Assembly: GCF_022489035.1 (NCBI RefSeq)
Contig: NZ_JAKVTV010000001.1
Span: 620,001-684,000, forward strand
Direction of reading: 5' to 3'
Source of the DNA: Christiangramia lutea
GTDB taxonomy: Bacteria; Bacteroidota; Bacteroidia; Flavobacteriales; Flavobacteriaceae
DNA: 64,000 bases
The notes under the pieces were generated by a model. The model did not search any database. It saw only the letters and a list, made by a program, of their open reading frames with translations, and was not told where the DNA came from. Position numbers and translations under genes: made by a program. Below, one piece after another: positions 1 through 64,000 of the stretch; within the stretch, counting starts at the first letter, position 1; every line of letters starts with the position of its first letter.

Positions 1-629
1 TAGCCGGATTGCTTCTCAAATACTTCTATTGCTTTTTCAATTTCTCCTGTTTCTAAATAGAGAACTCCAAGATGCACATAATCATAAGCGCCAATGAAAT
101 CTTCTTCTTCATTAAGCTTTATCTGTTTTTCTATAATATCTATAGCCTTGTCTCTTTCACCAATTGCCTTGTAACATAAACCTTTAGCAATGTTTAAATG
201 ATACATGCCATTTTGAGATTGCCCAATATCATAATCAACTAACCGATCTAACTCTTCAATATCTTCTATCGCACCTTTATAATCCCTGAAAAACTGATAG
301 CGACACCATCCTCTGTAACCTAATCTATCTTCCGGATTATACTTAACGGCTTTATCTATAAGTTTTTTCCAGGTTATAAAATCTCCACTTTTCAAATAGG
401 CGATAGATTTTGCCCAGTAAGGATAATCGTAGGTAGGGTCGATCTCTATAGCTTCATCTAATTTTACCTGATATTCCTTACTAAACTGGTAATGACCTTT
501 TGTCTCCATCGCCTTTTTACAAGATTCGTATTTCAACATTTCACCACGCATTTTAAAGGCCTCGCAATTTGGTTGCGCATTTATTCCGAAAAAGGAAAGT
601 AAAAGAAAAAGGAGGATAAACTTTTTCAT
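1..629 (-). CDS. TPR-repeat secreted protein, C-terminus beyond the window
   Basis: The frame runs from an ATG at 629 down through base 1 without a stop, so the 3' end is missing. It starts with a hydrophobic signal peptide (MKKFILLFLLL, cleavage near GINAQ), then about 190 residues of helical repeats with TPR spacing (blocks such as EAIEIDPTYDYPYWAKS, and alanine/glycine-rich helix pairs). It is therefore probably periplasmic and a protein-interaction scaffold; no catalytic motif is visible. Its start codon shares one base with the stop of the upstream gene (TGATG), which suggests translational coupling. The function is not recognised. Confidence 0.75.
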   Translation of the reverse strand, partial: MKKFILLFLLLSFFGINAQPNCEAFKMRGEMLKYESCKKAMETKGHYQFSKEYQVKLDEAIEIDPTYDYPYWAKSIAYLKSGDFITWKKLIDKAVKYNPEDRLGYRGWCRYQFFRDYKGAIEDIEELDRLVDYDIGQSQNGMYHLNIAKGLCYKAIGERDKAIDIIEKQIKLNEEEDFIGAYDYVHLGVLYLETGEIEKAIEVFEKQSG

Positions 630-1144
630 CAAGGTAAAATTTCTATGATTTTTCCATCTTTAATTTTGAAGATGAGATACATGTAGTAGTTAATGGGAAA
701 CTCATCTCTTTTTAAAACCTTCCACTTTTCAATTTCACTGGTGATTTTCAAAAGTTGGGAGACTATTTTTTTATCAAATTCCTTCTTAAGGTAGTTTTCG
801 TCTGACTGTAAGACTCTATATCTTCCTGCTTCTCCCTCGCAGTTTACCACAAATCGAATCCTGATTAATCCGTTTTCATTTTTTCCGGTAACCGGTTGAT
901 ATTTTGATTCAAAAAGATCTATAATTTTCGATTTTTCTCCGCTGTACACCGGTCCTTCTCCAAAATTAAAATATTGCAGAATTTTTTCGTCTCCGTTACA
1001 AATTTTGAAGTCAGGTTCATCAATTTCATCATTCTGTTCTATATCGCCTACCCAGCGTAAATATTCCTCTTCACGGCCGGTTCCTTCTTTACAACTCCAA
1101 ATTATAAGACATAGTAATATGATGATTGAAAAGGATCTTCTCAT
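629..1144 (-). CDS. Small lipoprotein with a TonB C-terminus-like fold
   Basis: This 171-residue protein has a lipoprotein signal ending IIWSC, so Cys18 would be lipidated. The C-terminal half (about residues 65-150) reads like the TonB C-terminal/energy-transducer fold common in Bacteroidetes: a GLIRIRFVVNCEGEAGRYRV strand pair followed by a helix (KKIVSQLL) and a KWKVLKR strand. This is a weak, pattern-level resemblance. There is no TM anchor typical of a true TonB, so a TonB role is unlikely. It lies upstream of, and overlaps by one base, a TPR protein gene; the two probably work together. The exact function is unknown. Confidence 0.6.
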   Translation of the reverse strand: MRRSFSIIILLCLIIWSCKEGTGREEEYLRWVGDIEQNDEIDEPDFKICNGDEKILQYFNFGEGPVYSGEKSKIIDLFESKYQPVTGKNENGLIRIRFVVNCEGEAGRYRVLQSDENYLKKEFDKKIVSQLLKITSEIEKWKVLKRDEFPINYYMYLIFKIKDGKIIEILP

Positions 1145-1161
1145 TGGATTTTTATAGATTC

Positions 1162-1644
1162 TTAATTGAGAAACCCAAATCGTAAATTGGCTATAAAGCT
1201 TCCCTGGTCATCGGTAAATTCCCTTTCAACATAGAAGCTATCATTGTCTTTAATAGAGTTACTGGTTAACGCAATAACAATATTTCCATTTTCATCCAGG
1301 TAATTTAGAATGATCAGGTTTGAATCCCGGTTATATTCCCAATTACCAGTTTTTACACTAATTCCGCAATCCAATCCAGTATCATCATCTTCCCTTTCCA
1401 TGATAATTTCTCTAAAACTGCCATCTGGATTCAATGCTAATTCGATAGTGAAACAAGAAGAATCCTCTGTTATATCGGTTGAAGTATTCCCGTCAAGATC
1501 GTAATCTATTTCTCTATCGGTTTCTGCTGAAACCACGATCCAGTCTCCGTAAAAACCTGCTTCCTGCAAGTCAACTGAATCATCTGTAGCACAGCCAAAA
1601 AGGAGGAAACAAAAACCTACATAAAAAATGTTCTTTATCATCAT
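1162..1644 (-). CDS. Lipocalin-like lipoprotein of unknown function
   Basis: This 160-residue protein has a lipobox FGC at Cys18 after a short hydrophobic signal. The mature part begins YGDWIVVSAE and continues through alternating strands ending NYLDENGNIV and GSFIANLRFGFLN, a pattern typical of the lipocalin-like/DUF lipoproteins of Flavobacteria. An aspartate-rich loop (DYDLDGNTSTD, residues about 48-58) resembles a calcium-binding EF-hand-like loop. It sits 17 bp upstream of the TonB-C-like lipoprotein gene, so the two may be co-transcribed. The function is not known. Confidence 0.6.
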   Translation of the reverse strand: MMIKNIFYVGFCFLLFGCATDDSVDLQEAGFYGDWIVVSAETDREIDYDLDGNTSTDITEDSSCFTIELALNPDGSFREIIMEREDDDTGLDCGISVKTGNWEYNRDSNLIILNYLDENGNIVIALTSNSIKDNDSFYVEREFTDDQGSFIANLRFGFLN

Positions 1645-1788
1645 AGTTTATTATTAGTCTTAAATGCGAATGAAGCTCCGGTTATTTGATCAAGTTAATT
1701 ATTTTATTACTAACGCTTCCGGCTATTAGCGTTGAAACGTTGTTCGGTATATTTTATTTTCCAATGGTTTAATTTACTATACATTATT

Positions 1789-3000
1789 TTAGAATAAGTT
1801 ATAACCAACTATAACTGAAAAAGAAGAATAATCCGATTCCCAGAAAACATAATCTCCCATGATATCCTTTCCGAAATGATATCGCACCTCAGCACTAAAT
1901 TTATCCAGAAGATTATATCCTAAGCCAATATCTATATTCCTGGTTGAGCTTATCTTTAAAGATTTTAAATCAGAACCATCGGCCCGGGTAAATTCAATTT
2001 CGGTATCTTCAGGAAAGCTCCAGACATATTGAATATTGGCGAAAAGTTTAGATTTCTCACTTAAAAAGAGATAGTGACGTATTCCAAGAGGGATTTCGAT
2101 AGCACTATAATCTATTTTGGTTCTAAGTATTCCCCCATAAACATTATCTACTTCAATCTCATCCTCCGAATTGAAATATTGATAATTTGGTTCAAGGATA
2201 ATACTCCATTTATCATTATTAAAAGGCATAATGTATTCCAATTCAACCCCTAATCGAAAATTAACCTGACTACCGTAATCATATGCTTCATGATCTCTGC
2301 TATTAGCTATTTTTATTTCCTGCATCTGTAAGCCCGGTCTAATACTTAGATTGAAGGCGTCTCTCTCTTTATTCGATTCGAATAAGGTATACTCAGAGTC
2401 TGTGCATTCATTATATTCTACGAAAAATGCTACCAGATCCTTTTTCTCATAATCCAGGCCTGCGACTTTATCAGAATTCAGGGAACCACAATTCAGGTCA
2501 TTATATAACTGTCTTTTAAAGCTACTATTGCGAGCTATTTTATCATTCCTTTTAAATCGCTTATAAATAAGTTGTTTTACCCCTTGATCGCCTATAGCAT
2601 AAAAATACCTAATTAGGTTTTCCCCTTTGTATAAATAAAGGGAAGCCTCACCCTTAACAAGTGCTTTAAGAAATAAAGTATCCTCTCTAAATTCAGGACC
2701 TTTTTCGTTGCTTAAGGACTGTAAAAAATCACTGGAAATATCAATACTAACCCTGTGGCGTTCAAACCTAGTACCATCATAAATACCAAATTCCTTAGTT
2801 TCAATACCAGCATTTTTAACTTCAGAATCTGATGATAATTTATAACTAAATCCGTCCGGATTATTTCGCCAGTCTAGGTTTTTTATTAAACAATCTACTT
2901 TCTCGCCAGTTTCAGTGATGAAATATCCGCTTTCAAAATCTGACTGTGAATAGGTATTTAAGAAAATAAATGCAAATACCAGGTTTAAGGTTTTTTTCAT
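1789..3000 (-). CDS. Outer-membrane beta-barrel protein (PorT/OmpW-like C-terminus)
   Basis: I place the start at the ATG at 3000 (MKKTLNLVFAFIFLNTYSQ, a clean signal peptide) rather than at a TTG seven codons upstream. The protein is about 403 residues. The N-terminal half (about 20-200) is a soluble region with FITETGEKVDCLIKN, found in many flavobacterial proteins with C-terminal barrels. The second half (about 225-403) shows alternating amphipathic strands (ELEYIMPFNNDKWSIILEP, FANIQYVWSF) and ends in the aromatic VIVGYNLF, typical of an outer-membrane barrel. No substrate can be inferred. It stands alone between spacers of about 150 bp. Confidence 0.7.
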   Translation of the reverse strand: MKKTLNLVFAFIFLNTYSQSDFESGYFITETGEKVDCLIKNLDWRNNPDGFSYKLSSDSEVKNAGIETKEFGIYDGTRFERHRVSIDISSDFLQSLSNEKGPEFREDTLFLKALVKGEASLYLYKGENLIRYFYAIGDQGVKQLIYKRFKRNDKIARNSSFKRQLYNDLNCGSLNSDKVAGLDYEKKDLVAFFVEYNECTDSEYTLFESNKERDAFNLSIRPGLQMQEIKIANSRDHEAYDYGSQVNFRLGVELEYIMPFNNDKWSIILEPNYQYFNSEDEIEVDNVYGGILRTKIDYSAIEIPLGIRHYLFLSEKSKLFANIQYVWSFPEDTEIEFTRADGSDLKSLKISSTRNIDIGLGYNLLDKFSAEVRYHFGKDIMGDYVFWESDYSSFSVIVGYNLF

Positions 3001-3187
3001 TTGGGAGAGTTTGACCGTCAAATCTAAGTATTTACACCTAAAAAATAACGTTTAGATATAAAATAAATGAAGTTGAAATAAACATTGATAATCAATATTG
3101 ACTATAAAGTAATTATTTTAATTATGCGACATAAGCCTGAAACTGTCGAAAATAAATCCATATAGGCTCTTATAAAATTTCTGACCT

Positions 3188-3871
3188 TTACATACTACAG
3201 TTACCATCTGTAAGTTCCTGCCTGGATGGGTTAAAAGCATTATCCTTGATATCAAGGTCAATACTACTCAATCCTGCTATGTTCTCAAGACCACATAAAT
3301 TCGCGAGAGATGCATTGTTCCAGATCAAGACCTTTTCACCCTCTTTTATTTGCTCTACATTGGAAATCCCGTCCAGGTTTGTAAGTTTCGCATTATCTGC
3401 AATTGAAATTTGCCCATCGGCATATTTAACGTTACTCAAACCATCTACATTCTTAAGCTTAGAGTTATCTATAATTATAATACCACCCATATTAGCTGGC
3501 AGGTTCTTAAATCCGTCAAGGTTTTCCAGTTCAGGATTAGACCATAATATGATACTACTGCCTGGTGAAAAATCCTTTAAGTTTTCTAGACCATTTACAT
3601 CCTTTATCCCTGTTCCCTCTATCCAGATACCTCCATTAATTTGAGTTATTTCTTCAAAGCCTTCTATATTTTGAATATTCTCAGTTCGTAATCCCAAACT
3701 ACCGTAAATGGCAGTGTAATTTAATGCCGCGAAAGAATCTACCTCTTTTTGTGTCTTAAAACTAACACTTCCATAATAAGGTTTTATACCAGATTCATCA
3801 TCTCCTGAACAGGAAAACAGAAAGTTACAGAATAAGACTACAGTCAAGATTCGGAAAATTGGTTTAAACAT
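3188..3871 (-). CDS. Lipoprotein with receptor-L/LRR-like repeats
   Basis: This is a 227-residue lipoprotein (lipobox LFSC, Cys21, followed by SGDDE, an acidic +2/+3 export-type context common in Bacteroidetes surface lipoproteins). From about residue 60 it contains four or five repeats of the form L-x-N-L-D-G-hydrophobic-x-N-hydrophobic (LENLDGFKNL, LKNVDGLSNV, LTNLDGISNV, LANLCGLENI). This spacing matches receptor-L-domain/leucine-rich solenoids. It is probably a surface binding protein whose ligand is unknown. The upstream 260 bp (3872-4131) contain no gene and no convincing promoter match. Confidence 0.7.
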   Translation of the reverse strand: MFKPIFRILTVVLFCNFLFSCSGDDESGIKPYYGSVSFKTQKEVDSFAALNYTAIYGSLGLRTENIQNIEGFEEITQINGGIWIEGTGIKDVNGLENLKDFSPGSSIILWSNPELENLDGFKNLPANMGGIIIIDNSKLKNVDGLSNVKYADGQISIADNAKLTNLDGISNVEQIKEGEKVLIWNNASLANLCGLENIAGLSSIDLDIKDNAFNPSRQELTDGNCSM

Positions 3872-4131
3872 GGATGAAAAGTAATTTTAAAATGCTACCT
3901 ACCCGTAAGAGGCATGAAATAGAATTGTTGCTGATTGTTTCTTTATTGGTGAAGCAATTTAAAAATAAAATCAGACAAATCCCTTGCTATCAGGCCAATC
4001 CCGCAGCTACTCCCTCAATAGAAACCTGTAATCATTTCATTCAAAGATGATTATAGAAGTGAAAACGGAATGGGATTTTTAAAATTAAACAACTAACGTT
4101 CATGAATAAAAATAAGATTTTGAAACGCCAC

Positions 4132-5028
4132 TTATTTATAAGGATCCATAAAAGCTTGAAGTAGTTCGGCAGAAATTTCAGGATTTGCACCTTCTTTTCC
4201 AGCTACCAAAGCTCCAATTGCACAGGCAGTATCTAATGCCCTTTGAGGTTCTTCTCCCAATAGAAGTTTTGCCAGTAGTGTTCCTAAAAATGAATCACCT
4301 GCTCCTACTGTATCCTTTACCTTCACTTTATAACCAGAATTGTAATACAACTTCTTATCATGCATCAAAACGGCACCATGTGGCCCCTTGGTTACGCAAA
4401 TGGTATTCGCGTTAGATTTTACGGCCATAAATAGCAGGTTCTGCTCCAGGCTGTGGTACTTTGAACCCATTATTCCAGCAATTTCAAAAAGCTCATCGTC
4501 ATTGAATTTGATAAATTCAGCATGCTGCATGAGTTCCATTAAATGCTCTTCCGAATAATGCGGTGGACGCAGGTTAAAATCCAGAACACGGTAACTGGCT
4601 TTCGGTATAAGTTCAAATAAGGTTTTCCTGCTTACCTCATCCCTGCAAACCAGGCTTCCGAAGATAAAAGCATCCGCCTCCTTAACTGAACGAGCCATGG
4701 TTTCGGTAAATTCTATTTTATCCCAGCCAGCAGGATATTTGATCTCGTAAGTTGCAGAACCACTGGAAGTGAGTTTCACCTGTACCACACCAGTTGAATT
4801 CACCTCATCTTTAATAATATTTGCAGTTCTAATATTGCGGGAATTAAGGTACTCCAGAAGTTTTTCTCCTTTTTCATCGGTTCCTACCCTGCTTATCATT
4901 TCGGTTTCCACACCCATACTGCTTAGCCTGCTGGCTACATTCAGGGGTGCGCCGCCAATACGTTCCATATCCGGAAACACATCATACAGGATCTCTCCAA
5001 AACAAACAGCCTTAACCTTTTTTGCCAT
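4132..5028 (-). CDS. PfkB-family sugar kinase, probable fructokinase
   Basis: This 298-residue protein phosphorylates a free sugar using ATP in the cytosol. PfkB signatures are present: an N-terminal GGAPLNVASRL block (about residues 26-36) and the C-terminal DTVGAGDSFLG motif (about 240-250) that carries the catalytic aspartate and anion hole. Length is normal for fructokinase. It is the last gene of a run with a sugar porter, a GH32 fructan hydrolase and a GNAT gene, and starts 4 bp after the GNAT stop. Fructose is therefore the likely substrate, giving fructose-6-phosphate; other hexoses cannot be excluded from sequence alone. Confidence 0.85.
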   Translation of the reverse strand: MAKKVKAVCFGEILYDVFPDMERIGGAPLNVASRLSSMGVETEMISRVGTDEKGEKLLEYLNSRNIRTANIIKDEVNSTGVVQVKLTSSGSATYEIKYPAGWDKIEFTETMARSVKEADAFIFGSLVCRDEVSRKTLFELIPKASYRVLDFNLRPPHYSEEHLMELMQHAEFIKFNDDELFEIAGIMGSKYHSLEQNLLFMAVKSNANTICVTKGPHGAVLMHDKKLYYNSGYKVKVKDTVGAGDSFLGTLLAKLLLGEEPQRALDTACAIGALVAGKEGANPEISAELLQAFMDPYK

Positions 5029-5032
5029 AATT

Positions 5033-5443
5033 CTATTTTTCCATGATCTTGAACATTCCCGGCCTCGTTTCAGCCCGCTCCATATAATCGAACCGGGTGT
5101 AAAAATCTTTTACTCCTTCGGCAGCCATAAGACCTACGAATGAATTCTGATGTGAATTTTCCTTAAGCCATGATTCCAGCTCCATCATGACCATGTCGCC
5201 TAAACCCGTCTTCTGAAATTCAGGCAGTACGATCACATCCTGTATATAAAAATAGATAGCCCCGTCTCCCACGATCCTTCCGGCAGCGGCTATTTTTCCA
5301 CCTACGGTAAAGCAGACCGAAAACAGTGAACCCTGCATTCCTTTTTCCACGGTATCATCGTTCAAAGACTCCCATCCTGTAGACGCCCGTAATAATTGAT
5401 ATTCCGGAACGGTCATATTACGATGCTCTATTTTTATATTCAT
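5033..5443 (-). CDS. GNAT-family N-acetyltransferase
   Basis: This 136-residue protein is a compact GNAT domain. The acetyl-CoA pyrophosphate loop is seen as VIVLPEFQKTGLGDMVM (about residues 70-86; Q/R-x-x-G-x-G/A form), with a C-terminal region FYTRFDYMERAETRPGMFK typical of the YjdJ/ElaA-like small acetyltransferases. Substrate is unknown. It lies between the GH32 gene (120 bp upstream) and the fructokinase gene (4 bp downstream), so it is probably carried in the fructan transcript. A role in sugar use is not evident, and it may simply be a passenger. Confidence 0.8.
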   Translation of the reverse strand: MNIKIEHRNMTVPEYQLLRASTGWESLNDDTVEKGMQGSLFSVCFTVGGKIAAAGRIVGDGAIYFYIQDVIVLPEFQKTGLGDMVMMELESWLKENSHQNSFVGLMAAEGVKDFYTRFDYMERAETRPGMFKIMEK

Positions 5444-5563
5444 AATTCTCGAATAAATGAAAATTCAAGATAGAAATAATCACTCTTTTACGAACCTCTT
5501 ATCTTCCCAATAATTTCCTAAAGATCCAGTATTCATTAAGATTTAAACATTCATGTATTGCCG

Positions 5564-7177
5564 CTACATATTTCCTTCTTCAGTTCTGGCAGGAAAATTC
5601 AGTTCAAAAGCTTCAAAATCCTTTACCGTAAAAGACTGATTAGCCGTTGTAAATGAAAACTCTGTCCAGGGCTGATTTGGAAAGAAGATCTCGGTCATCA
5701 CGGTTTTACCATTATCGAAGAACATTTCGATGGAAGTTTTATCGATTATAAGTATGACCTCAAGCTCATTGCCGGCAGATATTCTTGGAGCGGTAGATCG
5801 TTCTGTAGCAAAATTCTCTGAAAAATTTGTTTGCCCGGAATGAGATCTATCCACCACAAATTCTTTTTGAGCATGATCGTAAGATACAATGAACTCCTCC
5901 CCGGCCTCATTGCTTAGCCTGAAATTGTATGCCGTTTCCTTAAGATCTGGAATACTGAATCTGATCTCGGCTTTAGCCAGGTCTACCTCTGAAGAGTTCA
6001 GGACAACCTTATTATTATTTACTTCTATATTATTTTTGGCAATTCCAGGCCCACGGTATTTCTTCAATTCCTCCACAGGCAAGGAGGTAACCAGGTAACG
6101 GTCATCTTCCTTTATAAGTTTCAATTCACGGGCAACGGTCATAGCGCTTCTCCAGGTTTCTGTAGGAACTTTTTCCGCATACATCCAGTTAGACATCCAG
6201 CCTATAAATAGTTTCCTGCCGTCATCATCGGGAATATTAGACCAGGTAACCCCGGCATAATTATCCCTTCCAAAGTCTATCCAGAAATCATGTTTTTCCC
6301 CCAGGGCTTCCATATTCTTTTCCGGCGTAAAGGTTTTACCATCAAAATCACCTACAAAATACTGGGTCCCCGAACCACCATTATATCCGCCCGGGTTAAG
6401 GTTTTGTATCAATACCCATTTAGTTTCATCACTGCCTTCAACCTGCATCTGGAAAATATCAGGGCATTCCCATACTCCGTCATGAGCGCCGGTGTTCTCA
6501 CCAAATTCAGAAAGTTTTTCCCAGTTCTTCAGATCCTGTGATGAATAGAAAAATGTTTCTCCTGTGGTGGCCAAACCCATCAGCCATTGTTTATGAACAT
6601 CATCCCAGGTTACTTTAGGATCCCTGAAATCTGTTAATCCCGGATTTGAAATTACGGGGTTACCTTCATATTTGGTCCAGGTCATCCCTTCATCCAGACT
6701 GTAAGCTATTGCCTGGGTTTGATGATCTTTACCTTCTTCCGCGGCTTTCGCGTCGTGATAGGTATATATTGCCACGACCGGAGTTTTGCCATCCTCACCA
6801 AAACCTGAGGTGTTATTCTTGTCCACTACCGCACTCCCTGAAAATATATAACCCTTCTCATCTGGATACAGTGCGATCTCTTGTTCCTCCCAGGTGATCA
6901 TATCCTTGCTGGTAGCATGGCCCCAGTGCATGGGCCCCCAGACATTATCATCTGGATAATATTGAAAGTATAAATGATAGATGCCATTTAGGTAAAACAT
7001 CCCATTAGGATCATTCATCCAGTTCTTTTGCGGGGTAAAATGAAAATTAGGTCTGAAATCTTCATCCTGCTGTACTTCCATCTCCACAATATCCTCAGAT
7101 TCTTCTTTTTTAGGATCATTCTTACAGGAGGTTAATATTAAAATCGCCATAACGGCTAAAACGGTCAAGTTTCTCAT
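5564..7177 (-). CDS. GH32 glycoside hydrolase lipoprotein (levanase/fructanase/invertase type)
   Basis: This 537-residue protein has a lipobox LTSC (Cys18) and an acidic spacer, so it is anchored in the periplasm or on the surface. All three GH32 signatures are visible: WMNDPNG with the nucleophile Asp56, RDP at 185-187 (transition-state stabiliser), and WEC with the acid/base Glu237. A five-blade propeller (about 45-350) is followed by a C-terminal beta-sandwich (about 380-530). The family splits beta-fructosides (levan, inulin, sucrose); the exact substrate is not readable from sequence. It lies 12 bp after the sugar porter stop, so hydrolysis outside, import and phosphorylation are encoded together. 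Confidence 0.92.
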   Translation of the reverse strand: MRNLTVLAVMAILILTSCKNDPKKEESEDIVEMEVQQDEDFRPNFHFTPQKNWMNDPNGMFYLNGIYHLYFQYYPDDNVWGPMHWGHATSKDMITWEEQEIALYPDEKGYIFSGSAVVDKNNTSGFGEDGKTPVVAIYTYHDAKAAEEGKDHQTQAIAYSLDEGMTWTKYEGNPVISNPGLTDFRDPKVTWDDVHKQWLMGLATTGETFFYSSQDLKNWEKLSEFGENTGAHDGVWECPDIFQMQVEGSDETKWVLIQNLNPGGYNGGSGTQYFVGDFDGKTFTPEKNMEALGEKHDFWIDFGRDNYAGVTWSNIPDDDGRKLFIGWMSNWMYAEKVPTETWRSAMTVARELKLIKEDDRYLVTSLPVEELKKYRGPGIAKNNIEVNNNKVVLNSSEVDLAKAEIRFSIPDLKETAYNFRLSNEAGEEFIVSYDHAQKEFVVDRSHSGQTNFSENFATERSTAPRISAGNELEVILIIDKTSIEMFFDNGKTVMTEIFFPNQPWTEFSFTTANQSFTVKDFEAFELNFPARTEEGNM

Positions 7178-7189
7178 ATTATAATTGTT

Positions 7190-8509
7190 TTATTTGGTAG
7201 AAGACATTTCAAGGCTCAATTCTTCCAGCGATTTCCCTTTGGTTTCCGGCATCATAAAGATCACAAATAGCAATTGTAAAAACATCATAAAGGCGAAGAA
7301 CGCGAAAACATAACCGGGTCCTATGTTCGTAAATAAATACGGAATGGTTGAAGGGATAATTGCAGCAAGCACCCAATGAGTAGATGATCCAAAAGCCTGC
7401 CCCGAAGCACGTAATCGATTCGGGAAAATTTCAGAAATAAATACCCAGATCACCGCACCCTGGCCTATGGCATGAGAGGCAATAAACAGGAACAGGAAAA
7501 TAGGAACCGACATGCCACCCCAGTTCAGAAAAAAGGCTGCTGCTACCAGGGAAAGTGAAATTATATATCCGATGGATCCAAAAAGCATCAATTGCTTCCT
7601 TCCCAGTTTATCTATCAGGAATACTCCTAATAAGGTAAAAAGGAGATTCACCACTCCAATTCCAATACTACTGAGGAAAGCCGTACTCTGCCCCAAACCA
7701 GCAGATTCAAAGATCCTTGGAGCATAATACAGAAATGCATTTATCCCGGAAACCTGGTTAAAAAATGCAATCAAAAATGCCAGAATCAATGGGAAACGAT
7801 ATTTTTTCATAAAGATATTCTCCCCGGTAAGTTCATTTTGATCCAGGTCTTTGATTTCCTGAAGTTTCATTTTAATGTCCATATCTGGATGGATCACCGC
7901 CAGAACTTTTTCAGCCTCCTGGAACCTGCCCTTCGATACCAGCCACCGCGGACTTCTTGGAATCATAAAAACAAAAATGATATACAGGAAAGCCGGAATG
8001 GCTTCTACACCTACCATCCATCGCCAGGGCTCATCACCGGTATTTCGAAGAAGATAGTTTGATAAAAATGCGATAAGAATACCTAAAACGATATTGAACT
8101 GGTACAGCGATACCAGTTTCCCTCTTTGATCTGCCGGAGCGATCTCAGAAACAAAAGCCGGTGCCGCAATGGTAGAAGCTCCAACCCCCAGTCCGCCTAA
8201 AAATCTGAAAACAGCGAAACTAATGGGATCATCAACCAGGGCAGAACCTAAAGCCGAGACAAAGTAAAGGATTCCGATAATTAACAATGTGTTCTTTCTT
8301 CCAAACCTATTGGTTGGAATCCCACCGAAGATCGCACCTACCACGGTTCCCCAAAGAGCCATAGCCATAACTACCGAGCCGTGAAAAGCATCAGAGGTAT
8401 TCCATAATTCCTGCAGTTGCTTATCTGCTCCTGAAATGACTACCGTGTCAAAACCAAATAAAAAACCGGCTAAGGCGGCGCTAATAGACCAGATAAGGAT
8501 TTTATTCAT
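7190..8509 (-). CDS. MFS sugar porter, probable fructose/sucrose:H+ symporter
   Basis: This 439-residue, 12-TM inner-membrane protein belongs to the sugar porter branch of the major facilitator superfamily. Landmarks are RFGRKN after TM2, the PRSPRWLVSKGR block at the end of TM6, LGRKQ after TM8 and PETKGKSLEE near the C-terminus. It is the first gene of the fructan run (porter, GH32, GNAT, fructokinase). The position suggests it imports fructose released by the GH32 enzyme. The 280 bp upstream (8510-8789) are very AT-rich with no gene; they hold only a short TTCGAT/ATCGAA inverted repeat at 8722-8738 and no strong TAnnTTTG match. Confidence 0.88.
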   Translation of the reverse strand: MNKILIWSISAALAGFLFGFDTVVISGADKQLQELWNTSDAFHGSVVMAMALWGTVVGAIFGGIPTNRFGRKNTLLIIGILYFVSALGSALVDDPISFAVFRFLGGLGVGASTIAAPAFVSEIAPADQRGKLVSLYQFNIVLGILIAFLSNYLLRNTGDEPWRWMVGVEAIPAFLYIIFVFMIPRSPRWLVSKGRFQEAEKVLAVIHPDMDIKMKLQEIKDLDQNELTGENIFMKKYRFPLILAFLIAFFNQVSGINAFLYYAPRIFESAGLGQSTAFLSSIGIGVVNLLFTLLGVFLIDKLGRKQLMLFGSIGYIISLSLVAAAFFLNWGGMSVPIFLFLFIASHAIGQGAVIWVFISEIFPNRLRASGQAFGSSTHWVLAAIIPSTIPYLFTNIGPGYVFAFFAFMMFLQLLFVIFMMPETKGKSLEELSLEMSSTK

Positions 8510-8789
8510 AGAAACTAATTTAAATCTTATAAAATAGTGATATAAAGGTCTATTCTTATCAATTTACAGGAATTTCAACCTGATCGTTAAAGAAGCCTCG
8601 GAAAATTTAAAGATTTTTTAAAAATTTATCTCGATTTTATTATAAAAATCAATTTTTATTTCACAACACCTTAGGATTAATAACCAATAAATAGCTTTAT
8701 ATTATAATCCACTTATTTTCATTCGATTAACCATCGAAATCTAAAACTTCTGAGACAAACAAAGCATATACTTATTATTCCCTTGATGA

Positions 8790-9278
8790 ATGAAGAGACT
8801 TTTACTATTTATGCTTTTTCTGGTTCCGGTTTGTGGATTCTCCCAACCCTGGCTAACCCGGGAAGATACTTACTGGTTCGCCGGCACTGGGGTAGATCTT
8901 AGGAACGCTACCATAGGAGGAACGGTGAACGATGTAGCTTACGATGGCACTTTTAGCCTGGGCTATCGAAATGCCGGCTTTAGTCTCATCGCCTATTACG
9001 AAACATTTACAGCGATAAGATATGCTTCCCTGGGAGTAAATCCTGGGTTTGTGGTTAGGCCGGGCAAGAAACTGATCCCTGTTGCCGATATTTCACTTTC
9101 TCTTATTAGCCGTCCGTGGAAAGTCTATCCCTCTCTAGCCTTTAATGCCAGGGCTGAATATCATTTCGATCGTTTTTTCATTTACTTAAGAGGTGAAAAT
9201 CGCTGGCGTACAGATTACGACTTTTACCAGTTTTCGGTTTATGGCGGGATAAGTTTTAAGTTCGGTTTTAAAGAATAA
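8790..9278 (+). CDS. Small exported beta-rich protein of unknown function
   Basis: This 162-residue protein has a signal peptide MKRLLLFMLFLVPVCGFSQ, cleaved after SQ as is common in Flavobacteria. The mature chain alternates polar and aromatic residues (GTFSLGYRNAGFSLIAYYE, YHFDRFFIYLRGENRW) and ends with VYGGISFKFGFKE, suggesting a small outer-membrane beta-barrel of eight or so strands. I do not recognise a named family. It is transcribed divergently from the fructose porter but there is no direct link in content. Confidence 0.6.
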   Translation: MKRLLLFMLFLVPVCGFSQPWLTREDTYWFAGTGVDLRNATIGGTVNDVAYDGTFSLGYRNAGFSLIAYYETFTAIRYASLGVNPGFVVRPGKKLIPVADISLSLISRPWKVYPSLAFNARAEYHFDRFFIYLRGENRWRTDYDFYQFSVYGGISFKFGFKE

Positions 9279-9373
9279 AATCATTCTTATTCCCGGTATA
9301 TTTCCTTTGTAATAAATTTAACTACAACCTGTTGATTTTTGTATAATTTTGGTGCCGATCCAACCAATTTACT

Positions 9374-10087
9374 ATGGAAATTTTTTTACAGCCCGATACC
9401 TGGGTAGCCCTGCTAACCCTTACCTTTCTGGAAATAGTTCTGGGGATAGATAATATAATTTTTATTTCGCTGGTAGCAGGAAAAGTATCAGAAGAAAATC
9501 AGAAAAAAGCAAGGCTGGGAGGATTATCCTTAGCACTGATAATGAGAATTCTTCTTCTATTAAGCATCACCTGGATTATAGGCTTAAAAGAACCAATTGT
9601 AACTTTGATTGGATTTGAATTAAGCTGGCGTGACATCATTCTTATCGCCGGAGGAATCTTTTTATTGGTAAAGAGTACGCTGGAGATCCATCATAAAGTA
9701 GAAGGTCAGGAAGGCAATCCTGAAAATGGTAAAAAATCTAAAACAATGAGTTTTAGTGCTGCGATTGTTCAGATCGTATTACTGGACCTGGTATTCTCCT
9801 TCGATTCTATCTTAACTGCTGTAGGTCTAACCGATGAGATCATTCTAATGATCATTGCCGTGGTAGTGGCAATTATTGTAATGATGATTTTTGCAAGACC
9901 CGTGGGAGAATTTGTGAATAAACACCCAACCATTCAGATCCTGGCCTTATCGTTTTTAATACTTATAGGCGTGATGTTGATCGTAGAGGGAGCCCATTAT
10001 CATGTTCCGAAGGGATATATCTATTTCGCGGTTTTCTTCTCTCTGGCCATAGAAATGCTAAATATGAGGTACAGGAAAAAGAACTGA
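9374..10087 (+). CDS. TerC-family integral membrane protein
   Basis: This 237-residue protein has seven or so TM helices and the TerC hallmark of acidic residues inside membrane segments: LEIVLGIDNIIF near residues 19-30 and its pseudo-symmetric counterpart LLDLVFSFDSIL near 136-147. The family has been linked to tellurite resistance and to metal (Mn) export or metalation of exported proteins; the role here is inference from family. A -7 element TAATTTTG lies at 9344-9351, but I see no well spaced TTG. The gene ends directly against the convergent DUF1989 gene with no spacer. Confidence 0.88.
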   Translation: MEIFLQPDTWVALLTLTFLEIVLGIDNIIFISLVAGKVSEENQKKARLGGLSLALIMRILLLLSITWIIGLKEPIVTLIGFELSWRDIILIAGGIFLLVKSTLEIHHKVEGQEGNPENGKKSKTMSFSAAIVQIVLLDLVFSFDSILTAVGLTDEIILMIIAVVVAIIVMMIFARPVGEFVNKHPTIQILALSFLILIGVMLIVEGAHYHVPKGYIYFAVFFSLAIEMLNMRYRKKN

Positions 10088-10666
10088 TCACTCCAATATT
10101 TCGTAATGTATCGGTTTGAAACTCCCGCCATTACTGTCTTCAGCAGAACAGGCGGTTAGGCCTACGACGAGGTCCATTTGGGCTTTAAAGATCACATAAT
10201 CTCCCGCTTTGCTTAAGGGCGGATCTACGCTTAGTTTACCATCGGGCTGAAACTGCACATTCATAAATATATTGAATGCTGTGGGAATATCATCTGGCTC
10301 AATGTCGAATTTCTTAAGGTTGGTATACAGGTTTTCAAAACAGCTGGGATGATAATCATTATTCCCATACATAATCTTAAAAGTTTCCGGACTGCAGGGA
10401 GCGAGTAGGAAATCATTTCTCCCATTCGTGTCTTCCAGTATCTCCATCATTTTATTGCTACGATTGCTCCATAGAAAATCTCCTTTGGTAATGAGTATAT
10501 TTTCTTCAAAATCCAGGGTCTTCCCGCTCGAAATTTTCTCACGCTTATCCTTTGCATTGAACAAAACCATATCGCTCACCTGCTCTCCTTTTGGGTCGAC
10601 TACTTTTAATCGCTGACCTTTCTGAATTTTAAAAGCAGCTCCGCTCTGTTTTTCTATAATGTTCAT
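10088..10666 (-). CDS. DUF1989 / urea carboxylase-associated family protein
   Basis: This 192-residue protein matches the DUF1989 (urea amidolyase-associated) pattern: LKVVDPKGEQVSDMVLFNA near the N-terminus, the central LLAPCSPETFKIMYGNNDYHPSC block with a conserved CSPE and histidine/cysteine residues (possible metal site), and a C-terminal VGLTACSAEDSNGG. Family members occur beside urea carboxylase and guanidine-degradation genes, but their chemistry is poorly known. Here no urea carboxylase is present; the partners are a PaiB-like gene 12 bp upstream and a YqcI/YcgG gene before that, forming a compact three-gene unit. Confidence 0.85.
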   Translation of the reverse strand: MNIIEKQSGAAFKIQKGQRLKVVDPKGEQVSDMVLFNAKDKREKISSGKTLDFEENILITKGDFLWSNRSNKMMEILEDTNGRNDFLLAPCSPETFKIMYGNNDYHPSCFENLYTNLKKFDIEPDDIPTAFNIFMNVQFQPDGKLSVDPPLSKAGDYVIFKAQMDLVVGLTACSAEDSNGGSFKPIHYEILE

Positions 10667-10678
10667 TCTAACGCCTCT

Positions 10679-11296
10679 TTATTTTATTTTGTGTTCTTTC
10701 TGAATTTCCTCACCCAGTTTTTGCTGCATGCTGTCATCAGAATTTTTGAGCTTATCCACCACAGATTCTACATCATGTCTTGGATAGGATTGGTGAAATT
10801 TCGCGATCCCTTCAACTTGGTAAGGCTCTAGCCAAAATCCTGTAATTAATGGCAAATGCTCTTTTAGCATTGGTTCAGGTATATCCTTGTAATAAAGTGG
10901 CTTTTGCTGATCTTTTTCAAAATAGGAAACCAGTGCCTCTAGAGATTCTTCCAGTTCTGACGAGGTCTGAATCTTTATTTTCGCATTTACATGAACCGCA
11001 GAATAATCCCAGGTACTTATATCCTTTTCTCTATACCATGAGGATGAGATATAAGCCTGGGGACCATGAAATATGACCAGAGCCTCAGCTCCGCCCTTTA
11101 AAAGTTCCTTTTGCTTATTATGATTGGCTATATGGGAGTACAGCTTCCAGTTTTTATTGTCGCCTTTTAAAAGCACAGGAATATGGGTCGCCATTAGTTC
11201 TTCCCCTTTTATCATGAAAGTCGCGAATGGATGCTGCTGAATAAACGGAACTATAAATTCCGGTTCGTCTTTGGTATATTTTTTTGGTCGGTACAT
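10679..11296 (-). CDS. PaiB-like FMN-binding split-barrel protein
   Basis: This 205-residue protein starts MYRPKKYTKDE and shows the PaiB pattern: HPFATFMIKGEELMATHIPVLL (about residues 21-42), FHGPQAYISSSWY (about 84-96) and STWDYSAVHVNAKI (about 102-115), ending in a helical tail with GFWLEPYQVEGIAKFHQS. PaiB from Bacillus was named a negative regulator, but the fold is an FMN/haem-binding split barrel and this member has no DNA-binding domain that I can see. It lies 5 bp after the YqcI/YcgG gene. A flavin- or haem-dependent reductase partner of that predicted oxygenase is an inference. Confidence 0.85.
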   Translation of the reverse strand: MYRPKKYTKDEPEFIVPFIQQHPFATFMIKGEELMATHIPVLLKGDNKNWKLYSHIANHNKQKELLKGGAEALVIFHGPQAYISSSWYREKDISTWDYSAVHVNAKIKIQTSSELEESLEALVSYFEKDQQKPLYYKDIPEPMLKEHLPLITGFWLEPYQVEGIAKFHQSYPRHDVESVVDKLKNSDDSMQQKLGEEIQKEHKIK

Positions 11297-11301
11297 CTTT
11301 C

Positions 11302-12003
11302 TTAATTACCGCTAAGAAAAGGACATTTCCAATCGTTCCCAACTTTTCTACCGCTATATTGTTTCGCTTCGCTGTTAGAACCAAAATCTTCCAGCATAGG
11401 ATTTATACTGCCCTGCAAAGCCTTGTCTCTCTCCCTTATCCTATCCCTCACCATTTCGAAACTCCCCATTTCCCTGAGTTTCTCGAACTGCCAGTGCAGG
11501 TTAAAGGCAATAGCGGGATAAGGACTTTGCCTGGCTTTCCTGGAGGAACCGGGGTGCATACCAACAATATAAAATGCTTTTCCTGCAATACTAAAACTGA
11601 AATTATCATTTTCTGGATCTGAACTTACTGCATGATCCCATTCTTTGCTATCCTTCTTATGTAGTTTTTCCAGCTGTTTCCATAAAAGCTTTTCAAATTC
11701 AATCTCGGAATATTTTATGGATTCTGGAAATACGGCTAAAAAGGTCCTGAAATCATTAGATTCGAAATCGTAATTTTTAACATAGGTTTCAAGATCTTTA
11801 AGCAGGATTTCAGCAGTTTCAGCCGAACCTAAATCATGATAAGCCATAATTTCTAACTGATCCATACTAATAACGGTTTTAGCCATTATACAGGGATGGT
11901 CTTTATTCAAAATAAAATTCTTAAAATCACTTTTCAACCTGGCAGGATTAAATCCTTTCAGATTTGCCCTTCCTCTCTCTACCTTTTCTAATAACACACT
12001 CAT
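11302..12003 (-). CDS. YqcI/YcgG family protein, predicted haem-dependent N-oxygenase
   Basis: This 233-residue protein shows the YqcI/YcgG signature: CIMAKTV near the N-terminus, FRTFLAVFP in the middle, and the conserved block FSFSIAGKAFYIVGMHPGSSRKAR (start about residue 147), then AIAFNLHWQFEKLR. A member of this family (GntA) is a haem-dependent N-hydroxylase of a guanidino/amino substrate in guanitoxin biosynthesis, so an oxygenase acting on a nitrogen compound is the best family-level guess. The histidine of MHP and that of NLHWQF are candidate haem ligands (inference). It is the first gene of the unit with PaiB-like and DUF1989 genes. Confidence 0.82.
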   Translation of the reverse strand: MSVLLEKVERGRANLKGFNPARLKSDFKNFILNKDHPCIMAKTVISMDQLEIMAYHDLGSAETAEILLKDLETYVKNYDFESNDFRTFLAVFPESIKYSEIEFEKLLWKQLEKLHKKDSKEWDHAVSSDPENDNFSFSIAGKAFYIVGMHPGSSRKARQSPYPAIAFNLHWQFEKLREMGSFEMVRDRIRERDKALQGSINPMLEDFGSNSEAKQYSGRKVGNDWKCPFLSGN

Positions 12004-12055
12004 CTGTATATCAATATTTTATGATTTTTTTGCAATTTGAATTATCTTTATTTCA

Positions 12056-12487
12056 ATGGAACTATTTCAAGTCATATTAGCAGGAGTTTTAGGTACAGTT
12101 TTAATGACCGCCTTCAGCTATTTTCTTTCCAAGGTAAGGTCCAGACAATTCAAAGAGCCCAAACTGCTTAATATGATCTTAAGGCGATCCAGCCACGAAC
12201 ATATGAACCCCTCCAATAATTCTTTTATTGGCTGGGTGGTTCATTTTTCAATCGGTATTATCCTTATGACCCTTTTTTATCTTTTTCATCTCATCTTTTC
12301 TTTCCGAATATCTTTTCTTTCGATTTTTTTATATGGCATTATCACTGGTGCCATGGCTATTCTTAGCTGGCATTTAATGTTCTACATTTCGCCAAGACCT
12401 CCAGATGTGAACCTCAACGAATTCTATATTCAATTATTCATCGCACATGTTCTTTTTGCAGCAGGAGCGATCGCCTTTATAATGTGA
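12056..12487 (+). CDS. Four-TM membrane protein of unknown function
   Basis: This 143-residue protein has four hydrophobic segments (about residues 3-24, 56-80, 88-112 and 122-142) separated by a basic cytosolic loop (KVRSRQFKEPKLLNMILRRSSHE). I do not recognise a named family. It is divergent from the YqcI/YcgG gene across a 52-bp spacer. TATCTTTA at 12043-12050 resembles a -7 box but would place transcription start almost on the ATG, so I do not call it. Confidence 0.6.
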   Translation: MELFQVILAGVLGTVLMTAFSYFLSKVRSRQFKEPKLLNMILRRSSHEHMNPSNNSFIGWVVHFSIGIILMTLFYLFHLIFSFRISFLSIFLYGIITGAMAILSWHLMFYISPRPPDVNLNEFYIQLFIAHVLFAAGAIAFIM

Positions 12488-12528
12488 GATCAAATTTCAC
12501 TGAATTCCTATACTTCGGAAATTTGTAA

Positions 12529-13050
12529 CTACTTATTTACATCCTGGATCAACCAGCCTTCTACTTCTTCATTCTCATCTTCAGTATGTAAAACAGAAAT
12601 GTCACCCGTGGCCTCAAAAATAACTGCTCTTACCTCCTTTAGCCGAATTACATTTGCTTCCCTGAGCTTTGACCTAAGATCTTCCTCGGTCACCCTTGCC
12701 TTCTTCAGGTTTTCATGATAAATCTTTTCACCTTCCATCAACATTAATGGATTATTGTCTACAGTTTTTTTAATAACCCGGAATCGTCTTAGAATAGCCA
12801 CAAAAAGCTGCAGAAAATAGACAATTGCCATTCCTACAACACCATCCCATAAACTGACACTTTTGGACAGTACGGTAGTGGCTATCATCGAGCCCAGGGC
12901 CACCGTCATTGCAAAGTCGAAACTCGACATTTTTGAAAAACTGCGTTTACCTGCAAGACGGGTGAAAATTATTGTAGCTAAATAGACCCCAATTGCAGTC
13001 AGGATTATTGCCAGCAGATCTGTTTCCTTAAAAGCGAACCATTTATCCAT
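12529..13050 (-). CDS. DUF421 family (YetF/YrbG-like) membrane protein
   Basis: This 173-residue protein has three N-terminal TM helices (about residues 11-31, 46-62 and 67-87) and a soluble C-terminal domain. DUF421 landmarks are RLAGKRSFSKMSSFDFAMTVALGS (start about 31), the NNPLMLMEGEKIYHENL stretch and EDLRSKLREANV. The role of the family is not well established; Bacillus members have been tied to sporulation and stress. It ends 41 bp from the convergent four-TM protein gene. Confidence 0.88.
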   Translation of the reverse strand: MDKWFAFKETDLLAIILTAIGVYLATIIFTRLAGKRSFSKMSSFDFAMTVALGSMIATTVLSKSVSLWDGVVGMAIVYFLQLFVAILRRFRVIKKTVDNNPLMLMEGEKIYHENLKKARVTEEDLRSKLREANVIRLKEVRAVIFEATGDISVLHTEDENEEVEGWLIQDVNK

Positions 13051-13258
13051 TTCAATAAATTTTAATTAGGCATAATAAGTTAAGACCTGGATGGAGTAAA
13101 GACTTATTCATTCGGTTTTTTGGTTGGTTAAGGCACTAAATTACAACCAGAGCTAATTAATTAAATGTTAAGCAGTCATAATCCTTTCTCAATTTTGAAT
13201 TAATATTACCGATAGAGGTAACATTCAGATGAAATGAATTAATTGAATACATTTGAAC

Positions 13259-13972
13259 ATGAACAATTTTTTAAAGATAGGGCATCGAGGAGCTAAAGGC
13301 CATATGGCTGAAAATACCCTGGAAAGTATTCAGAAAGCCCTGGAAATTGGGGTAGATGCCATTGAAATAGATGTTCATAAATGCGCTAGCGGAGAACTGT
13401 GGGTGATCCATGATTTCACCCTGGATCGAACTACCGATGGAAGTGGCGAAATAGCTAAAAGACCTGCCGAGATCATCAAAAAATTAAGGATTGAGGGCAG
13501 ATATAAGATCCCTTTATTAACCGAAGTCCTGGATCTTATCGAGGGAAAATGCATGATAAACATAGAGCTGAAAGGTCTTAACACGGCAGCGCCTGTATGT
13601 AAAATCGTAAAGGACAGGATCAAAGCAGGCAGCTGGAAATATTCAGATTTTATTATCTCCAGCTTTCAGAAAAATGAGTTGTTCGAGACCAGGAAACTAG
13701 ACCCCGAAATTCCTATAGCGGTACTGAGTAAAGCCAGTGTTCCCGAAGCGATAGAATTAGGAAAAAAATTAAATGCGGTAGCTATTCACCCTTCGCTTGG
13801 CATCATCACCCGGGACCATACAAAATTGAGTCAGGATGCTGGTTTCAAAGTCAATGTATGGACTGTGAACGAAAGAGAAGACATCAGGCGAATGATAGAT
13901 TTCGGGGTAGATGGGATTATTTCAGATTTTCCCAACAGGCTGCACAATCCACTTTTAAGCCTTAATTGCTAA
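13259..13972 (+). CDS. Glycerophosphodiester phosphodiesterase (UgpQ-like)
   Basis: I start at the ATG at 13259; a TTG two codons upstream is less likely. The 237-residue protein is a bare GDPD TIM barrel with no signal peptide, so it acts in the cytosol on glycerophosphodiesters, giving glycerol-3-phosphate and an alcohol. Catalytic and metal residues are visible: GHRG (His9, Arg10), AENTLES (Glu18, Asn19), DAIEIDVH with the metal-binding EID, and VIHDFTLDRTT with the second catalytic His. Length matches cytosolic UgpQ. It is followed 59 bp later by a flavoprotein gene with its own candidate -7 box. Confidence 0.9.
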   Translation: MNNFLKIGHRGAKGHMAENTLESIQKALEIGVDAIEIDVHKCASGELWVIHDFTLDRTTDGSGEIAKRPAEIIKKLRIEGRYKIPLLTEVLDLIEGKCMINIELKGLNTAAPVCKIVKDRIKAGSWKYSDFIISSFQKNELFETRKLDPEIPIAVLSKASVPEAIELGKKLNAVAIHPSLGIITRDHTKLSQDAGFKVNVWTVNEREDIRRMIDFGVDGIISDFPNRLHNPLLSLNC

Positions 13973-14031
13973 TCTAATTTCAAAAGACAGGAAGTTCTAA
14001 CTATTTTTGCCCTCTAATATAAATCCTGAAT

Positions 14032-15240
14032 TTGGACAATTACAACATTATAATTGTGGGCGGTGGAGCCGCTGGTTTTTTTACAGCTATTAATGCAGCG
14101 GAAAATAACCCGGAACTTAAAATTCTAATTCTCGAACGTGGAAAAGAAGTTCTTACTAAAGTTCGAGTTTCAGGGGGTGGACGTTGTAACGTCACCCATG
14201 CCGAATTCATTCCTGCCGAACTCGTTAAAAGATATCCCCGGGGAGAAAAAGAACTTCGGGGTCCTTTCCACAAATTCATGACCGGAGATACCATTGGCTG
14301 GTTCGAGGAACGCGGAATCGAATTGAAAACAGAAGAAGATGGGCGAATGTTCCCGGTTTCGGATAGCTCCCAAACTATTATTGATTGTTTTAAAAGAGAA
14401 TGCAAAAGGCTGAATATCGAAATTAAGAATGGGCAAAGTCTAAAAAAATTGAGTCAGCAAAACGGAGAATGGCGAATAGAAACGAATACCGACAATTTCA
14501 GTTCTGAAAAGATCATGCTGGCAACGGGAAGCAATTCCAAAGTCTGGAATTTACTTCAGAAAATGGGACACTCAATTGTTCCGGCAGTACCATCATTGTT
14601 CACTTTCAATATAAGAGATCCAAGAATCGAGAACCTGGCCGGGATAGCTTCAGATGCCGAGGTTAAAATAATAGGCGAAAACCTGGAAAGCTCGGGACCG
14701 CTTTTAATCACACATTGGGGCATGAGCGGCCCGGCGATCTTAAAACTTTCAGCCTGGGGCGCAAGGGAATTGAACAAACTGAAATATAACTTTAAAATAA
14801 ATGTGAACTGGTTGCCGGGATATTCAGAAAATGAGATCCTTGACCTATTAAAGGAAATCAAATTCGCCAATTCGAAACAACAGGTAACCAAAAGAGCTCA
14901 ATTTGAACTTCCAAAAAGATTATGGCAAAGTTTAGTTTCCTCTTCCAGGATAAAAACTGAAATCAAATGGGCAGATCTCAATAAAGATCAGTTAATGAAC
15001 TTATCTAAACAATTAACCTCAGCTATTTTCGCTGTTGAAGGTAAAAGCACTTTTAAGGAGGAATTTGTTACCGCCGGTGGTATTGACCTAAAAGAGGTGA
15101 ATTTCAAAACCTTTGAAAGCAAATTGCATAAAAATCTATATTTCGCCGGAGAGATCTTAAATATAGATGCTATAACCGGAGGTTTTAATTTTCAGAATGC
15201 CTGGACCGGTGGATATTTGGCGGCACAAGCTATGAGTTAA
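14032..15240 (+). CDS. BaiN/RdsA-family (HI0933-like) flavoprotein
   Basis: This 402-residue FAD protein begins at a TTG: the only upstream in-frame alternative is a CTG at 14026, and a stop lies at 14020. The Rossmann motif IIIVGGGAAGFFTAINA (residues 5-21), the KVRVSGGGRCNVTHAE block (about 44-59) and the C-terminal TAGGIDLKEV...NLYFAGEILNIDAITGGFNFQNAW region identify the HI0933/BaiN family. Members are oxidoreductases of mostly unknown substrate. A -7 box TATTTTTG lies at 14002-14009. The 3' end overlaps the convergent tspO gene by 11 bp. Confidence 0.9.
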   Translation: MDNYNIIIVGGGAAGFFTAINAAENNPELKILILERGKEVLTKVRVSGGGRCNVTHAEFIPAELVKRYPRGEKELRGPFHKFMTGDTIGWFEERGIELKTEEDGRMFPVSDSSQTIIDCFKRECKRLNIEIKNGQSLKKLSQQNGEWRIETNTDNFSSEKIMLATGSNSKVWNLLQKMGHSIVPAVPSLFTFNIRDPRIENLAGIASDAEVKIIGENLESSGPLLITHWGMSGPAILKLSAWGARELNKLKYNFKINVNWLPGYSENEILDLLKEIKFANSKQQVTKRAQFELPKRLWQSLVSSSRIKTEIKWADLNKDQLMNLSKQLTSAIFAVEGKSTFKEEFVTAGGIDLKEVNFKTFESKLHKNLYFAGEILNIDAITGGFNFQNAWTGGYLAAQAMS

Positions 15241-15709
15241 GTCTCCAGATCGCGAAGTTAAAAACTAAGGCGAATAATACCCATACAGCGTATGGAATAA
15301 GTAAATAAGCTGCAGTAAGGCTTACAATTTTAAACCATTTAATTGTAAAGAGTATTACTATAAATAATAATAGAAGGTCAATTAAAGCTATAAACGGACT
15401 TTTAAGGGCGAAAAACAGAAGAAACCAGAAACCGTTCAAAAATAGTTGAAAACCAAAATGATACAGGGCCGTTTTCACCCACTTGTGATAAAAACCTTTA
15501 CTCCAGACAATTCCTGCAGCAACGCCCATAAGCACATACATTAGAATCCAGATCGAACTGAAAAGGTCTTCCTCGATATGAAACCAGGGCTTTTCCAGCA
15601 TAGGATACCAATCGGCCACACCTGTATGTGTAGCGACTGCCCCCATAAAACCGAAGACAAGGCAGATCGCAACTGCGAAGGAACTCCTTATGAACAATTT
15701 ACTCGTCAT
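15230..15709 (-). CDS. tspO: TspO/MBR family tryptophan-rich sensory protein
   Basis: I start at the ATG at 15709 (MTSKLFIRSS); a GTG seven codons upstream is possible. The 159-residue product has five TM helices and the TspO signature WYPMLEKPWF (about residues 34-43), IWILMYVLMGVAAGIVW and a final aromatic helix. The family binds porphyrins and other tetrapyrroles in the membrane. It is divergent from the mevalonate genes and overlaps the BaiN-like gene end by 11 bp. Confidence 0.9.
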   Translation of the reverse strand: MTSKLFIRSSFAVAICLVFGFMGAVATHTGVADWYPMLEKPWFHIEEDLFSSIWILMYVLMGVAAGIVWSKGFYHKWVKTALYHFGFQLFLNGFWFLLFFALKSPFIALIDLLLLFIVILFTIKWFKIVSLTAAYLLIPYAVWVLFALVFNFAIWRLNS

Positions 15710-15807
15710 AATCTGGCCGGTTGATTTCACTAAAATAGGAATTTATTTGAATTGTTATGGCCCGTATCAAACCGAGAAAAGTTTAACTTTGGCAAAAATT
15801 TTCGAGG

Positions 15808-16890
15808 ATGACTCACACGGATTTTATCCCTAAACAGGAGCCTAAAAATGTAGAATTGGGTGAAGTGACCTGGCAATCACCAAGCAATATAGCCCTGGTT
15901 AAATATTGGGGAAAAAAGGAAAATCAAATTCCTGCCAACCCTTCAATCAGTTTTACCCTGGATAATTGCCGAAGCACAACTAAGCTTAGGTTTTCAAAAA
16001 AAATAAAAGGCGGTGATAATTTTGAATTCGACTTTTACTTTGAAGGTAAACCAAAGGAAGATTTTAAACCTAAGATCAAAAAATTCTTTCAACGCATAGA
16101 AAAGTATTGTCCATATTTAAAAAACTACAGTTTCGAGATCCATAGTGAGAATTCATTCCCTCACAGTAGTGGAATTGCCTCTTCGGCAAGCGGAATGAGT
16201 GCTATTGCCCTTTGTATTATGGACCTGGAAAAACAATTATTTCCGGAGATTAGTGAGGAATATTTCTCAAAAAAAGCATCTTTTCTTGCCAGATTGGGTT
16301 CTGGAAGTGCCTCCAGAAGTATTGATGGACGCCTGGTAGTTTGGGGAGAAAATGACAGCATAGAAGGGTCTTCAGATGAATACGCAGTGGAATTCCCTTA
16401 TGAAGTTCATGAAACATTTAAAACATATAAGGACACGATTCTATTAGTTGATAAAGGTGAAAAGCAGGTAAGCAGTACTGTAGGTCATGGTCTTATGCAT
16501 GGTCATCCTTTTGCTGAAAACAGGTTCGCACAGGCGCATGAAAACCTGGAAAGTATGATCCCGATCCTTAAATCTGGTGATACTTCCGCTTTTATAAGAC
16601 TAGTGGAAAGTGAAGCACTTACTCTTCATACTATGATGATGAGCAGTAATCCATATTTTATTTTAATGAAGCCTAATACGCTGGAAATCATAAATAAGAT
16701 CTGGGCATTCAGAGAGAAAAATGATATTCCAGTTTGCTTTACGCTAGACGCAGGAGCCAATGTACACGTATTATATCCCGAAAGCCAGGAATCAAAAGTT
16801 TTAGAATTCATTAATAATGAGTTAGTTGTATATTGTCAAAACGGGCAGTATATTTGCGACCAAGTTGGTGGTGGCGCAAAAAAATTGTAG
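15808..16890 (+). CDS. mvaD: Diphosphomevalonate decarboxylase
   Basis: This 360-residue GHMP-superfamily enzyme makes isopentenyl diphosphate from mevalonate diphosphate with ATP. Signatures are SPSNIALVKYWGKKENQIPANPS (start about residue 24; the NIALVKYWGK block is diagnostic), the GHMP loop SFPHSSGIASSASGMSA (about 115-131), and the C-terminal FTLDAGANVHVLYP. A -7 box TAACTTTG lies at 15784-15791, 17 bp before the ATG. The next two genes (mevalonate kinase, UbiA-type prenyltransferase) follow on the same strand, so this is an isoprenoid operon; HMG-CoA genes and phosphomevalonate kinase must lie elsewhere. Confidence 0.93.
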   Translation: MTHTDFIPKQEPKNVELGEVTWQSPSNIALVKYWGKKENQIPANPSISFTLDNCRSTTKLRFSKKIKGGDNFEFDFYFEGKPKEDFKPKIKKFFQRIEKYCPYLKNYSFEIHSENSFPHSSGIASSASGMSAIALCIMDLEKQLFPEISEEYFSKKASFLARLGSGSASRSIDGRLVVWGENDSIEGSSDEYAVEFPYEVHETFKTYKDTILLVDKGEKQVSSTVGHGLMHGHPFAENRFAQAHENLESMIPILKSGDTSAFIRLVESEALTLHTMMMSSNPYFILMKPNTLEIINKIWAFREKNDIPVCFTLDAGANVHVLYPESQESKVLEFINNELVVYCQNGQYICDQVGGGAKKL

Positions 16891-16940
16891 TTTTAGTACG
16901 TTTATTGGCCAACATTTACCGGTTAGAACCATAGACGCTT

Positions 16941-17879
16941 ATGAAAGGACCTCTATTTTATTCGAAAATCCTTCTCTTTGGAGAATACGGAATCATTAAG
17001 GATTCCAAAGGTTTATCTATTCCTTATAACTTTTATAATGGTGCTTTGAAATTGGATAAAAATCTAAGTGAAAAGTCCCGCAAATCCAATGAGAATTTAA
17101 GGAAGTTCGCAGCTTACCTGGAAGCACTACAGGAAAATGATCCCGGTCTTGTACAGTTCGATCTTGAAGAATTAAGGGAGGATATTTCTAAAGGCATGTA
17201 TTTCGATTCCAGTATACCGCAAGGATATGGAGTAGGAAGTAGCGGTGCTTTAGTTGCTGCGATCTATGATAAGTATGCAACCGATAAAATTACCGTTCTT
17301 GAAAATCTTACCAGGGATAAGTTATTGAAATTGAAGAAAATCTTTGGAGAAATCGAATCTTTCTTCCATGGCAAATCCTCAGGACTGGATCCTCTAAATT
17401 CTTATTTAAGCATTCCAATCCTTATTAATTCAAAGGAGAACATCGAGCCTGCCGGAATTCCTTCTCAGACTGAAAATGGAACAGGCGCGGTATTTTTATT
17501 AGACAGTGGAATCACCGGTGAAACCGGGCCAATGGTGAGTATTTTCATGGAAAACATGAAGCAGGAACCATTCAGAAAAATGCTGAAAGATCAGTTTGTA
17601 AAGCAAACCGATGCCTGTGTGGATGATTTCCTAAAAGGTGATGTGAAATCATTATTCTCAAATGTTAAGAAACTATCCCATACCGTTCTGGACAATTTCA
17701 AACCAATGATCCCGGCCAAATTCCATAAGCTTTGGAAAAAAGGTATCGAGACAAACGATTATTACCTTAAACTTTGCGGTTCTGGCGGTGGTGGATATAT
17801 TCTAGGATTCACCGAGGATATATATAAAGCTAGAAAAGCCCTGAAAGATTATAATTTAGAAGTAGTTTACAACTTCTAA
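16941..17879 (+). CDS. Mevalonate kinase-like GHMP kinase
   Basis: This 312-residue GHMP kinase begins FYSKILLFGEYGIIKDS (the KILLFGEY block of mevalonate kinases). Its ATP loop is SSIPQGYGVGSSGALVAAIYD (start about residue 91), and the C-terminal glycine-rich motif LCGSGGGGYILGF lies near residue 280. HGKSSGLDPLNSY supplies the catalytic Asp region. It starts 50 bp after mvaD and 9 bp before the prenyltransferase gene, which favours mevalonate over galactose or homoserine as substrate. Phosphomevalonate kinase activity cannot be excluded. Confidence 0.88.
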   Translation: MKGPLFYSKILLFGEYGIIKDSKGLSIPYNFYNGALKLDKNLSEKSRKSNENLRKFAAYLEALQENDPGLVQFDLEELREDISKGMYFDSSIPQGYGVGSSGALVAAIYDKYATDKITVLENLTRDKLLKLKKIFGEIESFFHGKSSGLDPLNSYLSIPILINSKENIEPAGIPSQTENGTGAVFLLDSGITGETGPMVSIFMENMKQEPFRKMLKDQFVKQTDACVDDFLKGDVKSLFSNVKKLSHTVLDNFKPMIPAKFHKLWKKGIETNDYYLKLCGSGGGGYILGFTEDIYKARKALKDYNLEVVYNF

Positions 17880-17888
17880 ATAAGGTTT

Positions 17889-18794
17889 ATGCCAGCTTCA
17901 GCGAATAAACGCTTGCTTCTAAAAGTACTTAGTCTCTTTTCAGTAGTAAGAGGTTATAATATTCTGGTTGTTGTAATTGCTCAATACCTTACCTCTGCCT
18001 TTATTCTAGCCCACGATAAACCGCTTAGGGAAGTCTTTTTCGATCCTAACCTTTTCTTTTTGATCCTGGCTTCTTCCAGTGTGATCGCTTCGGGTTATAT
18101 CATCAACAACTTTTATGATAGCGAAAAAGACCTGATCAACAGGCCCAAGAAAACGATGCTGGACCGCGTTGTAAGTCAGCGCACTAAACTTTCGGTCTAT
18201 TTTATACTGAATTTTGCAGCGATATTTTTTGCCAGTTACGTTTCCTTCAGAGCGGTGGTATTCTTCTCTATATATATTTTCGTGATCTGGCTATATTCGC
18301 ATAGATTAAAGAAGATCCTATTCCTGGGAAACCTCGTCGCATCCATTCTTACGATCACTCCTTTTTTCGTGATCTTCGTTTATTATAAGAATTTCGAAAC
18401 CGTAATCTTCATCCACGCTACATTCCTTTACCTAATGATCGTAATGCGGGAACTGGTGAAAGACCTGGAAAACATGCAGGGAGATTTTGTTCAGAATTAC
18501 CGTACCATTCCCCTGGTCTACGGTGAAAAATGGAGTAAATTCTGCCTCGCGGTATGTGCGATTTTTGCTATAATCCCCATCTATTTACTAATTACCCATT
18601 TCGAGACCGGGTATATGAACTACTACTTTTACACTTCCCTGGTTCTTCTCATCATTTTCCTTCTAATGCTTTATTTTAGCAAAGCCAAATGGCAATACCT
18701 CTTACTGCATAATATTTTGAAGCTCATTATTGTAACCGGAGTTTTCAGTATATTGCTTATAGATCTGGATGAGGTGATAAACAGGGTGTTTTAG
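17889..18794 (+). CDS. UbiA-family prenyltransferase (DGGGP-synthase-like)
   Basis: This 301-residue, 8-9 TM protein carries both UbiA aspartate motifs: NNFYDSEKD (NxxxDxxxD, near residue 77) and DLENMQGDFVQNYRTIP (near 198). In Bacteroidetes this branch is usually named geranylgeranylglycerol-phosphate geranylgeranyltransferase because of similarity to the archaeal ether-lipid enzyme, though quinone and other acceptors are possible. It lies 9 bp after mevalonate kinase, linking it to isoprenoid supply. The exact acceptor is not readable. Confidence 0.85.
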   Translation: MPASANKRLLLKVLSLFSVVRGYNILVVVIAQYLTSAFILAHDKPLREVFFDPNLFFLILASSSVIASGYIINNFYDSEKDLINRPKKTMLDRVVSQRTKLSVYFILNFAAIFFASYVSFRAVVFFSIYIFVIWLYSHRLKKILFLGNLVASILTITPFFVIFVYYKNFETVIFIHATFLYLMIVMRELVKDLENMQGDFVQNYRTIPLVYGEKWSKFCLAVCAIFAIIPIYLLITHFETGYMNYYFYTSLVLLIIFLLMLYFSKAKWQYLLLHNILKLIIVTGVFSILLIDLDEVINRVF

Positions 18795-18828
18795 ATAAAC
18801 CTCTCAGTTTAAATCTTTTCTCAAATAC

Positions 18829-18860
18829 TTGGGCACCTCATTTGGGAAAATGTATCTTTG
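18829..18860 (+). promoter_or_regulatory. Bacteroidetes-type promoter for the pseudouridine synthase gene
   Basis: TTG at 18829-18831, a 21-base spacer and TATCTTTG at 18853-18860 match the TTG-N17-23-TAnnTTTG promoter. Transcription would start about 5-7 bases after the box, giving a leader of only about ten bases before the ATG at 18875. This argues against the upstream in-frame TTG at 18842, which would fall inside the promoter. Confidence 0.65.
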
Positions 18861-18874
18861 CAAAAATTTTAGCG

Positions 18875-19759
18875 ATGAGCAGGCACGATAGATCTTCAGG
18901 TAAAAACAGTAAACCTTCTGGTAACAGAGGCAATAGATCTTCAGGCAAAAGTTACAGCGGAAGGCAGGGTGGAGGACAGAAAAAGAAATCCTATGCCCGT
19001 GGAAATGCACCCATCAAGAAGAACATGGAAAAAAGTCCATTATCTAATTCTGAAGGAATTCGTCTAAATAAATACATCGCCAATTCGGGGGTTTGCTCCC
19101 GCCGTGACGCAGACATGTATATTGCAGCAGGTAATGTTACCGTGAATGGGAAAACCATCACCGAAATGGGTTACCGTGTAAAGCTTGAAGACGATGTACG
19201 TTTCGACGGTAGAAGATTAAATCCGGAAAAACCTGAGTACATCCTTCTTAACAAGCCAGCCGGTTTCTTTGTTACCGGAAATCCGGAAAAAGGAGGCCGC
19301 ACCGTTATGGACCTGGTTTCTAAAGCAACTTCAGCAAAAGTTAGTCCTGTTGGGAAACTAGATAACCAGGCCAAAGGTTTATTATTATTCACAAATGACG
19401 GTACTCTAGCTAAAAAACTCGCCAAGCCCAAGAATGGGATCAGGCAGATCTACCAGGTAAATCTTGACAAAAGCCTTTCTAACGAAGATTTGGAAAAGAT
19501 CCAGGGAGGAGTCTATATTGAAGGTTCAAAAGTGGCGATCACAAGCATCAGCTTTATAGAAGACAAACCACACAATGAGGTTGGTATTGAACTTTATAGT
19601 ATCAAGGAACATATAGTAACCAGGATCTTCAAAAGTTTAGGTTACGAAGTGGAAAGCCTGGATCGTGTTGTTTTTGGCGGACTTACAAAAAGGGACTTAC
19701 CAAGAGGAAGGTATCGTAACCTTACTGAACAGGAGGTTATTAACCTTGGAATGCACTAG
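18875..19759 (+). CDS. RsuA/RluB-family 23S/16S rRNA pseudouridine synthase
   Basis: The protein is about 294 residues. A basic, low-complexity N-terminal tail (about residues 1-50; Ser/Gly/Lys/Arg-rich, with RSSGK and SGNRGN repeats) precedes an S4 RNA-binding domain (GIRLNKYIANSGVCSRRDADMYI) and the RluB/RsuA catalytic domain. The active-site Asp is in PVGKLDNQAKGLLLFTNDG, where the usual GRLD reads GKLD. RluB (23S U2605-type) is the likeliest member because of the Arg/Gly tail seen in Bacteroidetes, but RluE/F or RsuA cannot be excluded. It has its own promoter, so it is separate from the isoprenoid genes. Confidence 0.88.
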   Translation: MSRHDRSSGKNSKPSGNRGNRSSGKSYSGRQGGGQKKKSYARGNAPIKKNMEKSPLSNSEGIRLNKYIANSGVCSRRDADMYIAAGNVTVNGKTITEMGYRVKLEDDVRFDGRRLNPEKPEYILLNKPAGFFVTGNPEKGGRTVMDLVSKATSAKVSPVGKLDNQAKGLLLFTNDGTLAKKLAKPKNGIRQIYQVNLDKSLSNEDLEKIQGGVYIEGSKVAITSISFIEDKPHNEVGIELYSIKEHIVTRIFKSLGYEVESLDRVVFGGLTKRDLPRGRYRNLTEQEVINLGMH

Positions 19760-20031
19760 TAATTTTTTCTAATTTTAATTCTGTTTTTTTAATACATTTA
19801 CTGCTTTAAAAACGAGGCTGAAAGCTTAGTCTCATTTCGATTTTTATGTAATTGCACAGATTTATTTTTTACAAAGCTGAAATCCTTTCAGCTACCAATA
19901 TTCCTAATGCTGAGAGAACTTACCCGGGCATTGAGGATTCTTTGAACTTTATCTTAACATTAATTTACCAGTCGATACTTTCGACCTTTTAATATATTCT
20001 CTAATTTTTAGCCCTTAAACTCTTAATTAAA
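19760..20031 (+). promoter_or_regulatory. 272-bp leader of the polyamine operon with a perfect hairpin
   Basis: No gene is present. AGCTGAAA-TCC-TTTCAGCT at 19875-19893 is a perfect 8-bp stem with a 3-base loop, and an imperfect hairpin GAGGCT/AGTCTC lies at 19814-19833. A stretch further on (19910-19950) has a few motifs seen in TPP riboswitches but not the full fold. I see no well-formed TAnnTTTG promoter. A leader-based control of the downstream operon is possible but unproven. Confidence 0.35.
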
Positions 20032-21435
20032 TTGAATACCAAGTACAGCGATCTAATAGACCAAACTTACTATTTCCCTCAGGAAGAATTCAATCTGGAT
20101 GGTGCACAACTTAAATTTCATGATATCGATCTCATGGAACTTGTAAAAGAATATGGAGCACCGCTAAAATTCACCTATCTTCCAAAGATCTCCCAGAATA
20201 TAAACAGAGCTAAAGAATGGTTCAAATCAGCCATCGAGAAGCATGATTATAAAGGAGCTTACAACTATTGTTATTGCACAAAAAGCTCACATTTTGAACA
20301 TGTTTTAAATGAAGCTTTAAAGAATGACATCCACATTGAGACTTCTTCTGCCTTCGATATTAATATTGTTGAAAAACTGAAGGAAACAGGAAAAATCTCG
20401 GATGACAGATGGGTGATCTGCAATGGTTTCAAAAGAGATCAATATATTGAAAATATCAGTAGGTTATTGAATGGCGGTCATAAGAACTGCCTCCCGGTAA
20501 TTGACAATTACGAAGAACTAAACCTTCTGTCAGAAAGAATTAATGACAAATTCCAGGTGGGAATTCGAATTGCTTCAGAAGAAGAGCCAAAATTCGAATT
20601 CTATACTTCCAGGCTGGGAATTGGATACAAGAACATTGTTCCATTCTATAATAAACAGATCAAGGATAATAATCAGGTAGACCTGAGAATGCTACACTTT
20701 TTTATTAATACGGGAATTCGTGATACTGCCTATTACTGGAACGAACTCAACAAATGTTTAAAAGTTTATATCGCTCTCAAAAAGATCTGCCCTACCCTGG
20801 ACAGTCTTAATATAGGTGGAGGTTTTCCGATAAAGAATTCACTCGCCTTTGAATATGATTATGCCTATATGGTAGATGAGATCATCAACCAAATCAAGCT
20901 AACTTGTGAGGAAGCAGAAGTGGACGTTCCAAATATCTTTACTGAATTTGGAAGTTTTACTGTAGGTGAAAGTGGTGGCGCGATCTATGAAGTTTTATAT
21001 CAGAAGCAGCAAAACGATCGTGAAAAATGGAATATGATCAATTCCTCTTTTATCACAACACTTCCCGATACCTGGGCGATAAGTAAAAAATTCGTGATGC
21101 TGGCGGTAAACCGTTGGAACGATGAATATGAAAGGGTTCTTTTAGGCGGATTAACCTGTGACAGCGATGATTACTATAATTCGGAACAACACACCAATGC
21201 TATTTACCTGCCTAAGTTCAAAAAAGACAAACCTCTTTATATTGGTTTCTTTAATACAGGAGCTTACCAGGATACCATTGGTGGTTTCGGAGGTTTACAA
21301 CACTGTTTAATTCCGCAGCCTAAGCATATCCTGATAGACCGTGATGAAAATGGCGAATTAACCACCAGGCTTTTCAGCGAACAGCAGAATTCTGAGGACA
21401 TGCTGAACATTTTAGGTTATAACAGAAACAATTAA
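20032..21435 (+). CDS. speA: Arginine decarboxylase, PLP fold-type III
   Basis: This 467-residue protein converts arginine to agmatine, the first step of polyamine synthesis. It starts at a TTG (NTKYSDLIDQTYYFPQEEF follows); the next Met is about 35 residues in and would cut the conserved N-terminus. The alanine-racemase-like fold shows YNYCYCTKSSHFEHV (PLP lysine in CTKSS, about residue 84), the glycine-rich LNIGGGFPIKNS and a C-terminal LGGLTCDSDDYY block with the catalytic Cys/Asp. It is shorter than the classical 630-residue SpeA, as is normal for the Bacteroidetes form. It is followed by agmatinase. Confidence 0.85.
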   Translation: MNTKYSDLIDQTYYFPQEEFNLDGAQLKFHDIDLMELVKEYGAPLKFTYLPKISQNINRAKEWFKSAIEKHDYKGAYNYCYCTKSSHFEHVLNEALKNDIHIETSSAFDINIVEKLKETGKISDDRWVICNGFKRDQYIENISRLLNGGHKNCLPVIDNYEELNLLSERINDKFQVGIRIASEEEPKFEFYTSRLGIGYKNIVPFYNKQIKDNNQVDLRMLHFFINTGIRDTAYYWNELNKCLKVYIALKKICPTLDSLNIGGGFPIKNSLAFEYDYAYMVDEIINQIKLTCEEAEVDVPNIFTEFGSFTVGESGGAIYEVLYQKQQNDREKWNMINSSFITTLPDTWAISKKFVMLAVNRWNDEYERVLLGGLTCDSDDYYNSEQHTNAIYLPKFKKDKPLYIGFFNTGAYQDTIGGFGGLQHCLIPQPKHILIDRDENGELTTRLFSEQQNSEDMLNILGYNRNN

Positions 21436-21481
21436 TATTTTAAAGTTTTAATAATCAACTAACTATTCAATTTAATTAGCC

Positions 21482-22357
21482 ATGAGCAAAAAGAATTATG
21501 CCGGGATACCCGATAAATACGCTCGCATAGACGAAGCAAAAGTGGTATTGATTCCTGTTCCCTACGATGGTACCAGTACCTGGCAAAAAGGCGCTGATAA
21601 AGGCCCTGATGCATTTTTAGATGCTTCCGAGAATATGGAGCTTTACGACATTGAAACCCGAAGCGAGGTTTATAAGAAAGGTATTTACCTGGCACCGCCG
21701 GTAACAGAAAATTCCTCTCCAGAAAAGATGGTGGAGGCCGTTTATAAAACCACCAAAAACTACATCAAACAGGAGAAATTTGTGACCTTATTCGGTGGAG
21801 AGCACTCGGTTTCTATAGGTAGCATTAGAGCATTTAACGAGTCTTTTGAAGATCTAACGGTAGTTCAGCTAGACGCACACGCCGACCTTAGACCAGAATA
21901 TGAGGGTTCTAAATGTAATCATGCCTGTGCAATGCATGAAGCCAGCAAAACTACGAACCTTTTGCAGGTGGGAATCCGATCTATGGATATTTCTGAAAAT
22001 GACCATATGGATGAAAACCAGGTATATTTTGCTCATGATCTTTATGACGACTGGCAGGATGATGCCATAGGGCAGATGACGCCGAACGTATTTATTACTA
22101 TAGACCTGGACGCCTTTGACCCTAGTATAATGCCTTCTACAGGAACTCCGGAACCAGGAGGATTATTCTGGTATGAAACTCTGGAATTCCTAAAGATGAT
22201 GTTCAAAAAGAAAAATGTTGTTGGTTTCGACATTGTGGAGCTTTGTCCGAACGACAAGGAAAAATCTTCAGATTTCCTTGCAGCTAAGCTTTACTATAAG
22301 ATGTTGAGCTACAAATTCAAATATCAAAATTACAACGAAGACGACGAAGATGAGTAA
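21482..22357 (+). CDS. speB: Agmatinase (ureohydrolase family)
   Basis: This 291-residue manganese ureohydrolase splits agmatine into putrescine and urea. Metal ligands are visible in GGEHSVS (about residue 100), QLDAHADLR (about 128-136) and TIDLDAFDPSIMPSTGTPEPGG (about 205-226). Arginase is the main alternative, but the gene lies directly after arginine decarboxylase. Its last 8 bases overlap the start of the next gene, a deoxyhypusine-synthase-like protein, so the three are translationally linked. Confidence 0.88.
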   Translation: MSKKNYAGIPDKYARIDEAKVVLIPVPYDGTSTWQKGADKGPDAFLDASENMELYDIETRSEVYKKGIYLAPPVTENSSPEKMVEAVYKTTKNYIKQEKFVTLFGGEHSVSIGSIRAFNESFEDLTVVQLDAHADLRPEYEGSKCNHACAMHEASKTTNLLQVGIRSMDISENDHMDENQVYFAHDLYDDWQDDAIGQMTPNVFITIDLDAFDPSIMPSTGTPEPGGLFWYETLEFLKMMFKKKNVVGFDIVELCPNDKEKSSDFLAAKLYYKMLSYKFKYQNYNEDDEDE

Positions 22358-23321
22358 AGGACAGATATCTCAGTTTATTGAGAAATACTATTTACATTTT
22401 AACGCGGCAGCCCTTGTAGACGCGGCAAAAGACTACGAAAAACAACTGGAGAACGGCTCTAAAATGCTGGTTTCCCTTGCCGGTGCGATGAGCACGGCTG
22501 AGCTTGGGAAGATCTTTGCTGAAATGATTCGCCAGGATAAAGTTCATATCATTTCCTGTACTGGTGCCAACCTGGAGGAGGATGTGATGAACCTTGTCGC
22601 GCATTCACACTACAAAAGAGTTCCAAACTATCGTGATCTCACTCCGCAGGAGGAATGGGATTTGTTGGAAAAAGGTCTGAATCGGGTAACCGATACCTGT
22701 ATTCCTGAAGAAGAAGCTTTTAGAAGAATTCAGGAGCACATTTTCAAGATCTGGAAAGATGCTGAAGAAAAGGGAGAACGTTTTTTTCCGCATGAATTCC
22801 TTCACAAGCTTCTATTAAGCGGAGTGATGGAAGAACATTATGAAATCGATCTTAAGGATTCCTGGATGTATGCCGCAGCCGAGAAGAACCTTCCAATGGT
22901 TGTTCCAGGATGGGAAGACTCTACGCTAGGAAATATTTTCGCTTCTTACGTTTTAAAAGGCGAGTTAAAAGCAAGCACCATGAAGTCTGGTATTGAATAC
23001 ATGACTTTCCTTGCCGACTGGTATACCGATAATTCCAAAAACGGAATTGGATTCTTTCAGATTGGTGGTGGTATCGCCGGAGATTTCCCGATTTGTGTAG
23101 TACCTATGTTGTACCAGGATATGGAAAGAACAGATACTCCATTCTGGAGTTATTTCTGCCAGATCTCAGATTCCACAACTAGTTACGGATCTTACTCAGG
23201 TGCAGTGCCCAACGAAAAGATCACCTGGGGTAAGCTGGACATCAATACGCCAAAACATATAATTGAAAGTGACGCAACCATAGTTGCTCCCCTTGTTTTT
23301 GCATATCTGCTGGATATGTAG
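22350..23321 (+). CDS. Deoxyhypusine synthase-like protein, possible homospermidine synthase
   Basis: This 323-residue NAD-dependent enzyme belongs to the deoxyhypusine synthase family. The catalytic lysine that forms the enzyme-imine is kept: ITWGKLD, Lys295, in the same context as the eukaryotic SWGK motif, with ESDATIVAPLVFAYLL after it. NAD-binding glycines are in ISCTGANLEEDV and IGGGIAGDFPI. Bacteria have no eIF5A to modify. Flavobacteria are known to contain homospermidine, and DHS-type enzymes can make it from spermidine/putrescine, so homospermidine synthesis from the putrescine made upstream is a reasonable inference. It overlaps agmatinase by 8 bp. Confidence 0.87.
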   Translation: MSKGQISQFIEKYYLHFNAAALVDAAKDYEKQLENGSKMLVSLAGAMSTAELGKIFAEMIRQDKVHIISCTGANLEEDVMNLVAHSHYKRVPNYRDLTPQEEWDLLEKGLNRVTDTCIPEEEAFRRIQEHIFKIWKDAEEKGERFFPHEFLHKLLLSGVMEEHYEIDLKDSWMYAAAEKNLPMVVPGWEDSTLGNIFASYVLKGELKASTMKSGIEYMTFLADWYTDNSKNGIGFFQIGGGIAGDFPICVVPMLYQDMERTDTPFWSYFCQISDSTTSYGSYSGAVPNEKITWGKLDINTPKHIIESDATIVAPLVFAYLLDM

Positions 23322-23337
23322 AAAAACTTTTAATAGC

Positions 23338-23370
23338 AGACCTCACAGGTTTTTAAAACCTGTGAGGTCT
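23338..23370. repeat. 33-nt REP-type palindrome, copy A
   Basis: AGACCTCACAGGTTTT / AAAACCTGTGAGGTCT form 16-bp perfect arms around one central T. It lies 17 bp after the stop of the deoxyhypusine-synthase-like gene and is followed by TTTAG. The same element brackets the tyrosine transposase gene near 31.2-31.9 kb. It may also act as a transcription terminator here. Confidence 0.85.
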
Positions 23371-23472
23371 TTAGTTTCTACTGAATAGGGAATTAACAAA
23401 TTATTGCAAAGAGTTAAAGCTGTTCCGTATTGAAAATTGATTAATATTGAACTGCTTAATTATTTCTAACCT

Positions 23473-24123
23473 ATGCAGGACTGGCCAATTTTCGCGATCG
23501 GGTTTTTAGCCCAACTTCTGTTCTCTGCCAGGCTTATTTCTCAATGGTTCTTATCTGAAAAAGCCAAAAAAGTAGAAACTCCGGTACTTTTCTGGAAATT
23601 AAGTTTACTTGCTTCTATCCTGCTTTTCACTTATGGATATCTGCGAGAAGATTTTGCTATTATGCTCGGTCAGTTTTTGATCTATGGCATCTATTGGCGA
23701 AACCTGAACTTAATGGGCGAATGGAAGAACAGAAACATTTTTTTTAAATCACTCGTGATCGCTTTTCCAATTGGAATTACCGCTTATATTATTTTCTTTG
23801 GAACCCTTACCTGGGATGATGTATTGCTTAGCACAGGAAATATCCCCGGATGGGTAATAGGATTGGGAGTACTGGCTCAATTCGTTTATACCTCCAGATT
23901 CTTCTATCAGTGGTATTATTCTGAAAAACATCAGGAATCCGAGCTCCCCATGGGATTTTGGATCTTAAGCCTTATTGGAGCCTGCCTTTTATTCTCCTAC
24001 GGAATATTAAGACATGACCCGGTACTTATCGCGGCTCACTTCTTCGGAGCGATCATTTACATAAGAGACATGTACCTACTCAAAAATTCTGACGCTCAAA
24101 TAGGTGAAAAATTTGAAGCTTAA
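23473..24123 (+). CDS. Tandem lipid-A-disaccharide-synthase-N-terminal (LAB_N) membrane protein
   Basis: This 216-residue protein contains two copies of the LAB_N membrane domain: residues about 6-80 (FLAQLLFSARLISQWFLSEK...YLREDFAIMLGQFLIYGIYWRN) and about 122-205 (VLAQFVYTSRFFYQWYYSEK...ILRHDPVLIAAHFFGAIIYIRD). Each is a three-helix unit with the conserved QW..SEK and a basic/acidic pair. The domain was named from its fusion to LpxB but here it is free-standing and doubled. The role is probably in lipid or glycolipid handling at the inner membrane; no catalytic site is known. Confidence 0.82.
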   Translation: MQDWPIFAIGFLAQLLFSARLISQWFLSEKAKKVETPVLFWKLSLLASILLFTYGYLREDFAIMLGQFLIYGIYWRNLNLMGEWKNRNIFFKSLVIAFPIGITAYIIFFGTLTWDDVLLSTGNIPGWVIGLGVLAQFVYTSRFFYQWYYSEKHQESELPMGFWILSLIGACLLFSYGILRHDPVLIAAHFFGAIIYIRDMYLLKNSDAQIGEKFEA

Positions 24124-24199
24124 AATTTTCTTATTTTTACCATCTATTTGAAACAGATCATCAAAACCTTCTGGAACGACTATTATTAAAGGAAATGAC

Positions 24200-24229
24200 A
24201 TTAAGGTGACACCCAAATGTCACCTTAAT
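24200..24229. promoter_or_regulatory. Perfect 12-bp inverted repeat, candidate operator
   Basis: ATTAAGGTGACA (24200-24211) and TGTCACCTTAAT (24218-24229) are exact inverted copies around CCCAAA. A -7-like TAAATTTG lies 16 bp downstream at 24246-24253, and the ATG of the HTH-hydrolase gene is at 24272. Position and symmetry fit the operator of the XRE domain encoded just after it (inference), with no clear -33 TTG. Confidence 0.55.
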
Positions 24230-24271
24230 TTCAAGGTTCGGTGTCTAAATTTGTTTCAAAACAATTTAATC

Positions 24272-26023
24272 ATGGAAGCAAATAATTCGATTGCCAGAAA
24301 CCTGATCTACCAAAGGAAATTAAAAGGGCTTACTCAAAAAGAGCTTTCAAATATAACCAATGTCACCGTTCGAACAATTCAGCGTATAGAAAAGGGTGAA
24401 ACCGAACCTCATCTTCAAACGGTGAAATTAATCGCTGCTGCATTAGAAATTGAGGTAGATGAGCTAATCCCTCTTGATAATCCAAAAGAAGAAAACATTC
24501 AGAAAAAGTGGCTTATACTTTTTCACGCAACACCATTTATAGGTTTTGTACTCCCCCTATTCAATATTTTCATTCCACTGTTCCTGTGGATTCACAAGAG
24601 AGAGGATAACAAAATATACTATGAACACGGTAGAAAGGTGATCAATTTTCAGATCACTGTTGTTATTGCGATAATTCTCTCTTTTATTTCACTGGTTACC
24701 ATCGAAGGTGCTGGTTTTTTCCTGTTTATAAGTGTTCTCCCTTTAGCTGTAATTATTATGCTATTGAACCTGATATTCGTAATAAATAAGGATAAATGCT
24801 ATTACCCTTTTTCGATTCCATTTATTTCCCGCAAGAAATCTATTTCTAAGAAAGCCATAGCTGTTATTATTTGTTTAATAGGCATCAATTTTACAGGGAC
24901 AGCTCAGGAGATTAAAAGACTGGATGATTCAGTTATAACTACAGATTCGCTTTCCAAAAAGATAAAACAGTTAATGCTGGAAGCCAATGTCCCCGGAATG
25001 AATTTCACAATTTTCAATGAAAATAAAATTGCCTTTACCGAAGCTTTTGGATATAGATTCAATAATGAAAAACTAAAGCTTACCGACAGCTCGAATATTT
25101 ACGGAGCTTCTTTAAGCAAAGCGGTTTTTAGCGTTATCGTAATGAAGCTTGTTGAGGAAGACGTGATAGATCTTGATACACCATTACAATCTTATCTTCC
25201 AAAGAAGATATATGAATACGCACCTAAGGCTGATTGGCATGATGACTATTCAGATCTGGAAACAGATTCCCTGTATCACAAGATTACTGCCAGAATGTGC
25301 ATGGCTCATACCAGTGGATTCCCAAATTGGAGATTTTTCGAAGACGATAAAATGCTTAGAGTGAAGCAAGAACCTGGAAGATCGTATCTATATTCAGGAG
25401 AAGGGATGGTTTATCTGCAAGTTGTTCTTGAAAAACTTACTGAAAAAAGTTTCGAGGAGCTGGCTCAAAGAATTGTTTTTGAACCTTTAAAAATGAATAG
25501 TTCAAGTTATCAATGGAAGGAAGAATTTGAGCCAGACTATGCTTATGGGCATAATGAAGAAGGACAGGCATACCAGAAAGACAAAGATAATGAGCCTCGT
25601 GCTCCCAGTACTTTAGAAACCACACTAGAAGATTACAATAAGTTTCTCCTGGCTGTTTTGAACCGAGAAATTCTTACTTCTAACTCCTGGAATGAAATCT
25701 TTACACCTCAGATAAGAATCAGATTCAAAAGCCAATTCGGGCCATTAGCCAGAGAAGTTACTTCAGAAAATGATGACATTGAGTTATCGTATGGGTTAGG
25801 ATGGGGAATGTTTAAAACACCCTACGGCTGGGCCGTTTTCAAGGAAGGATATGGTAACGGATTTCAACATCATTCAGTATTATTCCCGGAAACTGGTAAA
25901 GGAATATTAATGATGACCAATAGCCAGAATAGTGGTGGTATATTCAAGGAACTGCTGGAAGTTGCTTTAAAAGATGAATACACGCCATGGAAATGGGAAA
26001 ATTATATCCCTTATAACAACTAA
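24272..26023 (+). CDS. Fusion: XRE HTH regulator, DUF4870-like membrane domain, class-C-type serine hydrolase
   Basis: I start at the ATG at 24272 (MEANNS), leaving 583 residues; earlier codons overlap the promoter. Residues 7-66 are an XRE helix-turn-helix (LIYQRKLKGLTQKELS...VTVRTIQRIEKGE). Residues 80-172 are a DUF4870-like membrane unit. A final hydrophobic segment (about 194-211, ending TAQ) leads into a beta-lactamase/PBP-like hydrolase (235-583) with the SxxK motif SLSK (Ser280, Lys283) and a YSG in place of YxN (near YLYSGEGM). The basic loops place the HTH inside and the hydrolase outside (inference). The reading frame is continuous across the joins. It could be a one-protein sensor-regulator of cell-wall or beta-lactam state. 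Confidence 0.8.
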   Translation: MEANNSIARNLIYQRKLKGLTQKELSNITNVTVRTIQRIEKGETEPHLQTVKLIAAALEIEVDELIPLDNPKEENIQKKWLILFHATPFIGFVLPLFNIFIPLFLWIHKREDNKIYYEHGRKVINFQITVVIAIILSFISLVTIEGAGFFLFISVLPLAVIIMLLNLIFVINKDKCYYPFSIPFISRKKSISKKAIAVIICLIGINFTGTAQEIKRLDDSVITTDSLSKKIKQLMLEANVPGMNFTIFNENKIAFTEAFGYRFNNEKLKLTDSSNIYGASLSKAVFSVIVMKLVEEDVIDLDTPLQSYLPKKIYEYAPKADWHDDYSDLETDSLYHKITARMCMAHTSGFPNWRFFEDDKMLRVKQEPGRSYLYSGEGMVYLQVVLEKLTEKSFEELAQRIVFEPLKMNSSSYQWKEEFEPDYAYGHNEEGQAYQKDKDNEPRAPSTLETTLEDYNKFLLAVLNREILTSNSWNEIFTPQIRIRFKSQFGPLAREVTSENDDIELSYGLGWGMFKTPYGWAVFKEGYGNGFQHHSVLFPETGKGILMMTNSQNSGGIFKELLEVALKDEYTPWKWENYIPYNN

Positions 26024-27378
26024 ACTATAGTTACCTTTTTGGGACCTTGTTTAAGCTCCTTCACGATATAAAACAGGACAATAAAATACTCAAGTGCAAC
26101 TAACCACAAATTCTCCTGGAATTCTGGATTGGAATAAGCGAAATAGCTAATAAAGACAACTGCGGTCCATACGATCATATACCGGAATTCTGTAAAGAGA
26201 CTTAACATCAATGGAATTGCCAGATACCAAGGATGCACCGTAGTGGAAAGCAAAAGATAGACCGTCACTGCAAAAAGCATATTTTCGATCAGTCTTTTAA
26301 AATCCATTTTTTTTCTGAATAAACTTAAACCAAGAATAGCTACAAAAGTAATAAGCGGCAGGACCTTTCCTGCCGTTTCGATGATATTATAGCCCTTCAC
26401 CTGGAAGCCTATCCATCGAACCAGGTAATAAATACTGGCATTGAATTCAAATTTTCCGAACCAGAGGCCTATACTGGCCATAAAGTTTGAAAAGATTTCA
26501 TGCGAATAAAAAGGTAAAAATGAGATAATTACGGTTATTCCAATTATTAGATAATACGCGATAAGCTTCAGAAAATTCAATGAAGTTTTATCAGAAGTAA
26601 AAAACCTGAATAATAGCGGCAATAACATTAACGGAAGAAGCTTAATTGAAATTGAAAGTCCGAAAATGATGGCACTCCAAATCCACTTTTTTTGATGTAA
26701 AAGATAGAGAGATAGTATTAACAAGAATACCATGACCGATTCGAAATGCAGGTTTCCGGTCATCTCGATAATGATAAAAGGATTTAAGATATACCAGAAG
26801 ATGCGATGTTCGGGAAGTCCGATGGACTTCAATAATTTCCTTCCGAGGATAAAAGTCCCGATATCCGCAAGAATTATAATCAGTTTGAAAATAATAACTG
26901 ATCCCAGTATACTCGAAGTTGAAATCCAGCCTGCAATCGCGAATATCAACTGATTTAATGGCGGATAATTGGAATAATGCCCCGCGCTTAAACTGCCCAT
27001 TCCCTGGATCAATTCTTTTGCCTGTGAAATATTAAATGTCTGAAGTTGGATCAAATCATTCGGGATATACTGATAAGGGTTCCAGCCCTCAGCGATAAGT
27101 CTGCCATCCCAGATAAACCTGAAATAATCCTGCGAGAGATTCGGCAAAACAAAAAGAAATACCAATCGGAATAATACCGCAAGAATTACCAGTAATTTTA
27201 GTTTGGTTTTCAACTGTTGTATCAGCTTAAAACTCAGAAAAAACAAAGCTCCGTAGAGACCTATCAGTTTGAAAAAGTCTGATCTATTTAAATCGTAAGC
27301 AAAGGCGAAATAAAATGCAGCACAGGAAAGTGCCATTAGAATGGGAAACTTATAAAGTTTTAAGGTTCTCAGATCCAT
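26020..27378 (-). CDS. Polytopic GT-C-type glycosyltransferase (mannosyltransferase-like)
   Basis: This 452-residue protein has about 11 TM helices. The first large loop carries YFRFIWDGRLIAEGWNPYQYIP (about residues 85-106), where the acidic/aromatic DGRL..GWNPY pattern is typical of GT87/DUF2029-like enzymes that use polyprenyl-phosphate sugars on the outer face of the inner membrane. HYSNYPPLNQLIF and LHFESVMVFLL are further family blocks. It is the last gene of a run with a DPM1-like GT2 and a cellulose-synthase-like GT2 upstream, so it probably adds a lipid-linked sugar to a glycolipid. It overlaps the convergent hydrolase gene by 4 bp. Confidence 0.78.
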   Translation of the reverse strand: MDLRTLKLYKFPILMALSCAAFYFAFAYDLNRSDFFKLIGLYGALFFLSFKLIQQLKTKLKLLVILAVLFRLVFLFVLPNLSQDYFRFIWDGRLIAEGWNPYQYIPNDLIQLQTFNISQAKELIQGMGSLSAGHYSNYPPLNQLIFAIAGWISTSSILGSVIIFKLIIILADIGTFILGRKLLKSIGLPEHRIFWYILNPFIIIEMTGNLHFESVMVFLLILSLYLLHQKKWIWSAIIFGLSISIKLLPLMLLPLLFRFFTSDKTSLNFLKLIAYYLIIGITVIISFLPFYSHEIFSNFMASIGLWFGKFEFNASIYYLVRWIGFQVKGYNIIETAGKVLPLITFVAILGLSLFRKKMDFKRLIENMLFAVTVYLLLSTTVHPWYLAIPLMLSLFTEFRYMIVWTAVVFISYFAYSNPEFQENLWLVALEYFIVLFYIVKELKQGPKKVTIV

Positions 27379-27414
27379 TGAAGAGCAGTAAGCTTTCGGC
27401 TAAAGTAGGAAAAT

Positions 27415-28881
27415 TTATGCTCTCAAACTTTTAAAGAATACAAAGCCAAACCCTGTAAATAACATCAGGTGAAAGATCAGCAGGCCATAATCATTCAGTT
27501 TAAAAGCACTAAAAATTGCAAATCCGAAATAAAGAAAAAGAAGCCCCTCTATAATGACATTTTTCGAAAAACGACGGCTTAAATAGGTATTCCCTTTCCA
27601 GGAATCCTTGATTGAACTTATATTGAATTTGGGTGTTCTGATGAATTCTGAACGCTTTCCAAAATGACCTTCGAGCACCGCAAGACTGTTATGTACAGAA
27701 AAGCCCATGGCAATGGAAAAAAAGGTAAAGAACATCCCGATAAACCTAAAAAAGCTTTTGACTCCTTTACCATGAATTTTGGAATAAGCCACATAATAAC
27801 AGGCAAAGAAAATAAGGGTGCTTATAGCAAAACCCGCCAGCACGTTGAAGTACCAGCTAAAAGCCGGGTTGTTATGTTTTATATAAAGCACCGGGACGCT
27901 GAAGACCGCTAGTAATAGTACGATCAGGAACATACTGGAATTAAGCAAATGGAAAAATCCGTGAAATTTTGTGCTAAACGATACTGAAGGATCCTTCAGC
28001 AGTTTCCCGTAATTCTTTCTGAAATTCTCTGCAGCACCTTTGTTCCATCGAAACTGCTGACTCCTGGCCGCGCTTATCACCACGGGTAGTTCTGCCGGAG
28101 TTTCCACATTCTCGAGATACTTGAATTCCCATTTTTTCATCTGCGCGCGGTAACTCAGGTCGAGATCTTCGGTTAGGGTATCTCCACTCCAGTTACCGGC
28201 ATCCAGGATACATTGCTTACGCCAGATGCCCGCGGTTCCATTGAAATTGATAAAATTCCGCCCGAAATTTCTCCCGGTTTGTTCCAGGATAAAATGAAAA
28301 TCCAATGCAAAAGCCTGAATTTTGGTGAGCAAGGAATAATCCCGGTTTAAATGACCCCAGCGGGTTTGCACCACTCCTACCTTTGGATTTTTGAAATATG
28401 GCAGTGTTTGCATTAACCAGTTTTCCCCAGGCACAAAATCTGAATCGAAAACAGCCACAAATTCTCCTTTGGCGATCTTTAATCCTTCTTTCAGGGCCCC
28501 GGCTTTAAAACCAGTTCTGTTTTCACGTCTTATATGCTGAATATTCAGTCCCTTTTTTTGAAGCTCTTTAATGATTTCAGAAGTCTTTTCGATCGAATGA
28601 TCTGTGGAATCATCCAGCACCTGGATTTCCAGTTTGTTTTTGGGATAATTGATCCTGGCAATATTCTTCAGCAGTCTTTCAACTACATAATATTCATTGT
28701 AAAGTGGTAACTGAATAGTCACCAGAGGCAATTTCTCTTTTGAAAAATCGAATTTTTCAGAATCATCGGTAGATTTGACTGCTTTCAGATAGTTGATCAA
28801 TAAATGTAGCTGGGAAAGACTGTAAATGAAGATAACTAGTAAAGCAAGAGTATAAAGTATGATTACCGCTAAATCTATCAT
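27415..28881 (-). CDS. Cellulose-synthase-like processive GT2 membrane glycosyltransferase
   Basis: This 488-residue protein has an N-terminal TM helix, a cytosolic GT2 domain and about four C-terminal TM helices. Catalytic landmarks are LDDSTD (about residue 91), VAVFDSDFVP (DxD, about 141), TLTEDLDLSYRA (TED, about 235) and QQFRWNKGA (QxxRW, about 275). The set matches the glucomannan/cellulose synthase-like branch, but no BcsB-like partner is present. Its start overlaps the stop of the DPM1-like gene by 4 bp. Confidence 0.85.
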   Translation of the reverse strand: MIDLAVIILYTLALLVIFIYSLSQLHLLINYLKAVKSTDDSEKFDFSKEKLPLVTIQLPLYNEYYVVERLLKNIARINYPKNKLEIQVLDDSTDHSIEKTSEIIKELQKKGLNIQHIRRENRTGFKAGALKEGLKIAKGEFVAVFDSDFVPGENWLMQTLPYFKNPKVGVVQTRWGHLNRDYSLLTKIQAFALDFHFILEQTGRNFGRNFINFNGTAGIWRKQCILDAGNWSGDTLTEDLDLSYRAQMKKWEFKYLENVETPAELPVVISAARSQQFRWNKGAAENFRKNYGKLLKDPSVSFSTKFHGFFHLLNSSMFLIVLLLAVFSVPVLYIKHNNPAFSWYFNVLAGFAISTLIFFACYYVAYSKIHGKGVKSFFRFIGMFFTFFSIAMGFSVHNSLAVLEGHFGKRSEFIRTPKFNISSIKDSWKGNTYLSRRFSKNVIIEGLLFLYFGFAIFSAFKLNDYGLLIFHLMLFTGFGFVFFKSLRA

Positions 28882-29582
28882 TTAAAACTGTATTTAAAAA
28901 TCCAACCGAGAATCTTTACGCCTGCAAAGATAGCACCTTTGATAGTTCCTGAAACTTTTGAAACACCAATCCTGTTTCTGTAATGCACGGGCACTTCGGA
29001 ATAGCTTAGATTCTGTCGTAAAGCCTTTAACTGCATTTCAACCGTCCAACCGTAAGTTTTGTCTTCCATTTCCAGCTGTTGCAATTTTTCATACTTGATA
29101 GCCCGGAATGGACCAAGATCGGTAAACCTGGAGTTGAAGAATAATTTCATCAAACTTGTGGCCAGCCAGTTTCCAAAGATCTGCGGAAAAGTCATCGATC
29201 CTTTTTCCCGCCATTCATCAACCCTGGCTCCTACTACAAAATCCTTATTTTCTCCGATAATTGGCTGAAGGATCTTATCCATTTCCCCAGGATAATCAGA
29301 ATAATCTCCGTCCAGGAATACGACAATATCGACTTCTTGGTCCTGTTTCGATATATAATCCATGCCTTTTAAACAGGCATAACCATAACCTTTCTGAGAT
29401 TCAGTTAGAACCGTTGCTCCAGCCCTTCTCGCGTTTCCTTCGGTTTGGTCGGTAGAATTGTTACTTACCACGATCACTTCCTCTACATAAGATGGAATAT
29501 CCCAGATCACATGAGCAATAGAATCGGCTTCATTATAAGCTGGAACTATAACCTTTATAATAATACTATCTGGGATCTTCAA
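28878..29582 (-). CDS. DPM1-like GT2 (polyprenyl-phosphate sugar synthase)
   Basis: This 234-residue protein is a GT-A glycosyltransferase: VIVPAYNEADSIAHVI at the N-terminus, VVFLDGDYSDYP (DxD, about residue 87) and RNRIGVSKVSGT near the C-terminus. The VS..SGT(I/K) ending is typical of dolichol-phosphate mannosyltransferase-like enzymes, which charge polyprenyl phosphate. It has no C-terminal membrane anchor. It would supply the donor for the polytopic transferase two genes downstream (inference). Confidence 0.82.
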   Translation of the reverse strand: MKIPDSIIIKVIVPAYNEADSIAHVIWDIPSYVEEVIVVSNNSTDQTEGNARRAGATVLTESQKGYGYACLKGMDYISKQDQEVDIVVFLDGDYSDYPGEMDKILQPIIGENKDFVVGARVDEWREKGSMTFPQIFGNWLATSLMKLFFNSRFTDLGPFRAIKYEKLQQLEMEDKTYGWTVEMQLKALRQNLSYSEVPVHYRNRIGVSKVSGTIKGAIFAGVKILGWIFKYSFK

Positions 29583-29630
29583 TTTTCAGAAGTTTTACGG
29601 AGGTGCGAAAATAAGTTATTTCTTTAGAAC

Positions 29631-31229
29631 CTATTTGCTCTTCTGATCTATAAGATCAAGCAGATTTAAATTATCTCCCATCACCGCTTCCTGAGTTACA
29701 GTTCGGTTCTTTCGGGACCCATTTTCCAGCTTCAATACGCCTCTTGGGCAAACCGCTGAACAGATTCCGCAACCAACACAACTGGAGCGCACGATATTTT
29801 CACCCTTCTGGGCATAAGCCCGTACATCGATCCCCATTTCACAATATGTAGAACAGTTTCCACAGGAAATACACTGACCGCCATTGGTTGTAATCCTGAA
29901 TTTAGAGAAAAGTCTTTGCTGCATCCCGAGGATTGCTGCCATTGGGCATCCAAACCTACACCAAACCCGGTTACCGAAAATGGGATAAAAACCGGTGCCA
30001 ATCACCCCGCTAAAAACAGCTCCTATTAAGAAACCATAGGTCTGCCTTAAATTCTCAGCATTGAAAAGGAATAAATTTTGCCCGCTGAAATAATGCAAGC
30101 CAACTAAAGAAAGAATGATTACCAGGTAACCGATAGCTCCGTATCTCGCGTCCTTCTCCAATTCCTCTTTTTTAAAATACCAGATCCCGGCAAACAAAAG
30201 GGTCAGAAAAACAGCCACACTAATCAGAAAAACATCCTTGTTCAGCCAGTATTTATCGGCATCGTAGCCCAGGTAAGAATAGATCACTGCGGTGGTCATC
30301 AAAACCACAAATACGAGTACGCTGTGAATTACCCATCGCTCCACTTTCCAGGCAAAGAGACTTTTATCTGAAAGGTGCCTGTAGGGGTCACCGGCTGTTT
30401 CGGCGAGGCCACCACAACCACAGACCCAGCTGCAATACCAGCGTTTTCCGTATTTATAAGTTAGAATTGGCGTTATAATAAAGATCGACGCAATTCCAAG
30501 GAAGAGTAAAGCCAAACCAATATCACCTGAGGAAAGAAATCCGTCAACCCGGTATTGCTCAAAATTGTAGTAATTCAGGGGCCAGATATTCTTAAGGTCA
30601 TAATAAGGAAGATTAAATCCCTCTTCTTTATTTAACCTTGACATCAATTCCGGAATCAAAAAAGCAAAACCGGTCTGGAAGAAAATCACTGAAATGGTTC
30701 GAAGCCTTTGATAAGTATTATGCCTGTATTTCCAGAAAAATTTAATCCCGAAAGCGGCAATGGCAATGGTATAAAGTGTTCCGTAGACAAACCACTGACT
30801 AGCCGGATTACCACTAAGAAGTTTACTTAAAGGATCGAAAAGAGCTATAAGACCAGTATTATCAGCGTCGGTTCTCAAACCAAGGTATTCCGGATAGAAA
30901 TAGAGAATAATATAAAAACCCGTAAGGGCTATTCCGGTGATCCAGGCCAGGTAACCACGGTTGGTCATGGATTTGAACCAAACTCCGTCATTTTTGATCC
31001 CTTCATGTTTCCCGGCATAAGCTGCCCTGGCAAACCAGGCTATTCCGCCAAAAATAGATGCCAGCGAAAGGCTCAACCAAAGAGTTTTATTTGGAAAATT
31101 GACATTAAGGCTTGCCAGAAGAAGAATGATTAGCCCCGAAATTCCCAGAAACGAGGCTAGCTTTTGCTGTGTATTTATCGCTGCCGGAGCTTCCCCGGTT
31201 AATGACATGTTATGTTCTATCCTACTCAT
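29631..31229 (-). CDS. Membrane-bound polyferredoxin (NapH/CcoG/NosR-C-like)
   Basis: I start at the ATG at 31229; an upstream GTG would fall within the palindrome at 31242-31274. The protein is about 532 residues with some 10 TM segments. Two cysteine clusters in membrane-adjacent loops (WYCSWVCGCGG and VWCRFGCPMA) and two C-terminal 4Fe-4S motifs (CxxCxxCxxxC: CISCGNCSTYC and CVGCGICSAVCP) identify a NapH/NosR-type electron-transfer protein, probably oxidising quinol. It follows, after the transposase gene, a NAD(P)H flavoprotein gene, a likely electron partner. Confidence 0.83.
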   Translation of the reverse strand: MSRIEHNMSLTGEAPAAINTQQKLASFLGISGLIILLLASLNVNFPNKTLWLSLSLASIFGGIAWFARAAYAGKHEGIKNDGVWFKSMTNRGYLAWITGIALTGFYIILYFYPEYLGLRTDADNTGLIALFDPLSKLLSGNPASQWFVYGTLYTIAIAAFGIKFFWKYRHNTYQRLRTISVIFFQTGFAFLIPELMSRLNKEEGFNLPYYDLKNIWPLNYYNFEQYRVDGFLSSGDIGLALLFLGIASIFIITPILTYKYGKRWYCSWVCGCGGLAETAGDPYRHLSDKSLFAWKVERWVIHSVLVFVVLMTTAVIYSYLGYDADKYWLNKDVFLISVAVFLTLLFAGIWYFKKEELEKDARYGAIGYLVIILSLVGLHYFSGQNLFLFNAENLRQTYGFLIGAVFSGVIGTGFYPIFGNRVWCRFGCPMAAILGMQQRLFSKFRITTNGGQCISCGNCSTYCEMGIDVRAYAQKGENIVRSSCVGCGICSAVCPRGVLKLENGSRKNRTVTQEAVMGDNLNLLDLIDQKSK

Positions 31230-31241
31230 TTTATTTATTTT

Positions 31242-31274
31242 AGACCTCACAGGTTTTGGAAACCTGTGAGGTCT
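31242..31274. repeat. 33-nt REP-type palindrome, copy B
   Basis: AGACCTCACAGGTTT / AAACCTGTGAGGTCT arms of 15 bp around TGG. It lies 3 bp after the stop of the transposase gene and 13 bp before the polyferredoxin ATG. The arms match copy A exactly apart from the centre. Confidence 0.9.
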
Positions 31275-31277
31275 GTT

Positions 31278-31841
31278 CTAATCAAAATTTAAGTCCCATT
31301 TGGACTCTACTTCCGTTTGAGAATGCAGATAATCAAAATTATCTATACTATCGAACAAATCAATTACCTGATCTCTTTGCAAAAAAGTAGAAGAATCTGA
31401 TACCAGTTTTGAAAAAGATGAAAATTGATATTCCCTGAAATTAGAAATTACTTTATGATTTTCAGGGTTTCGATGTATATACAGGATCAAATTTTGAAGA
31501 TATTTTTCATCTTCGATCCTCTTTCTTTTGAACCGATCTTGAAACAGACTTCCTGTTCTATTATAAGCTTTATTAATGGCTTTAGCATATGAATTAAAGA
31601 AATTTGAAAATGCCTGAGAAATGGATCTATTTTCAATATCATTTTTGGTCCTAATCAGTAGATGGAAATGATTTGGCAGCATACAATATGCATAAATATC
31701 ACAGACAGGTAAAAGGTATTTTTCAGTAAGCCTTAAAAAGTGGTGATAATTTCTCTCTTCAAAAAAAACCAATTGTTTATTATTCCCACGATTAAAAATG
31801 TGGTAATAAGAATCGGTTTTTATTGGTTCACACTGCATCAT
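31278..31841 (-). CDS. REP-associated tyrosine transposase (RAYT, IS200/IS605-like Y1)
   Basis: I start at the ATG at 31841 (MMQCEP; a second ATG is at 31838), giving 187 residues; an upstream GTG lies inside palindrome C. The HUH metal site is HFH at residues 58-60 in MLPNHFHLLIR, and the RAYT signature YIHRNP is at 121-126, with Tyr114 and Tyr121 as candidate nucleophiles. The N-terminal YYHIFNRGNN (12-21) is also typical. The protein nicks and moves single-stranded hairpin DNA. No TnpB or other cargo is present. The frame is intact, so the enzyme may be active. Confidence 0.9.
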   Translation of the reverse strand: MMQCEPIKTDSYYHIFNRGNNKQLVFFEERNYHHFLRLTEKYLLPVCDIYAYCMLPNHFHLLIRTKNDIENRSISQAFSNFFNSYAKAINKAYNRTGSLFQDRFKRKRIEDEKYLQNLILYIHRNPENHKVISNFREYQFSSFSKLVSDSSTFLQRDQVIDLFDSIDNFDYLHSQTEVESKWDLNFD

Positions 31842-31853
31842 AGATATTTTACT

Positions 31854-31886
31854 AATCCTCACAGGTTTTGGAAACCTGTGAGGATT
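31854..31886. repeat. 33-nt REP-type palindrome, copy C
   Basis: AATCCTCACAGGTTT / AAACCTGTGAGGATT arms of 15 bp around TGG, 12 bp upstream of the transposase ATG and 6 bp beyond the end of the flavoprotein gene. The outer three base pairs differ from copies A and B on both sides, preserving pairing. Confidence 0.9.
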
Positions 31887-31892
31887 TAGTTC

Positions 31893-33179
31893 TTAGACAT
31901 CTTGAAAATTATTTTTAAAACTGCTGAAGATCTCCTTTTCATGAGAATCATAAAATTCGGGGTCGAAATTTGCCTGCCTTAAATTGGCCAGAACCTGGTC
32001 TATGGATTTCTCTTCATGTAGCCAGCGATCGAAAACCTCATGGCGCATTCGTATTCCAAACGTATTTATACCCAAAAATTTCTTGGTTTCTGAATTAAAA
32101 GAAATAGTAATGGCTTTTGGTTCAGTTTTATTCTTCCAATAAAAATGCTGTTCATTCGATCTTGGTTCAGGCCAGACCCAACCATAGGTTTGATATTCGA
32201 TATCAAAGAATTTCGCTGAATTAAACCAATTTCCGGGTTCATAAGCAGTTCTATCACCTGTTAATGTCCTGGCCAGCGTTTCGCCCATAATTCTTCCGGT
32301 GTACCAGACTGCTTCCACTGGTTTTCTGAGTCCGATAGCCTTTCTCTGCTGTGAACAATCACCAATCGCATAAACGCTAGGAATATTCGTTTCCAGATAT
32401 TCATTTACCAAAACACCTCTATCGGTTTCTAAATCTGAATCCTTGAGAAAATCGATATTAGGTCGAACTCCGGCACAAAGACCTACCAACTCACATTCAA
32501 TTTCTTCTCCGTTTTTGGTCTTAACAGCCCTTACCCTTCCGTTTTCATCGGGAATGATCTGTTCAAGTTCAGTATTGTGCCTTAGGTCAACGCCATGAGA
32601 TTTTATATGTTCTGAGATCATTTCGGCTTCTGGCATCGGCAATACATTGTTCCAGAAAGCCTGCTCGCGAACCAGGAAAGTCACTTCAATATTACGCGTT
32701 CTAAGCATTTCTGCCAGCTCTACTCCTATTAAACCGCCACCAACAACCACTGCTTTTTTGGTATGAGCAGTATTCTCTTCCAGCTCAATGAGATCCTGTT
32801 TGGAAACAAGTCCCTGAACTCCTTTAAGGTCTTCACCATCCCAGCCAAATTTGTTATAAACCGAGCCCGTGGCAATAATTAGTTTATCATATTCTAAAGG
32901 CTCCCCGGCAGAAAAACTTAATTTTTTCTTTTCAAAATCCACCTTTTCCACCCAAGCCTTTTTCAATTCTATCCGGTTCTTTTCCCAGAACCAGTCTTCG
33001 TATGGTTTCAGGTGGTCCCACTTCATATGCCCCATGTAAACATACATTAAGGCAGTGCGGGAAAAGAAATAATCGTTTTCTCCGGAAATTACGGTGATTC
33101 TGTGATCAGATCTTTTACGAATATGCCTGGCAGCAGTAATTCCTGCAATTCCATTCCCGATAATAACGATATGCTCCAT
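31893..33179 (-). CDS. NAD(P)H-dependent FAD oxidoreductase (rubredoxin reductase/NirB-N type)
   Basis: This 428-residue protein has an N-terminal FAD motif (IIGNGIAGITAARH, residues 5-18), the LIIATGSVYNKFGWDG block, a central NAD(P) motif VVVGGGLIGVELAEML (about 144-159), and the second FAD motif SVYAIGDCSQ (about 268-277). The C-terminus (about 340-428) is an extra domain without cysteine clusters. Members pass electrons from NAD(P)H to ferredoxin-like partners. The polyferredoxin gene lies downstream on the same strand, now separated by the transposase unit. Confidence 0.87.
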   Translation of the reverse strand: MEHIVIIGNGIAGITAARHIRKRSDHRITVISGENDYFFSRTALMYVYMGHMKWDHLKPYEDWFWEKNRIELKKAWVEKVDFEKKKLSFSAGEPLEYDKLIIATGSVYNKFGWDGEDLKGVQGLVSKQDLIELEENTAHTKKAVVVGGGLIGVELAEMLRTRNIEVTFLVREQAFWNNVLPMPEAEMISEHIKSHGVDLRHNTELEQIIPDENGRVRAVKTKNGEEIECELVGLCAGVRPNIDFLKDSDLETDRGVLVNEYLETNIPSVYAIGDCSQQRKAIGLRKPVEAVWYTGRIMGETLARTLTGDRTAYEPGNWFNSAKFFDIEYQTYGWVWPEPRSNEQHFYWKNKTEPKAITISFNSETKKFLGINTFGIRMRHEVFDRWLHEEKSIDQVLANLRQANFDPEFYDSHEKEIFSSFKNNFQDV

Positions 33180-33280
33180 TAAATTTTCCTAATTTGGTGG
33201 TAAGCCGGAAGAACTCTAGTAAATTACGCTGAAAATAGAGAGAATCCCAAGTAGATAGTGGAATTTATATTTAAAAATAA

Positions 33281-34312
33281 ATGTTCCGATTTGCCAAATT
33301 TCAAATACCTAACCATATACTGGTAATCATTGGAATTCTCCTGCATTCCTGCCAGGCCGAAATCCCGTCTCGAAAATACAACGGGATAAGTTTAGTGGCA
33401 TCCAGGGACAGCCTGGAAGAATCACAGATCGATCGTATTTTAAGTGTCAATGCGAATGTAGTGGCTTTAATGCCATATGCATTTATGGGAAGTCCTGAGC
33501 AACCTGAACTTATTTTCGATGTAGACAGGCAGTGGTTCGGTGAAAGGGCAGAAGGAATTGAACAGGCGATATCTATTCTTCAATACAGGAAACTAAAGAT
33601 CATGATTAAGCCACATATCTGGATAAGAAACGGGCAATTTACTGGCAACCTGAATTTCTCTTCTGAAAAAGACTGGTTGATATTTGAAGAGTCTTATAGA
33701 AAATATATGCTTCTATATGCAAATATTGCTGAAAAACATCAGATAGAGATGTTTTGCATAGGAACAGAACTTTTTAATTTTACTAATGAAAGACCAGAAT
33801 TCTGGAAATCACTGATGAGGGATGTACGCAAAGTTTTTAATGGAAAAATTGTCTATGCTGAAAACTGGGATAAGGTAGATAAAACTGAAATCTGGAAGGA
33901 AACCGATTATATTGGTGTTGACGCTTATTTCCCAATTCACGATGCAGCCTCCCCGGAAAAAGAAGAAATAAGAGAAGGGTGGAAAGAGCATAAAAACATG
34001 CTACAGGAGTTGTCTTCAAAATATCATAAACCAATTATTTTTACTGAATATGGTTACCGAAATATTGATCATTCATTAAAAAAACCCTGGAAATCAGACA
34101 GGAATTATTCCAATATAAATAATGATCTGCAAGCCAGGGCACTGGAAATTATCTATGAAGAATTCTGGAATGAAAACTGGTTTTCCGGAGGTTTCTTATG
34201 GAAATGGCACCAGTATGAAAAAGCAGGTGGCACTGAAAATGACAGGTTTACTCCGCAGAATAAACCAGCCGAAAATATTGTGAAGGAATATTACCAAAAA
34301 TTCAGGAACTAG
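33281..34312 (+). CDS. GH113-like glycoside hydrolase lipoprotein (probable beta-mannanase type)
   Basis: This 343-residue protein has a lipoprotein-like signal ending LLHSC (Cys24). It is a TIM-barrel hydrolase resembling family GH113: the acid/base Glu163 is in FCIGTELFN and the nucleophile Glu256 in IIFTEYGYRN, with AENWD and DYIGVDAYFP between them and GFLWKWHQYEK near the end. GH113 enzymes cut beta-1,4-mannan. It is oriented against the surrounding minus-strand genes and overlaps the convergent GT2 gene by 11 bp, so it is probably not part of their operon. Confidence 0.78.
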   Translation: MFRFAKFQIPNHILVIIGILLHSCQAEIPSRKYNGISLVASRDSLEESQIDRILSVNANVVALMPYAFMGSPEQPELIFDVDRQWFGERAEGIEQAISILQYRKLKIMIKPHIWIRNGQFTGNLNFSSEKDWLIFEESYRKYMLLYANIAEKHQIEMFCIGTELFNFTNERPEFWKSLMRDVRKVFNGKIVYAENWDKVDKTEIWKETDYIGVDAYFPIHDAASPEKEEIREGWKEHKNMLQELSSKYHKPIIFTEYGYRNIDHSLKKPWKSDRNYSNINNDLQARALEIIYEEFWNENWFSGGFLWKWHQYEKAGGTENDRFTPQNKPAENIVKEYYQKFRN

Positions 34313-34988
34313 TCCGTTTGTAGTAGTGGCTGTAGAGTTCTTCTGCAGATGCTCCAAACCTACGCTTCCAGTAAATTTCAGCAAAAAGCTTTTGTGTACT
34401 CCAGACTCCCATCTTTTCGTAGAGTCTCGCAGAGGTAGTGATCCAGCTTTTTATGACTTTAAAACGGCAATTATCATATAGCCTTTTAATAAATTCGTTG
34501 TCTTCATAAACGATATAAGATTCGTCAAATCCGTTTAGTTTTTTAAAAAGTTTTCTTTCCACAAACAAAGATTGATCACCACCCCTACAGGAAATGTGAT
34601 TTATCCTGGTAAACTGACCCATCAGGTTCAACCACCAATGGTTCTTATCAAACCGCATCTGGAAACATCCGGCATTATTGCCTTTTTTAACTTCAGCTAG
34701 GATCAAGGAATCGAAATTCTCCGGGGGAAGACTATCGGCATGCAGAAAATAAAGAATTTCACTTTTTGCAAGCCCGGCCCCGGTATTCATCTGCACTGCC
34801 CTTCCTTTTTCAGAAGGTATATAAAATACTTTTGGATGATCTTTAGCAATTTGAACGGTATTATCAGAGCTTCCGCCATCTACAACTATAATTTCAGCCA
34901 CAAATCCAGAAGACATTTTCTGTAAATGCCTTAATAGTATCGGGAGCTGTTCAGCTTCATTGTAAACCGGAATGATAATACTGACCAT
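34302..34988 (-). CDS. GT2 of the arsenosugar cluster type (TIGR04283-like)
   Basis: This 228-residue GT-A enzyme starts SIIIPVYNEAEQLPILLRHL and shows VVDGGSSDNTVQIA (about residues 36-49), GRAVQMNTGA, YFLHADSLPP and GGDQSLFVERKLF. The combination of GRAxQMNxGA and FLHADxxPP is the mark of the TIGR04283 family named for radical-SAM/arsenosugar clusters. It is the last gene of the eight-gene arsenosugar-type operon and lies 6 bp after the DUF547 gene. Confidence 0.85.
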   Translation of the reverse strand: MVSIIIPVYNEAEQLPILLRHLQKMSSGFVAEIIVVDGGSSDNTVQIAKDHPKVFYIPSEKGRAVQMNTGAGLAKSEILYFLHADSLPPENFDSLILAEVKKGNNAGCFQMRFDKNHWWLNLMGQFTRINHISCRGGDQSLFVERKLFKKLNGFDESYIVYEDNEFIKRLYDNCRFKVIKSWITTSARLYEKMGVWSTQKLFAEIYWKRRFGASAEELYSHYYKRTSS

Positions 34989-34994
34989 AAATAC

Positions 34995-35792
34995 CTATTT
35001 CGCCTCGTTCAGGTTCCAGTTATACTCCTTGTAAGAAATTGAAGCACCTGATTCGATTTTAGTTTCAGAATACATATTCACGTAATCGATCAGACTTTTT
35101 CCTTTTTCAGTGAAGTCTCCTTTATACCAATCGAATATGGAAGACAATTTTACAGATGAGCCGGCAATCTCATTTTTTTCTGAATTCACAAACTCTTTAG
35201 TCACTTTTTCTAATTGCTCTTCTATCTTTTCTGCTGTATAAGCTTCATTAAGTAATTTAGGACAGGAGATCGAGGCACAATTGATCGCGAAATGAATTCT
35301 AGGTTCATTCATTTTTCTCAACAAACTATTCTCAATACCACCTAAAGAAATTTCGGTATCTCCAATCATCACAAATTCGCTTGTCCAGGCACCATTGATA
35401 TCCTTGATACTTTTCACCGGATAATTTCTCAAAATTAGATCTACCGTGTAAGCATTATATAAATTGATATAGTAAGCTAACACCTCATCTGTAGACCAGC
35501 TATCATCGAGTTTTTGATCAGATAACAGGTTCAGATATTCGTTCAGCTTCTTTCGATCATTTTGAAAGCCTTTGTAATCTACCATTCCGGCATCATCTAC
35601 ATGCTTTTTCAAAAGCTCATCCCAAATCCCATGATCTAATTTAGCCTGCTCATCAGAGCTTCTTTCATTATTATTTACATCTGGAGTAGGCAGACCTTTA
35701 CTATTGAAGCCGGCACTCGAAATCAAGTTACAGGAAGCAAACATACAGGCTCCCGAAATCAGGATCGCAAAACTTAAAATAAGCTTTTTCAT
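34995..35792 (-). CDS. DUF547 lipoprotein
   Basis: This 265-residue protein has a lipoprotein signal (candidate lipidation at Cys21 in FASC; Cys16 also possible) and a DUF547 domain from about residue 55: HVDDAGMVDYKGFQNDRKKLNEYL, AYYINLYNAYTVDLIL (about 112-127), and IHFAINCASISCPKLLNEAYTAEKIEEQL (about 172-200). The invariant NCASxSCP motif suggests a cysteine-based site, and the fold has been compared with thiol hydrolases. It commonly accompanies arsenosugar genes. Its role is unknown. Confidence 0.85.
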   Translation of the reverse strand: MKKLILSFAILISGACMFASCNLISSAGFNSKGLPTPDVNNNERSSDEQAKLDHGIWDELLKKHVDDAGMVDYKGFQNDRKKLNEYLNLLSDQKLDDSWSTDEVLAYYINLYNAYTVDLILRNYPVKSIKDINGAWTSEFVMIGDTEISLGGIENSLLRKMNEPRIHFAINCASISCPKLLNEAYTAEKIEEQLEKVTKEFVNSEKNEIAGSSVKLSSIFDWYKGDFTEKGKSLIDYVNMYSETKIESGASISYKEYNWNLNEAK

Positions 35793-35811
35793 AATCTCTT
35801 TATTTTAATTT

Positions 35812-36780
35812 TTAGCAACATCCACCACCATCGTAATGGAAAGTAGATTCACTAATGAATATATCATCTCTACCTAAAGAAGCTAAGGCTCCAGCAGTTT
35901 TATCGCATACTGCCAGTGGCTGATTCTTTAAAAGAATATGACCTTTATTATCATCAAAATGGTCATTATCTCCGAAATAGATCGCAGCTTTCCCGGTAAA
36001 AATACAAGGACCATCCTCTGGCATTGGATCTTTGATGGCTGCAACTTCTATAGACTCTATATATACGAGTTCTTCAGTAGGATAGTTTTTAGGATCCAGG
36101 ATACGGTAAGGCTTTCGGGCCCTGATCTCTATGGTACCAAAACCAACATCGGTTAAAGCCTTTACATAGTCTTTAATAGACAGACTTCCGCTAAGGCAAA
36201 GTGCTCTAAGACGTTCATCGTTTCTCAAATCATCATTCATCTCCTGTTCACAAGTGGGATCGCTCATCACAAGCCTACCATGTGGTTTTAAGACGCGGTA
36301 CATTTCCTTTAGAGCTTTGGTGAGTTCTTCGGTTTTAAAAATATTGAAAAGACAGTTCTGGGCAGCCACATCTATAGAGTTATCTTCTACCGGAAGATCT
36401 GTTGCATCTCCTTTTTTAAGATCAACAAATTCTGATCTAAACCAGGGATTCAACTCTTCTGCTTCCTTAAAATTCTTCCTGGAAGCTTCCAGCATTTCAT
36501 CTACTACATCTATCCCTACAACACCCGATTTTTGTCTGGAAAAATAGGCGAACTGAAGCAATTCCATTCCTCCACCTACTCCTACATAAAGCGTTTTTGG
36601 GCTATTCGTTAGATCTCTTGCATGCACCGTAGTTCCACAGCCATAGTTCATTTCCTGCATAATCTTTGGGATCTTAAGACCAGGCAGCTCCCATATAGGA
36701 TTTGTAGTGCAACATAATCCCACATCTGGGGTTAATGCTGCCTCTCTGTATACATCTTTGGTAGTTTCTAAATAACTCAT
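35812..36780 (-). CDS. arsM: ArsM-like arsenite methyltransferase of arsenosugar type
   Basis: This 322-residue SAM methyltransferase has motif I YVGVGGGMELLQFAYF (about residues 66-81), GIDVVDEML, and a motif-IV region AAQNCLFNIF. Cys23-Cys24 (GLCCTTNPIW), Cys48 (MNYGCGTT) and the Cys-Cys tail (GGGCC, 318-322) are candidate arsenic ligands; ArsM enzymes use three or four such cysteines. In the pathway it would make dimethylarsenic for the ArsS-type enzyme. It starts 2 bp after PNP. Confidence 0.85.
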   Translation of the reverse strand: MSYLETTKDVYREAALTPDVGLCCTTNPIWELPGLKIPKIMQEMNYGCGTTVHARDLTNSPKTLYVGVGGGMELLQFAYFSRQKSGVVGIDVVDEMLEASRKNFKEAEELNPWFRSEFVDLKKGDATDLPVEDNSIDVAAQNCLFNIFKTEELTKALKEMYRVLKPHGRLVMSDPTCEQEMNDDLRNDERLRALCLSGSLSIKDYVKALTDVGFGTIEIRARKPYRILDPKNYPTEELVYIESIEVAAIKDPMPEDGPCIFTGKAAIYFGDNDHFDDNKGHILLKNQPLAVCDKTAGALASLGRDDIFISESTFHYDGGGCC

Positions 36781-36782
36781 GC

Positions 36783-37595
36783 TTATATCTTCTGAAGTAG
36801 TTCTTTAAATAATTTCACCATATCTGGTTCTGCTTTGGCCGCATTGGCCAGGATATCCTGAATATCCACTTTTTCCAGATTATCTGGATCGCCCTGATCT
36901 GTGATCACAGAAATTGCAGAAACAGGAATATTCAAGTGATTAGCAACAATCACCTCAGGGACGGTACTCATTCCAACGGCATCTGCACCTATAATTTTAA
37001 GGTACCGGTATTCGGCCCTGGTTTCTAATTGAGGTCCCATTACAGATGCATAAATTCCCTTGTGCAAAGTGATATCAAGCTTTTTAGCCGCTTCTTCGAA
37101 GGTTTTATTCATTTCCTTATCATAAGGCTCGTTCATATCTACAAAGCGCTCACCGAGTTTATCCACGCCATGAAATGCCAGTGGTGATCCACCCTGAAGG
37201 TTAATATGATCGTCTATAAGCATTAATTCTGCTTTCTTGAAATCAAGATTTATCGCGCCAGAAGCATTCGAGACCAACATCCTTTTAATACCAAGTCTCT
37301 TCATAACCCGAACCGGATAAGTAACATCAAACAGGCTATAGCCTTCATAAAGATGAAAACGCCCCTGCATGACAATCACCTTTTTGCCTTCAAGCGTACC
37401 GTAAATAAGTTTTCCTTTATGAAATTCTACCGTTGCTGTTGGAAAATAAGGGATATGATTATAACTAGCCTCTTTTTCGATCTCAATATCATCAAGCAGT
37501 TTTCCCAGCCCGGTTCCAAGAATAATTCCAACTTCAGGTTCTCCAAAACCTTTGGACTTTAAGTAATCTACAGATTCATCTATTCTATCTGTCAT
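36783..37595 (-). CDS. Purine nucleoside phosphorylase (trimeric PNP type)
   Basis: This 270-residue protein is a trimeric PNP: GIILGTGLGKLLDDI (about residues 23-37), MQGRFHLYEGYSLFDVTYPVR (about 75-95, the GRxHxYEGY signature), VSNASGAIN (about 109) and YASVMGPQLETRAEYR (about 182). It splits a purine nucleoside with phosphate to free base and ribose-1-phosphate. Inside this operon a natural substrate would be the adenosyl-arsenic compound made by ArsS (inference). It overlaps the CofC-like gene by 4 bp. Confidence 0.88.
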   Translation of the reverse strand: MTDRIDESVDYLKSKGFGEPEVGIILGTGLGKLLDDIEIEKEASYNHIPYFPTATVEFHKGKLIYGTLEGKKVIVMQGRFHLYEGYSLFDVTYPVRVMKRLGIKRMLVSNASGAINLDFKKAELMLIDDHINLQGGSPLAFHGVDKLGERFVDMNEPYDKEMNKTFEEAAKKLDITLHKGIYASVMGPQLETRAEYRYLKIIGADAVGMSTVPEVIVANHLNIPVSAISVITDQGDPDNLEKVDIQDILANAAKAEPDMVKLFKELLQKI

Positions 37596-38197
37596 ATATT
37601 TATAAATTTTTGAAATGCAGGGTGATCCTTAATATCATCCAGAACATCAATATCATTTTGAGTTTCTAATATTTTCACTTTTTGACCATTCATATTTTTT
37701 AAGGAATCATCAAAAACACTGGAGGTACTCCATTTTTTGTTTCTAAACAATTCCGAATTTAAAGATTTCATCCCTAACAAATAATATCCACCATCCTCAG
37801 CTGGCCCAATAACAAAATCGTTCTTTTCCAATTCTGAAAAAGCTAGCTCCAGGTCTGAAGTTTTTATATCGTAAAGATCTGTCCCGATAATGATGATTCT
37901 TTCGTATCCTTCGTCAAATCCAGCTTTAAAAGCATTCTCCATTCTTTCACCCAGATCTTTACCTTGTTGCTGTCTTTTTATGAATAGCTGTGAGCTCCAG
38001 ATATCGATTTCAGGAATTTTATCTGAATAGTGCACCTGTTTATCTGCCTTTACTGGTTTAGTTACTTCAACAGAATGTTCGAGTAGAAATTTATAGACTT
38101 CAAGCGCCTGGTTGTTACCGAGGTCTTCGGCAAGTCTTGTTTTTACTTTTCCGGCAACCGGATTTTTGGTAAAAATGATGAGTAGGTCTTTATTCAC
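37592..38197 (-). CDS. CofC-like transferase of the arsenosugar cluster type (TIGR04282-like, DUF2064)
   Basis: This 201-residue protein begins LLIIFTKNPVAGKVKTRLAEDLG (residues 5-27), followed by RIIIIGTDLYDIKTSDLELAF and DFVIGPAEDGGYYLLGMKSL (about 130-149). This KNPVAGKVKTRLA / GPAEDGGYYLLG pair defines the DUF2064 nucleotidyl/glycosyl-transferase-like group. It abuts the rhodanese gene and overlaps PNP by 4 bp. It may activate the arsenosugar phosphate (inference). Confidence 0.87.
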   Translation of the reverse strand: MNKDLLIIFTKNPVAGKVKTRLAEDLGNNQALEVYKFLLEHSVEVTKPVKADKQVHYSDKIPEIDIWSSQLFIKRQQQGKDLGERMENAFKAGFDEGYERIIIIGTDLYDIKTSDLELAFSELEKNDFVIGPAEDGGYYLLGMKSLNSELFRNKKWSTSSVFDDSLKNMNGQKVKILETQNDIDVLDDIKDHPAFQKFINI

Positions 38198-38692
38198 TTA
38201 ATATTCTTTTTCGGCATTTTTAAGCCATTTAGCCCAGGTTTTTGAAAAGGCATGTACTTTATTTGTTTCGTCACCTTCCGGATTAACTACGGGAAAACCT
38301 TTATTCTTCCATTCAAAAATCCCACCGTAGAGATTCTGAACATTTTTATAACCAGCCTTTTTAAGTTTTCGACCGATATTCTCGGAACGTATTCCCAAAG
38401 AGCAATAAACTACAATCGGTGAATCTTTTGCTATATCGTTTACTTTGGAAACTTCAAAATGGTTGTAGCCAACAAGAATAGCATTCTCAATATGGCTTAC
38501 CTGAAATTCTTCTTTTTCCCTGGAATCGATAATGACAACCTCCTTATCCAACTGACGCATTCGGAGTTGCTCAACAGAGATATATCGCACAACTCCTGAA
38601 TTGTATTTTTTCAGCAGATCTTCTACCGAATTTTGGGAGTATCCGGTAAGAATACCAGCCATTATAATTAATATGAAAATGAAGGATTTCAT
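38198..38692 (-). CDS. Exported rhodanese-domain protein
   Basis: This 164-residue protein has a signal peptide (MKSFIFILIIMAGILTGYSQ) and a rhodanese domain (about residues 35-145). The active-site loop is YCSLGIRSENIGRKL with Cys about 107, and NLYGGIFEWKNKGFPV follows. Exported location is unusual for a pathway whose other enzymes look cytosolic. Its role could be thiol/persulfide chemistry linked to arsenic. It stands between the ArsS-type (4 bp) and CofC-like (0 bp) genes. Confidence 0.85.
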   Translation of the reverse strand: MKSFIFILIIMAGILTGYSQNSVEDLLKKYNSGVVRYISVEQLRMRQLDKEVVIIDSREKEEFQVSHIENAILVGYNHFEVSKVNDIAKDSPIVVYCSLGIRSENIGRKLKKAGYKNVQNLYGGIFEWKNKGFPVVNPEGDETNKVHAFSKTWAKWLKNAEKEY

Positions 38693-38696
38693 TTTA

Positions 38697-39752
38697 CTAA
38701 GCTACAGTACCCTGGCAACTACTTCCTGCACCGGCTGTACAACCATAACAGTGTTGTGAGATTATAATATTTCGATCATTTAAAAGATCTTCGTTGTAAT
38801 CACTTATATGCTTTACTTTACTATTCACCTTTAGATCCAGCATCTGGTTAAAATCACAATCATATAACCAGCCATCCCAGCTTATTGAAATGGTATTGGT
38901 ACACATTACACTTTCTACAGCTGCAGGGTTATAGGCATCTACCAGGGCATACATATAGTCCTCATAATTTTCTGATGCGATCAAATACTCCAGAAAACGG
39001 CTGATAGGCAGATTGGTGATCGCATAAAGATTATCAAAATCTATATCAAAATCTTCTTTCAGAGCTTTTTTAAAGTCTTTCTCCATCGCATCCTGGTTGG
39101 TTGGCAAAAAGGCTCCTGAAGGATTATACACAAGATCCAGCTTTAAACCTGTTCCTTCTTGCGCATAGCCTACAGAATTCAGCATTTGCAGAGCTTTGAT
39201 CGATTTATCAAAAACTCCGCTTCCACGCTGTTTATCGGTTTTTTCTCTCTTATAAAATGGTAAAGAAGAAACTACGTGAACATTATATTTTTTGAAAAAT
39301 TCAGGAAGATCATGGTATTTCTTATTCGCGAGTATGATAGTAAGATTTGAGCGAACTATAAAGTCTTTGATCCCTGCTTTTGAAGCCTCTTCTACAAACC
39401 AGCGAAAATTTGGATTCATTTCAGGAGCACCTCCTGTAAGATCCAGTGTATGAGCACCCGTATTCTCTATAACTTCCAGGCATTGTTTCATGGTTTCTAC
39501 CGTCATGATCTCTTTCCGATCTGGCCCTGCATCTACGTGGCAGTGGGAACAAACCTGGTTACACATATAACCAAGATTTAACTGAAGTATCTCGAGCTTT
39601 TTAGGTTTTAAAGGAAAGTTACCGGTTTCAGCAATTTTCTCCTTAAAAGTTGGAAGTTTTCCTTTTTGAAAAATTCCGTTGCTTAAAAATTTAAGTTGAT
39701 TTTCGGGACTTGAAAGGTCATCCTTTCGAGCTTTAAGGGATTTAATGGTCAT
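38697..39752 (-). CDS. arsS: ArsS-type radical SAM protein of arsenosugar biosynthesis
   Basis: This 351-residue protein has the radical SAM cluster motif CxxxCxxC (Cys64, Cys68, Cys71 in YMCNQVCSHCHVDAG), then LDLTGGAPEMNPNFRWFV. The C-terminal cysteine-rich domain carries SMDCDFNQ-like YDCDFNQML and ends HCYGCTAGAGSSCQG, the CxxCTxGxGSSCxG hallmark of this family. ArsS uses SAM to attach a 5'-deoxyadenosyl group to dimethylarsenic. It starts 49 bp after the CMD gene and 4 bp before the rhodanese gene. Confidence 0.88.
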   Translation of the reverse strand: MTIKSLKARKDDLSSPENQLKFLSNGIFQKGKLPTFKEKIAETGNFPLKPKKLEILQLNLGYMCNQVCSHCHVDAGPDRKEIMTVETMKQCLEVIENTGAHTLDLTGGAPEMNPNFRWFVEEASKAGIKDFIVRSNLTIILANKKYHDLPEFFKKYNVHVVSSLPFYKREKTDKQRGSGVFDKSIKALQMLNSVGYAQEGTGLKLDLVYNPSGAFLPTNQDAMEKDFKKALKEDFDIDFDNLYAITNLPISRFLEYLIASENYEDYMYALVDAYNPAAVESVMCTNTISISWDGWLYDCDFNQMLDLKVNSKVKHISDYNEDLLNDRNIIISQHCYGCTAGAGSSCQGTVA

Positions 39753-39801
39753 AAAAGATTGTTCATGCGTTGTAGGATTAGTTCAGAAAATTCGAACTAA
39801 C

Positions 39802-40137
39802 TTACATACTTAGCTTTTTGTATTTATTCATCATTTGCACTCCGTGTACCAAAGTTGCTCCACTTTCTATAGCTGCACCTGCATGCACAGCTTCCATCAT
39901 TTCTTCTTTTGTGATTCCTCGCTGCAATCCGTCCTTAGTATAAGCATCAATGCAATAAGGACATTTTACCACATGTGATACTGCAAGAGCTATCAGTGAT
40001 TTTTCGCGAGCTGAGAGAGCTCCTTCTTCAAAAACCTTCCCATAGTAGTCGAAGAATTTAGTACCTAATTCTTCACTCCATTCGGTTATTTCTCCAAATT
40101 TTCGAAGATCGGCAGGGTCATAATATGTTTTAGACAT
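39802..40137 (-). CDS. Carboxymuconolactone decarboxylase/AhpD-like protein of arsenosugar clusters
   Basis: This 111-residue protein has the CxxC active site KCPYCIDAYTKDGLQRG (Cys58 and Cys61), inside a helix bundle typical of CMD/AhpD alkylhydroperoxidase-like proteins. A close group is known beside ArsS genes. It is the first gene of the operon and starts at an ATG 443 bp from the divergent AraC-type gene. It may reduce arsenic(V) intermediates by thiol chemistry (inference). Confidence 0.85.
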   Translation of the reverse strand: MSKTYYDPADLRKFGEITEWSEELGTKFFDYYGKVFEEGALSAREKSLIALAVSHVVKCPYCIDAYTKDGLQRGITKEEMMEAVHAGAAIESGATLVHGVQMMNKYKKLSM

Positions 40138-40580
40138 TCTGTAAGTATTAAAATGGGTTATTATTTACGAGATTAACTGGCTAATAGTTTTTCAAAAATG
40201 CATTTAGCCTTTACCCTATGCGGATATTAGGCAAATTAATGATAACAATTCGTATAACAAATTATAATTCCTCCTTATAATTAATTAAGATCAAGAATTT
40301 TTCGATAGAAAAATTTCTAATTCAAATACCAGATTCAACAGTAGTAAAATTCTATTAACAATAATTCTTAATTCAGAAAAACCTTCGAAAAGCCCGTAAA
40401 ACCTGATGTTATCTAGTTGTCAATAACGTTTTTCGCATTACAATTACCTCAAACGGTGATAATTGAGTTCTGAATTCCTAATATTTTCACACAATTGATA
40501 ATTTTACTCCACAATTTTTTAAAAAAAATTATTTAAAAAACGCTTAACTTTAATAGCGAAGAAAAGTACGATACTTTCAC
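40138..40580. promoter_or_regulatory. 443-bp AT-rich divergent intergenic region
   Basis: No gene is seen between the arsenosugar-type operon and the AraC-type regulator. There is a perfect hairpin AATTTTTC-GATA-GAAAAATT at 40296-40315, many A/T tracts and a -7-like TAACTTTA at 40545-40552 before the regulator. I found no full TTG-N17-23-TAnnTTTG promoter in either direction. It probably holds both promoters and operators. Confidence 0.4.
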
Positions 40581-41627
40581 ATGAGAATTGACGTAAAAAC
40601 CCTACCTGTAAATGAAATCCTTGAGGATATTGCTAACACTCTCGATGCAGATCTTAAATTCAAAAGCGGAGAGTTGAAAGTAACCATTCCTGAAAGTTTG
40701 GGTGAAGGTTATATTCGGGGGGTTAGTTTCGATTCAGGAATGGGCATTATTACCTATAACTGTAAGTTTTTTGAAGATGTAGAAATCCATTTTTCCCTGA
40801 ATACTGTTCACCCTCTTAAATTTATATTTTGTTCTGAAGGCAGTGTGGAACATTGTTTCCAAAAAGATAGCAAAATTCACAAAATTGACACTTATCAAAA
40901 TATTGTTGTAAGCAGTAGTGGTTATGACGGGCATATTCTTTATTTCAAAAAGGATGTATCCACCCATGTATCCAGTCTGGAAATCATCAGGTCGGTATTT
41001 GCTCATAGATCTAATTACGATTTCAAAGACCTAGATCCTAAGCTTAAGCAGATTTTTAAGGACGCCGTTTCAGAAAAACAGTTTTTCTACCAGGGAAATT
41101 ACAGTATAAGAGCTGCTGATCTAATGGATGAGATCAACACAAAAGATTATACTGGTTTTCTTCGGAACCTCTTTCTGGAAGGTAAAGCCTTTGAAATGCT
41201 TGTAATCCAGATAGCCCAGTATGAAGATGATGCCAATGGAGATAATTTACCTAAGATCCTTAGAAAATCTGATATTGAAAAGGTAGATTATGTAGCAAAA
41301 AGAATTCAGGGAGACCTTAGCACCAACATGTCTGTTGAATCACTTGCCAAGGAAGCCGGCACCAATGTTAATAAACTTCAGGAAGGCTTCAAATATGTTT
41401 ACAACCTTACCGTAAACAAATACATGCAGCATGTAAAGCTCGAGGCCGCCAAAGAGATGCTCGCTTTTTCTGAAAAGAATATTTCAGAGATTGTAACAGC
41501 AATAGGCCTGAACAACAGAAGCTATTTCTCAAAAATCTTCAAGGAAAAGTACGGGGTGAGTCCGAAGTATTTCCTGAAATCTAAAAAGAGCATGAAAGAA
41601 GAAGAGGTTGAAGAGGAGCAGGACTAG
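40581..41627 (+). CDS. AraC-family transcriptional regulator
   Basis: This 348-residue protein has an AraC/XylS DNA-binding domain at the C-terminus (about residues 240-335): MSVESLAKEAGTNVNKLQEGFKYVY and NISEIVTAIGLNNRSYFSKIFKEKYGVSPKYF, the second HTH with the usual GxxxxSYFSKxFKxxYGxSP. The N-terminal 230 residues form an unnamed ligand or dimer domain. It is divergent from the arsenosugar-type operon, so it is a candidate regulator of it, although the 443-bp gap weakens that. Confidence 0.87.
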   Translation: MRIDVKTLPVNEILEDIANTLDADLKFKSGELKVTIPESLGEGYIRGVSFDSGMGIITYNCKFFEDVEIHFSLNTVHPLKFIFCSEGSVEHCFQKDSKIHKIDTYQNIVVSSSGYDGHILYFKKDVSTHVSSLEIIRSVFAHRSNYDFKDLDPKLKQIFKDAVSEKQFFYQGNYSIRAADLMDEINTKDYTGFLRNLFLEGKAFEMLVIQIAQYEDDANGDNLPKILRKSDIEKVDYVAKRIQGDLSTNMSVESLAKEAGTNVNKLQEGFKYVYNLTVNKYMQHVKLEAAKEMLAFSEKNISEIVTAIGLNNRSYFSKIFKEKYGVSPKYFLKSKKSMKEEEVEEEQD

Positions 41628-41728
41628 CGGCCGTTAATCATTTAACCTTTTCACTTCTTAAATTTTGATAAATCTGGTATTTCACTAATAATTTCCCGAA
41701 CTTCATTTCTGAAATTAAATTTCAAAAA

Positions 41729-42187
41729 ATGAAGGATTTAGAAATAAACGCTGCATTGCAGATAGGAAAATCAAGGGAAGAAGTTTTTGAGGCTATTGTA
41801 GATCCGGAAAAGATGGCCCATTATTTTATTTCAGAAAGTACAGGACGCTTAGAAGAAGGTGAAACGGTTCAATGGAAATTTCCGGAATTTGACATGAGGT
41901 TTCCAGTTACCACAAAAAAGGTGAATAAGCCGGCGATGATCGAAATCGACTGGGAAGGTGCACCCGGGAAAACGACAAATGTCAAGTTTCAACTGGAATC
42001 AAAAGCTGAAGAAAAAACCCTGGTAAGGATTACCGAAGGAAGTATGAATGTAGATGAAGAAGGTTTGCAATGGTTCGGAAGAAACTCGGAGGGCTGGGCC
42101 AATTTCCTGGCTTGTATGAAGGCTTACCTGGAATTCGGGATCAACCTGAGAAAAGGAGGATATGATTTTATGATAATTAAGGAATAA
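41729..42187 (+). CDS. SRPBCC/AHSA1-family protein
   Basis: This 152-residue protein has the AHSA1 (activator of Hsp90 homologue) START-like fold: IGKSREEVFEAIVDPEKMAHYFISESTGRLEEGETVQWKF (start about residue 12), and C-terminal EGSMNVDEEGLQWFGRNSEGWANFLACMKAYLE (WxxxLxxLKxYLE-like). Such proteins bind hydrophobic ligands or act as small cofactors. It lies downstream of the AraC-type gene by 101 bp. Role unknown. Confidence 0.82.
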   Translation: MKDLEINAALQIGKSREEVFEAIVDPEKMAHYFISESTGRLEEGETVQWKFPEFDMRFPVTTKKVNKPAMIEIDWEGAPGKTTNVKFQLESKAEEKTLVRITEGSMNVDEEGLQWFGRNSEGWANFLACMKAYLEFGINLRKGGYDFMIIKE

Positions 42188-42303
42188 AATTCAAAGCAAA
42201 TTATCCCATTGTCGTCATAAGTTATACCTTCTAAAACGTATATAAATTCAGGATGACGCCACTACTTAGATAGCCAGAATATAACGAACTAGTCCAGACA
42301 ATA

Positions 42304-42336
42304 AAACCTCACAGATTTTAGAAATCTGTGAGGTTT
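42304..42336. repeat. 33-nt REP-type palindrome, copy D
   Basis: AAACCTCACAGATTT / AAATCTGTGAGGTTT arms of 15 bp around TAG. It lies in the spacer between the convergent SRPBCC gene and groL. Compared with copies A-C, one inner pair is changed from G-C to A-T on both sides, and the outer pairs also differ while staying complementary. Confidence 0.88.
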
Positions 42337-42392
42337 AATATTCAACAGCTATTTAAAAAACACCTGCTATTATTTTCGATGTGGCCGTGCTA

Positions 42393-44125
<1,733 letters not shown>

Positions 44126-44143
44126 AGTTGATCGCCTTGAAAC

Positions 44144-44419
44144 TTATACTATTGCAAGTATATCATCTTCCCGCATGATCAGGTAATCTGTACCTTCCAA
44201 TTTAAGCTCAGTGCCAGCATATTTCCCATAAAGAACCATATCTCCTTCTTTTACGGTCATATCATGTTCTTTAGTTCCTTTACCTACAGCTACAACTTTA
44301 CCTTTTTGTGGCTTTTCTTTAGCGGTTTCAGGAATAATGATACCAGAAGCAGTTTTATTCTCTGCAGCAACAGGTTCAATAACAACCCTGTCTGAAAGCG
44401 GTTTAATGTTTAGTCCCAT
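44144..44419 (-). CDS. groS: Co-chaperonin GroES
   Basis: This 91-residue protein caps GroEL. Signatures are [13 protein letters not shown] at the N-terminus, the mobile loop [20 protein letters not shown] (about 19-38), GKVVAVGKG and [28 protein letters not shown] candidate promoter lies about 55 bp upstream and a strong terminator of the preceding operon lies just beyond that, so groESL is an independent unit. Confidence 0.97.
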
Positions 44420-44473
44420 TTTTTATAAATTTTAAAATTAGATTAATTTTTCAATTGTGGTAAGGGATATTTC

Positions 44474-44504
44474 TAAAATTATGCCACTAACTTAATCCTG
44501 CCAA
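44474..44504 (-). promoter_or_regulatory. Candidate groESL promoter
   Basis: On the minus strand TTG (44504-44502), a 20-base spacer and TAATTTTA (44481-44474) fit the Bacteroidetes promoter with one mismatch in the last base of the -7 box. The leader to the groES ATG would be about 48 bases. Confidence 0.5.
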
Positions 44505-44514
44505 TACCAAATAA

Positions 44515-44545
44515 AAAATGCCAGCTTGTCATAAGCTGGCATTTT
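44515..44545 (-). terminator. Rho-independent terminator of the miaB-secG run
   Basis: AAAATGCCAGCTT and AAGCTGGCATTTT form a perfect 13-bp stem with a 5-base loop, followed on the minus strand by a T-rich stretch. It is 24 bp after the secG stop and directly precedes the groESL promoter. Confidence 0.85.
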
Positions 44546-44569
44546 CAAATGATAATATTTTCTAAAAAT

Positions 44570-44911
44570 CTACTGAGCGCTGTCAGTTGCTGCTGGTTGC
44601 TGGGCAGGAGTTTGAGCGGGAGCTTCAGTATTTACAGGTTCATCGCTTTCAAAAACCCCAGTTGCTGCTTCTCCAGGAGCATCCATAATGGTCACATTCG
44701 AAAGCAGGATTAGAACCAGTAATAATGTTGCCAAAGTCCAGGTACTTTTATCAAGAAAATCTGTCGTTTTCTTAACACCTCCCATTTGCTGACCTCCGCC
44801 ACCAAAGGATGAAGAAAGCCCCCCACCTTTAGGGTTCTGTACCATAATCACAACTACCAGCAAAAATGCTACGATAATTATTAAAGCTAAAAAGATAGTG
44901 AATGTGCTCAT
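44570..44911 (-). CDS. secG: Preprotein translocase subunit SecG
   Basis: This 113-residue protein has two TM helices (about residues 3-23 and 58-76) joined by the conserved VQNPKGGGLSSSFGGGGQQ loop typical of SecG, and an Ala/Gln/Thr-rich C-terminal tail. It assists SecYE in protein export. It starts 2 bp after the TPR protein gene. Confidence 0.95.
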   Translation of the reverse strand: MSTFTIFLALIIIVAFLLVVVIMVQNPKGGGLSSSFGGGGQQMGGVKKTTDFLDKSTWTLATLLLVLILLSNVTIMDAPGEAATGVFESDEPVNTEAPAQTPAQQPAATDSAQ

Positions 44912-44913
44912 TC

Positions 44914-45792
44914 TTATTCGTTGTTAGTGTCTTGTAATTTTTCTATTGCCCGAATTTGGTCTGCAAAGAAACCACTTTTTTCGGGATTTTTCAAAATTAA
45001 TATTTTATATGCCTGAATTGCTTTTTTATAATTCTTTTGCTCCAGGTAAACCTTCGCTAAAGTCTCTGTCATCATCGACTCAGGAGCTGTTGAGTTCTGT
45101 TCGGCCAGATTTGCTTTATTTGCCGATTTCCCCGGTTTTATCTTCGGATTTTTGGAAATAAACTCTTCGATCAATTCAAATTTCCTCGTTCGGCTTTCGG
45201 AGTTCTCCTCTTCCTTTTTTTCTTCTCTCTCAATTGGTTGCGCCCTGGTGAGTTTTAACCATTCTGAAAATGAATGTGCTTCCTTACCATCAAACTCCAG
45301 GGGCTTTCCAATTCCAAGCTCATCTTCTGAAGATCTTTCAATTGGGTGTTCCTCAGAAGCTTTCTTATTATCGGCACTTTCAGTTCTTTCAAAAAGTCCG
45401 GGATCCATCACAAGCTCAGATTCCGATTGTTTCATTTTAATTGCCTCATCGATATCTATACTTCTTCTTCCGTGAACTTCTTCCGCTTCATAAACCGTGA
45501 TCTGCTTCAACCTTTCCTCCTGATCCCTGATCTGTTTCGCGATCTGGTTTTGATTAAACTCCTTCGAGCTAATGAATTCGAAAAGTATACTTCTGTCTGT
45601 AGTATGGGCTGCGGTTTTCTTCAGGGCATCGTTATAACTGAATTCCTGATGCTCCTTTAGTCCTTTGAGCCTGATGGCCCTTGCCGCCTGAAAATAAGGA
45701 GCCCTGGCAATAATGTTTTCGATCTCCCGTGTTTGTTCTGAAGTGATCTCAGCCGGGTTCTCCAAAAGATATGTGAGCTCTTTTACTTCCAT
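44914..45792 (-). CDS. TPR-domain protein between lptE and secG
   Basis: This 292-residue cytosolic protein has an N-terminal region (LTYLLENPAEITSEQTREIENIIARAPYFQAARAIRLKGL, start about residue 5) conserved in Bacteroidetes, a long charged middle (about 100-225, rich in Glu/Lys) and a C-terminal TPR (ETLAKVYLEQKNYKKAIQAYKILILKNPEKSGFFADQI). Its ATG shares one base with the lptE stop (TAATG). No catalytic motif. Its constant position beside lptE and secG suggests a role in envelope or export. Confidence 0.75.
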   Translation of the reverse strand: MEVKELTYLLENPAEITSEQTREIENIIARAPYFQAARAIRLKGLKEHQEFSYNDALKKTAAHTTDRSILFEFISSKEFNQNQIAKQIRDQEERLKQITVYEAEEVHGRRSIDIDEAIKMKQSESELVMDPGLFERTESADNKKASEEHPIERSSEDELGIGKPLEFDGKEAHSFSEWLKLTRAQPIEREEKKEEENSESRTRKFELIEEFISKNPKIKPGKSANKANLAEQNSTAPESMMTETLAKVYLEQKNYKKAIQAYKILILKNPEKSGFFADQIRAIEKLQDTNNE

Positions 45793-46298
45793 TACCAGTC
45801 GGTTAATGCTGCATTGAATATATCCTGGGTCAACCTTGTATAGATTTCATCCAAGGCCGTTTCCAAAGCTGCTCCAACCAGCTGGGTTTGGGCAGGATAA
45901 TCGTAATAGAATGAGAATCTTCTTTCAAAATCCTTTTCCGGCTCCAAAGTATTATAATACCTCACATTCACAGATATCGTCAACCTGTTCTGTGCCGCCG
46001 TATTTTGAGCGGTAGCAGACATTGGAGAAATATAATATTCGGTGATCTCTCCTTCAAAAATAAGGTCCCCGTTGGTATTAGCCAGGTTCAGACTTGTTTG
46101 GTTTTGAATAAGATCCTGAAGGGAAATGGTAAAAGCACGGTCAATTCCAGGTTCTACAAGATCTGCATTATTCTGAAAAAAGTTTACCTGAAATGATTCT
46201 GCCTCACCAGTATCTGCACCGGTAAAGGAATAAACTCCACAAGCCTGGAATAATAAAGTGAAAGCGAGCAGGCCTGAGAATAAAAGAAGTTTTTTCAT
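45792..46298 (-). CDS. lptE: LptE-like LPS-assembly lipoprotein
   Basis: This 168-residue lipoprotein (Cys20 in LLFQAC) begins GVYSFTGADTGEAESFQVNFFQNNADLVEP and continues to FTISLQDLIQNQTSLNLANTNGDLIFEGEITEYYI, the LptE pattern of Bacteroidetes. LptE plugs the LptD barrel at the outer membrane. It is 17 bp after the sigma-54 activator gene. Confidence 0.85.
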   Translation of the reverse strand: MKKLLLFSGLLAFTLLFQACGVYSFTGADTGEAESFQVNFFQNNADLVEPGIDRAFTISLQDLIQNQTSLNLANTNGDLIFEGEITEYYISPMSATAQNTAAQNRLTISVNVRYYNTLEPEKDFERRFSFYYDYPAQTQLVGAALETALDEIYTRLTQDIFNAALTDW

Positions 46299-46315
46299 AA
46301 AGTAAAAACCTGAAA

Positions 46316-47581
46316 TTATAGATTATATTGTTTGATTTTCCGGTAAAGTGTTCTCTCACTAATCCCCAGTTCTTCAGCGGCAGCTTTGCGTTTTCCGCCA
46401 TGTCTCTCGAGGGATTTTTTAATAAGCTCGAGTTCTTTATCCTGCAAGGAAAGTGTTTCTTCTTCCTCAATCTCTTCCGCAAAGTAATATTTATCTTTCT
46501 CTTCCTGTCTTTGTGAAGCAGTATTTTGCTGCGGAATCTGAAGTACACTTAACTCATCTTCATCAATATCAGCTTCATCAATATCATCGCCGCTATTTCC
46601 GTAGATCTTTTGAATCAAACCTTCATTATCATCCTGAACTTGCTGGCTATCGCCTTCCTGCATTAGCTTTAAGGTGAGTTTTTTCAGGTCGTTCAGGTCA
46701 CTTTTCATATCAAAAAGGACTTTGTATAGTATTTCACGCTCGTTACTGAAATCACTTTCCTGCCTCTTTTCAGAAATAACTGCTGGTAAATTACTACCAA
46801 CATCTGGCAGGTAATGCTTAAGGACTTCTGCATTGATGCTCCTGTTCTGCTCGAGAACCGAGATCTGTTCGGCAATATTTCTTAACTGACGGATATTACC
46901 TCCCCAGCGATATTTTTGCATCAAAGCTACCGCATCATCCTCAAGTTTGATGGTGGGCATTTTATATTTCAGCCCAAAATCTGAAGCAAATTTTCTAAAC
47001 AAAAGATGTATGTCATCCTTCCTTTCGCGAAGAGGCGGAAGGTTAATTTCTACCGTACTCAATCGATAATAAAGGTCTTCACGGAACTTTTCCTTTTTAA
47101 TGGATTCAAACATATTGATATTGGTAGCGGCAACTATCCTTACGTTCGTCTTTTGAACCTTGGAAGAACCCACCTTGATAAATTCACCATTCTCAAGAAC
47201 ACGAAGTAATCTTACCTGGGTAGGCAATGGAAGCTCTCCTACTTCATCAAGGAAAATGGTACCTCCATCAGCCACTTCAAAATAACCATTCCTGGTTTGA
47301 GTTGCCCCGGTAAAGGCCCCTTTTTCATGCCCAAAAAGCTCACTATCTATAGTTCCTTCGGGGATCGCCCCGCAGTTTACGGCAATATATTTTCCATGTT
47401 TTCGGTGAGAAAGCGCATGAATGATCTTCGGGATACTTTCCTTCCCCACCCCACTTTCACCTGTTACTAGAACAGAGATATCTGTCGGGGCTACCTGGAT
47501 GGCTTTTTCTACCGCCCGGTTAAGCTTTGGGTCGTCTCCAATAATTCCGAAACGTTGTTTTATTGCCTGAACTGATTCCAT
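46316..47581 (-). CDS. Sigma-54-dependent transcriptional activator without a receiver domain
   Basis: This 421-residue protein starts almost directly with the AAA+ domain: Walker A GESGVGKE (about residue 41), GAFTGA sigma-54 contact loop intact (EKGAFTGATQ, about 92), Walker B GGTIFLDEVGELP (about 106). The C-terminus has a Fis-type HTH (HGGKRKAAAEELGISERTLYRKIKQY, about 393-418). There is no receiver, GAF or PAS domain, so control is by amount or by partners. It sits between miaB and lptE in one run. Confidence 0.92.
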   Translation of the reverse strand: MESVQAIKQRFGIIGDDPKLNRAVEKAIQVAPTDISVLVTGESGVGKESIPKIIHALSHRKHGKYIAVNCGAIPEGTIDSELFGHEKGAFTGATQTRNGYFEVADGGTIFLDEVGELPLPTQVRLLRVLENGEFIKVGSSKVQKTNVRIVAATNINMFESIKKEKFREDLYYRLSTVEINLPPLRERKDDIHLLFRKFASDFGLKYKMPTIKLEDDAVALMQKYRWGGNIRQLRNIAEQISVLEQNRSINAEVLKHYLPDVGSNLPAVISEKRQESDFSNEREILYKVLFDMKSDLNDLKKLTLKLMQEGDSQQVQDDNEGLIQKIYGNSGDDIDEADIDEDELSVLQIPQQNTASQRQEEKDKYYFAEEIEEEETLSLQDKELELIKKSLERHGGKRKAAAEELGISERTLYRKIKQYNL

Positions 47582-47612
47582 ATATTCAAGTTCCTGATAA
47601 GATCAGGTATTT

Positions 47613-49058
47613 TTAATTATTGTCACTATAACCTACAGCCTCACCAATTAAGGTAGCACTGGTACAGTCACTGATTTTTACATTCACAAAATCACCAACC
47701 TGGTAATGTTCCTTATCAAAAACCACTACCGTATTTTGAGAATTTCGTCCACTCCAGTGAGCAGCCGACTTTTTAGATTCTTTTTCGATAAGAACTTCCA
47801 CCGTTTGTCCTAAAAATCTTTCTGTTCTTAGCTTGCTATGCTTTTGCTGAAGATCTACGATCTCCTGTAATCTTCTTTTCTTGACCATTTCTGGCACATC
47901 ATCTTCCAGTTTACGCTCGGCCAGGGTTCCCGGTCTTTCAGAATATGCGAACATATAACCAAAATCATATTGCACATATTCCATCAAGGAAAGTGTATCC
48001 TGGTGATCCTCCTCGGTCTCGGTTGGGAAACCGGTAATAAGATCGTGTGAAATTCCACATCCAGGGATCATTTTCTTGATATTATCTATCAGTTCAAAAT
48101 ATTCCTCCCTGGTATGAAGACGATTCATTTTTTTCAGAATCTTATCGCTTCCGCTTTGAACCGGTAAATGAATATAATCACAGATATTTCGGTGTTCAGC
48201 CATGGCTTCGATAACATCAAGCGTCATATCCTGTGGATTCGAGGTTGAGAAACGTATTCTCATTTTCGGCTGAGCTTCCGCAACCAGTCTTAAAAGTCCT
48301 GCGAAATTAGTAGCGGTTGCTTTTTGCATTTCAGTCGCGTTCTTAAAGTCTTTTTTAAGTCCGCCGCCATACCACAAATAACTATCTACGTTTTGCCCCA
48401 GCAGGGTTATTTCCTTATAACCTTTTGCGGCAAGTTCATTTACTTCCTCAACAATACTCTGCGGGTCACGGCTTCTTTCCCTACCTCTGGTAAAAGGAAC
48501 TACACAAAAAGTACACATATTATCACAACCACGGGTTATAGAAACAAATGCAGAAACTCCATTGGTTTGAAGTCTTACCGGCGAAATATCGCCATAAGTT
48601 TCCTCCTTGCTTAAAATAACATTTATCGCATCCCGACCTTCTTCAACTTCATTTATTAAGTTTGGAAGATCCTTATAAGCATCTGGTCCAACCACTAGGT
48701 CTACGATCTTTTCCTCTTCCAGGAATTTATCCTTTAGTCGCTCTGCCATACATCCAAGCACACCCACTTTCATTCCAGGATTGATCCTTTTTACGGCATT
48801 ATATTTTTCCAGTCTTTTACGCACTGTTTGCTCAGCCTTTTCTCTTATGGAACAGGTGTTCACCAGGACAAGATCTGCTTCTTCCAGCTTCTGTGTTGTA
48901 TTAAAACCTTCTTTTGACAAGATGGAAGCAACGATCTCACTATCGCTAAAGTTCATCGCGCAACCGTAACTCTCGATAAAAAGTTTACGACTGTTCTCCG
49001 CCTTAGGCTCCATCACCAGGGAATTCCCCTGCTTTTTTTCATCTATTGTCTTCTCCAT
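47613..49058 (-). CDS. miaB: tRNA-2-methylthio-N6-dimethylallyladenosine synthase MiaB
   Basis: This 481-residue radical SAM methylthiotransferase has an N-terminal UPF0004 domain (IESYGCAMNFSDSE, about residue 29, first cluster cysteine; CSIRE and GCMAE for the others), the radical SAM motif GCDNMCTFCVVP (CxxxCxxC, about 179), and a C-terminal TRAM domain. It modifies A37 of tRNA. A good promoter lies about 35 bp upstream. Confidence 0.96.
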   Translation of the reverse strand: MEKTIDEKKQGNSLVMEPKAENSRKLFIESYGCAMNFSDSEIVASILSKEGFNTTQKLEEADLVLVNTCSIREKAEQTVRKRLEKYNAVKRINPGMKVGVLGCMAERLKDKFLEEEKIVDLVVGPDAYKDLPNLINEVEEGRDAINVILSKEETYGDISPVRLQTNGVSAFVSITRGCDNMCTFCVVPFTRGRERSRDPQSIVEEVNELAAKGYKEITLLGQNVDSYLWYGGGLKKDFKNATEMQKATATNFAGLLRLVAEAQPKMRIRFSTSNPQDMTLDVIEAMAEHRNICDYIHLPVQSGSDKILKKMNRLHTREEYFELIDNIKKMIPGCGISHDLITGFPTETEEDHQDTLSLMEYVQYDFGYMFAYSERPGTLAERKLEDDVPEMVKKRRLQEIVDLQQKHSKLRTERFLGQTVEVLIEKESKKSAAHWSGRNSQNTVVVFDKEHYQVGDFVNVKISDCTSATLIGEAVGYSDNN

Positions 49059-49091
49059 AAATCTGTTATAACCTGTCGGTTTTTAGATTGG

Positions 49092-49122
49092 CAAAGATAG
49101 GACTAAACAAGGTTCTGACAAA
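49092..49122 (-). promoter_or_regulatory. Consensus promoter of the miaB run
   Basis: On the minus strand TTTG (49122-49119), a 19-base spacer and TATCTTTG (49099-49092) match the Bacteroidetes TTTG-N19-TAnnTTTG promoter exactly. It would drive miaB and probably the following sigma-54 activator, lptE, TPR and secG genes down to the terminator at 44515-44545. Confidence 0.8.
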
Positions 49123-49201
49123 GTGACAGAAAAAAATTTAATGAATATTACGCAACCTTTCGCAGAAGCAAGCATCTAAAGGATAACTAACAGCCTGAAA
49201 A

Positions 49202-50434
49202 ATGAAAAGATTTTTAATTCTACCTTTCTTAATGGCCTTGTTTTTACTCACCTCATGTGAAAAAGAGGAGGAGAAAAATCTCATCACGGTAGCAGTTCCG
49301 GTAACCCAGTCCATCGCAGATTTCCGTGCATCTGTAGATATTCAGGAACCAAGGAATATCAAAGAATCGGGCAAGATCTACGCCTGGCAGGATTTAATAT
49401 TTATTAATGATCGAAATGAGGGAGTACATATTATAGATAATTCAGACCCGTATAATCCTAAAAAGATAAAATTCCTGAAGATTCCAAGGAATATGGATAT
49501 TGCTATCAAGGATTCCAAACTTTACGCTGATAGCGGAATGGACCTGGTGGTTTTTGACATTTCCGACATCAATAATATTAAAGAATCGACTAGAGTTGAA
49601 GACGTATTTCCATACTATTATTACGCTACACCTGCTGGAGCACGCTATGTAGACCTTGAAAATTTTAATGCTGACGAACAGGTAATCACTGGTTTTATCA
49701 TAGAGAACAGAAAAATTGAGATGGCTACCGATGACATGATAAGCTTTGATTCCGGAAATTTTGCAGCTTCGGAAGGAGGAGGAACTGGAACTGGTGGAAG
49801 CATGGCCAGGTTCAGCATAAAAGATAACTATTTATATATAGCAGACGACAGCTCCTTAAGTGTTTTTGACATTTCCAACCCATCACAACCAAACCAGATT
49901 AGTTCAGATTATGCCGGCTGGCAGATCGAAACGATATTTAATTATGAAGATCATCTTTATTTAGGAAGTGCCACCGGAATGTACATCTACAATATCGAGG
50001 AGCCTTCCTCGCCACAACAGGTTTCATTCCTACAACATGTTCTTGGATGTGACCCTGTGGTAGTAAAAGACAATTATGCTTACGTAACCATTCGAGGTGG
50101 CAATGAATGTGAACAGAATTTCAACCAGTTAGATATCGTGGATATTTCAGATAAGCAAAATCCGAAAATTGCGAAAACCTATGAAATGAATAATCCTTAT
50201 GGCCTTGGAGTTAAAGATGACTGGCTCTTTATATGCGACGGAAACGAAGGATTAAAGGTTTTTGACATAAAAAACACCCCCGACCTTGAGCAGATTGATC
50301 ATTTCAAGGACATCAACACCTATGACGTCATCCCCCTGGATGAGATGTTGCTCATGGTTGGGGACAATACACTCTACCAGTATTCTTATAAAGGTAAGGA
50401 GGTTAATTTAATAAGTAGTTTTACATTAAATTGA
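49202..50434 (+). CDS. LVIVD-repeat lipoprotein
   Basis: This 410-residue lipoprotein (Cys19 in LLTSC) contains LVIVD-type beta-propeller repeats: VHIIDNSDPYNPKKI, LVVFDISDINNIKE, LSVFDISNPSQPNQ, MYIYNIEEPSSPQQ, LDIVDISDKQNPKI, LKVFDIKNTPDLEQ. It is probably a surface propeller, with unknown ligand. A clear terminator follows at 50461-50487. Confidence 0.85.
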   Translation: MKRFLILPFLMALFLLTSCEKEEEKNLITVAVPVTQSIADFRASVDIQEPRNIKESGKIYAWQDLIFINDRNEGVHIIDNSDPYNPKKIKFLKIPRNMDIAIKDSKLYADSGMDLVVFDISDINNIKESTRVEDVFPYYYYATPAGARYVDLENFNADEQVITGFIIENRKIEMATDDMISFDSGNFAASEGGGTGTGGSMARFSIKDNYLYIADDSSLSVFDISNPSQPNQISSDYAGWQIETIFNYEDHLYLGSATGMYIYNIEEPSSPQQVSFLQHVLGCDPVVVKDNYAYVTIRGGNECEQNFNQLDIVDISDKQNPKIAKTYEMNNPYGLGVKDDWLFICDGNEGLKVFDIKNTPDLEQIDHFKDINTYDVIPLDEMLLMVGDNTLYQYSYKGKEVNLISSFTLN

Positions 50435-50460
50435 TTTTCCCTTTTTGTTTGGTTTTTTTG

Positions 50461-50487
50461 AAAATCCCTGCCTCTGGCGGGGATTTT
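50461..50487 (+). terminator. Terminator after the LVIVD lipoprotein gene
   Basis: AAAATCCCTGCC-TCT-GGCGGGGATTTT forms a 12-bp stem (one T-G pair), followed by TGTTTT. It starts 27 bp after the stop. Confidence 0.85.
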
Positions 50488-50616
50488 TGTTTTAATTATT
50501 TTCTAAGTATTTAACTGGGAATATATATCTGTTTTCATTCATTAACTCTATAAACTGGAATTTTTACTTAATAAGATTACAGGTGCAGCCTCTTTTACCT
50601 GAATTCAAGAACATTA

Positions 50617-51258
50617 TTTAAATTCTCCGGAATTTGGATTGCCGGTTTTGATGAAATTCACTAGGTATTGCTGAATAGTATGTGAAATTTTGAAATCTGT
50701 TTTCAGTTACAAAAGGAAAATCTTTCTTCGACAGATTACCCAGGAAATATTCGATTTCAGATGCGTGAGCAGCTCCGGAAGGTTTATTATCAGAATCTGG
50801 ATCTGATGGTATAATCCTGGAAAAAATATATTGTAGCCAGGTTACTTTGAATTATCTTTATACAATTCAGACCATTTACAGGTGCTATAAAAATAGACCA
50901 GGACAGGCTTTTTTTCTTCTGGTTTCGTATTTGGCTTCCAGATATTCAGGTAAAGACAATCTTCACTAAAATCTTTTCCACGATAAACCGTGTCACCAAA
51001 AACATTCGTTTGTATGGCAGCGGGTCCAAACGCTTTAGTTTCTTTAATGCCTTTCCATGAGGCCGGTTATTCAGTTGCCTTCCATCTCAAACTATCAACG
51101 GGAGGCTTGGCGGATGGAATTCCCTTAAAAATAAATAATTTCAGATCGGCATCTTTTACGCCCTGAAAAACTCCATACTTTGTTGAAAAATCAACCGGAT
51201 CTTAAGAAAAATCAATAAGAGAAATGAAGAAAACGGAAAGGAGAACATAGAATTTCAT
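50617..51258 (-). pseudogene. Decayed type-B carboxylesterase
   Basis: The 860 bp between 50435 and 51294 hold no intact gene, but the minus strand translates to a broken type-B carboxylesterase (PnbA family). From an ATG at 51258 there is a signal peptide, a TAA at 51204, then FSTKYGVFQGVKDADLKLF, FKGIPSAKPPVDSLRWKA, a TAA at 51069, KETKAFGPAAIQ, and FSEDCLYLNIWKP..KPVLVYFY, then a TAA at 50844. A second frame from about 50818 gives SGAAHASEIEYFLGNL (the C-terminal catalytic-His region), and a third frame at 50661 gives VNFIKTGNPN. The middle with the GGGF oxyanion hole and GESAG nucleophile is missing, so an internal deletion, three stops and two frameshifts are present. 50488-50616 shows nothing else recognisable. 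Confidence 0.85.
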
Positions 51259-51294
51259 CCTAATCATTTTTAATTTAGAAGAATAAATATAAGA

Positions 51295-51591
51295 CTAGTA
51301 TTTTTTCTTGGAGATCCTGTTACCGGTAATCTGTCGCTGTGCGCTACTTTTAAATCTTTTCACTTCGTCTTTCCTTAGCTTTTCGTGCTTTGTTTTACGC
51401 CCCTGAACCCGTGCCCTCCATTTTCTCCAGTTCCGGGGATGCATTTGCTCTTTCATGAATTTGATCACTTCCTTTTCTGAAAGACCGAATTGGTATTCAA
51501 TAGCTTCAAAAGTTGTTCGGTCTTCCCAGGCCATAGAAATGATCCTTTCTGTTTCTCTTTCTGAAAAATTATATTCTCTAGTTACACTCAT
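51295..51591 (-). CDS. TIGR03643/DUF2805 family small protein
   Basis: This 98-residue basic protein has FSERETERIISMAWEDRTTFEAIEYQFGLSEKEVIKFMK (start about residue 9), an HTH-like block, then PRNWRKWRARVQGRKTKH, the signature of TIGR03643/DUF2805. Nucleic-acid binding is likely but unproven. Confidence 0.85.
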   Translation of the reverse strand: MSVTREYNFSERETERIISMAWEDRTTFEAIEYQFGLSEKEVIKFMKEQMHPRNWRKWRARVQGRKTKHEKLRKDEVKRFKSSAQRQITGNRISKKKY

Positions 51592-51642
51592 TTGTTTAAT
51601 TTTTTATTTTTAAAGTTAAACAAAATAAATTGAAGCATAAAA

Positions 51643-51668
51643 AAACCCTCTCCAACTGGAAAGGGTTT
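51643..51668 (-). terminator. Terminator of the rplU-rpmA operon
   Basis: AAACCCT and AGGGTTT with inner TCCA/TGGA pairs form a stem with small bulges, followed on the minus strand by a run of T. It is 20 bp after the rpmA stop. Confidence 0.75.
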
Positions 51669-51688
51669 CTTTATATACATCTGCTCAA

Positions 51689-51949
51689 TTAAGCCTGGAA
51701 AGGCTCAATAGAAACATAAGATTTATCATCTTTCTTCTTAGTGAATTTTACAGTACCATCAACTTTGGCATGTAAAGTATGATCTTTACCAGCATACACA
51801 TTATCTCCTGGACGATGTGTAAAACCTCTTTGTCTTACTAGGATGTTTCCAGCAACAGCAGCCTGTCCTCCGAAAATCTTCACACCTAAGCGTTTCGATT
51901 CTGATTCTCTACCGTTCTTGGAACTACCAACTCCTTTTTTATGTGCCAT
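51689..51949 (-). CDS. rpmA: 50S ribosomal protein L27
   Basis: This 86-residue protein starts [29 protein letters not shown], and contains [28 protein letters not shown]. Its N-terminal tail reaches the peptidyl-transferase centre. No Firmicutes-type cleavable N-terminal extension is present. It lies 26 bp after rplU. Confidence 0.98.
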
Positions 51950-51975
51950 CTTATTTCGTTTTTAGTAGTTTAAAT

Positions 51976-52494
51976 TTAGCTTAATGCAGCAATTAATTCT
52001 GCTTTCTTCATAGAAGAGTAACCTTCGATGCCTTTATCTTTAGCCATCTCTCTTAGCTCGACTACAGTGTGCTTACTAAGATCATCTGATTTCTTATCAG
52101 ATTTAGTTTCAGTCTTCTTAGTTTCTTTTTTTGCTTCTTCTTTCTTAGGCTCATCCTTTTTAGTAGAAGCTTTTTTACCTCCTTTAAGGTCGATCCCTTC
52201 AATAAGAATTTCGGTAAGGGCTTGTCTGTGACCGTTCTTTACACGGTAACCTTTACGTCTTTTCTTTTTGAAAACAACCACTTTATCACCTTTTAAGTGA
52301 CGGTTGATCTTTGCTCCAACTAGAGCACCTTCTATAGCCGGGGCGCCAACGGTTACATTGTCTCCATCTGCAGTTAGAAGAACTTTATCGAAAGAAATGC
52401 TATCTCCTTCTTCTCCTGCTAAACGGTTTACAAAAACCTTCTGGTCTTTTGCAACTTTAAATTGCTGCCCTGCTATCTCTACAATTGCGTACAT
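51976..52494 (-). CDS. rplU: 50S ribosomal protein L21 with C-terminal SAP/Rho-N-like extension
   Basis: Residues 1-102 are normal L21 ([38 protein letters not shown]). The product has 172 residues, about 70 more than usual. After a Lys/Glu-rich linker (about 105-136) there is [33 protein letters not shown] (about 138-171), which resembles the Rho N-terminal/SAP helical fold and may bind nucleic acid. Extended L21 is seen in other Bacteroidetes. A consensus promoter lies upstream. Confidence 0.95.
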
Positions 52495-52530
52495 AGCGTA
52501 TAATTAATTATTTAAATACTTAAAAATTTA

Positions 52531-52548
52531 CTCACGTTTCCACGTAAG
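52531..52548 (-). promoter_or_regulatory. Hairpin at the predicted 5' end of the rplU mRNA
   Basis: In the RNA sense, CUUACGU-GGAA-ACGUGAG forms a 7-bp stem (one U-G pair) closed by a GNRA-type GGAA loop. It starts right where the upstream promoter should begin transcription. It may protect the mRNA end or be the target of ribosomal-protein feedback (inference). Confidence 0.5.
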
Positions 52549-52554
52549 CGGGTG

Positions 52555-52585
52555 CAAATATAATTCTAATTAATTAATTGACAAA
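52555..52585 (-). promoter_or_regulatory. Consensus promoter of rplU-rpmA
   Basis: On the minus strand TTTG (52585-52582), a 19-base spacer and TATATTTG (52562-52555) match the Bacteroidetes promoter exactly. Transcription would begin near 52549, leaving a leader of about 55 bases. Confidence 0.8.
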
Positions 52586-52609
52586 GTTTTTTGTCCTGGC
52601 AACCTGATG

Positions 52610-53074
52610 TTATAAAGTATGTTTTTTAGCCTCTTTGGTATTCCAGGAATTTTTAAACAACTGCATATAAGCCAGCGTTAGAACGAGGCTTGTAGCAAAA
52701 CCCATTACCGCAACTACGAAAAGAACGATTCCAATATTGGTATTGTAATCTGTGATCCATACTGTAATCAAATCATCCAGAAAGCCCGGATTGAATTCCG
52801 TTGCGTACAACCCAAAGAAAATCGTAAAAATTATCGTTGCATTAAATCCTGTAAGCAAACAGGCCATAAAACCTTTCTGGTACTTGAATTTATTTGCTTT
52901 TTTTAAACGGTAGTGCTTGATTGCTTCAAACATACCGTAACCCATGATCACTCCATTAAAAAGACTGAAAATAGGATTAGCATGAGCTCCAAAAAGAGAA
53001 AGAATTAAAAAATAAGCAATAAGACCAGCGGCGATCGCAACTCCATATTTTATCGGAATACTGAATTTTCCCAT
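52610..53074 (-). CDS. DUF4199-type four-TM membrane protein
   Basis: This 154-residue protein has four TM helices: about 8-30, 34-48, 68-92 and 118-140. The pattern (IKYGVAIAAGLIAYFLILSLFG, LFNGVIMGYGMFEAIKHYR, GFMACLLTGFNATIIF) fits the DUF4199 family, common in Bacteroidetes and of unknown role. It is divergent from the M16 peptidase genes. Confidence 0.75.
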   Translation of the reverse strand: MGKFSIPIKYGVAIAAGLIAYFLILSLFGAHANPIFSLFNGVIMGYGMFEAIKHYRLKKANKFKYQKGFMACLLTGFNATIIFTIFFGLYATEFNPGFLDDLITVWITDYNTNIGIVLFVVAVMGFATSLVLTLAYMQLFKNSWNTKEAKKHTL

Positions 53075-53206
53075 AGCATTTTGACATTTTTCAAAGTAAA
53101 TTTCCTAAAAATGTGTCGGTTTTTACCTTAATAGCATGTTAATTTTAACACATTTCAAATAAAGGCGTTATTTCAGCTTAAAACTTGTAACTTTTCAGCC
53201 GTAAAC

Positions 53207-53224
53207 GTTACCAATATTGGTAAC
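53207..53224. promoter_or_regulatory. Perfect 18-bp palindrome upstream of the M16 peptidase pair
   Basis: GTTACCAAT-ATTGGTAAC is an uninterrupted 18-bp palindrome, ending 19 bp before the ATG at 53244. Such symmetry in an AT-rich spacer suggests a dimeric regulator site. No regulator is encoded next to it. Confidence 0.5.
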
Positions 53225-53243
53225 TGAAAAAAAACTATTTAAA

Positions 53244-54566
53244 ATGATTAACAAATTAAAACTTGTTGCCTGCTTTTTCTTTGTAGGAATTGTAGGTTTT
53301 GCTCAGGAAGTGGAATTCACTGAGTATGATTTAGACAACGGGTTGCACGTGATCCTGCACCAGGACAACTCTGCTCCGGTTGTTACAACTTCTGTAATGT
53401 ATCACGTTGGAGGAAAAGATCGTGAAGATGGCAGAACCGGAATGGCTCACTTTTTTGAACACCTGCTTTTTGAGGGAACTGAAAATATCCCGAACGGAAA
53501 GTGGTTTGAGATCGTAAGCTCCCATGGCGGAAGCAATAATGCCAATACCAGCCAGGACAGAACCTATTATTATGAAGTATTTCCTTCTAACAATCTAGAA
53601 CTAGGCTTATGGATGGAATCTGAAAGAATGATGCATCCTATCATTGGGCAGAAAGGTGTAGACACTCAGAATGATGTGGTGAAGGAAGAAAGAAGACTTC
53701 GTTATGATAATTCACCTTACGGAAATCTTTTGCAGTCTATGCAAGCAAACATGTTTGAAAAACACCCATACAAAGATCCTAATGTTGGCTACATGGAAGA
53801 TCTGGATGCGGCTACTCTTGATGAATTCAAAGCTTATTTCGATAAATACTACGTTCCTAATAACGCGGTTTTAGTGGTTGCAGGTGATATTGAAATAGAC
53901 GAAACCAAAAAAATGATCAAGGATTATTTTGGACCAATTGAAAAAGGTGAAGAGATAACCAGAAATTACCCGGAAGAAGATCCTATCACAGAACAGATAA
54001 ATGCAAAAGCTTACGATTCTAATATTCAGATTCCAGCCTCTGTAATTGGATACAGAACTCCTTCTTTCACTAAAAAAGATTCTTATGTCCTTAATATGAT
54101 CTCAGATTACCTAAGCAATGGTAACAGCTCTAAATTATACAAGAAACTTGTAGATGAACAAAAGCAAGCTTTGCAGGTAGGTGCATTCAACCTGGAGCAA
54201 GAAGATTATGGAATGTATCTGATATTTGGAATTCCGTTAGGCGAAACTTCTCTGGAAACTTTGAACACTGAAATTGAGGAAGAAATTGCAAAACTTAGAG
54301 AACAAATGATCTCAGAAAGCGATTTTCAAAAACTTCAGAATAAAGCGGAAAACAGCTTTGTAAATTCTAACTCCAGCGTTGCCGGAATTGCGAATTCACT
54401 GGCCAGAAATTATTTATTATATGGTGATACAGACCTTATTAATGATGAGATCGAGATCTACCGTTCCATTACTCGTGAAGATATCAAGAGAGTGGCCAAT
54501 GATTACCTAAAGCCGAACCAGAGAGTAGTATTAGAGTATTTACCTGCTAGCGATCAAGCAGAATAA
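53244..54566 (+). CDS. M16 zinc peptidase, active subunit
   Basis: I start at the ATG at 53244 (MINKLKLVACFFFVGIVGFAQ, a signal peptide); an upstream GTG would overlap the palindrome. The protein is 440 residues. The inverted zinc motif HxxEH is seen as HFFEHLLFEG (about residue 66), with the downstream Glu in NDVVKEERRLR (about 145). This is the catalytic half of a two-gene M16B peptidase; the second gene follows 20 bp later. It is probably periplasmic. Confidence 0.92.
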   Translation: MINKLKLVACFFFVGIVGFAQEVEFTEYDLDNGLHVILHQDNSAPVVTTSVMYHVGGKDREDGRTGMAHFFEHLLFEGTENIPNGKWFEIVSSHGGSNNANTSQDRTYYYEVFPSNNLELGLWMESERMMHPIIGQKGVDTQNDVVKEERRLRYDNSPYGNLLQSMQANMFEKHPYKDPNVGYMEDLDAATLDEFKAYFDKYYVPNNAVLVVAGDIEIDETKKMIKDYFGPIEKGEEITRNYPEEDPITEQINAKAYDSNIQIPASVIGYRTPSFTKKDSYVLNMISDYLSNGNSSKLYKKLVDEQKQALQVGAFNLEQEDYGMYLIFGIPLGETSLETLNTEIEEEIAKLREQMISESDFQKLQNKAENSFVNSNSSVAGIANSLARNYLLYGDTDLINDEIEIYRSITREDIKRVANDYLKPNQRVVLEYLPASDQAE

Positions 54567-54586
54567 TAAAACTTAAATTGAAGATA

Positions 54587-56653
54587 ATGAGAAAAAATAT
54601 ATTAACTCTTGCAGCAGTATTAACCCTGTCTGTTGGAGTTTCAGCTCAAATAGACCGCAGTAAAATGCCCGAGCCGGGACCTGCACCAAAAGTGAATGTA
54701 GACGAACCTGAAACCTTTGATCTGGATAACGGATTACAGGTAATGATCGTCGAGAACCACAAACTACCTCGTGTAGCTATGTCCCTTAGATTTGACAATC
54801 CACCGCATGTTGAAGGTACAAAAGCTGGTGTATCTGGCCTTACCGGAGACCTTTTAGGTACAGGTACCAAGAATATGTCTAAAGACGAGTTCAACGAAAA
54901 GGTTGATTACCTGGGAGCAAGACTTAACTTCTATTCAGGAGGTGCAAGCGCAAATACTCTTTCCAAGTATTTCCCTGAAGTACTGGCTTTAATGGCAGAC
55001 GGAATGATAAATGCTGAATTTACACAGGAAGAGTTCGATAAATCCAAAGCCCGAACTATAGATGGTCTAAAAAGTAGCGAAAAAGATGTTTCCTACAATG
55101 CAAGAAGAGTTCGTTCTGCACTTGCTTATGGCAAAGATCACCCATACGGTGAATTTTCCACCCAGGAAACAGTGAATTCTATTGAACTTGATGATGTAAA
55201 ATCATACTACAGTAAATGGTTTTCCCCTAAGAATGCCTATTTGGTTGTTGTTGGAGATGTAGACGAAGACGAGGTTAAAGATCTTGTAAAAAAGAACTTT
55301 TCGAGCTGGAAAGGAAACGCTACTCCAGAAGCAAACTTACCCGAAGTTTCCAATGTAGAAAAAATGGAGATCGATTTCGTAAACATGCCAAATGCGGTTC
55401 AGAGTGAGATCGCTGTAGTGAACACGATAAACCTTAAGAAAAAAGATGATGATTATTTCCCGGTTCTTGTAGCGAACAAAATCTTAGGTGGAGGTGGTGA
55501 AGCCAGACTTTTTCTTAACCTTCGTGAAGATAAAGGTTATACTTATGGAGCTTATTCCAGTACAGGAAATGACAAATATGCTTCTACTTTCGTAGCCAGT
55601 GCAAGCGTTAGAAATGAAGTAACAGATAGTTCTGTAGTTGCTTTCCTTGATGAGATCTATAAGATTAGAAACGAACAGGTAACAGATAAGGAACTAGCGA
55701 ATGCTAAAGCAAAGATTACCGGAGATTTCGTTCTTTCCCTAGAACAACCTTCAACTATTGCAAATTTCGCGATGGAAATTGAAACTGAAGACCTTGACGA
55801 CAATTTCTATGAAGAGTATCTTGAAAAGATCGATGAAGTAACCAAAGAAGATGTGCAAAGAGTTGCCCAGAAATATTTTATGGTGGACAATTCAAGAATA
55901 GTAATCGCCGGGAAAGGTTCTGAGGTTTTAGAAAATCTCGAGAAAATGACCTATAACGGTAAGAATATTCCTATCAATTATTATAACAGATTTGGTGAAA
56001 AGACAGAAAAACCAGCAGAAAAAACAGTAGACGCTTCAGTTACTTCTGAAAAAGTTTTTTCAAATTATATCGAGGCTATTGGAGGAAAAGAAGCAGTAGA
56101 ATCTGTGAACAGTATGCTGATGCGTGCATCTGCAGAAATTCAGGGGATGAAGTTGGATCTTGAATCTAAGCAAACCACCGATGGTAAATCTTACCAGGCT
56201 GTTTCCATGAACGGAAATGTAATGAATAAACAGGTTTTTGATGGTGAGTCTGGTTTTGTGATGGCTCAGGGACAGAAAATACCTTATAATGAAGAACAGA
56301 TCGAAGCTGCTAAAGTAGACGCTAATCCTTTTCCGGAACTAAGTGTCAACGACGCAAAGGTTACCGGTATCGAGCAGGTTAATGGCGAAGACGCTTATGT
56401 AGTAAAAATGGATGAAAATAACACCAGTTATTATTCTGTTGAAAGCGGATTGAAACTGAAATCGGTTAAAACGGTCACTCAGGCCGGTCAAACCATGAGC
56501 ATTCCTTCTACATTCAGCGATTACAGAGAAGTAAGCGGAGTTAAATTCCCGTTTATGATCGCTCAGAGCATGGGGCCACAATCATTCGAATTTGAAGTTT
56601 CTGAGATCAAGATCAACGAAGGAGTTTCTGAAGAAGATTTTTCTACGGAATAA
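54587..56653 (+). CDS. M16 peptidase-like partner without zinc motif, with C-terminal extension
   Basis: I start at the ATG at 54587 (MRKNILTLAAVLTLSVGVSAQ); a TTG three codons earlier is possible. The 688-residue protein has two M16 domains (about 35-230 and 240-450). In place of HxxEH it reads GLTGDLLGTGTKNMS, so the zinc site is absent. The RLFLNLREDKGYTYGAYSS motif (about 305-323) of the substrate-binding partner is kept. Residues about 480-688 are an extra beta-rich domain (LDLESKQTTDGKSYQ...VKFPFMIAQSM) resembling LolA-like or outer-membrane lipoprotein-sorting folds. Together with the gene before it forms an M16 heterodimer. Confidence 0.88.
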   Translation: MRKNILTLAAVLTLSVGVSAQIDRSKMPEPGPAPKVNVDEPETFDLDNGLQVMIVENHKLPRVAMSLRFDNPPHVEGTKAGVSGLTGDLLGTGTKNMSKDEFNEKVDYLGARLNFYSGGASANTLSKYFPEVLALMADGMINAEFTQEEFDKSKARTIDGLKSSEKDVSYNARRVRSALAYGKDHPYGEFSTQETVNSIELDDVKSYYSKWFSPKNAYLVVVGDVDEDEVKDLVKKNFSSWKGNATPEANLPEVSNVEKMEIDFVNMPNAVQSEIAVVNTINLKKKDDDYFPVLVANKILGGGGEARLFLNLREDKGYTYGAYSSTGNDKYASTFVASASVRNEVTDSSVVAFLDEIYKIRNEQVTDKELANAKAKITGDFVLSLEQPSTIANFAMEIETEDLDDNFYEEYLEKIDEVTKEDVQRVAQKYFMVDNSRIVIAGKGSEVLENLEKMTYNGKNIPINYYNRFGEKTEKPAEKTVDASVTSEKVFSNYIEAIGGKEAVESVNSMLMRASAEIQGMKLDLESKQTTDGKSYQAVSMNGNVMNKQVFDGESGFVMAQGQKIPYNEEQIEAAKVDANPFPELSVNDAKVTGIEQVNGEDAYVVKMDENNTSYYSVESGLKLKSVKTVTQAGQTMSIPSTFSDYREVSGVKFPFMIAQSMGPQSFEFEVSEIKINEGVSEEDFSTE

Positions 56654-56669
56654 ATTTTTATAGGATCAA

Positions 56670-57608
56670 TTACAAAGCCTCGCTACCAGCGGGGCTTTTT
56701 TTATTCCTTTTATTACTGAAACCAGACATCAATCGCTTGGACCTATTAACTATGAAAACACCCACCAGGATCACTAGTGCGGATATTATTTGCCAAAAAC
56801 TGAATATCTCTCCGTCCAGAATTCCCCAACCTACTGCCACAACCGGGATTGTATAAGTTACTGAAGAGGTGAAAACCGGGTCTGAGATCTGCACCAGTCT
56901 GTTGAATATAATCTTGGCCAGCCCAGTATTCACAACTCCCAGAATAGAGATATAAACCAGGGAAAGTTTCGTTTCCGAGGTAAATTGCTCCATTTCAAAG
57001 AATCCGGTCAAATAAAGCACAATAAGAGCCGGAATTAGCAAAACCGTAAAACTACCGGTAGTAAGCCCCAACACCGAAACATCATTCAGGTAGGTCTTTA
57101 AAATATTCACATTAAAGGCATAGCAAACAGTTGCAGAGATCACCAAAAGAGAAAACCAATAATTCTGATCTGGGTTTATACTTGCCCCGCTCAAAATTAA
57201 ACCAAGAGTACCAGCAAGCCCAATCAAAACACCTACAACCTTATTAAAGCTCAACAAGGCTCTGAAAAATAAAAATCCAAAGGTCATGGTCAACAAAGGA
57301 GTGGTCGCATTTAATATGGAAGCAATTGCACTGTCTATCTCAGTTTCAGCAAAGGCAAAGAAATATACCGGAAAGAAAGAGCCAAGAAGGCCGGAAATAG
57401 TAATCCATTTCCATTGCTTTAATTTGATGCTTTTAAGTTTTCCAAATCCGAAAATTAAAAGAAAAATAGCCGCAAATATGATCCTGAAACTTCCAACCTG
57501 AAGCGGAGTAAGGCCTACCAGGGACTTTTTTATAAGAATAAAAGAGCTTCCCCATACAATGGAGAGAGCAATAAGATAGATCCATTTCAAATTCTTCAAA
57601 GCGACCAA
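56670..57608 (-). CDS. EamA/DMT-family transporter
   Basis: This 312-residue protein has ten TM helices in two EamA repeats (about 10-140 and 150-290), with the motif SIVWGSSFILIKKSLVGLTPLQVGSFR near the N-terminus. No ATG exists near the start; it begins with TTG at 57608 or TTG at 57599. The family exports metabolites; substrate unknown. Its last codons are part of a transcription terminator (56674-56698). Confidence 0.88.
   Translation of the reverse strand: MVALKNLKWIYLIALSIVWGSSFILIKKSLVGLTPLQVGSFRIIFAAIFLLIFGFGKLKSIKLKQWKWITISGLLGSFFPVYFFAFAETEIDSAIASILNATTPLLTMTFGFLFFRALLSFNKVVGVLIGLAGTLGLILSGASINPDQNYWFSLLVISATVCYAFNVNILKTYLNDVSVLGLTTGSFTVLLIPALIVLYLTGFFEMEQFTSETKLSLVYISILGVVNTGLAKIIFNRLVQISDPVFTSSVTYTIPVVAVGWGILDGEIFSFWQIISALVILVGVFIVNRSKRLMSGFSNKRNKKSPAGSEAL
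56674..56698 (+). terminator. Terminator of the M16 pair, lying inside the convergent EamA coding end
   Basis: AAAGCC-T-CGCT-ACC-AGCG-G-GGCTTT forms a stem of about 11 bp followed by TTTTTATT. It begins 21 bp after the M16 partner stop. The same bases encode the last residues of the EamA protein on the minus strand. Confidence 0.8.
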
Positions 57609-57653
57609 ATTTTAATTGCGCGAAGATATACCTTCGGAATGGTTTCTAAAGAA

Positions 57654-57679
57654 AAAACCCCAACTCTTGTTGGGGTTTT
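57654..57679 (-). terminator. Terminator of the susC-susD operon
   Basis: AAAACCCCAAC and GTTGGGGTTTT form a perfect 11-bp stem with a 4-base loop, followed by T on the minus strand. It is 18 bp after the susD stop. It also sits just upstream of the EamA gene. Confidence 0.88.
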
Positions 57680-57697
57680 AAAAACTTTTAAATAAAA

Positions 57698-59008
57698 CTA
57701 GTTTAACTGCTCGGTAAATGGTGTAGGGAATGCTGAAATAATATTATCTCCGGTACGGTCTAAAGGAATGTTTTCCTGGTTCAGCATATCAAGTCTTCTT
57801 AGGTCTACCCACCTATGCCCTTCAGCGAAAAGGGAATACCTTCTTTGCTTTAAGACCTCATCAAGCAGACTGCTATCATCTGTACTTCCCGAATAATCTG
57901 AAAGTCCGGCAGCATTTCTAATTATATTGATCGCGTCTACAGCTTCATCATTGTTCACACCGATATTCGCTTCAGCATAGATAAGAATTAGTTCTTCATT
58001 CCTGATTAAATAAACAGGATCTATATTGCTATCATAAACAGCCACCTGGTAATCTGCAGACAGTCCGTCGAACATGGTTCCTCCGGGAAGCTCAACTACT
58101 TTCTCATCTACCCTGGTGTCTCCGGCTTCAGCATCTTCAACCCATGAATCATGAGCCATGAACTCCTGACCAGACTGCAACGGAACATGAAATTGATTAT
58201 TAACTATATCGTTACCGGTTAAACCAAAAATATGAGCTGGTCCGGCATACAGGTCCCCATCTAGGTCCATAAATGAATCTTCCAGTAAACTTAAAGCCAT
58301 CTGGTCATTCCCCTGGTAAAGCGCTACCCTGGCCGCTACCGCACGATTAAATTCATTGAATGATGAAGCAGTATCGAAGCCTTCAAACCCAGAACTAAGA
58401 TCCACAAAATCTTCAGAAGCATTTGAAAGATCTGAATTAGCCTCATTTAGCAAGCTCATAATCCCGTCTAAAGCAGCATCATAATCTACATTGGGACCGA
58501 GATTGTCCGGATCTTCCACATCCAGGCGTATACCATTGGTATATTGCCTGTTTGCGACCATTAGTAAAGCATAGGCTTTTAAGGTTTTAGCATATCCGAA
58601 ATAGCTATTTTTCTGCTGATCGTCAAAACCAGCTGCAGAATTTGCAACTGCCTCAATAAGGATATTAGCCGATTTTACAACCTTATACCAGGCCGCATAG
58701 GATCTTGTGGTTAAAAATCCGTTATTATCAAGGGGGCCTTTCAAAAGCTCGCCTGTATAACGCGGGTCCACCCCAGTAAGATCATAGTATTCTCTTCCCA
58801 GAATACTAACAGTGTCATAATGAAACTCTAGATCACTCCGCATAATAGCTTCTAAACCGGTTGCTAACAACTGAATATCGGCCTCACTGGCACCTTCAGA
58901 AAAACTACTAACTGTAGGCGCATTTGGATTTTCTATTTCATCCAGGTCGCAGCTCGAGAAGAGCATAACTGCAAACATAAAGATGAAGGTTATTGATATT
59001 TTATTCAT
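57698..59008 (-). CDS. SusD/RagB-family surface lipoprotein
   Basis: This 436-residue lipoprotein (Cys20 in LFSSC) has SusD-type helical repeats: YAAWYKVVKSANILIEAV (about 103-120), GYAKTLKAYALLMVANR (about 136-152) and the C-terminal LIYAEANIGVNNDEAVDAINIIRNAAGL (about 332-359), with LDEVLKQRRYSLFAEGHRWVDLRRLDML (about 375-402), the classic SusD ending. It forms the lid of the SusC transporter. The substrate is unknown. It follows susC by 12 bp; no enzyme gene is linked. Confidence 0.93.
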   Translation of the reverse strand: MNKISITFIFMFAVMLFSSCDLDEIENPNAPTVSSFSEGASEADIQLLATGLEAIMRSDLEFHYDTVSILGREYYDLTGVDPRYTGELLKGPLDNNGFLTTRSYAAWYKVVKSANILIEAVANSAAGFDDQQKNSYFGYAKTLKAYALLMVANRQYTNGIRLDVEDPDNLGPNVDYDAALDGIMSLLNEANSDLSNASEDFVDLSSGFEGFDTASSFNEFNRAVAARVALYQGNDQMALSLLEDSFMDLDGDLYAGPAHIFGLTGNDIVNNQFHVPLQSGQEFMAHDSWVEDAEAGDTRVDEKVVELPGGTMFDGLSADYQVAVYDSNIDPVYLIRNEELILIYAEANIGVNNDEAVDAINIIRNAAGLSDYSGSTDDSSLLDEVLKQRRYSLFAEGHRWVDLRRLDMLNQENIPLDRTGDNIISAFPTPFTEQLN

Positions 59009-59020
59009 AATTGTTTTCTT

Positions 59021-61981
59021 TTAGAAGTTTACATTTAGGTGAAAATTGACAAATTTCGAGGCTGGATATGGTGTTACCTCTACGTTGTTTGCCAGTACAT
59101 TATTTCCAAAGTTGGAAACTTCAGGATCATAACTATTATAGTCGAAAATATTGATCAGGTTTCTACCTGAAATTCCAACTTTAATGTTCTTGGTATACTT
59201 GATAAGGTCATCTGGCAATGTATAGAACAGACCAACTTCCCTCAATTTAAAATAACCCGCATCTTCAATGAACGGATCTGGGTTTACAAATCCCTGACTT
59301 GCCCTGTAATCACCATTAGAAAGTTCTCCACTTGGATCTAAACCAGTATCATTATAATCCCAGGTTGTTCCAGCAAGGTCATACAACAAGGTAGTTAAAT
59401 TTATATTATCCCCACCTTGCTTCCAGTGCCACAGAAAGGTAAAGTCGAAATTTTTATAGCTGATCTCATTGTACCATGACATTTGAAAATCTGGCTCAGC
59501 ATTTCCATATACAAAGAAACCGTCTCCTTCAGGATCCCTTTCAGCTATCTCCTCAGCTGTAAATGCTGAAGCATCGTAGGTACCTACAATTTGAGTTGCG
59601 CTCTTTCCTTCCTGAATAAGGAAAGTACCCAGGGAAGCAGCGAAGCCACCCTCGGTAAAGGCAGGAACATCAAGACTGGTTACTTCAGATGTATTTTTCC
59701 ACCACTTGAAATTCGCATTCCAGGAGAAATTATCTCTTTCCATAACAATGGCGTTAAGACCCAATTCCACTCCACGGTTTTCTAGCTCTCCACCGTTAAC
59801 CACTTTAGTTGTAAAACCAGAGGACGTTGGAACATCAGACTGGATTAACAGATCTTTGATGGCCTTGTTATAAAATGAAACTGAAAAGTCCAGCCTGTTA
59901 TCGAATAAACCGAAGTCCAGACCATATTCTAGTTCTGTTTGTCTCTCAGGACCAATATCTGGGTTTCCTCTTAGGTTTGCAGGACTAAGCCCTGAACTTC
60001 CACCAATAAACTGAGCGTTCATTAGAGAAAAACGGTCATTGAAGTTAGGAAAACGTCCGGCCTCTCCATAAGCAATCCTAGGCTTAAGCATACTTACCGT
60101 TTCACCGCTCCAGAAATCGAACTGATGTAGATTCACTGCCAGGTTAGCCTTTGGATAGTAATACATTTCGTTAGCATCACCGTTATTTGTTGATTTATCT
60201 CCTCGTAATCCAACCGTACCAATGATCTGGTCTCTGAAATTGATCTCTTCCTGTACAAAGAAACCTTTATCCCTTTGCGGCTGAATAGTCTGGTTAGTTG
60301 AAACATTGGTAGACTGACCTAAATTGGTTTGTGAACCATTTAAACCGGTGGCAATTGTTATAACCGTATTCCTGTTAAAATCCTGAAGAAAACTACCAGC
60401 TTGCGTGGTAAAAGAAAGTCCGTTATCTAGGTCCAGATTATGAACAAGGAATGCGGAAAGGTTATAATTCGTATTAATGGTGGTACCCGAAATAGAAACA
60501 CCACCTAAAGATGTAGGATCTCTAAAATAGGTAAGCCCTCGTGGGAAAATGCTCGTGGTTCTTAAGGTATATTGATCAAAACCGCCTTCAAGCACAAGCT
60601 TTAGTCTTTGAAAATCCCCTGTTAGAAGTTTAATATTCGTCTTGGCACTTCCAATAAAACGGTTCACCTCTTCCTTGTTAGTGGTTAAAGCAACTGTTTC
60701 AAGAACGTTAGATCCTGCACCTCCAGGAGGATAAACTCCATCAACAGGATAAAGATCTTCCCATGGGTAAGTGAATGCTAAAGCATAACCAACAGTTCTG
60801 TTGGCATTACCGTTGTTAAAGAACCCTCTGTCAGACTCTGAATTAATATAATTACTGGTAATGTAAAGGTCTAACCAGTCATTAAACCGCTGACCGATAT
60901 TCAATCTAACAGAACTCTTTTTATATCCAGTATTATCCACTAATCCCGGCTCATCCCTATGAGTAACTCCGAAAAAATAATCGGTCTTTTCATTTGCACC
61001 TGAGGTAGAGAAACGAGTTGTAGACGAAACAACTGTGTTATCAAAAAGTTCTGCTTCGTAATCGTTTAATACCGGGTTAACTGGACCTCCTAAAGCTGTA
61101 ATTTGCTCCTGGGTGTAATCTCTCAAACCAAGCAACTGGGTAGGACTTCTAAGACCCACTACCTGAGAAAACGAAACTCTTGGCTTTCCAAGTTTACCTC
61201 TTTTAGTGGTTATGATCACAACACCTCCGGCCGCTCGTGAACCATAAATAGCTGCGGCAGAAGCTCCTTTAAGAATTTCAACACTTTCAATATCTTCTGG
61301 ATCTATATCGGCAATACGGTTTGATGCATCGTCCTGATTAGTTGAAGGATTTCCTCCCCCGGCGGCCTGGCTAACAATATTGTTACCTAACCCTATGGAA
61401 GAGTTATCCACATAAACACCATCCACAATAAAAAGGGGTTGTTGATCTCCAAAAATAGAGGTTACACCTCTTAATCGCATAGAGATTCCACCTCCCGGCG
61501 CACCGGAATTGGCCTTTATCTCCGCACCATTAAATTTACCGGAAAGCGCTCCATCCAATCCAGATTGCACAGTAACGCCTGTTAATTCTTCGGCAGAAAC
61601 CGATGCTACGGCATTTGCTGCATTTGCCCGTTTAGTTGAGGAAGCTAAACCGGTTACAACAACCTCATCTAAAGCTGCAGCAGATTCGCTCATTTCTACA
61701 GTTATAGGCGATGTATCACTAATACTAATCTCCTGAGTTTCAAAACCCAAATAGGAGAACACCAAAGTTGTGGGGAGTGACTCGACGCTAAGGGAAAAAT
61801 TACCTTCGAAGTCACTGGTAGTTCCATTACTTGTTCCTTTCTCTATTACATTAACAAAAGGCACAACTTCTCCGGTAGCCTCGTTAATAGTTCTCCCCTC
61901 AATTACTTCTTGTGAAAAAAGCAAAGAAGGACTAAGCAGCAAGAAAAAAACTTTGAAATAACTCAAAGAAAATTGCTTCAT
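59021..61981 (-). CDS. SusC/RagA-family TonB-dependent transporter
   Basis: This 986-residue protein has a signal peptide (ending LLFSQ), a CarboxypepD-reg-like domain (about residues 25-100: IEGRTINEATGEVVPFVNVI, the DUF4480-like SusC start), a plug domain (about 115-240: DEVVVTGLASSTKRANAANAVASVSAEEL and GGVVIITTKRGK, the SusC signature) and a 22-strand barrel ending FVNFHLNVNF. It imports a ligand using TonB energy. No glycoside hydrolase, sulfatase or peptidase is adjacent. Confidence 0.95.
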   Translation of the reverse strand: MKQFSLSYFKVFFLLLSPSLLFSQEVIEGRTINEATGEVVPFVNVIEKGTSNGTTSDFEGNFSLSVESLPTTLVFSYLGFETQEISISDTSPITVEMSESAAALDEVVVTGLASSTKRANAANAVASVSAEELTGVTVQSGLDGALSGKFNGAEIKANSGAPGGGISMRLRGVTSIFGDQQPLFIVDGVYVDNSSIGLGNNIVSQAAGGGNPSTNQDDASNRIADIDPEDIESVEILKGASAAAIYGSRAAGGVVIITTKRGKLGKPRVSFSQVVGLRSPTQLLGLRDYTQEQITALGGPVNPVLNDYEAELFDNTVVSSTTRFSTSGANEKTDYFFGVTHRDEPGLVDNTGYKKSSVRLNIGQRFNDWLDLYITSNYINSESDRGFFNNGNANRTVGYALAFTYPWEDLYPVDGVYPPGGAGSNVLETVALTTNKEEVNRFIGSAKTNIKLLTGDFQRLKLVLEGGFDQYTLRTTSIFPRGLTYFRDPTSLGGVSISGTTINTNYNLSAFLVHNLDLDNGLSFTTQAGSFLQDFNRNTVITIATGLNGSQTNLGQSTNVSTNQTIQPQRDKGFFVQEEINFRDQIIGTVGLRGDKSTNNGDANEMYYYPKANLAVNLHQFDFWSGETVSMLKPRIAYGEAGRFPNFNDRFSLMNAQFIGGSSGLSPANLRGNPDIGPERQTELEYGLDFGLFDNRLDFSVSFYNKAIKDLLIQSDVPTSSGFTTKVVNGGELENRGVELGLNAIVMERDNFSWNANFKWWKNTSEVTSLDVPAFTEGGFAASLGTFLIQEGKSATQIVGTYDASAFTAEEIAERDPEGDGFFVYGNAEPDFQMSWYNEISYKNFDFTFLWHWKQGGDNINLTTLLYDLAGTTWDYNDTGLDPSGELSNGDYRASQGFVNPDPFIEDAGYFKLREVGLFYTLPDDLIKYTKNIKVGISGRNLINIFDYNSYDPEVSNFGNNVLANNVEVTPYPASKFVNFHLNVNF

Positions 61982-62070
61982 AATTGCTATATTTTTAGTT
62001 TATATGACAATTATAAAGATTATTGTTAATACTTTAACCTATCAGTTGAATATGTTACAAACAGTCGTTG

Positions 62071-62634
62071 TTAATAATTCCAGCGAAGACTTTCCATTAA
62101 ACGCCTGATATCTTTCTTTAAATAATCTGCAGCAGGAACAATAGAATCGAAATTTGGAAGACTCTGAAAATAAATGGATCCAGTTAGAAAATGATCGGTT
62201 GAATCTGTGAGATAGAACTGAGCCTGGGATGCAGCATCCCCGTTAACTTCATAAAACATTCCATAGGTTTTATGAATATCATTAGTATAAATATCGCCCT
62301 CAATAACATCAGCCTTAATCGTATGCTGAAGAGGCAGCTTCTGTGCATCTGTAAGCAATGAATCCAGATTATTTCTTACCGGCTGGTAAGTTATAAAAAT
62401 AGAACCTTTCATATTCGTATAATCCAACTGTATCCAGCAGGGGACTCTATTTCGAGAAGGTGAAACCTCTGCAATGACATTCTTTTCAAAAGTATAAGGG
62501 CAACCAATATCTATTCTCTCATATTTGGCTTCCGGATATTCCAGAGCTAGAAATCCCTTTGGTTTCGGCCTGGGATCATCTTTGCAGGAAAAACATAAAA
62601 TGGTTATTAACAAGAGGATTGCTAACTGCCTCAT
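62071..62634 (-). CDS. gldD: Gliding motility lipoprotein GldD
   Basis: This 187-residue lipoprotein (Cys17 in CFSC) has the GldD pattern: PKGFLALEYPEAKYERIDIGCPYTFEKN (about 24-51) and a C-terminal FYLTDSTDHFLTGSIYFQSLPNFDSIVP. GldD is required for gliding and type IX secretion-related functions in Flavobacteria. It overlaps gldE by 4 bp, as in other gliding bacteria. Confidence 0.93.
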   Translation of the reverse strand: MRQLAILLLITILCFSCKDDPRPKPKGFLALEYPEAKYERIDIGCPYTFEKNVIAEVSPSRNRVPCWIQLDYTNMKGSIFITYQPVRNNLDSLLTDAQKLPLQHTIKADVIEGDIYTNDIHKTYGMFYEVNGDAASQAQFYLTDSTDHFLTGSIYFQSLPNFDSIVPAADYLKKDIRRLMESLRWNY

Positions 62635-63959
62635 ACCGTATCGATACTCAGTTTTATTTGCTTAATTCGTTTATCGTCGATCACTTCAATTTTAAAGGAA
62701 TAATTCAGGAAAATGATCACATCGTTCTTCTTGGGGAAGCCTCCAGATATCTCCAATAGAAAGCCGGCCATCGTGTCTGCTTCACCCTTCTGATCTTCAA
62801 ACACGGTTGGGTCTTCAATTTTAGCGATCTTATAAAAATCCTTTAGCGGAGTTTTTCCTTCAAAGACAAAATTATTTTCATCCAGCTTGGAATAGATCAG
62901 GTCCTCATCATCAAATTCGTCACTGATGTCACCAACGATCTCTTCGATAATATCTTCAAGTGAAATGAGTCCGCTGGTTCCTCCATATTCATCTACAACG
63001 ATGGCAAGGTGGTTTTTCTTATCCTTGAATTCGTTGAGCAGATCATCAAGCTTTTTATTTTCGGGTACAAAATAAGGTTCTCTTAAAAGACTCGTCCACT
63101 CAAATTTCTTTTCATTTAGATACGGCAAAAGATCCTTGATGTAAAGAATACCGATCACGTTATCCACATTTTCCCGAAAAACCGGGATTCTGGAATATCC
63201 ATTTTCAATAATTTCAGGGAATATCTCTAAAAATGAACTTTCTTCATTTAAAGCAAAAATATCCATTCTTGGCCGCATGACCTGTTTAGTATCTGTATTC
63301 CCAAAACTAACAATACCCTGCAGAATTCTTTGCTCTTCCCTGGTAGTATCTTCCTCGCTGGTAAGTTCGAGTGCCTGGGATAAGTGGTCAACGCTAATGA
63401 ATGAACGCTGTTTCCCAAGTTTTTCATGAAAATAAAGGGTCACTGCTCGCATAGGAGTACTTAAAGGAGAGAACAGGCTATCAAGGAAATTAATTGGATA
63501 GGCCATGAAATTCGAAAACTGTACCTTATTCCTGCTCGCATAAACCTTAGGTAGTATCTCTCCAAACAATAAGATGAGGAAAGTCACCAATCCCACTTCA
63601 AAAAGAAAACGCAGATCTATTCCATAAAATTCTGTGTTCACATCTGCAAAAAGATCATCGGCCAGATTATCAAAAAGCAGCACAATAGCAATGTTAATAA
63701 AGTTATTCGCCACCAGAATGGTAGCCAGAAGCTTTTTTGGCTTCTCCAGCAGATTGATTACGATATTCTGGGTTTTAGACCTTTTTCCATCTTCGGTAAT
63801 AAAATTAGCCGGAGTGAGGGAAAAGAATGCCACCTCTGCTCCAGAAATTAGAGCAGAACAAAGCAATAGCACGAATAAAAATATCAAGCTGATAAGATGG
63901 GTAATTCCCATTGTGGTCCACAACAAAAGCAAACTGGGAGGTTCCGAATCCAAAGACAA
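62631..63959 (-). CDS. gldE: Gliding-associated protein GldE (CNNM/CBS membrane protein)
   Basis: The protein is about 442 residues with a TTG start (63959 or 63953). An N-terminal CNNM membrane domain (about 15-200: SALISGAEVAFFSLTPANF, FGEILPKVYASRN) is followed by a CBS pair (about 215-345: VMRPRMDIFALNEES, HLAIVVDEYGGTSGLISLEDIIEEIVGDISDE) and a CorC/HlyC C-terminal domain (about 355-440). GldE works with GldD; the family is linked to magnesium transport. It lies between ssb and gldD, the order found in other Flavobacteria. Confidence 0.92.
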   Translation of the reverse strand: MSLDSEPPSLLLLWTTMGITHLISLIFLFVLLLCSALISGAEVAFFSLTPANFITEDGKRSKTQNIVINLLEKPKKLLATILVANNFINIAIVLLFDNLADDLFADVNTEFYGIDLRFLFEVGLVTFLILLFGEILPKVYASRNKVQFSNFMAYPINFLDSLFSPLSTPMRAVTLYFHEKLGKQRSFISVDHLSQALELTSEEDTTREEQRILQGIVSFGNTDTKQVMRPRMDIFALNEESSFLEIFPEIIENGYSRIPVFRENVDNVIGILYIKDLLPYLNEKKFEWTSLLREPYFVPENKKLDDLLNEFKDKKNHLAIVVDEYGGTSGLISLEDIIEEIVGDISDEFDDEDLIYSKLDENNFVFEGKTPLKDFYKIAKIEDPTVFEDQKGEADTMAGFLLEISGGFPKKNDVIIFLNYSFKIEVIDDKRIKQIKLSIDTV

Positions 63960-63974
63960 AGATTTTAGTTAAAC

Positions 63975-64000
63975 TTAGAATGGCAAATCATCTTCCTCTT
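63975..64000 (-). CDS. ssb: Single-stranded DNA-binding protein, last codons only
   Basis: The final 26 bases on the minus strand read EEDDLPF followed by TAA at 63977-63975. This acidic DDLPF tip is the SSB C-terminal protein-interaction tail. Its position directly upstream of gldE matches the ssb-gldE-gldD order of Flavobacteria. The rest of the gene lies beyond the window. Confidence 0.75.

Follow-up and report, generated by a model that had tools for sequence, protein, structure and literature searches.

A RAYT-like transposase gene between 33-nt palindromes at an operon junction of Christiangramia lutea, with relatives fused to a heme enzyme

In Christiangramia lutea (RefSeq assembly GCF_022489035.1), a gene for a HUH/Y1 transposase stands between a flavoprotein gene and a polyferredoxin gene, with a short palindrome on either side. 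Is this a mobile element that has lately interrupted an operon, or a resident gene that belongs together with its palindromes? We address this question in a window of 64,000 nucleotides (contig NZ_JAKVTV010000001.1, positions 620,001 to 684,000), whose own coordinates are used below, and in related genomes. With good confidence we read palindrome, RAYT and palindrome as a REPtron-like unit, an old single-copy resident of an operon junction in which the transposase would act on its own palindromes. The kind is known, a RAYT accompanied by palindromes, represented here by a Christiangramia RAYT/REP-like system whose palindromes have a format of their own.

RESULTS AND DISCUSSION

A single-copy RAYT-like gene in a redox gene neighborhood

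The transposase gene (31278..31841, minus strand) encodes 187 aa with the motifs NHFH and YIHRNP, the tyrosine of the latter being the catalytic one, and matches the Pfam family Y1_Tnp (PF01797; E=1.8e-7, 31.7 bits against a cut-off of 23). Its start is placed at the ATG at 31841, with a GTG at 31862 as a possible alternative. Upstream lies the gene for an FAD/NAD-dependent oxidoreductase, the flavoprotein (31893..33179, minus strand; PF07992, E=8.4e-56), which was found in all 24 Christiangramia genomes; downstream lies a polyferredoxin-like membrane protein matching Fer4 families (29631..31229, minus strand; ORF call). That all three genes share one frame as a rule was an idea we dropped: it holds in the window and only partly elsewhere. 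Of 10 distinct islands at this junction, 7 have the RAYT in the frame of the flavoprotein gene and 5 in that of the polyferredoxin gene, with 3 having all three genes in one frame. The NCBIfam model REP_Tyr_transpos scores the window protein at E=8.3e-16 and 58.2 bits, below its curated cut-off of 80, and we therefore call the protein RAYT-like rather than the named equivalog.

The window RAYT is the only Y1_Tnp match in its 3.47-Mb assembly, and each of the seven RAYT-bearing Christiangramia genomes likewise holds one RAYT. H59, H61 and Y122 are invariant in the alignment of these seven proteins. The Trp conserved between HUH and Tyr is replaced by Phe in the window RAYT (aligned to the Trp of PDB 4er8), and over 114 RAYT rows this position is Phe in 101, Leu in 1 and unresolved in 12. 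Four of the 114 rows missed one motif expression: three retain the Tyr in a changed context (L044, YINNNA; L135, YVNLNS; L152, YTHNNP), and L068 reads GHFH. One pair in the genus (G003 and G012) gives a dN of 0.11 and a dS of 0.65 (dN/dS about 0.17), the remaining pairs having a dS of 2 or more or being saturated. The frame of the window gene is intact and the substitution pattern indicates purifying selection, which makes it plausible that the transposase still works.

A dispersed family of hairpin-forming palindromes

As the earlier note described, the gene is bracketed by 33-nt palindromes: one at 31242..31274 (AGACCTCACAGGTTT TGG AAACCTGTGAGGTCT) ends 3 bp from the stop codon, and the other at 31854..31886, with the foot AAT/ATT rather than AGA/TCT, lies 12 bp before the ATG. 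The two further copies that it reported in the window were also recovered, at 23338..23370 in the spacer 3' of a deoxyhypusine-synthase-like gene (22350-23321; PF01916) and at 42304..42336 between the convergent gene 41729-42187 and groEL (PF00118). The search core that it quoted, CCTCACAG-TTT-N3-AAA-CTGTGAGG, lacks bases in each arm and gave no matches even with 3 mismatches allowed; the true core is CCTCACAGGTTT-N3-AAACCTGTGAGG. Within 3 mismatches this 27-nt core matches the window 4 times, against 0.00 expected and none in 100 dinucleotide shuffles. All four copies fold as single-stranded DNA hairpins with 3-nt loops (z -7.5 to -8.5); the stem is 15 bp in three, and longer with a one-base bulge in the 31854 copy. 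In the 42304 copy, changes on one arm are matched on the other.

Confinement to these four sites would have spoken against a repeat family, and the palindrome proved to be dispersed: the assembly contains nine core copies within 3 mismatches (reversed-pattern control, 0) and three variants, namely two inside-out copies (ACCTGTGAGGT...ACCTCACAGGT) and one copy with a short spacer, for a total of 12. The inside-out copies, in which the arms are exchanged, lie at G000:C1:312619-312647 and 524385-524413 in the window's genome (G000). Ten of the 12 copies lie away from the RAYT; with ORFs counted from 100 aa upward, nine of these are intergenic, and the inside-out copy at 524385-524413 overlaps the last 8 nt of an ORF. 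The palindromes that flank the RAYT thus recur in intergenic DNA. The feet of the nine core copies vary and yet remain complementary (AGA/TCT, AAA/TTT, AAT/ATT). In none of the nine does the 5' foot show the GT[AG]G of canonical GTAG REPs, and an Rfam search of window positions 22000-44000 returned no match. The suggestion of a Flavobacteriaceae REPtron stands in so far as a RAYT-like gene is accompanied by a dispersed palindrome family of its own, but these are not canonical REPs, for which more than 100 copies per genome are given (PMC2817692, as far as the cited part extends) against about ten here (9 within 3 mismatches, 12 with variants).

The 23338 copy is absent from the orthologous spacer in 10 of 10 relatives read (of 23 congeners), and the roughly 70 bp in which it sits are missing from these relatives. 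Tandem copies also occur in the genus: at L203:2359-2918 (G012:C1:114357-114918) we observe five palindromes in units of about 133 bp, resembling a BIME cluster.

History of the flavoprotein/polyferredoxin junction

Was the gene inserted here, as the earlier note proposed? The junction is indeed empty in 19 of the 24 Christiangramia genomes, where the flanking genes lie -4 to +5 bp apart, tightly and without scars; four genomes carry palindrome-RAYT-palindrome (G000, G003, G004 and G012), and one, G010, has a 46-bp junction with a single palindrome and no RAYT. Within a single genus the junction thus exists in filled, empty and palindrome-only form. What does not hold is a recent local event, as the island is common to other genera: the identical junction is occupied in six of their genomes (Winogradskyella ouciana, Aequorivita vladivostokensis, Bizionia argentinensis, G157, G036 and G307), the RAYT being flanked by a palindrome on either side in all six and the G036 copy having an internal stop. 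Occupancy of one junction across genera means that the island is old, with losses or repeated arrivals, and for this reason we set recent insertion aside as the main reading. The RAYT island is an old resident of the junction rather than a new arrival. G010 is sister to the filled G004 on the flavoprotein tree (98/91), its grouping on the polyferredoxin tree being open, and it therefore looks like a case of RAYT loss that left one palindrome behind. The 19 tight junctions reflect either scarless loss or sites that were never filled.

An ordinary IS200-like mobile element that jumped recently into the operon would fit these empty junctions, and also the position of the window's genome, which on both the flavoprotein and the polyferredoxin tree falls among empty-site genomes, apart from the other filled ones. 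We nevertheless hold this to be improbable. Multiple mobile copies of the whole unit, as expected of IS200/IS605, are not seen: none of the seven RAYT genomes of the genus ever has more than one copy, and the site is shared by several genera, with six genomes outside Christiangramia occupied at the same junction. The four Christiangramia RAYTs at the site, moreover, form one clade (99/87; 91/87 in a smaller tree), and the gene is under purifying selection.

Old residence with repeated loss is one possible history, and repeated insertion at the same junction is another. The clade that holds the window RAYT comprises 17 rows at only three junctions: flavoprotein/polyferredoxin (10 rows), FabA-like/SDR (4, including two identical rows) and HypE-like/HypD (3). 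L207, L208, L211 and L209 are window-clade RAYTs at the latter two junctions in several genera. Confinement of the clade to three junctions is what would be expected if the RAYTs of the lineage, rather than being inherited in place, had a preference for re-inserting at a small set of fixed operon junctions; the scarless tightness of the 19 empty sites fits as well, and forcing the ten flavoprotein-site RAYTs into one clade is disfavored (AU p 0.023). That test, however, was chosen after the tree had been seen, a single clade for the FabA-like/SDR site is not rejected (AU p 0.164), the protein is short with weak support deep in the tree, and two more RAYTs with CAC-type palindromes (L049 and L051) stand at other sites. 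We regard preferential re-insertion as conceivable but rather doubtful, and retain the reading of an old resident unit.

Palindrome cores follow the RAYT tree

Palindromes within 3 mismatches occur in 15 of the 24 Christiangramia genomes (the window's included) and a RAYT in 7. Two groups can be told apart among the seven RAYTs: four stand at the flavoprotein/polyferredoxin junction and have CAC palindromes, and the other three have GCA palindromes and occupy an asparaginase/polA junction (genes named by Pfam). The co-occurrence foreseen in the earlier note is found in one direction, with palindromes in all seven RAYT genomes, but 8 of the 17 genomes without a RAYT carry them too (Fisher p 0.019). 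Four congeners (G001, G002, G007 and G008) have palindromes with a CCC core (ACCTCCCAGGT), and no RAYT flanked by a CCC core was seen in them.

In a sample of 397 Flavobacteriaceae genomes, 60 have a RAYT match. The CAC palindrome is present in 35 of the 397 (reversed-pattern control, 0), namely in 22 of the 60 with a RAYT match against 13 of the 337 without (p 7e-12; the overlap was counted by hand and includes copies flanking the RAYT). The link between RAYT and palindrome is not strict, because 8 of 17 congeners and 13 of 337 family genomes have the palindrome without a RAYT, and because 38 of the 60 genomes with a RAYT match lack the CAC form.

A scan of named genomes, from which 80 of 336 RAYT-encoding stretches were kept, places the hosts mostly in Bacteroidota, with others in Chloroflexi, a Methylococcaceae and a Chlorobiota bin. 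Of the 80 loci, 47 have at least one flanking hairpin scoring 13 or higher (26 of them on both sides) and 33 have none; such hairpins occurred in 10 of 496 control windows, chosen without matching for intergenic DNA, and in 0 of 62 shuffled ones. Of 77 such hairpins, 48 are exactly 33 nt long. They share the frame AGACCT-N3-AGGTTTT.n.AAAACCT-N3'-AGGTCT, in which the core triplet N3 is CAC in the window and AAC, GTC/GAC, GCA/ACA or others elsewhere; in distant RAYTs the frame is altered, with the length kept in several. Counting a core as equal to its reverse complement, upstream and downstream cores agree at 19 of 23 RAYT loci. The core triplet follows the RAYT tree, on which 24 changes suffice (69 of 114 rows, the others having no assigned core) against 38-49 in 200 shuffles. 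The variable triplet can be matched to the RAYT protein by a direct binding test.

These observations bear on a further explanation, by which the palindromes are bidirectional transcription terminators or mRNA-stabilizing hairpins unrelated to the RAYT. Nearly all of them are intergenic and several lie near ORF ends, and for REPs a role in termination has been proposed (PMC3733652, in the part cited here). In the 42304 spacer (window 42188-42392) the palindrome takes the place of a GC-rich, terminator-like hairpin present in 7 of 9 relatives read, and the copy at 31854-31886 gives one weak terminator-like match on the plus strand. The copies with AGA/TCT feet, however, have no U-run directly past the stem; nor would hairpins unrelated to the RAYT be expected to have a core that tracks the RAYT tree or to bracket RAYTs that stand at unrelated sites and occur in other phyla. 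A role of this sort to the exclusion of the RAYT seems to us quite unlikely, while a terminator function and a link to the RAYT could both be true. At the 42304 site, the spacer measures about 3 kb in G018 and G021, and that of G021 (3.3 kb) contains one loose palindrome match.

Under our preferred reading, the REPtron-like unit belongs to a RAYT lineage that lives mostly, though not only, in Bacteroidota. By analogy with its family, the protein is expected to bind its 33-nt palindrome when this is single-stranded and folded into a hairpin, the lagging strand being the most likely place, with recognition probably relying on the constant frame (AGACCT...AGGTTTT) together with the variable core triplet, CAC here. 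One tyrosine would then cut and join the palindrome, so that palindromes occasionally appear at new intergenic sites. The RAYT gene itself does not multiply, remaining a single-copy, old operon-junction resident under purifying selection. It is probably expressed by operon read-through and may be removed by deletion that leaves one palindrome, as in the congener G010.

Relation to known RAYT and REP systems

Among solved structures, the Escherichia coli TnpAREP (PDB 4er8) is the best match of our profile (E=0.0039). Both systems have a HUH Y1 gene beside palindromes; the window system departs from TnpAREP and its GTAG REPs in the Phe for the Trp of WQ and in its near-perfect, symmetric 33-nt palindrome without GTAG. 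GTAG REPs and relatives flanked by TIRs have been described (PMC3733652, in part). The closest described class is TnpAREP subclass 2.6, equivalent to RAYT group 5, which the cited sections of PMC6006769 place mostly in Bacteroidetes with "atypical secondary structures" that have copies elsewhere. With the class so described, the window RAYT shares the host phylum, a length of about 180-190 aa, a C-terminal Ser-Ser, the lack of a GTAG guide and atypical flanking structures. Its motifs differ, being NHFH, FQ and YIHRNP against NH[LIV]H, WQ and YIH[QN]NP, as does the HUH-Tyr distance, 63 against a median of 82, which PMC6006769 may measure differently. Host and structure would thus agree with subclass 2.6, as characterized in those sections, and the motifs do not appear to place the window RAYT there.

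RAYT-HemF fusions

The most surprising finding among the RAYT relatives is a fusion. Many of them have open frames of about 500 aa. Two such frames that were scanned consist of a RAYT and an oxygen-dependent coproporphyrinogen oxidase, HemF (PF01218, E=1e-133; NF003727 over its cut-off), and the others match the same HemF. A fusion model at E<=1e-60 matches 331 of the 397 family genomes, most of those listed through HemF alone; among the matches listed, sorted by score, a full-length RAYT-HemF in one open frame is found in 16 of the 397 genomes, from 16 genera (G271, G155, G191, G348, G283, G400, G059, G407, G157, G176, G148, G368, G230, G180, G097 and G158). G360, with a 482-aa open frame, was rejected as a fusion; it has a plain 301-aa HemF without a RAYT. 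Named hosts include Algibacter, Flavivirga, Gelidibacter, Mariniflexile, Hanstruepera, Hyunsoonleella, Seonamhaeicola and Polaribacter, and fused named loci include L052, L058, L063, L065, L066, L078, L083, L096, L098 and others. Exactly one PF01218 match is present in each of the 16 fused genomes, as in each of 14 comparison genomes.

The two enzymes are often joined by the linker DLSGFENLTGL or its kin, which is the translated palindrome (GAC CTG TCA GGT TTT GAA AAC CTG ACA GGT CT). A search expression for the palindrome hits the linker DNA of 12 fused genomes out of 16; the exceptions are L182, L186, L194 and L198. Between RAYT and the HemF start there is no ATG in 11 of the 16 and no ATG, GTG or TTG in 10; the other 5 retain an ATG and could start HemF there. 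At position -4, the unfused RAYT neighbors within 280 bp have an ATG in 11 of 11 cases (two with identical RAYTs; L113, at 343 bp, excluded). All 17 named fusions that were aligned keep the catalytic His, His and Tyr, and in five fusion pairs omega lies between 0.07 and 0.19 in the RAYT part and between 0.04 and 0.06 in the HemF part. Fused and hemF-adjacent RAYTs together form one group of 59 rows (94/90), in which the fused rows alone are not one clade.

The palindrome is exactly 11 codons long, and we think it probable that it has acted as a translatable joint by which RAYTs, mostly through their own palindrome, became welded in 16 genera to HemF, the product of the only oxygen-dependent coproporphyrinogen oxidase gene found in those genomes and one mostly left without an ATG of its own; the window island would be the unfused form. 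Since the fused transposase domain keeps its catalytic residues and is under purifying selection, a selfish-looking gene may have made itself inseparable from a heme enzyme, or may have been recruited to it. In many marine bacteria, RAYT relatives are joined through this palindrome to an enzyme that makes heme, and the fusions tie the RAYT to an assayable phenotype.

We found no report of a RAYT-HemF fusion, of HemF with a transposase or of a flavobacterial REP in the open-licence PMC literature. The fusion is likewise missing from the TnpAREP survey in the sections cited (PMC6006769), perhaps because overlong proteins were discarded there as fusions or annotation errors. The same sections describe subclass 2.4, in which a REP is inserted in frame inside the tnpAREP gene; as in RAYT-HemF, the REP is read as protein, whereas in our fusions it is the linker joining the RAYT to a second enzyme, HemF, that contains the palindrome.

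The loci L064 and L138 are identical at 1477 of 1495 aligned bases and differ at the junction by one copy of an AATC repeat, one being fused and the other unfused; a slippage switch is possible, as is a sequencing difference. At L078, hemC-hemD and hemE lie upstream, so the fusion there sits in a heme cluster, and at L078:1377-1430 the hemE frame likewise runs open, ahead of its Met, through a stretch coded by a palindrome (DLQGFKNLAGQ).
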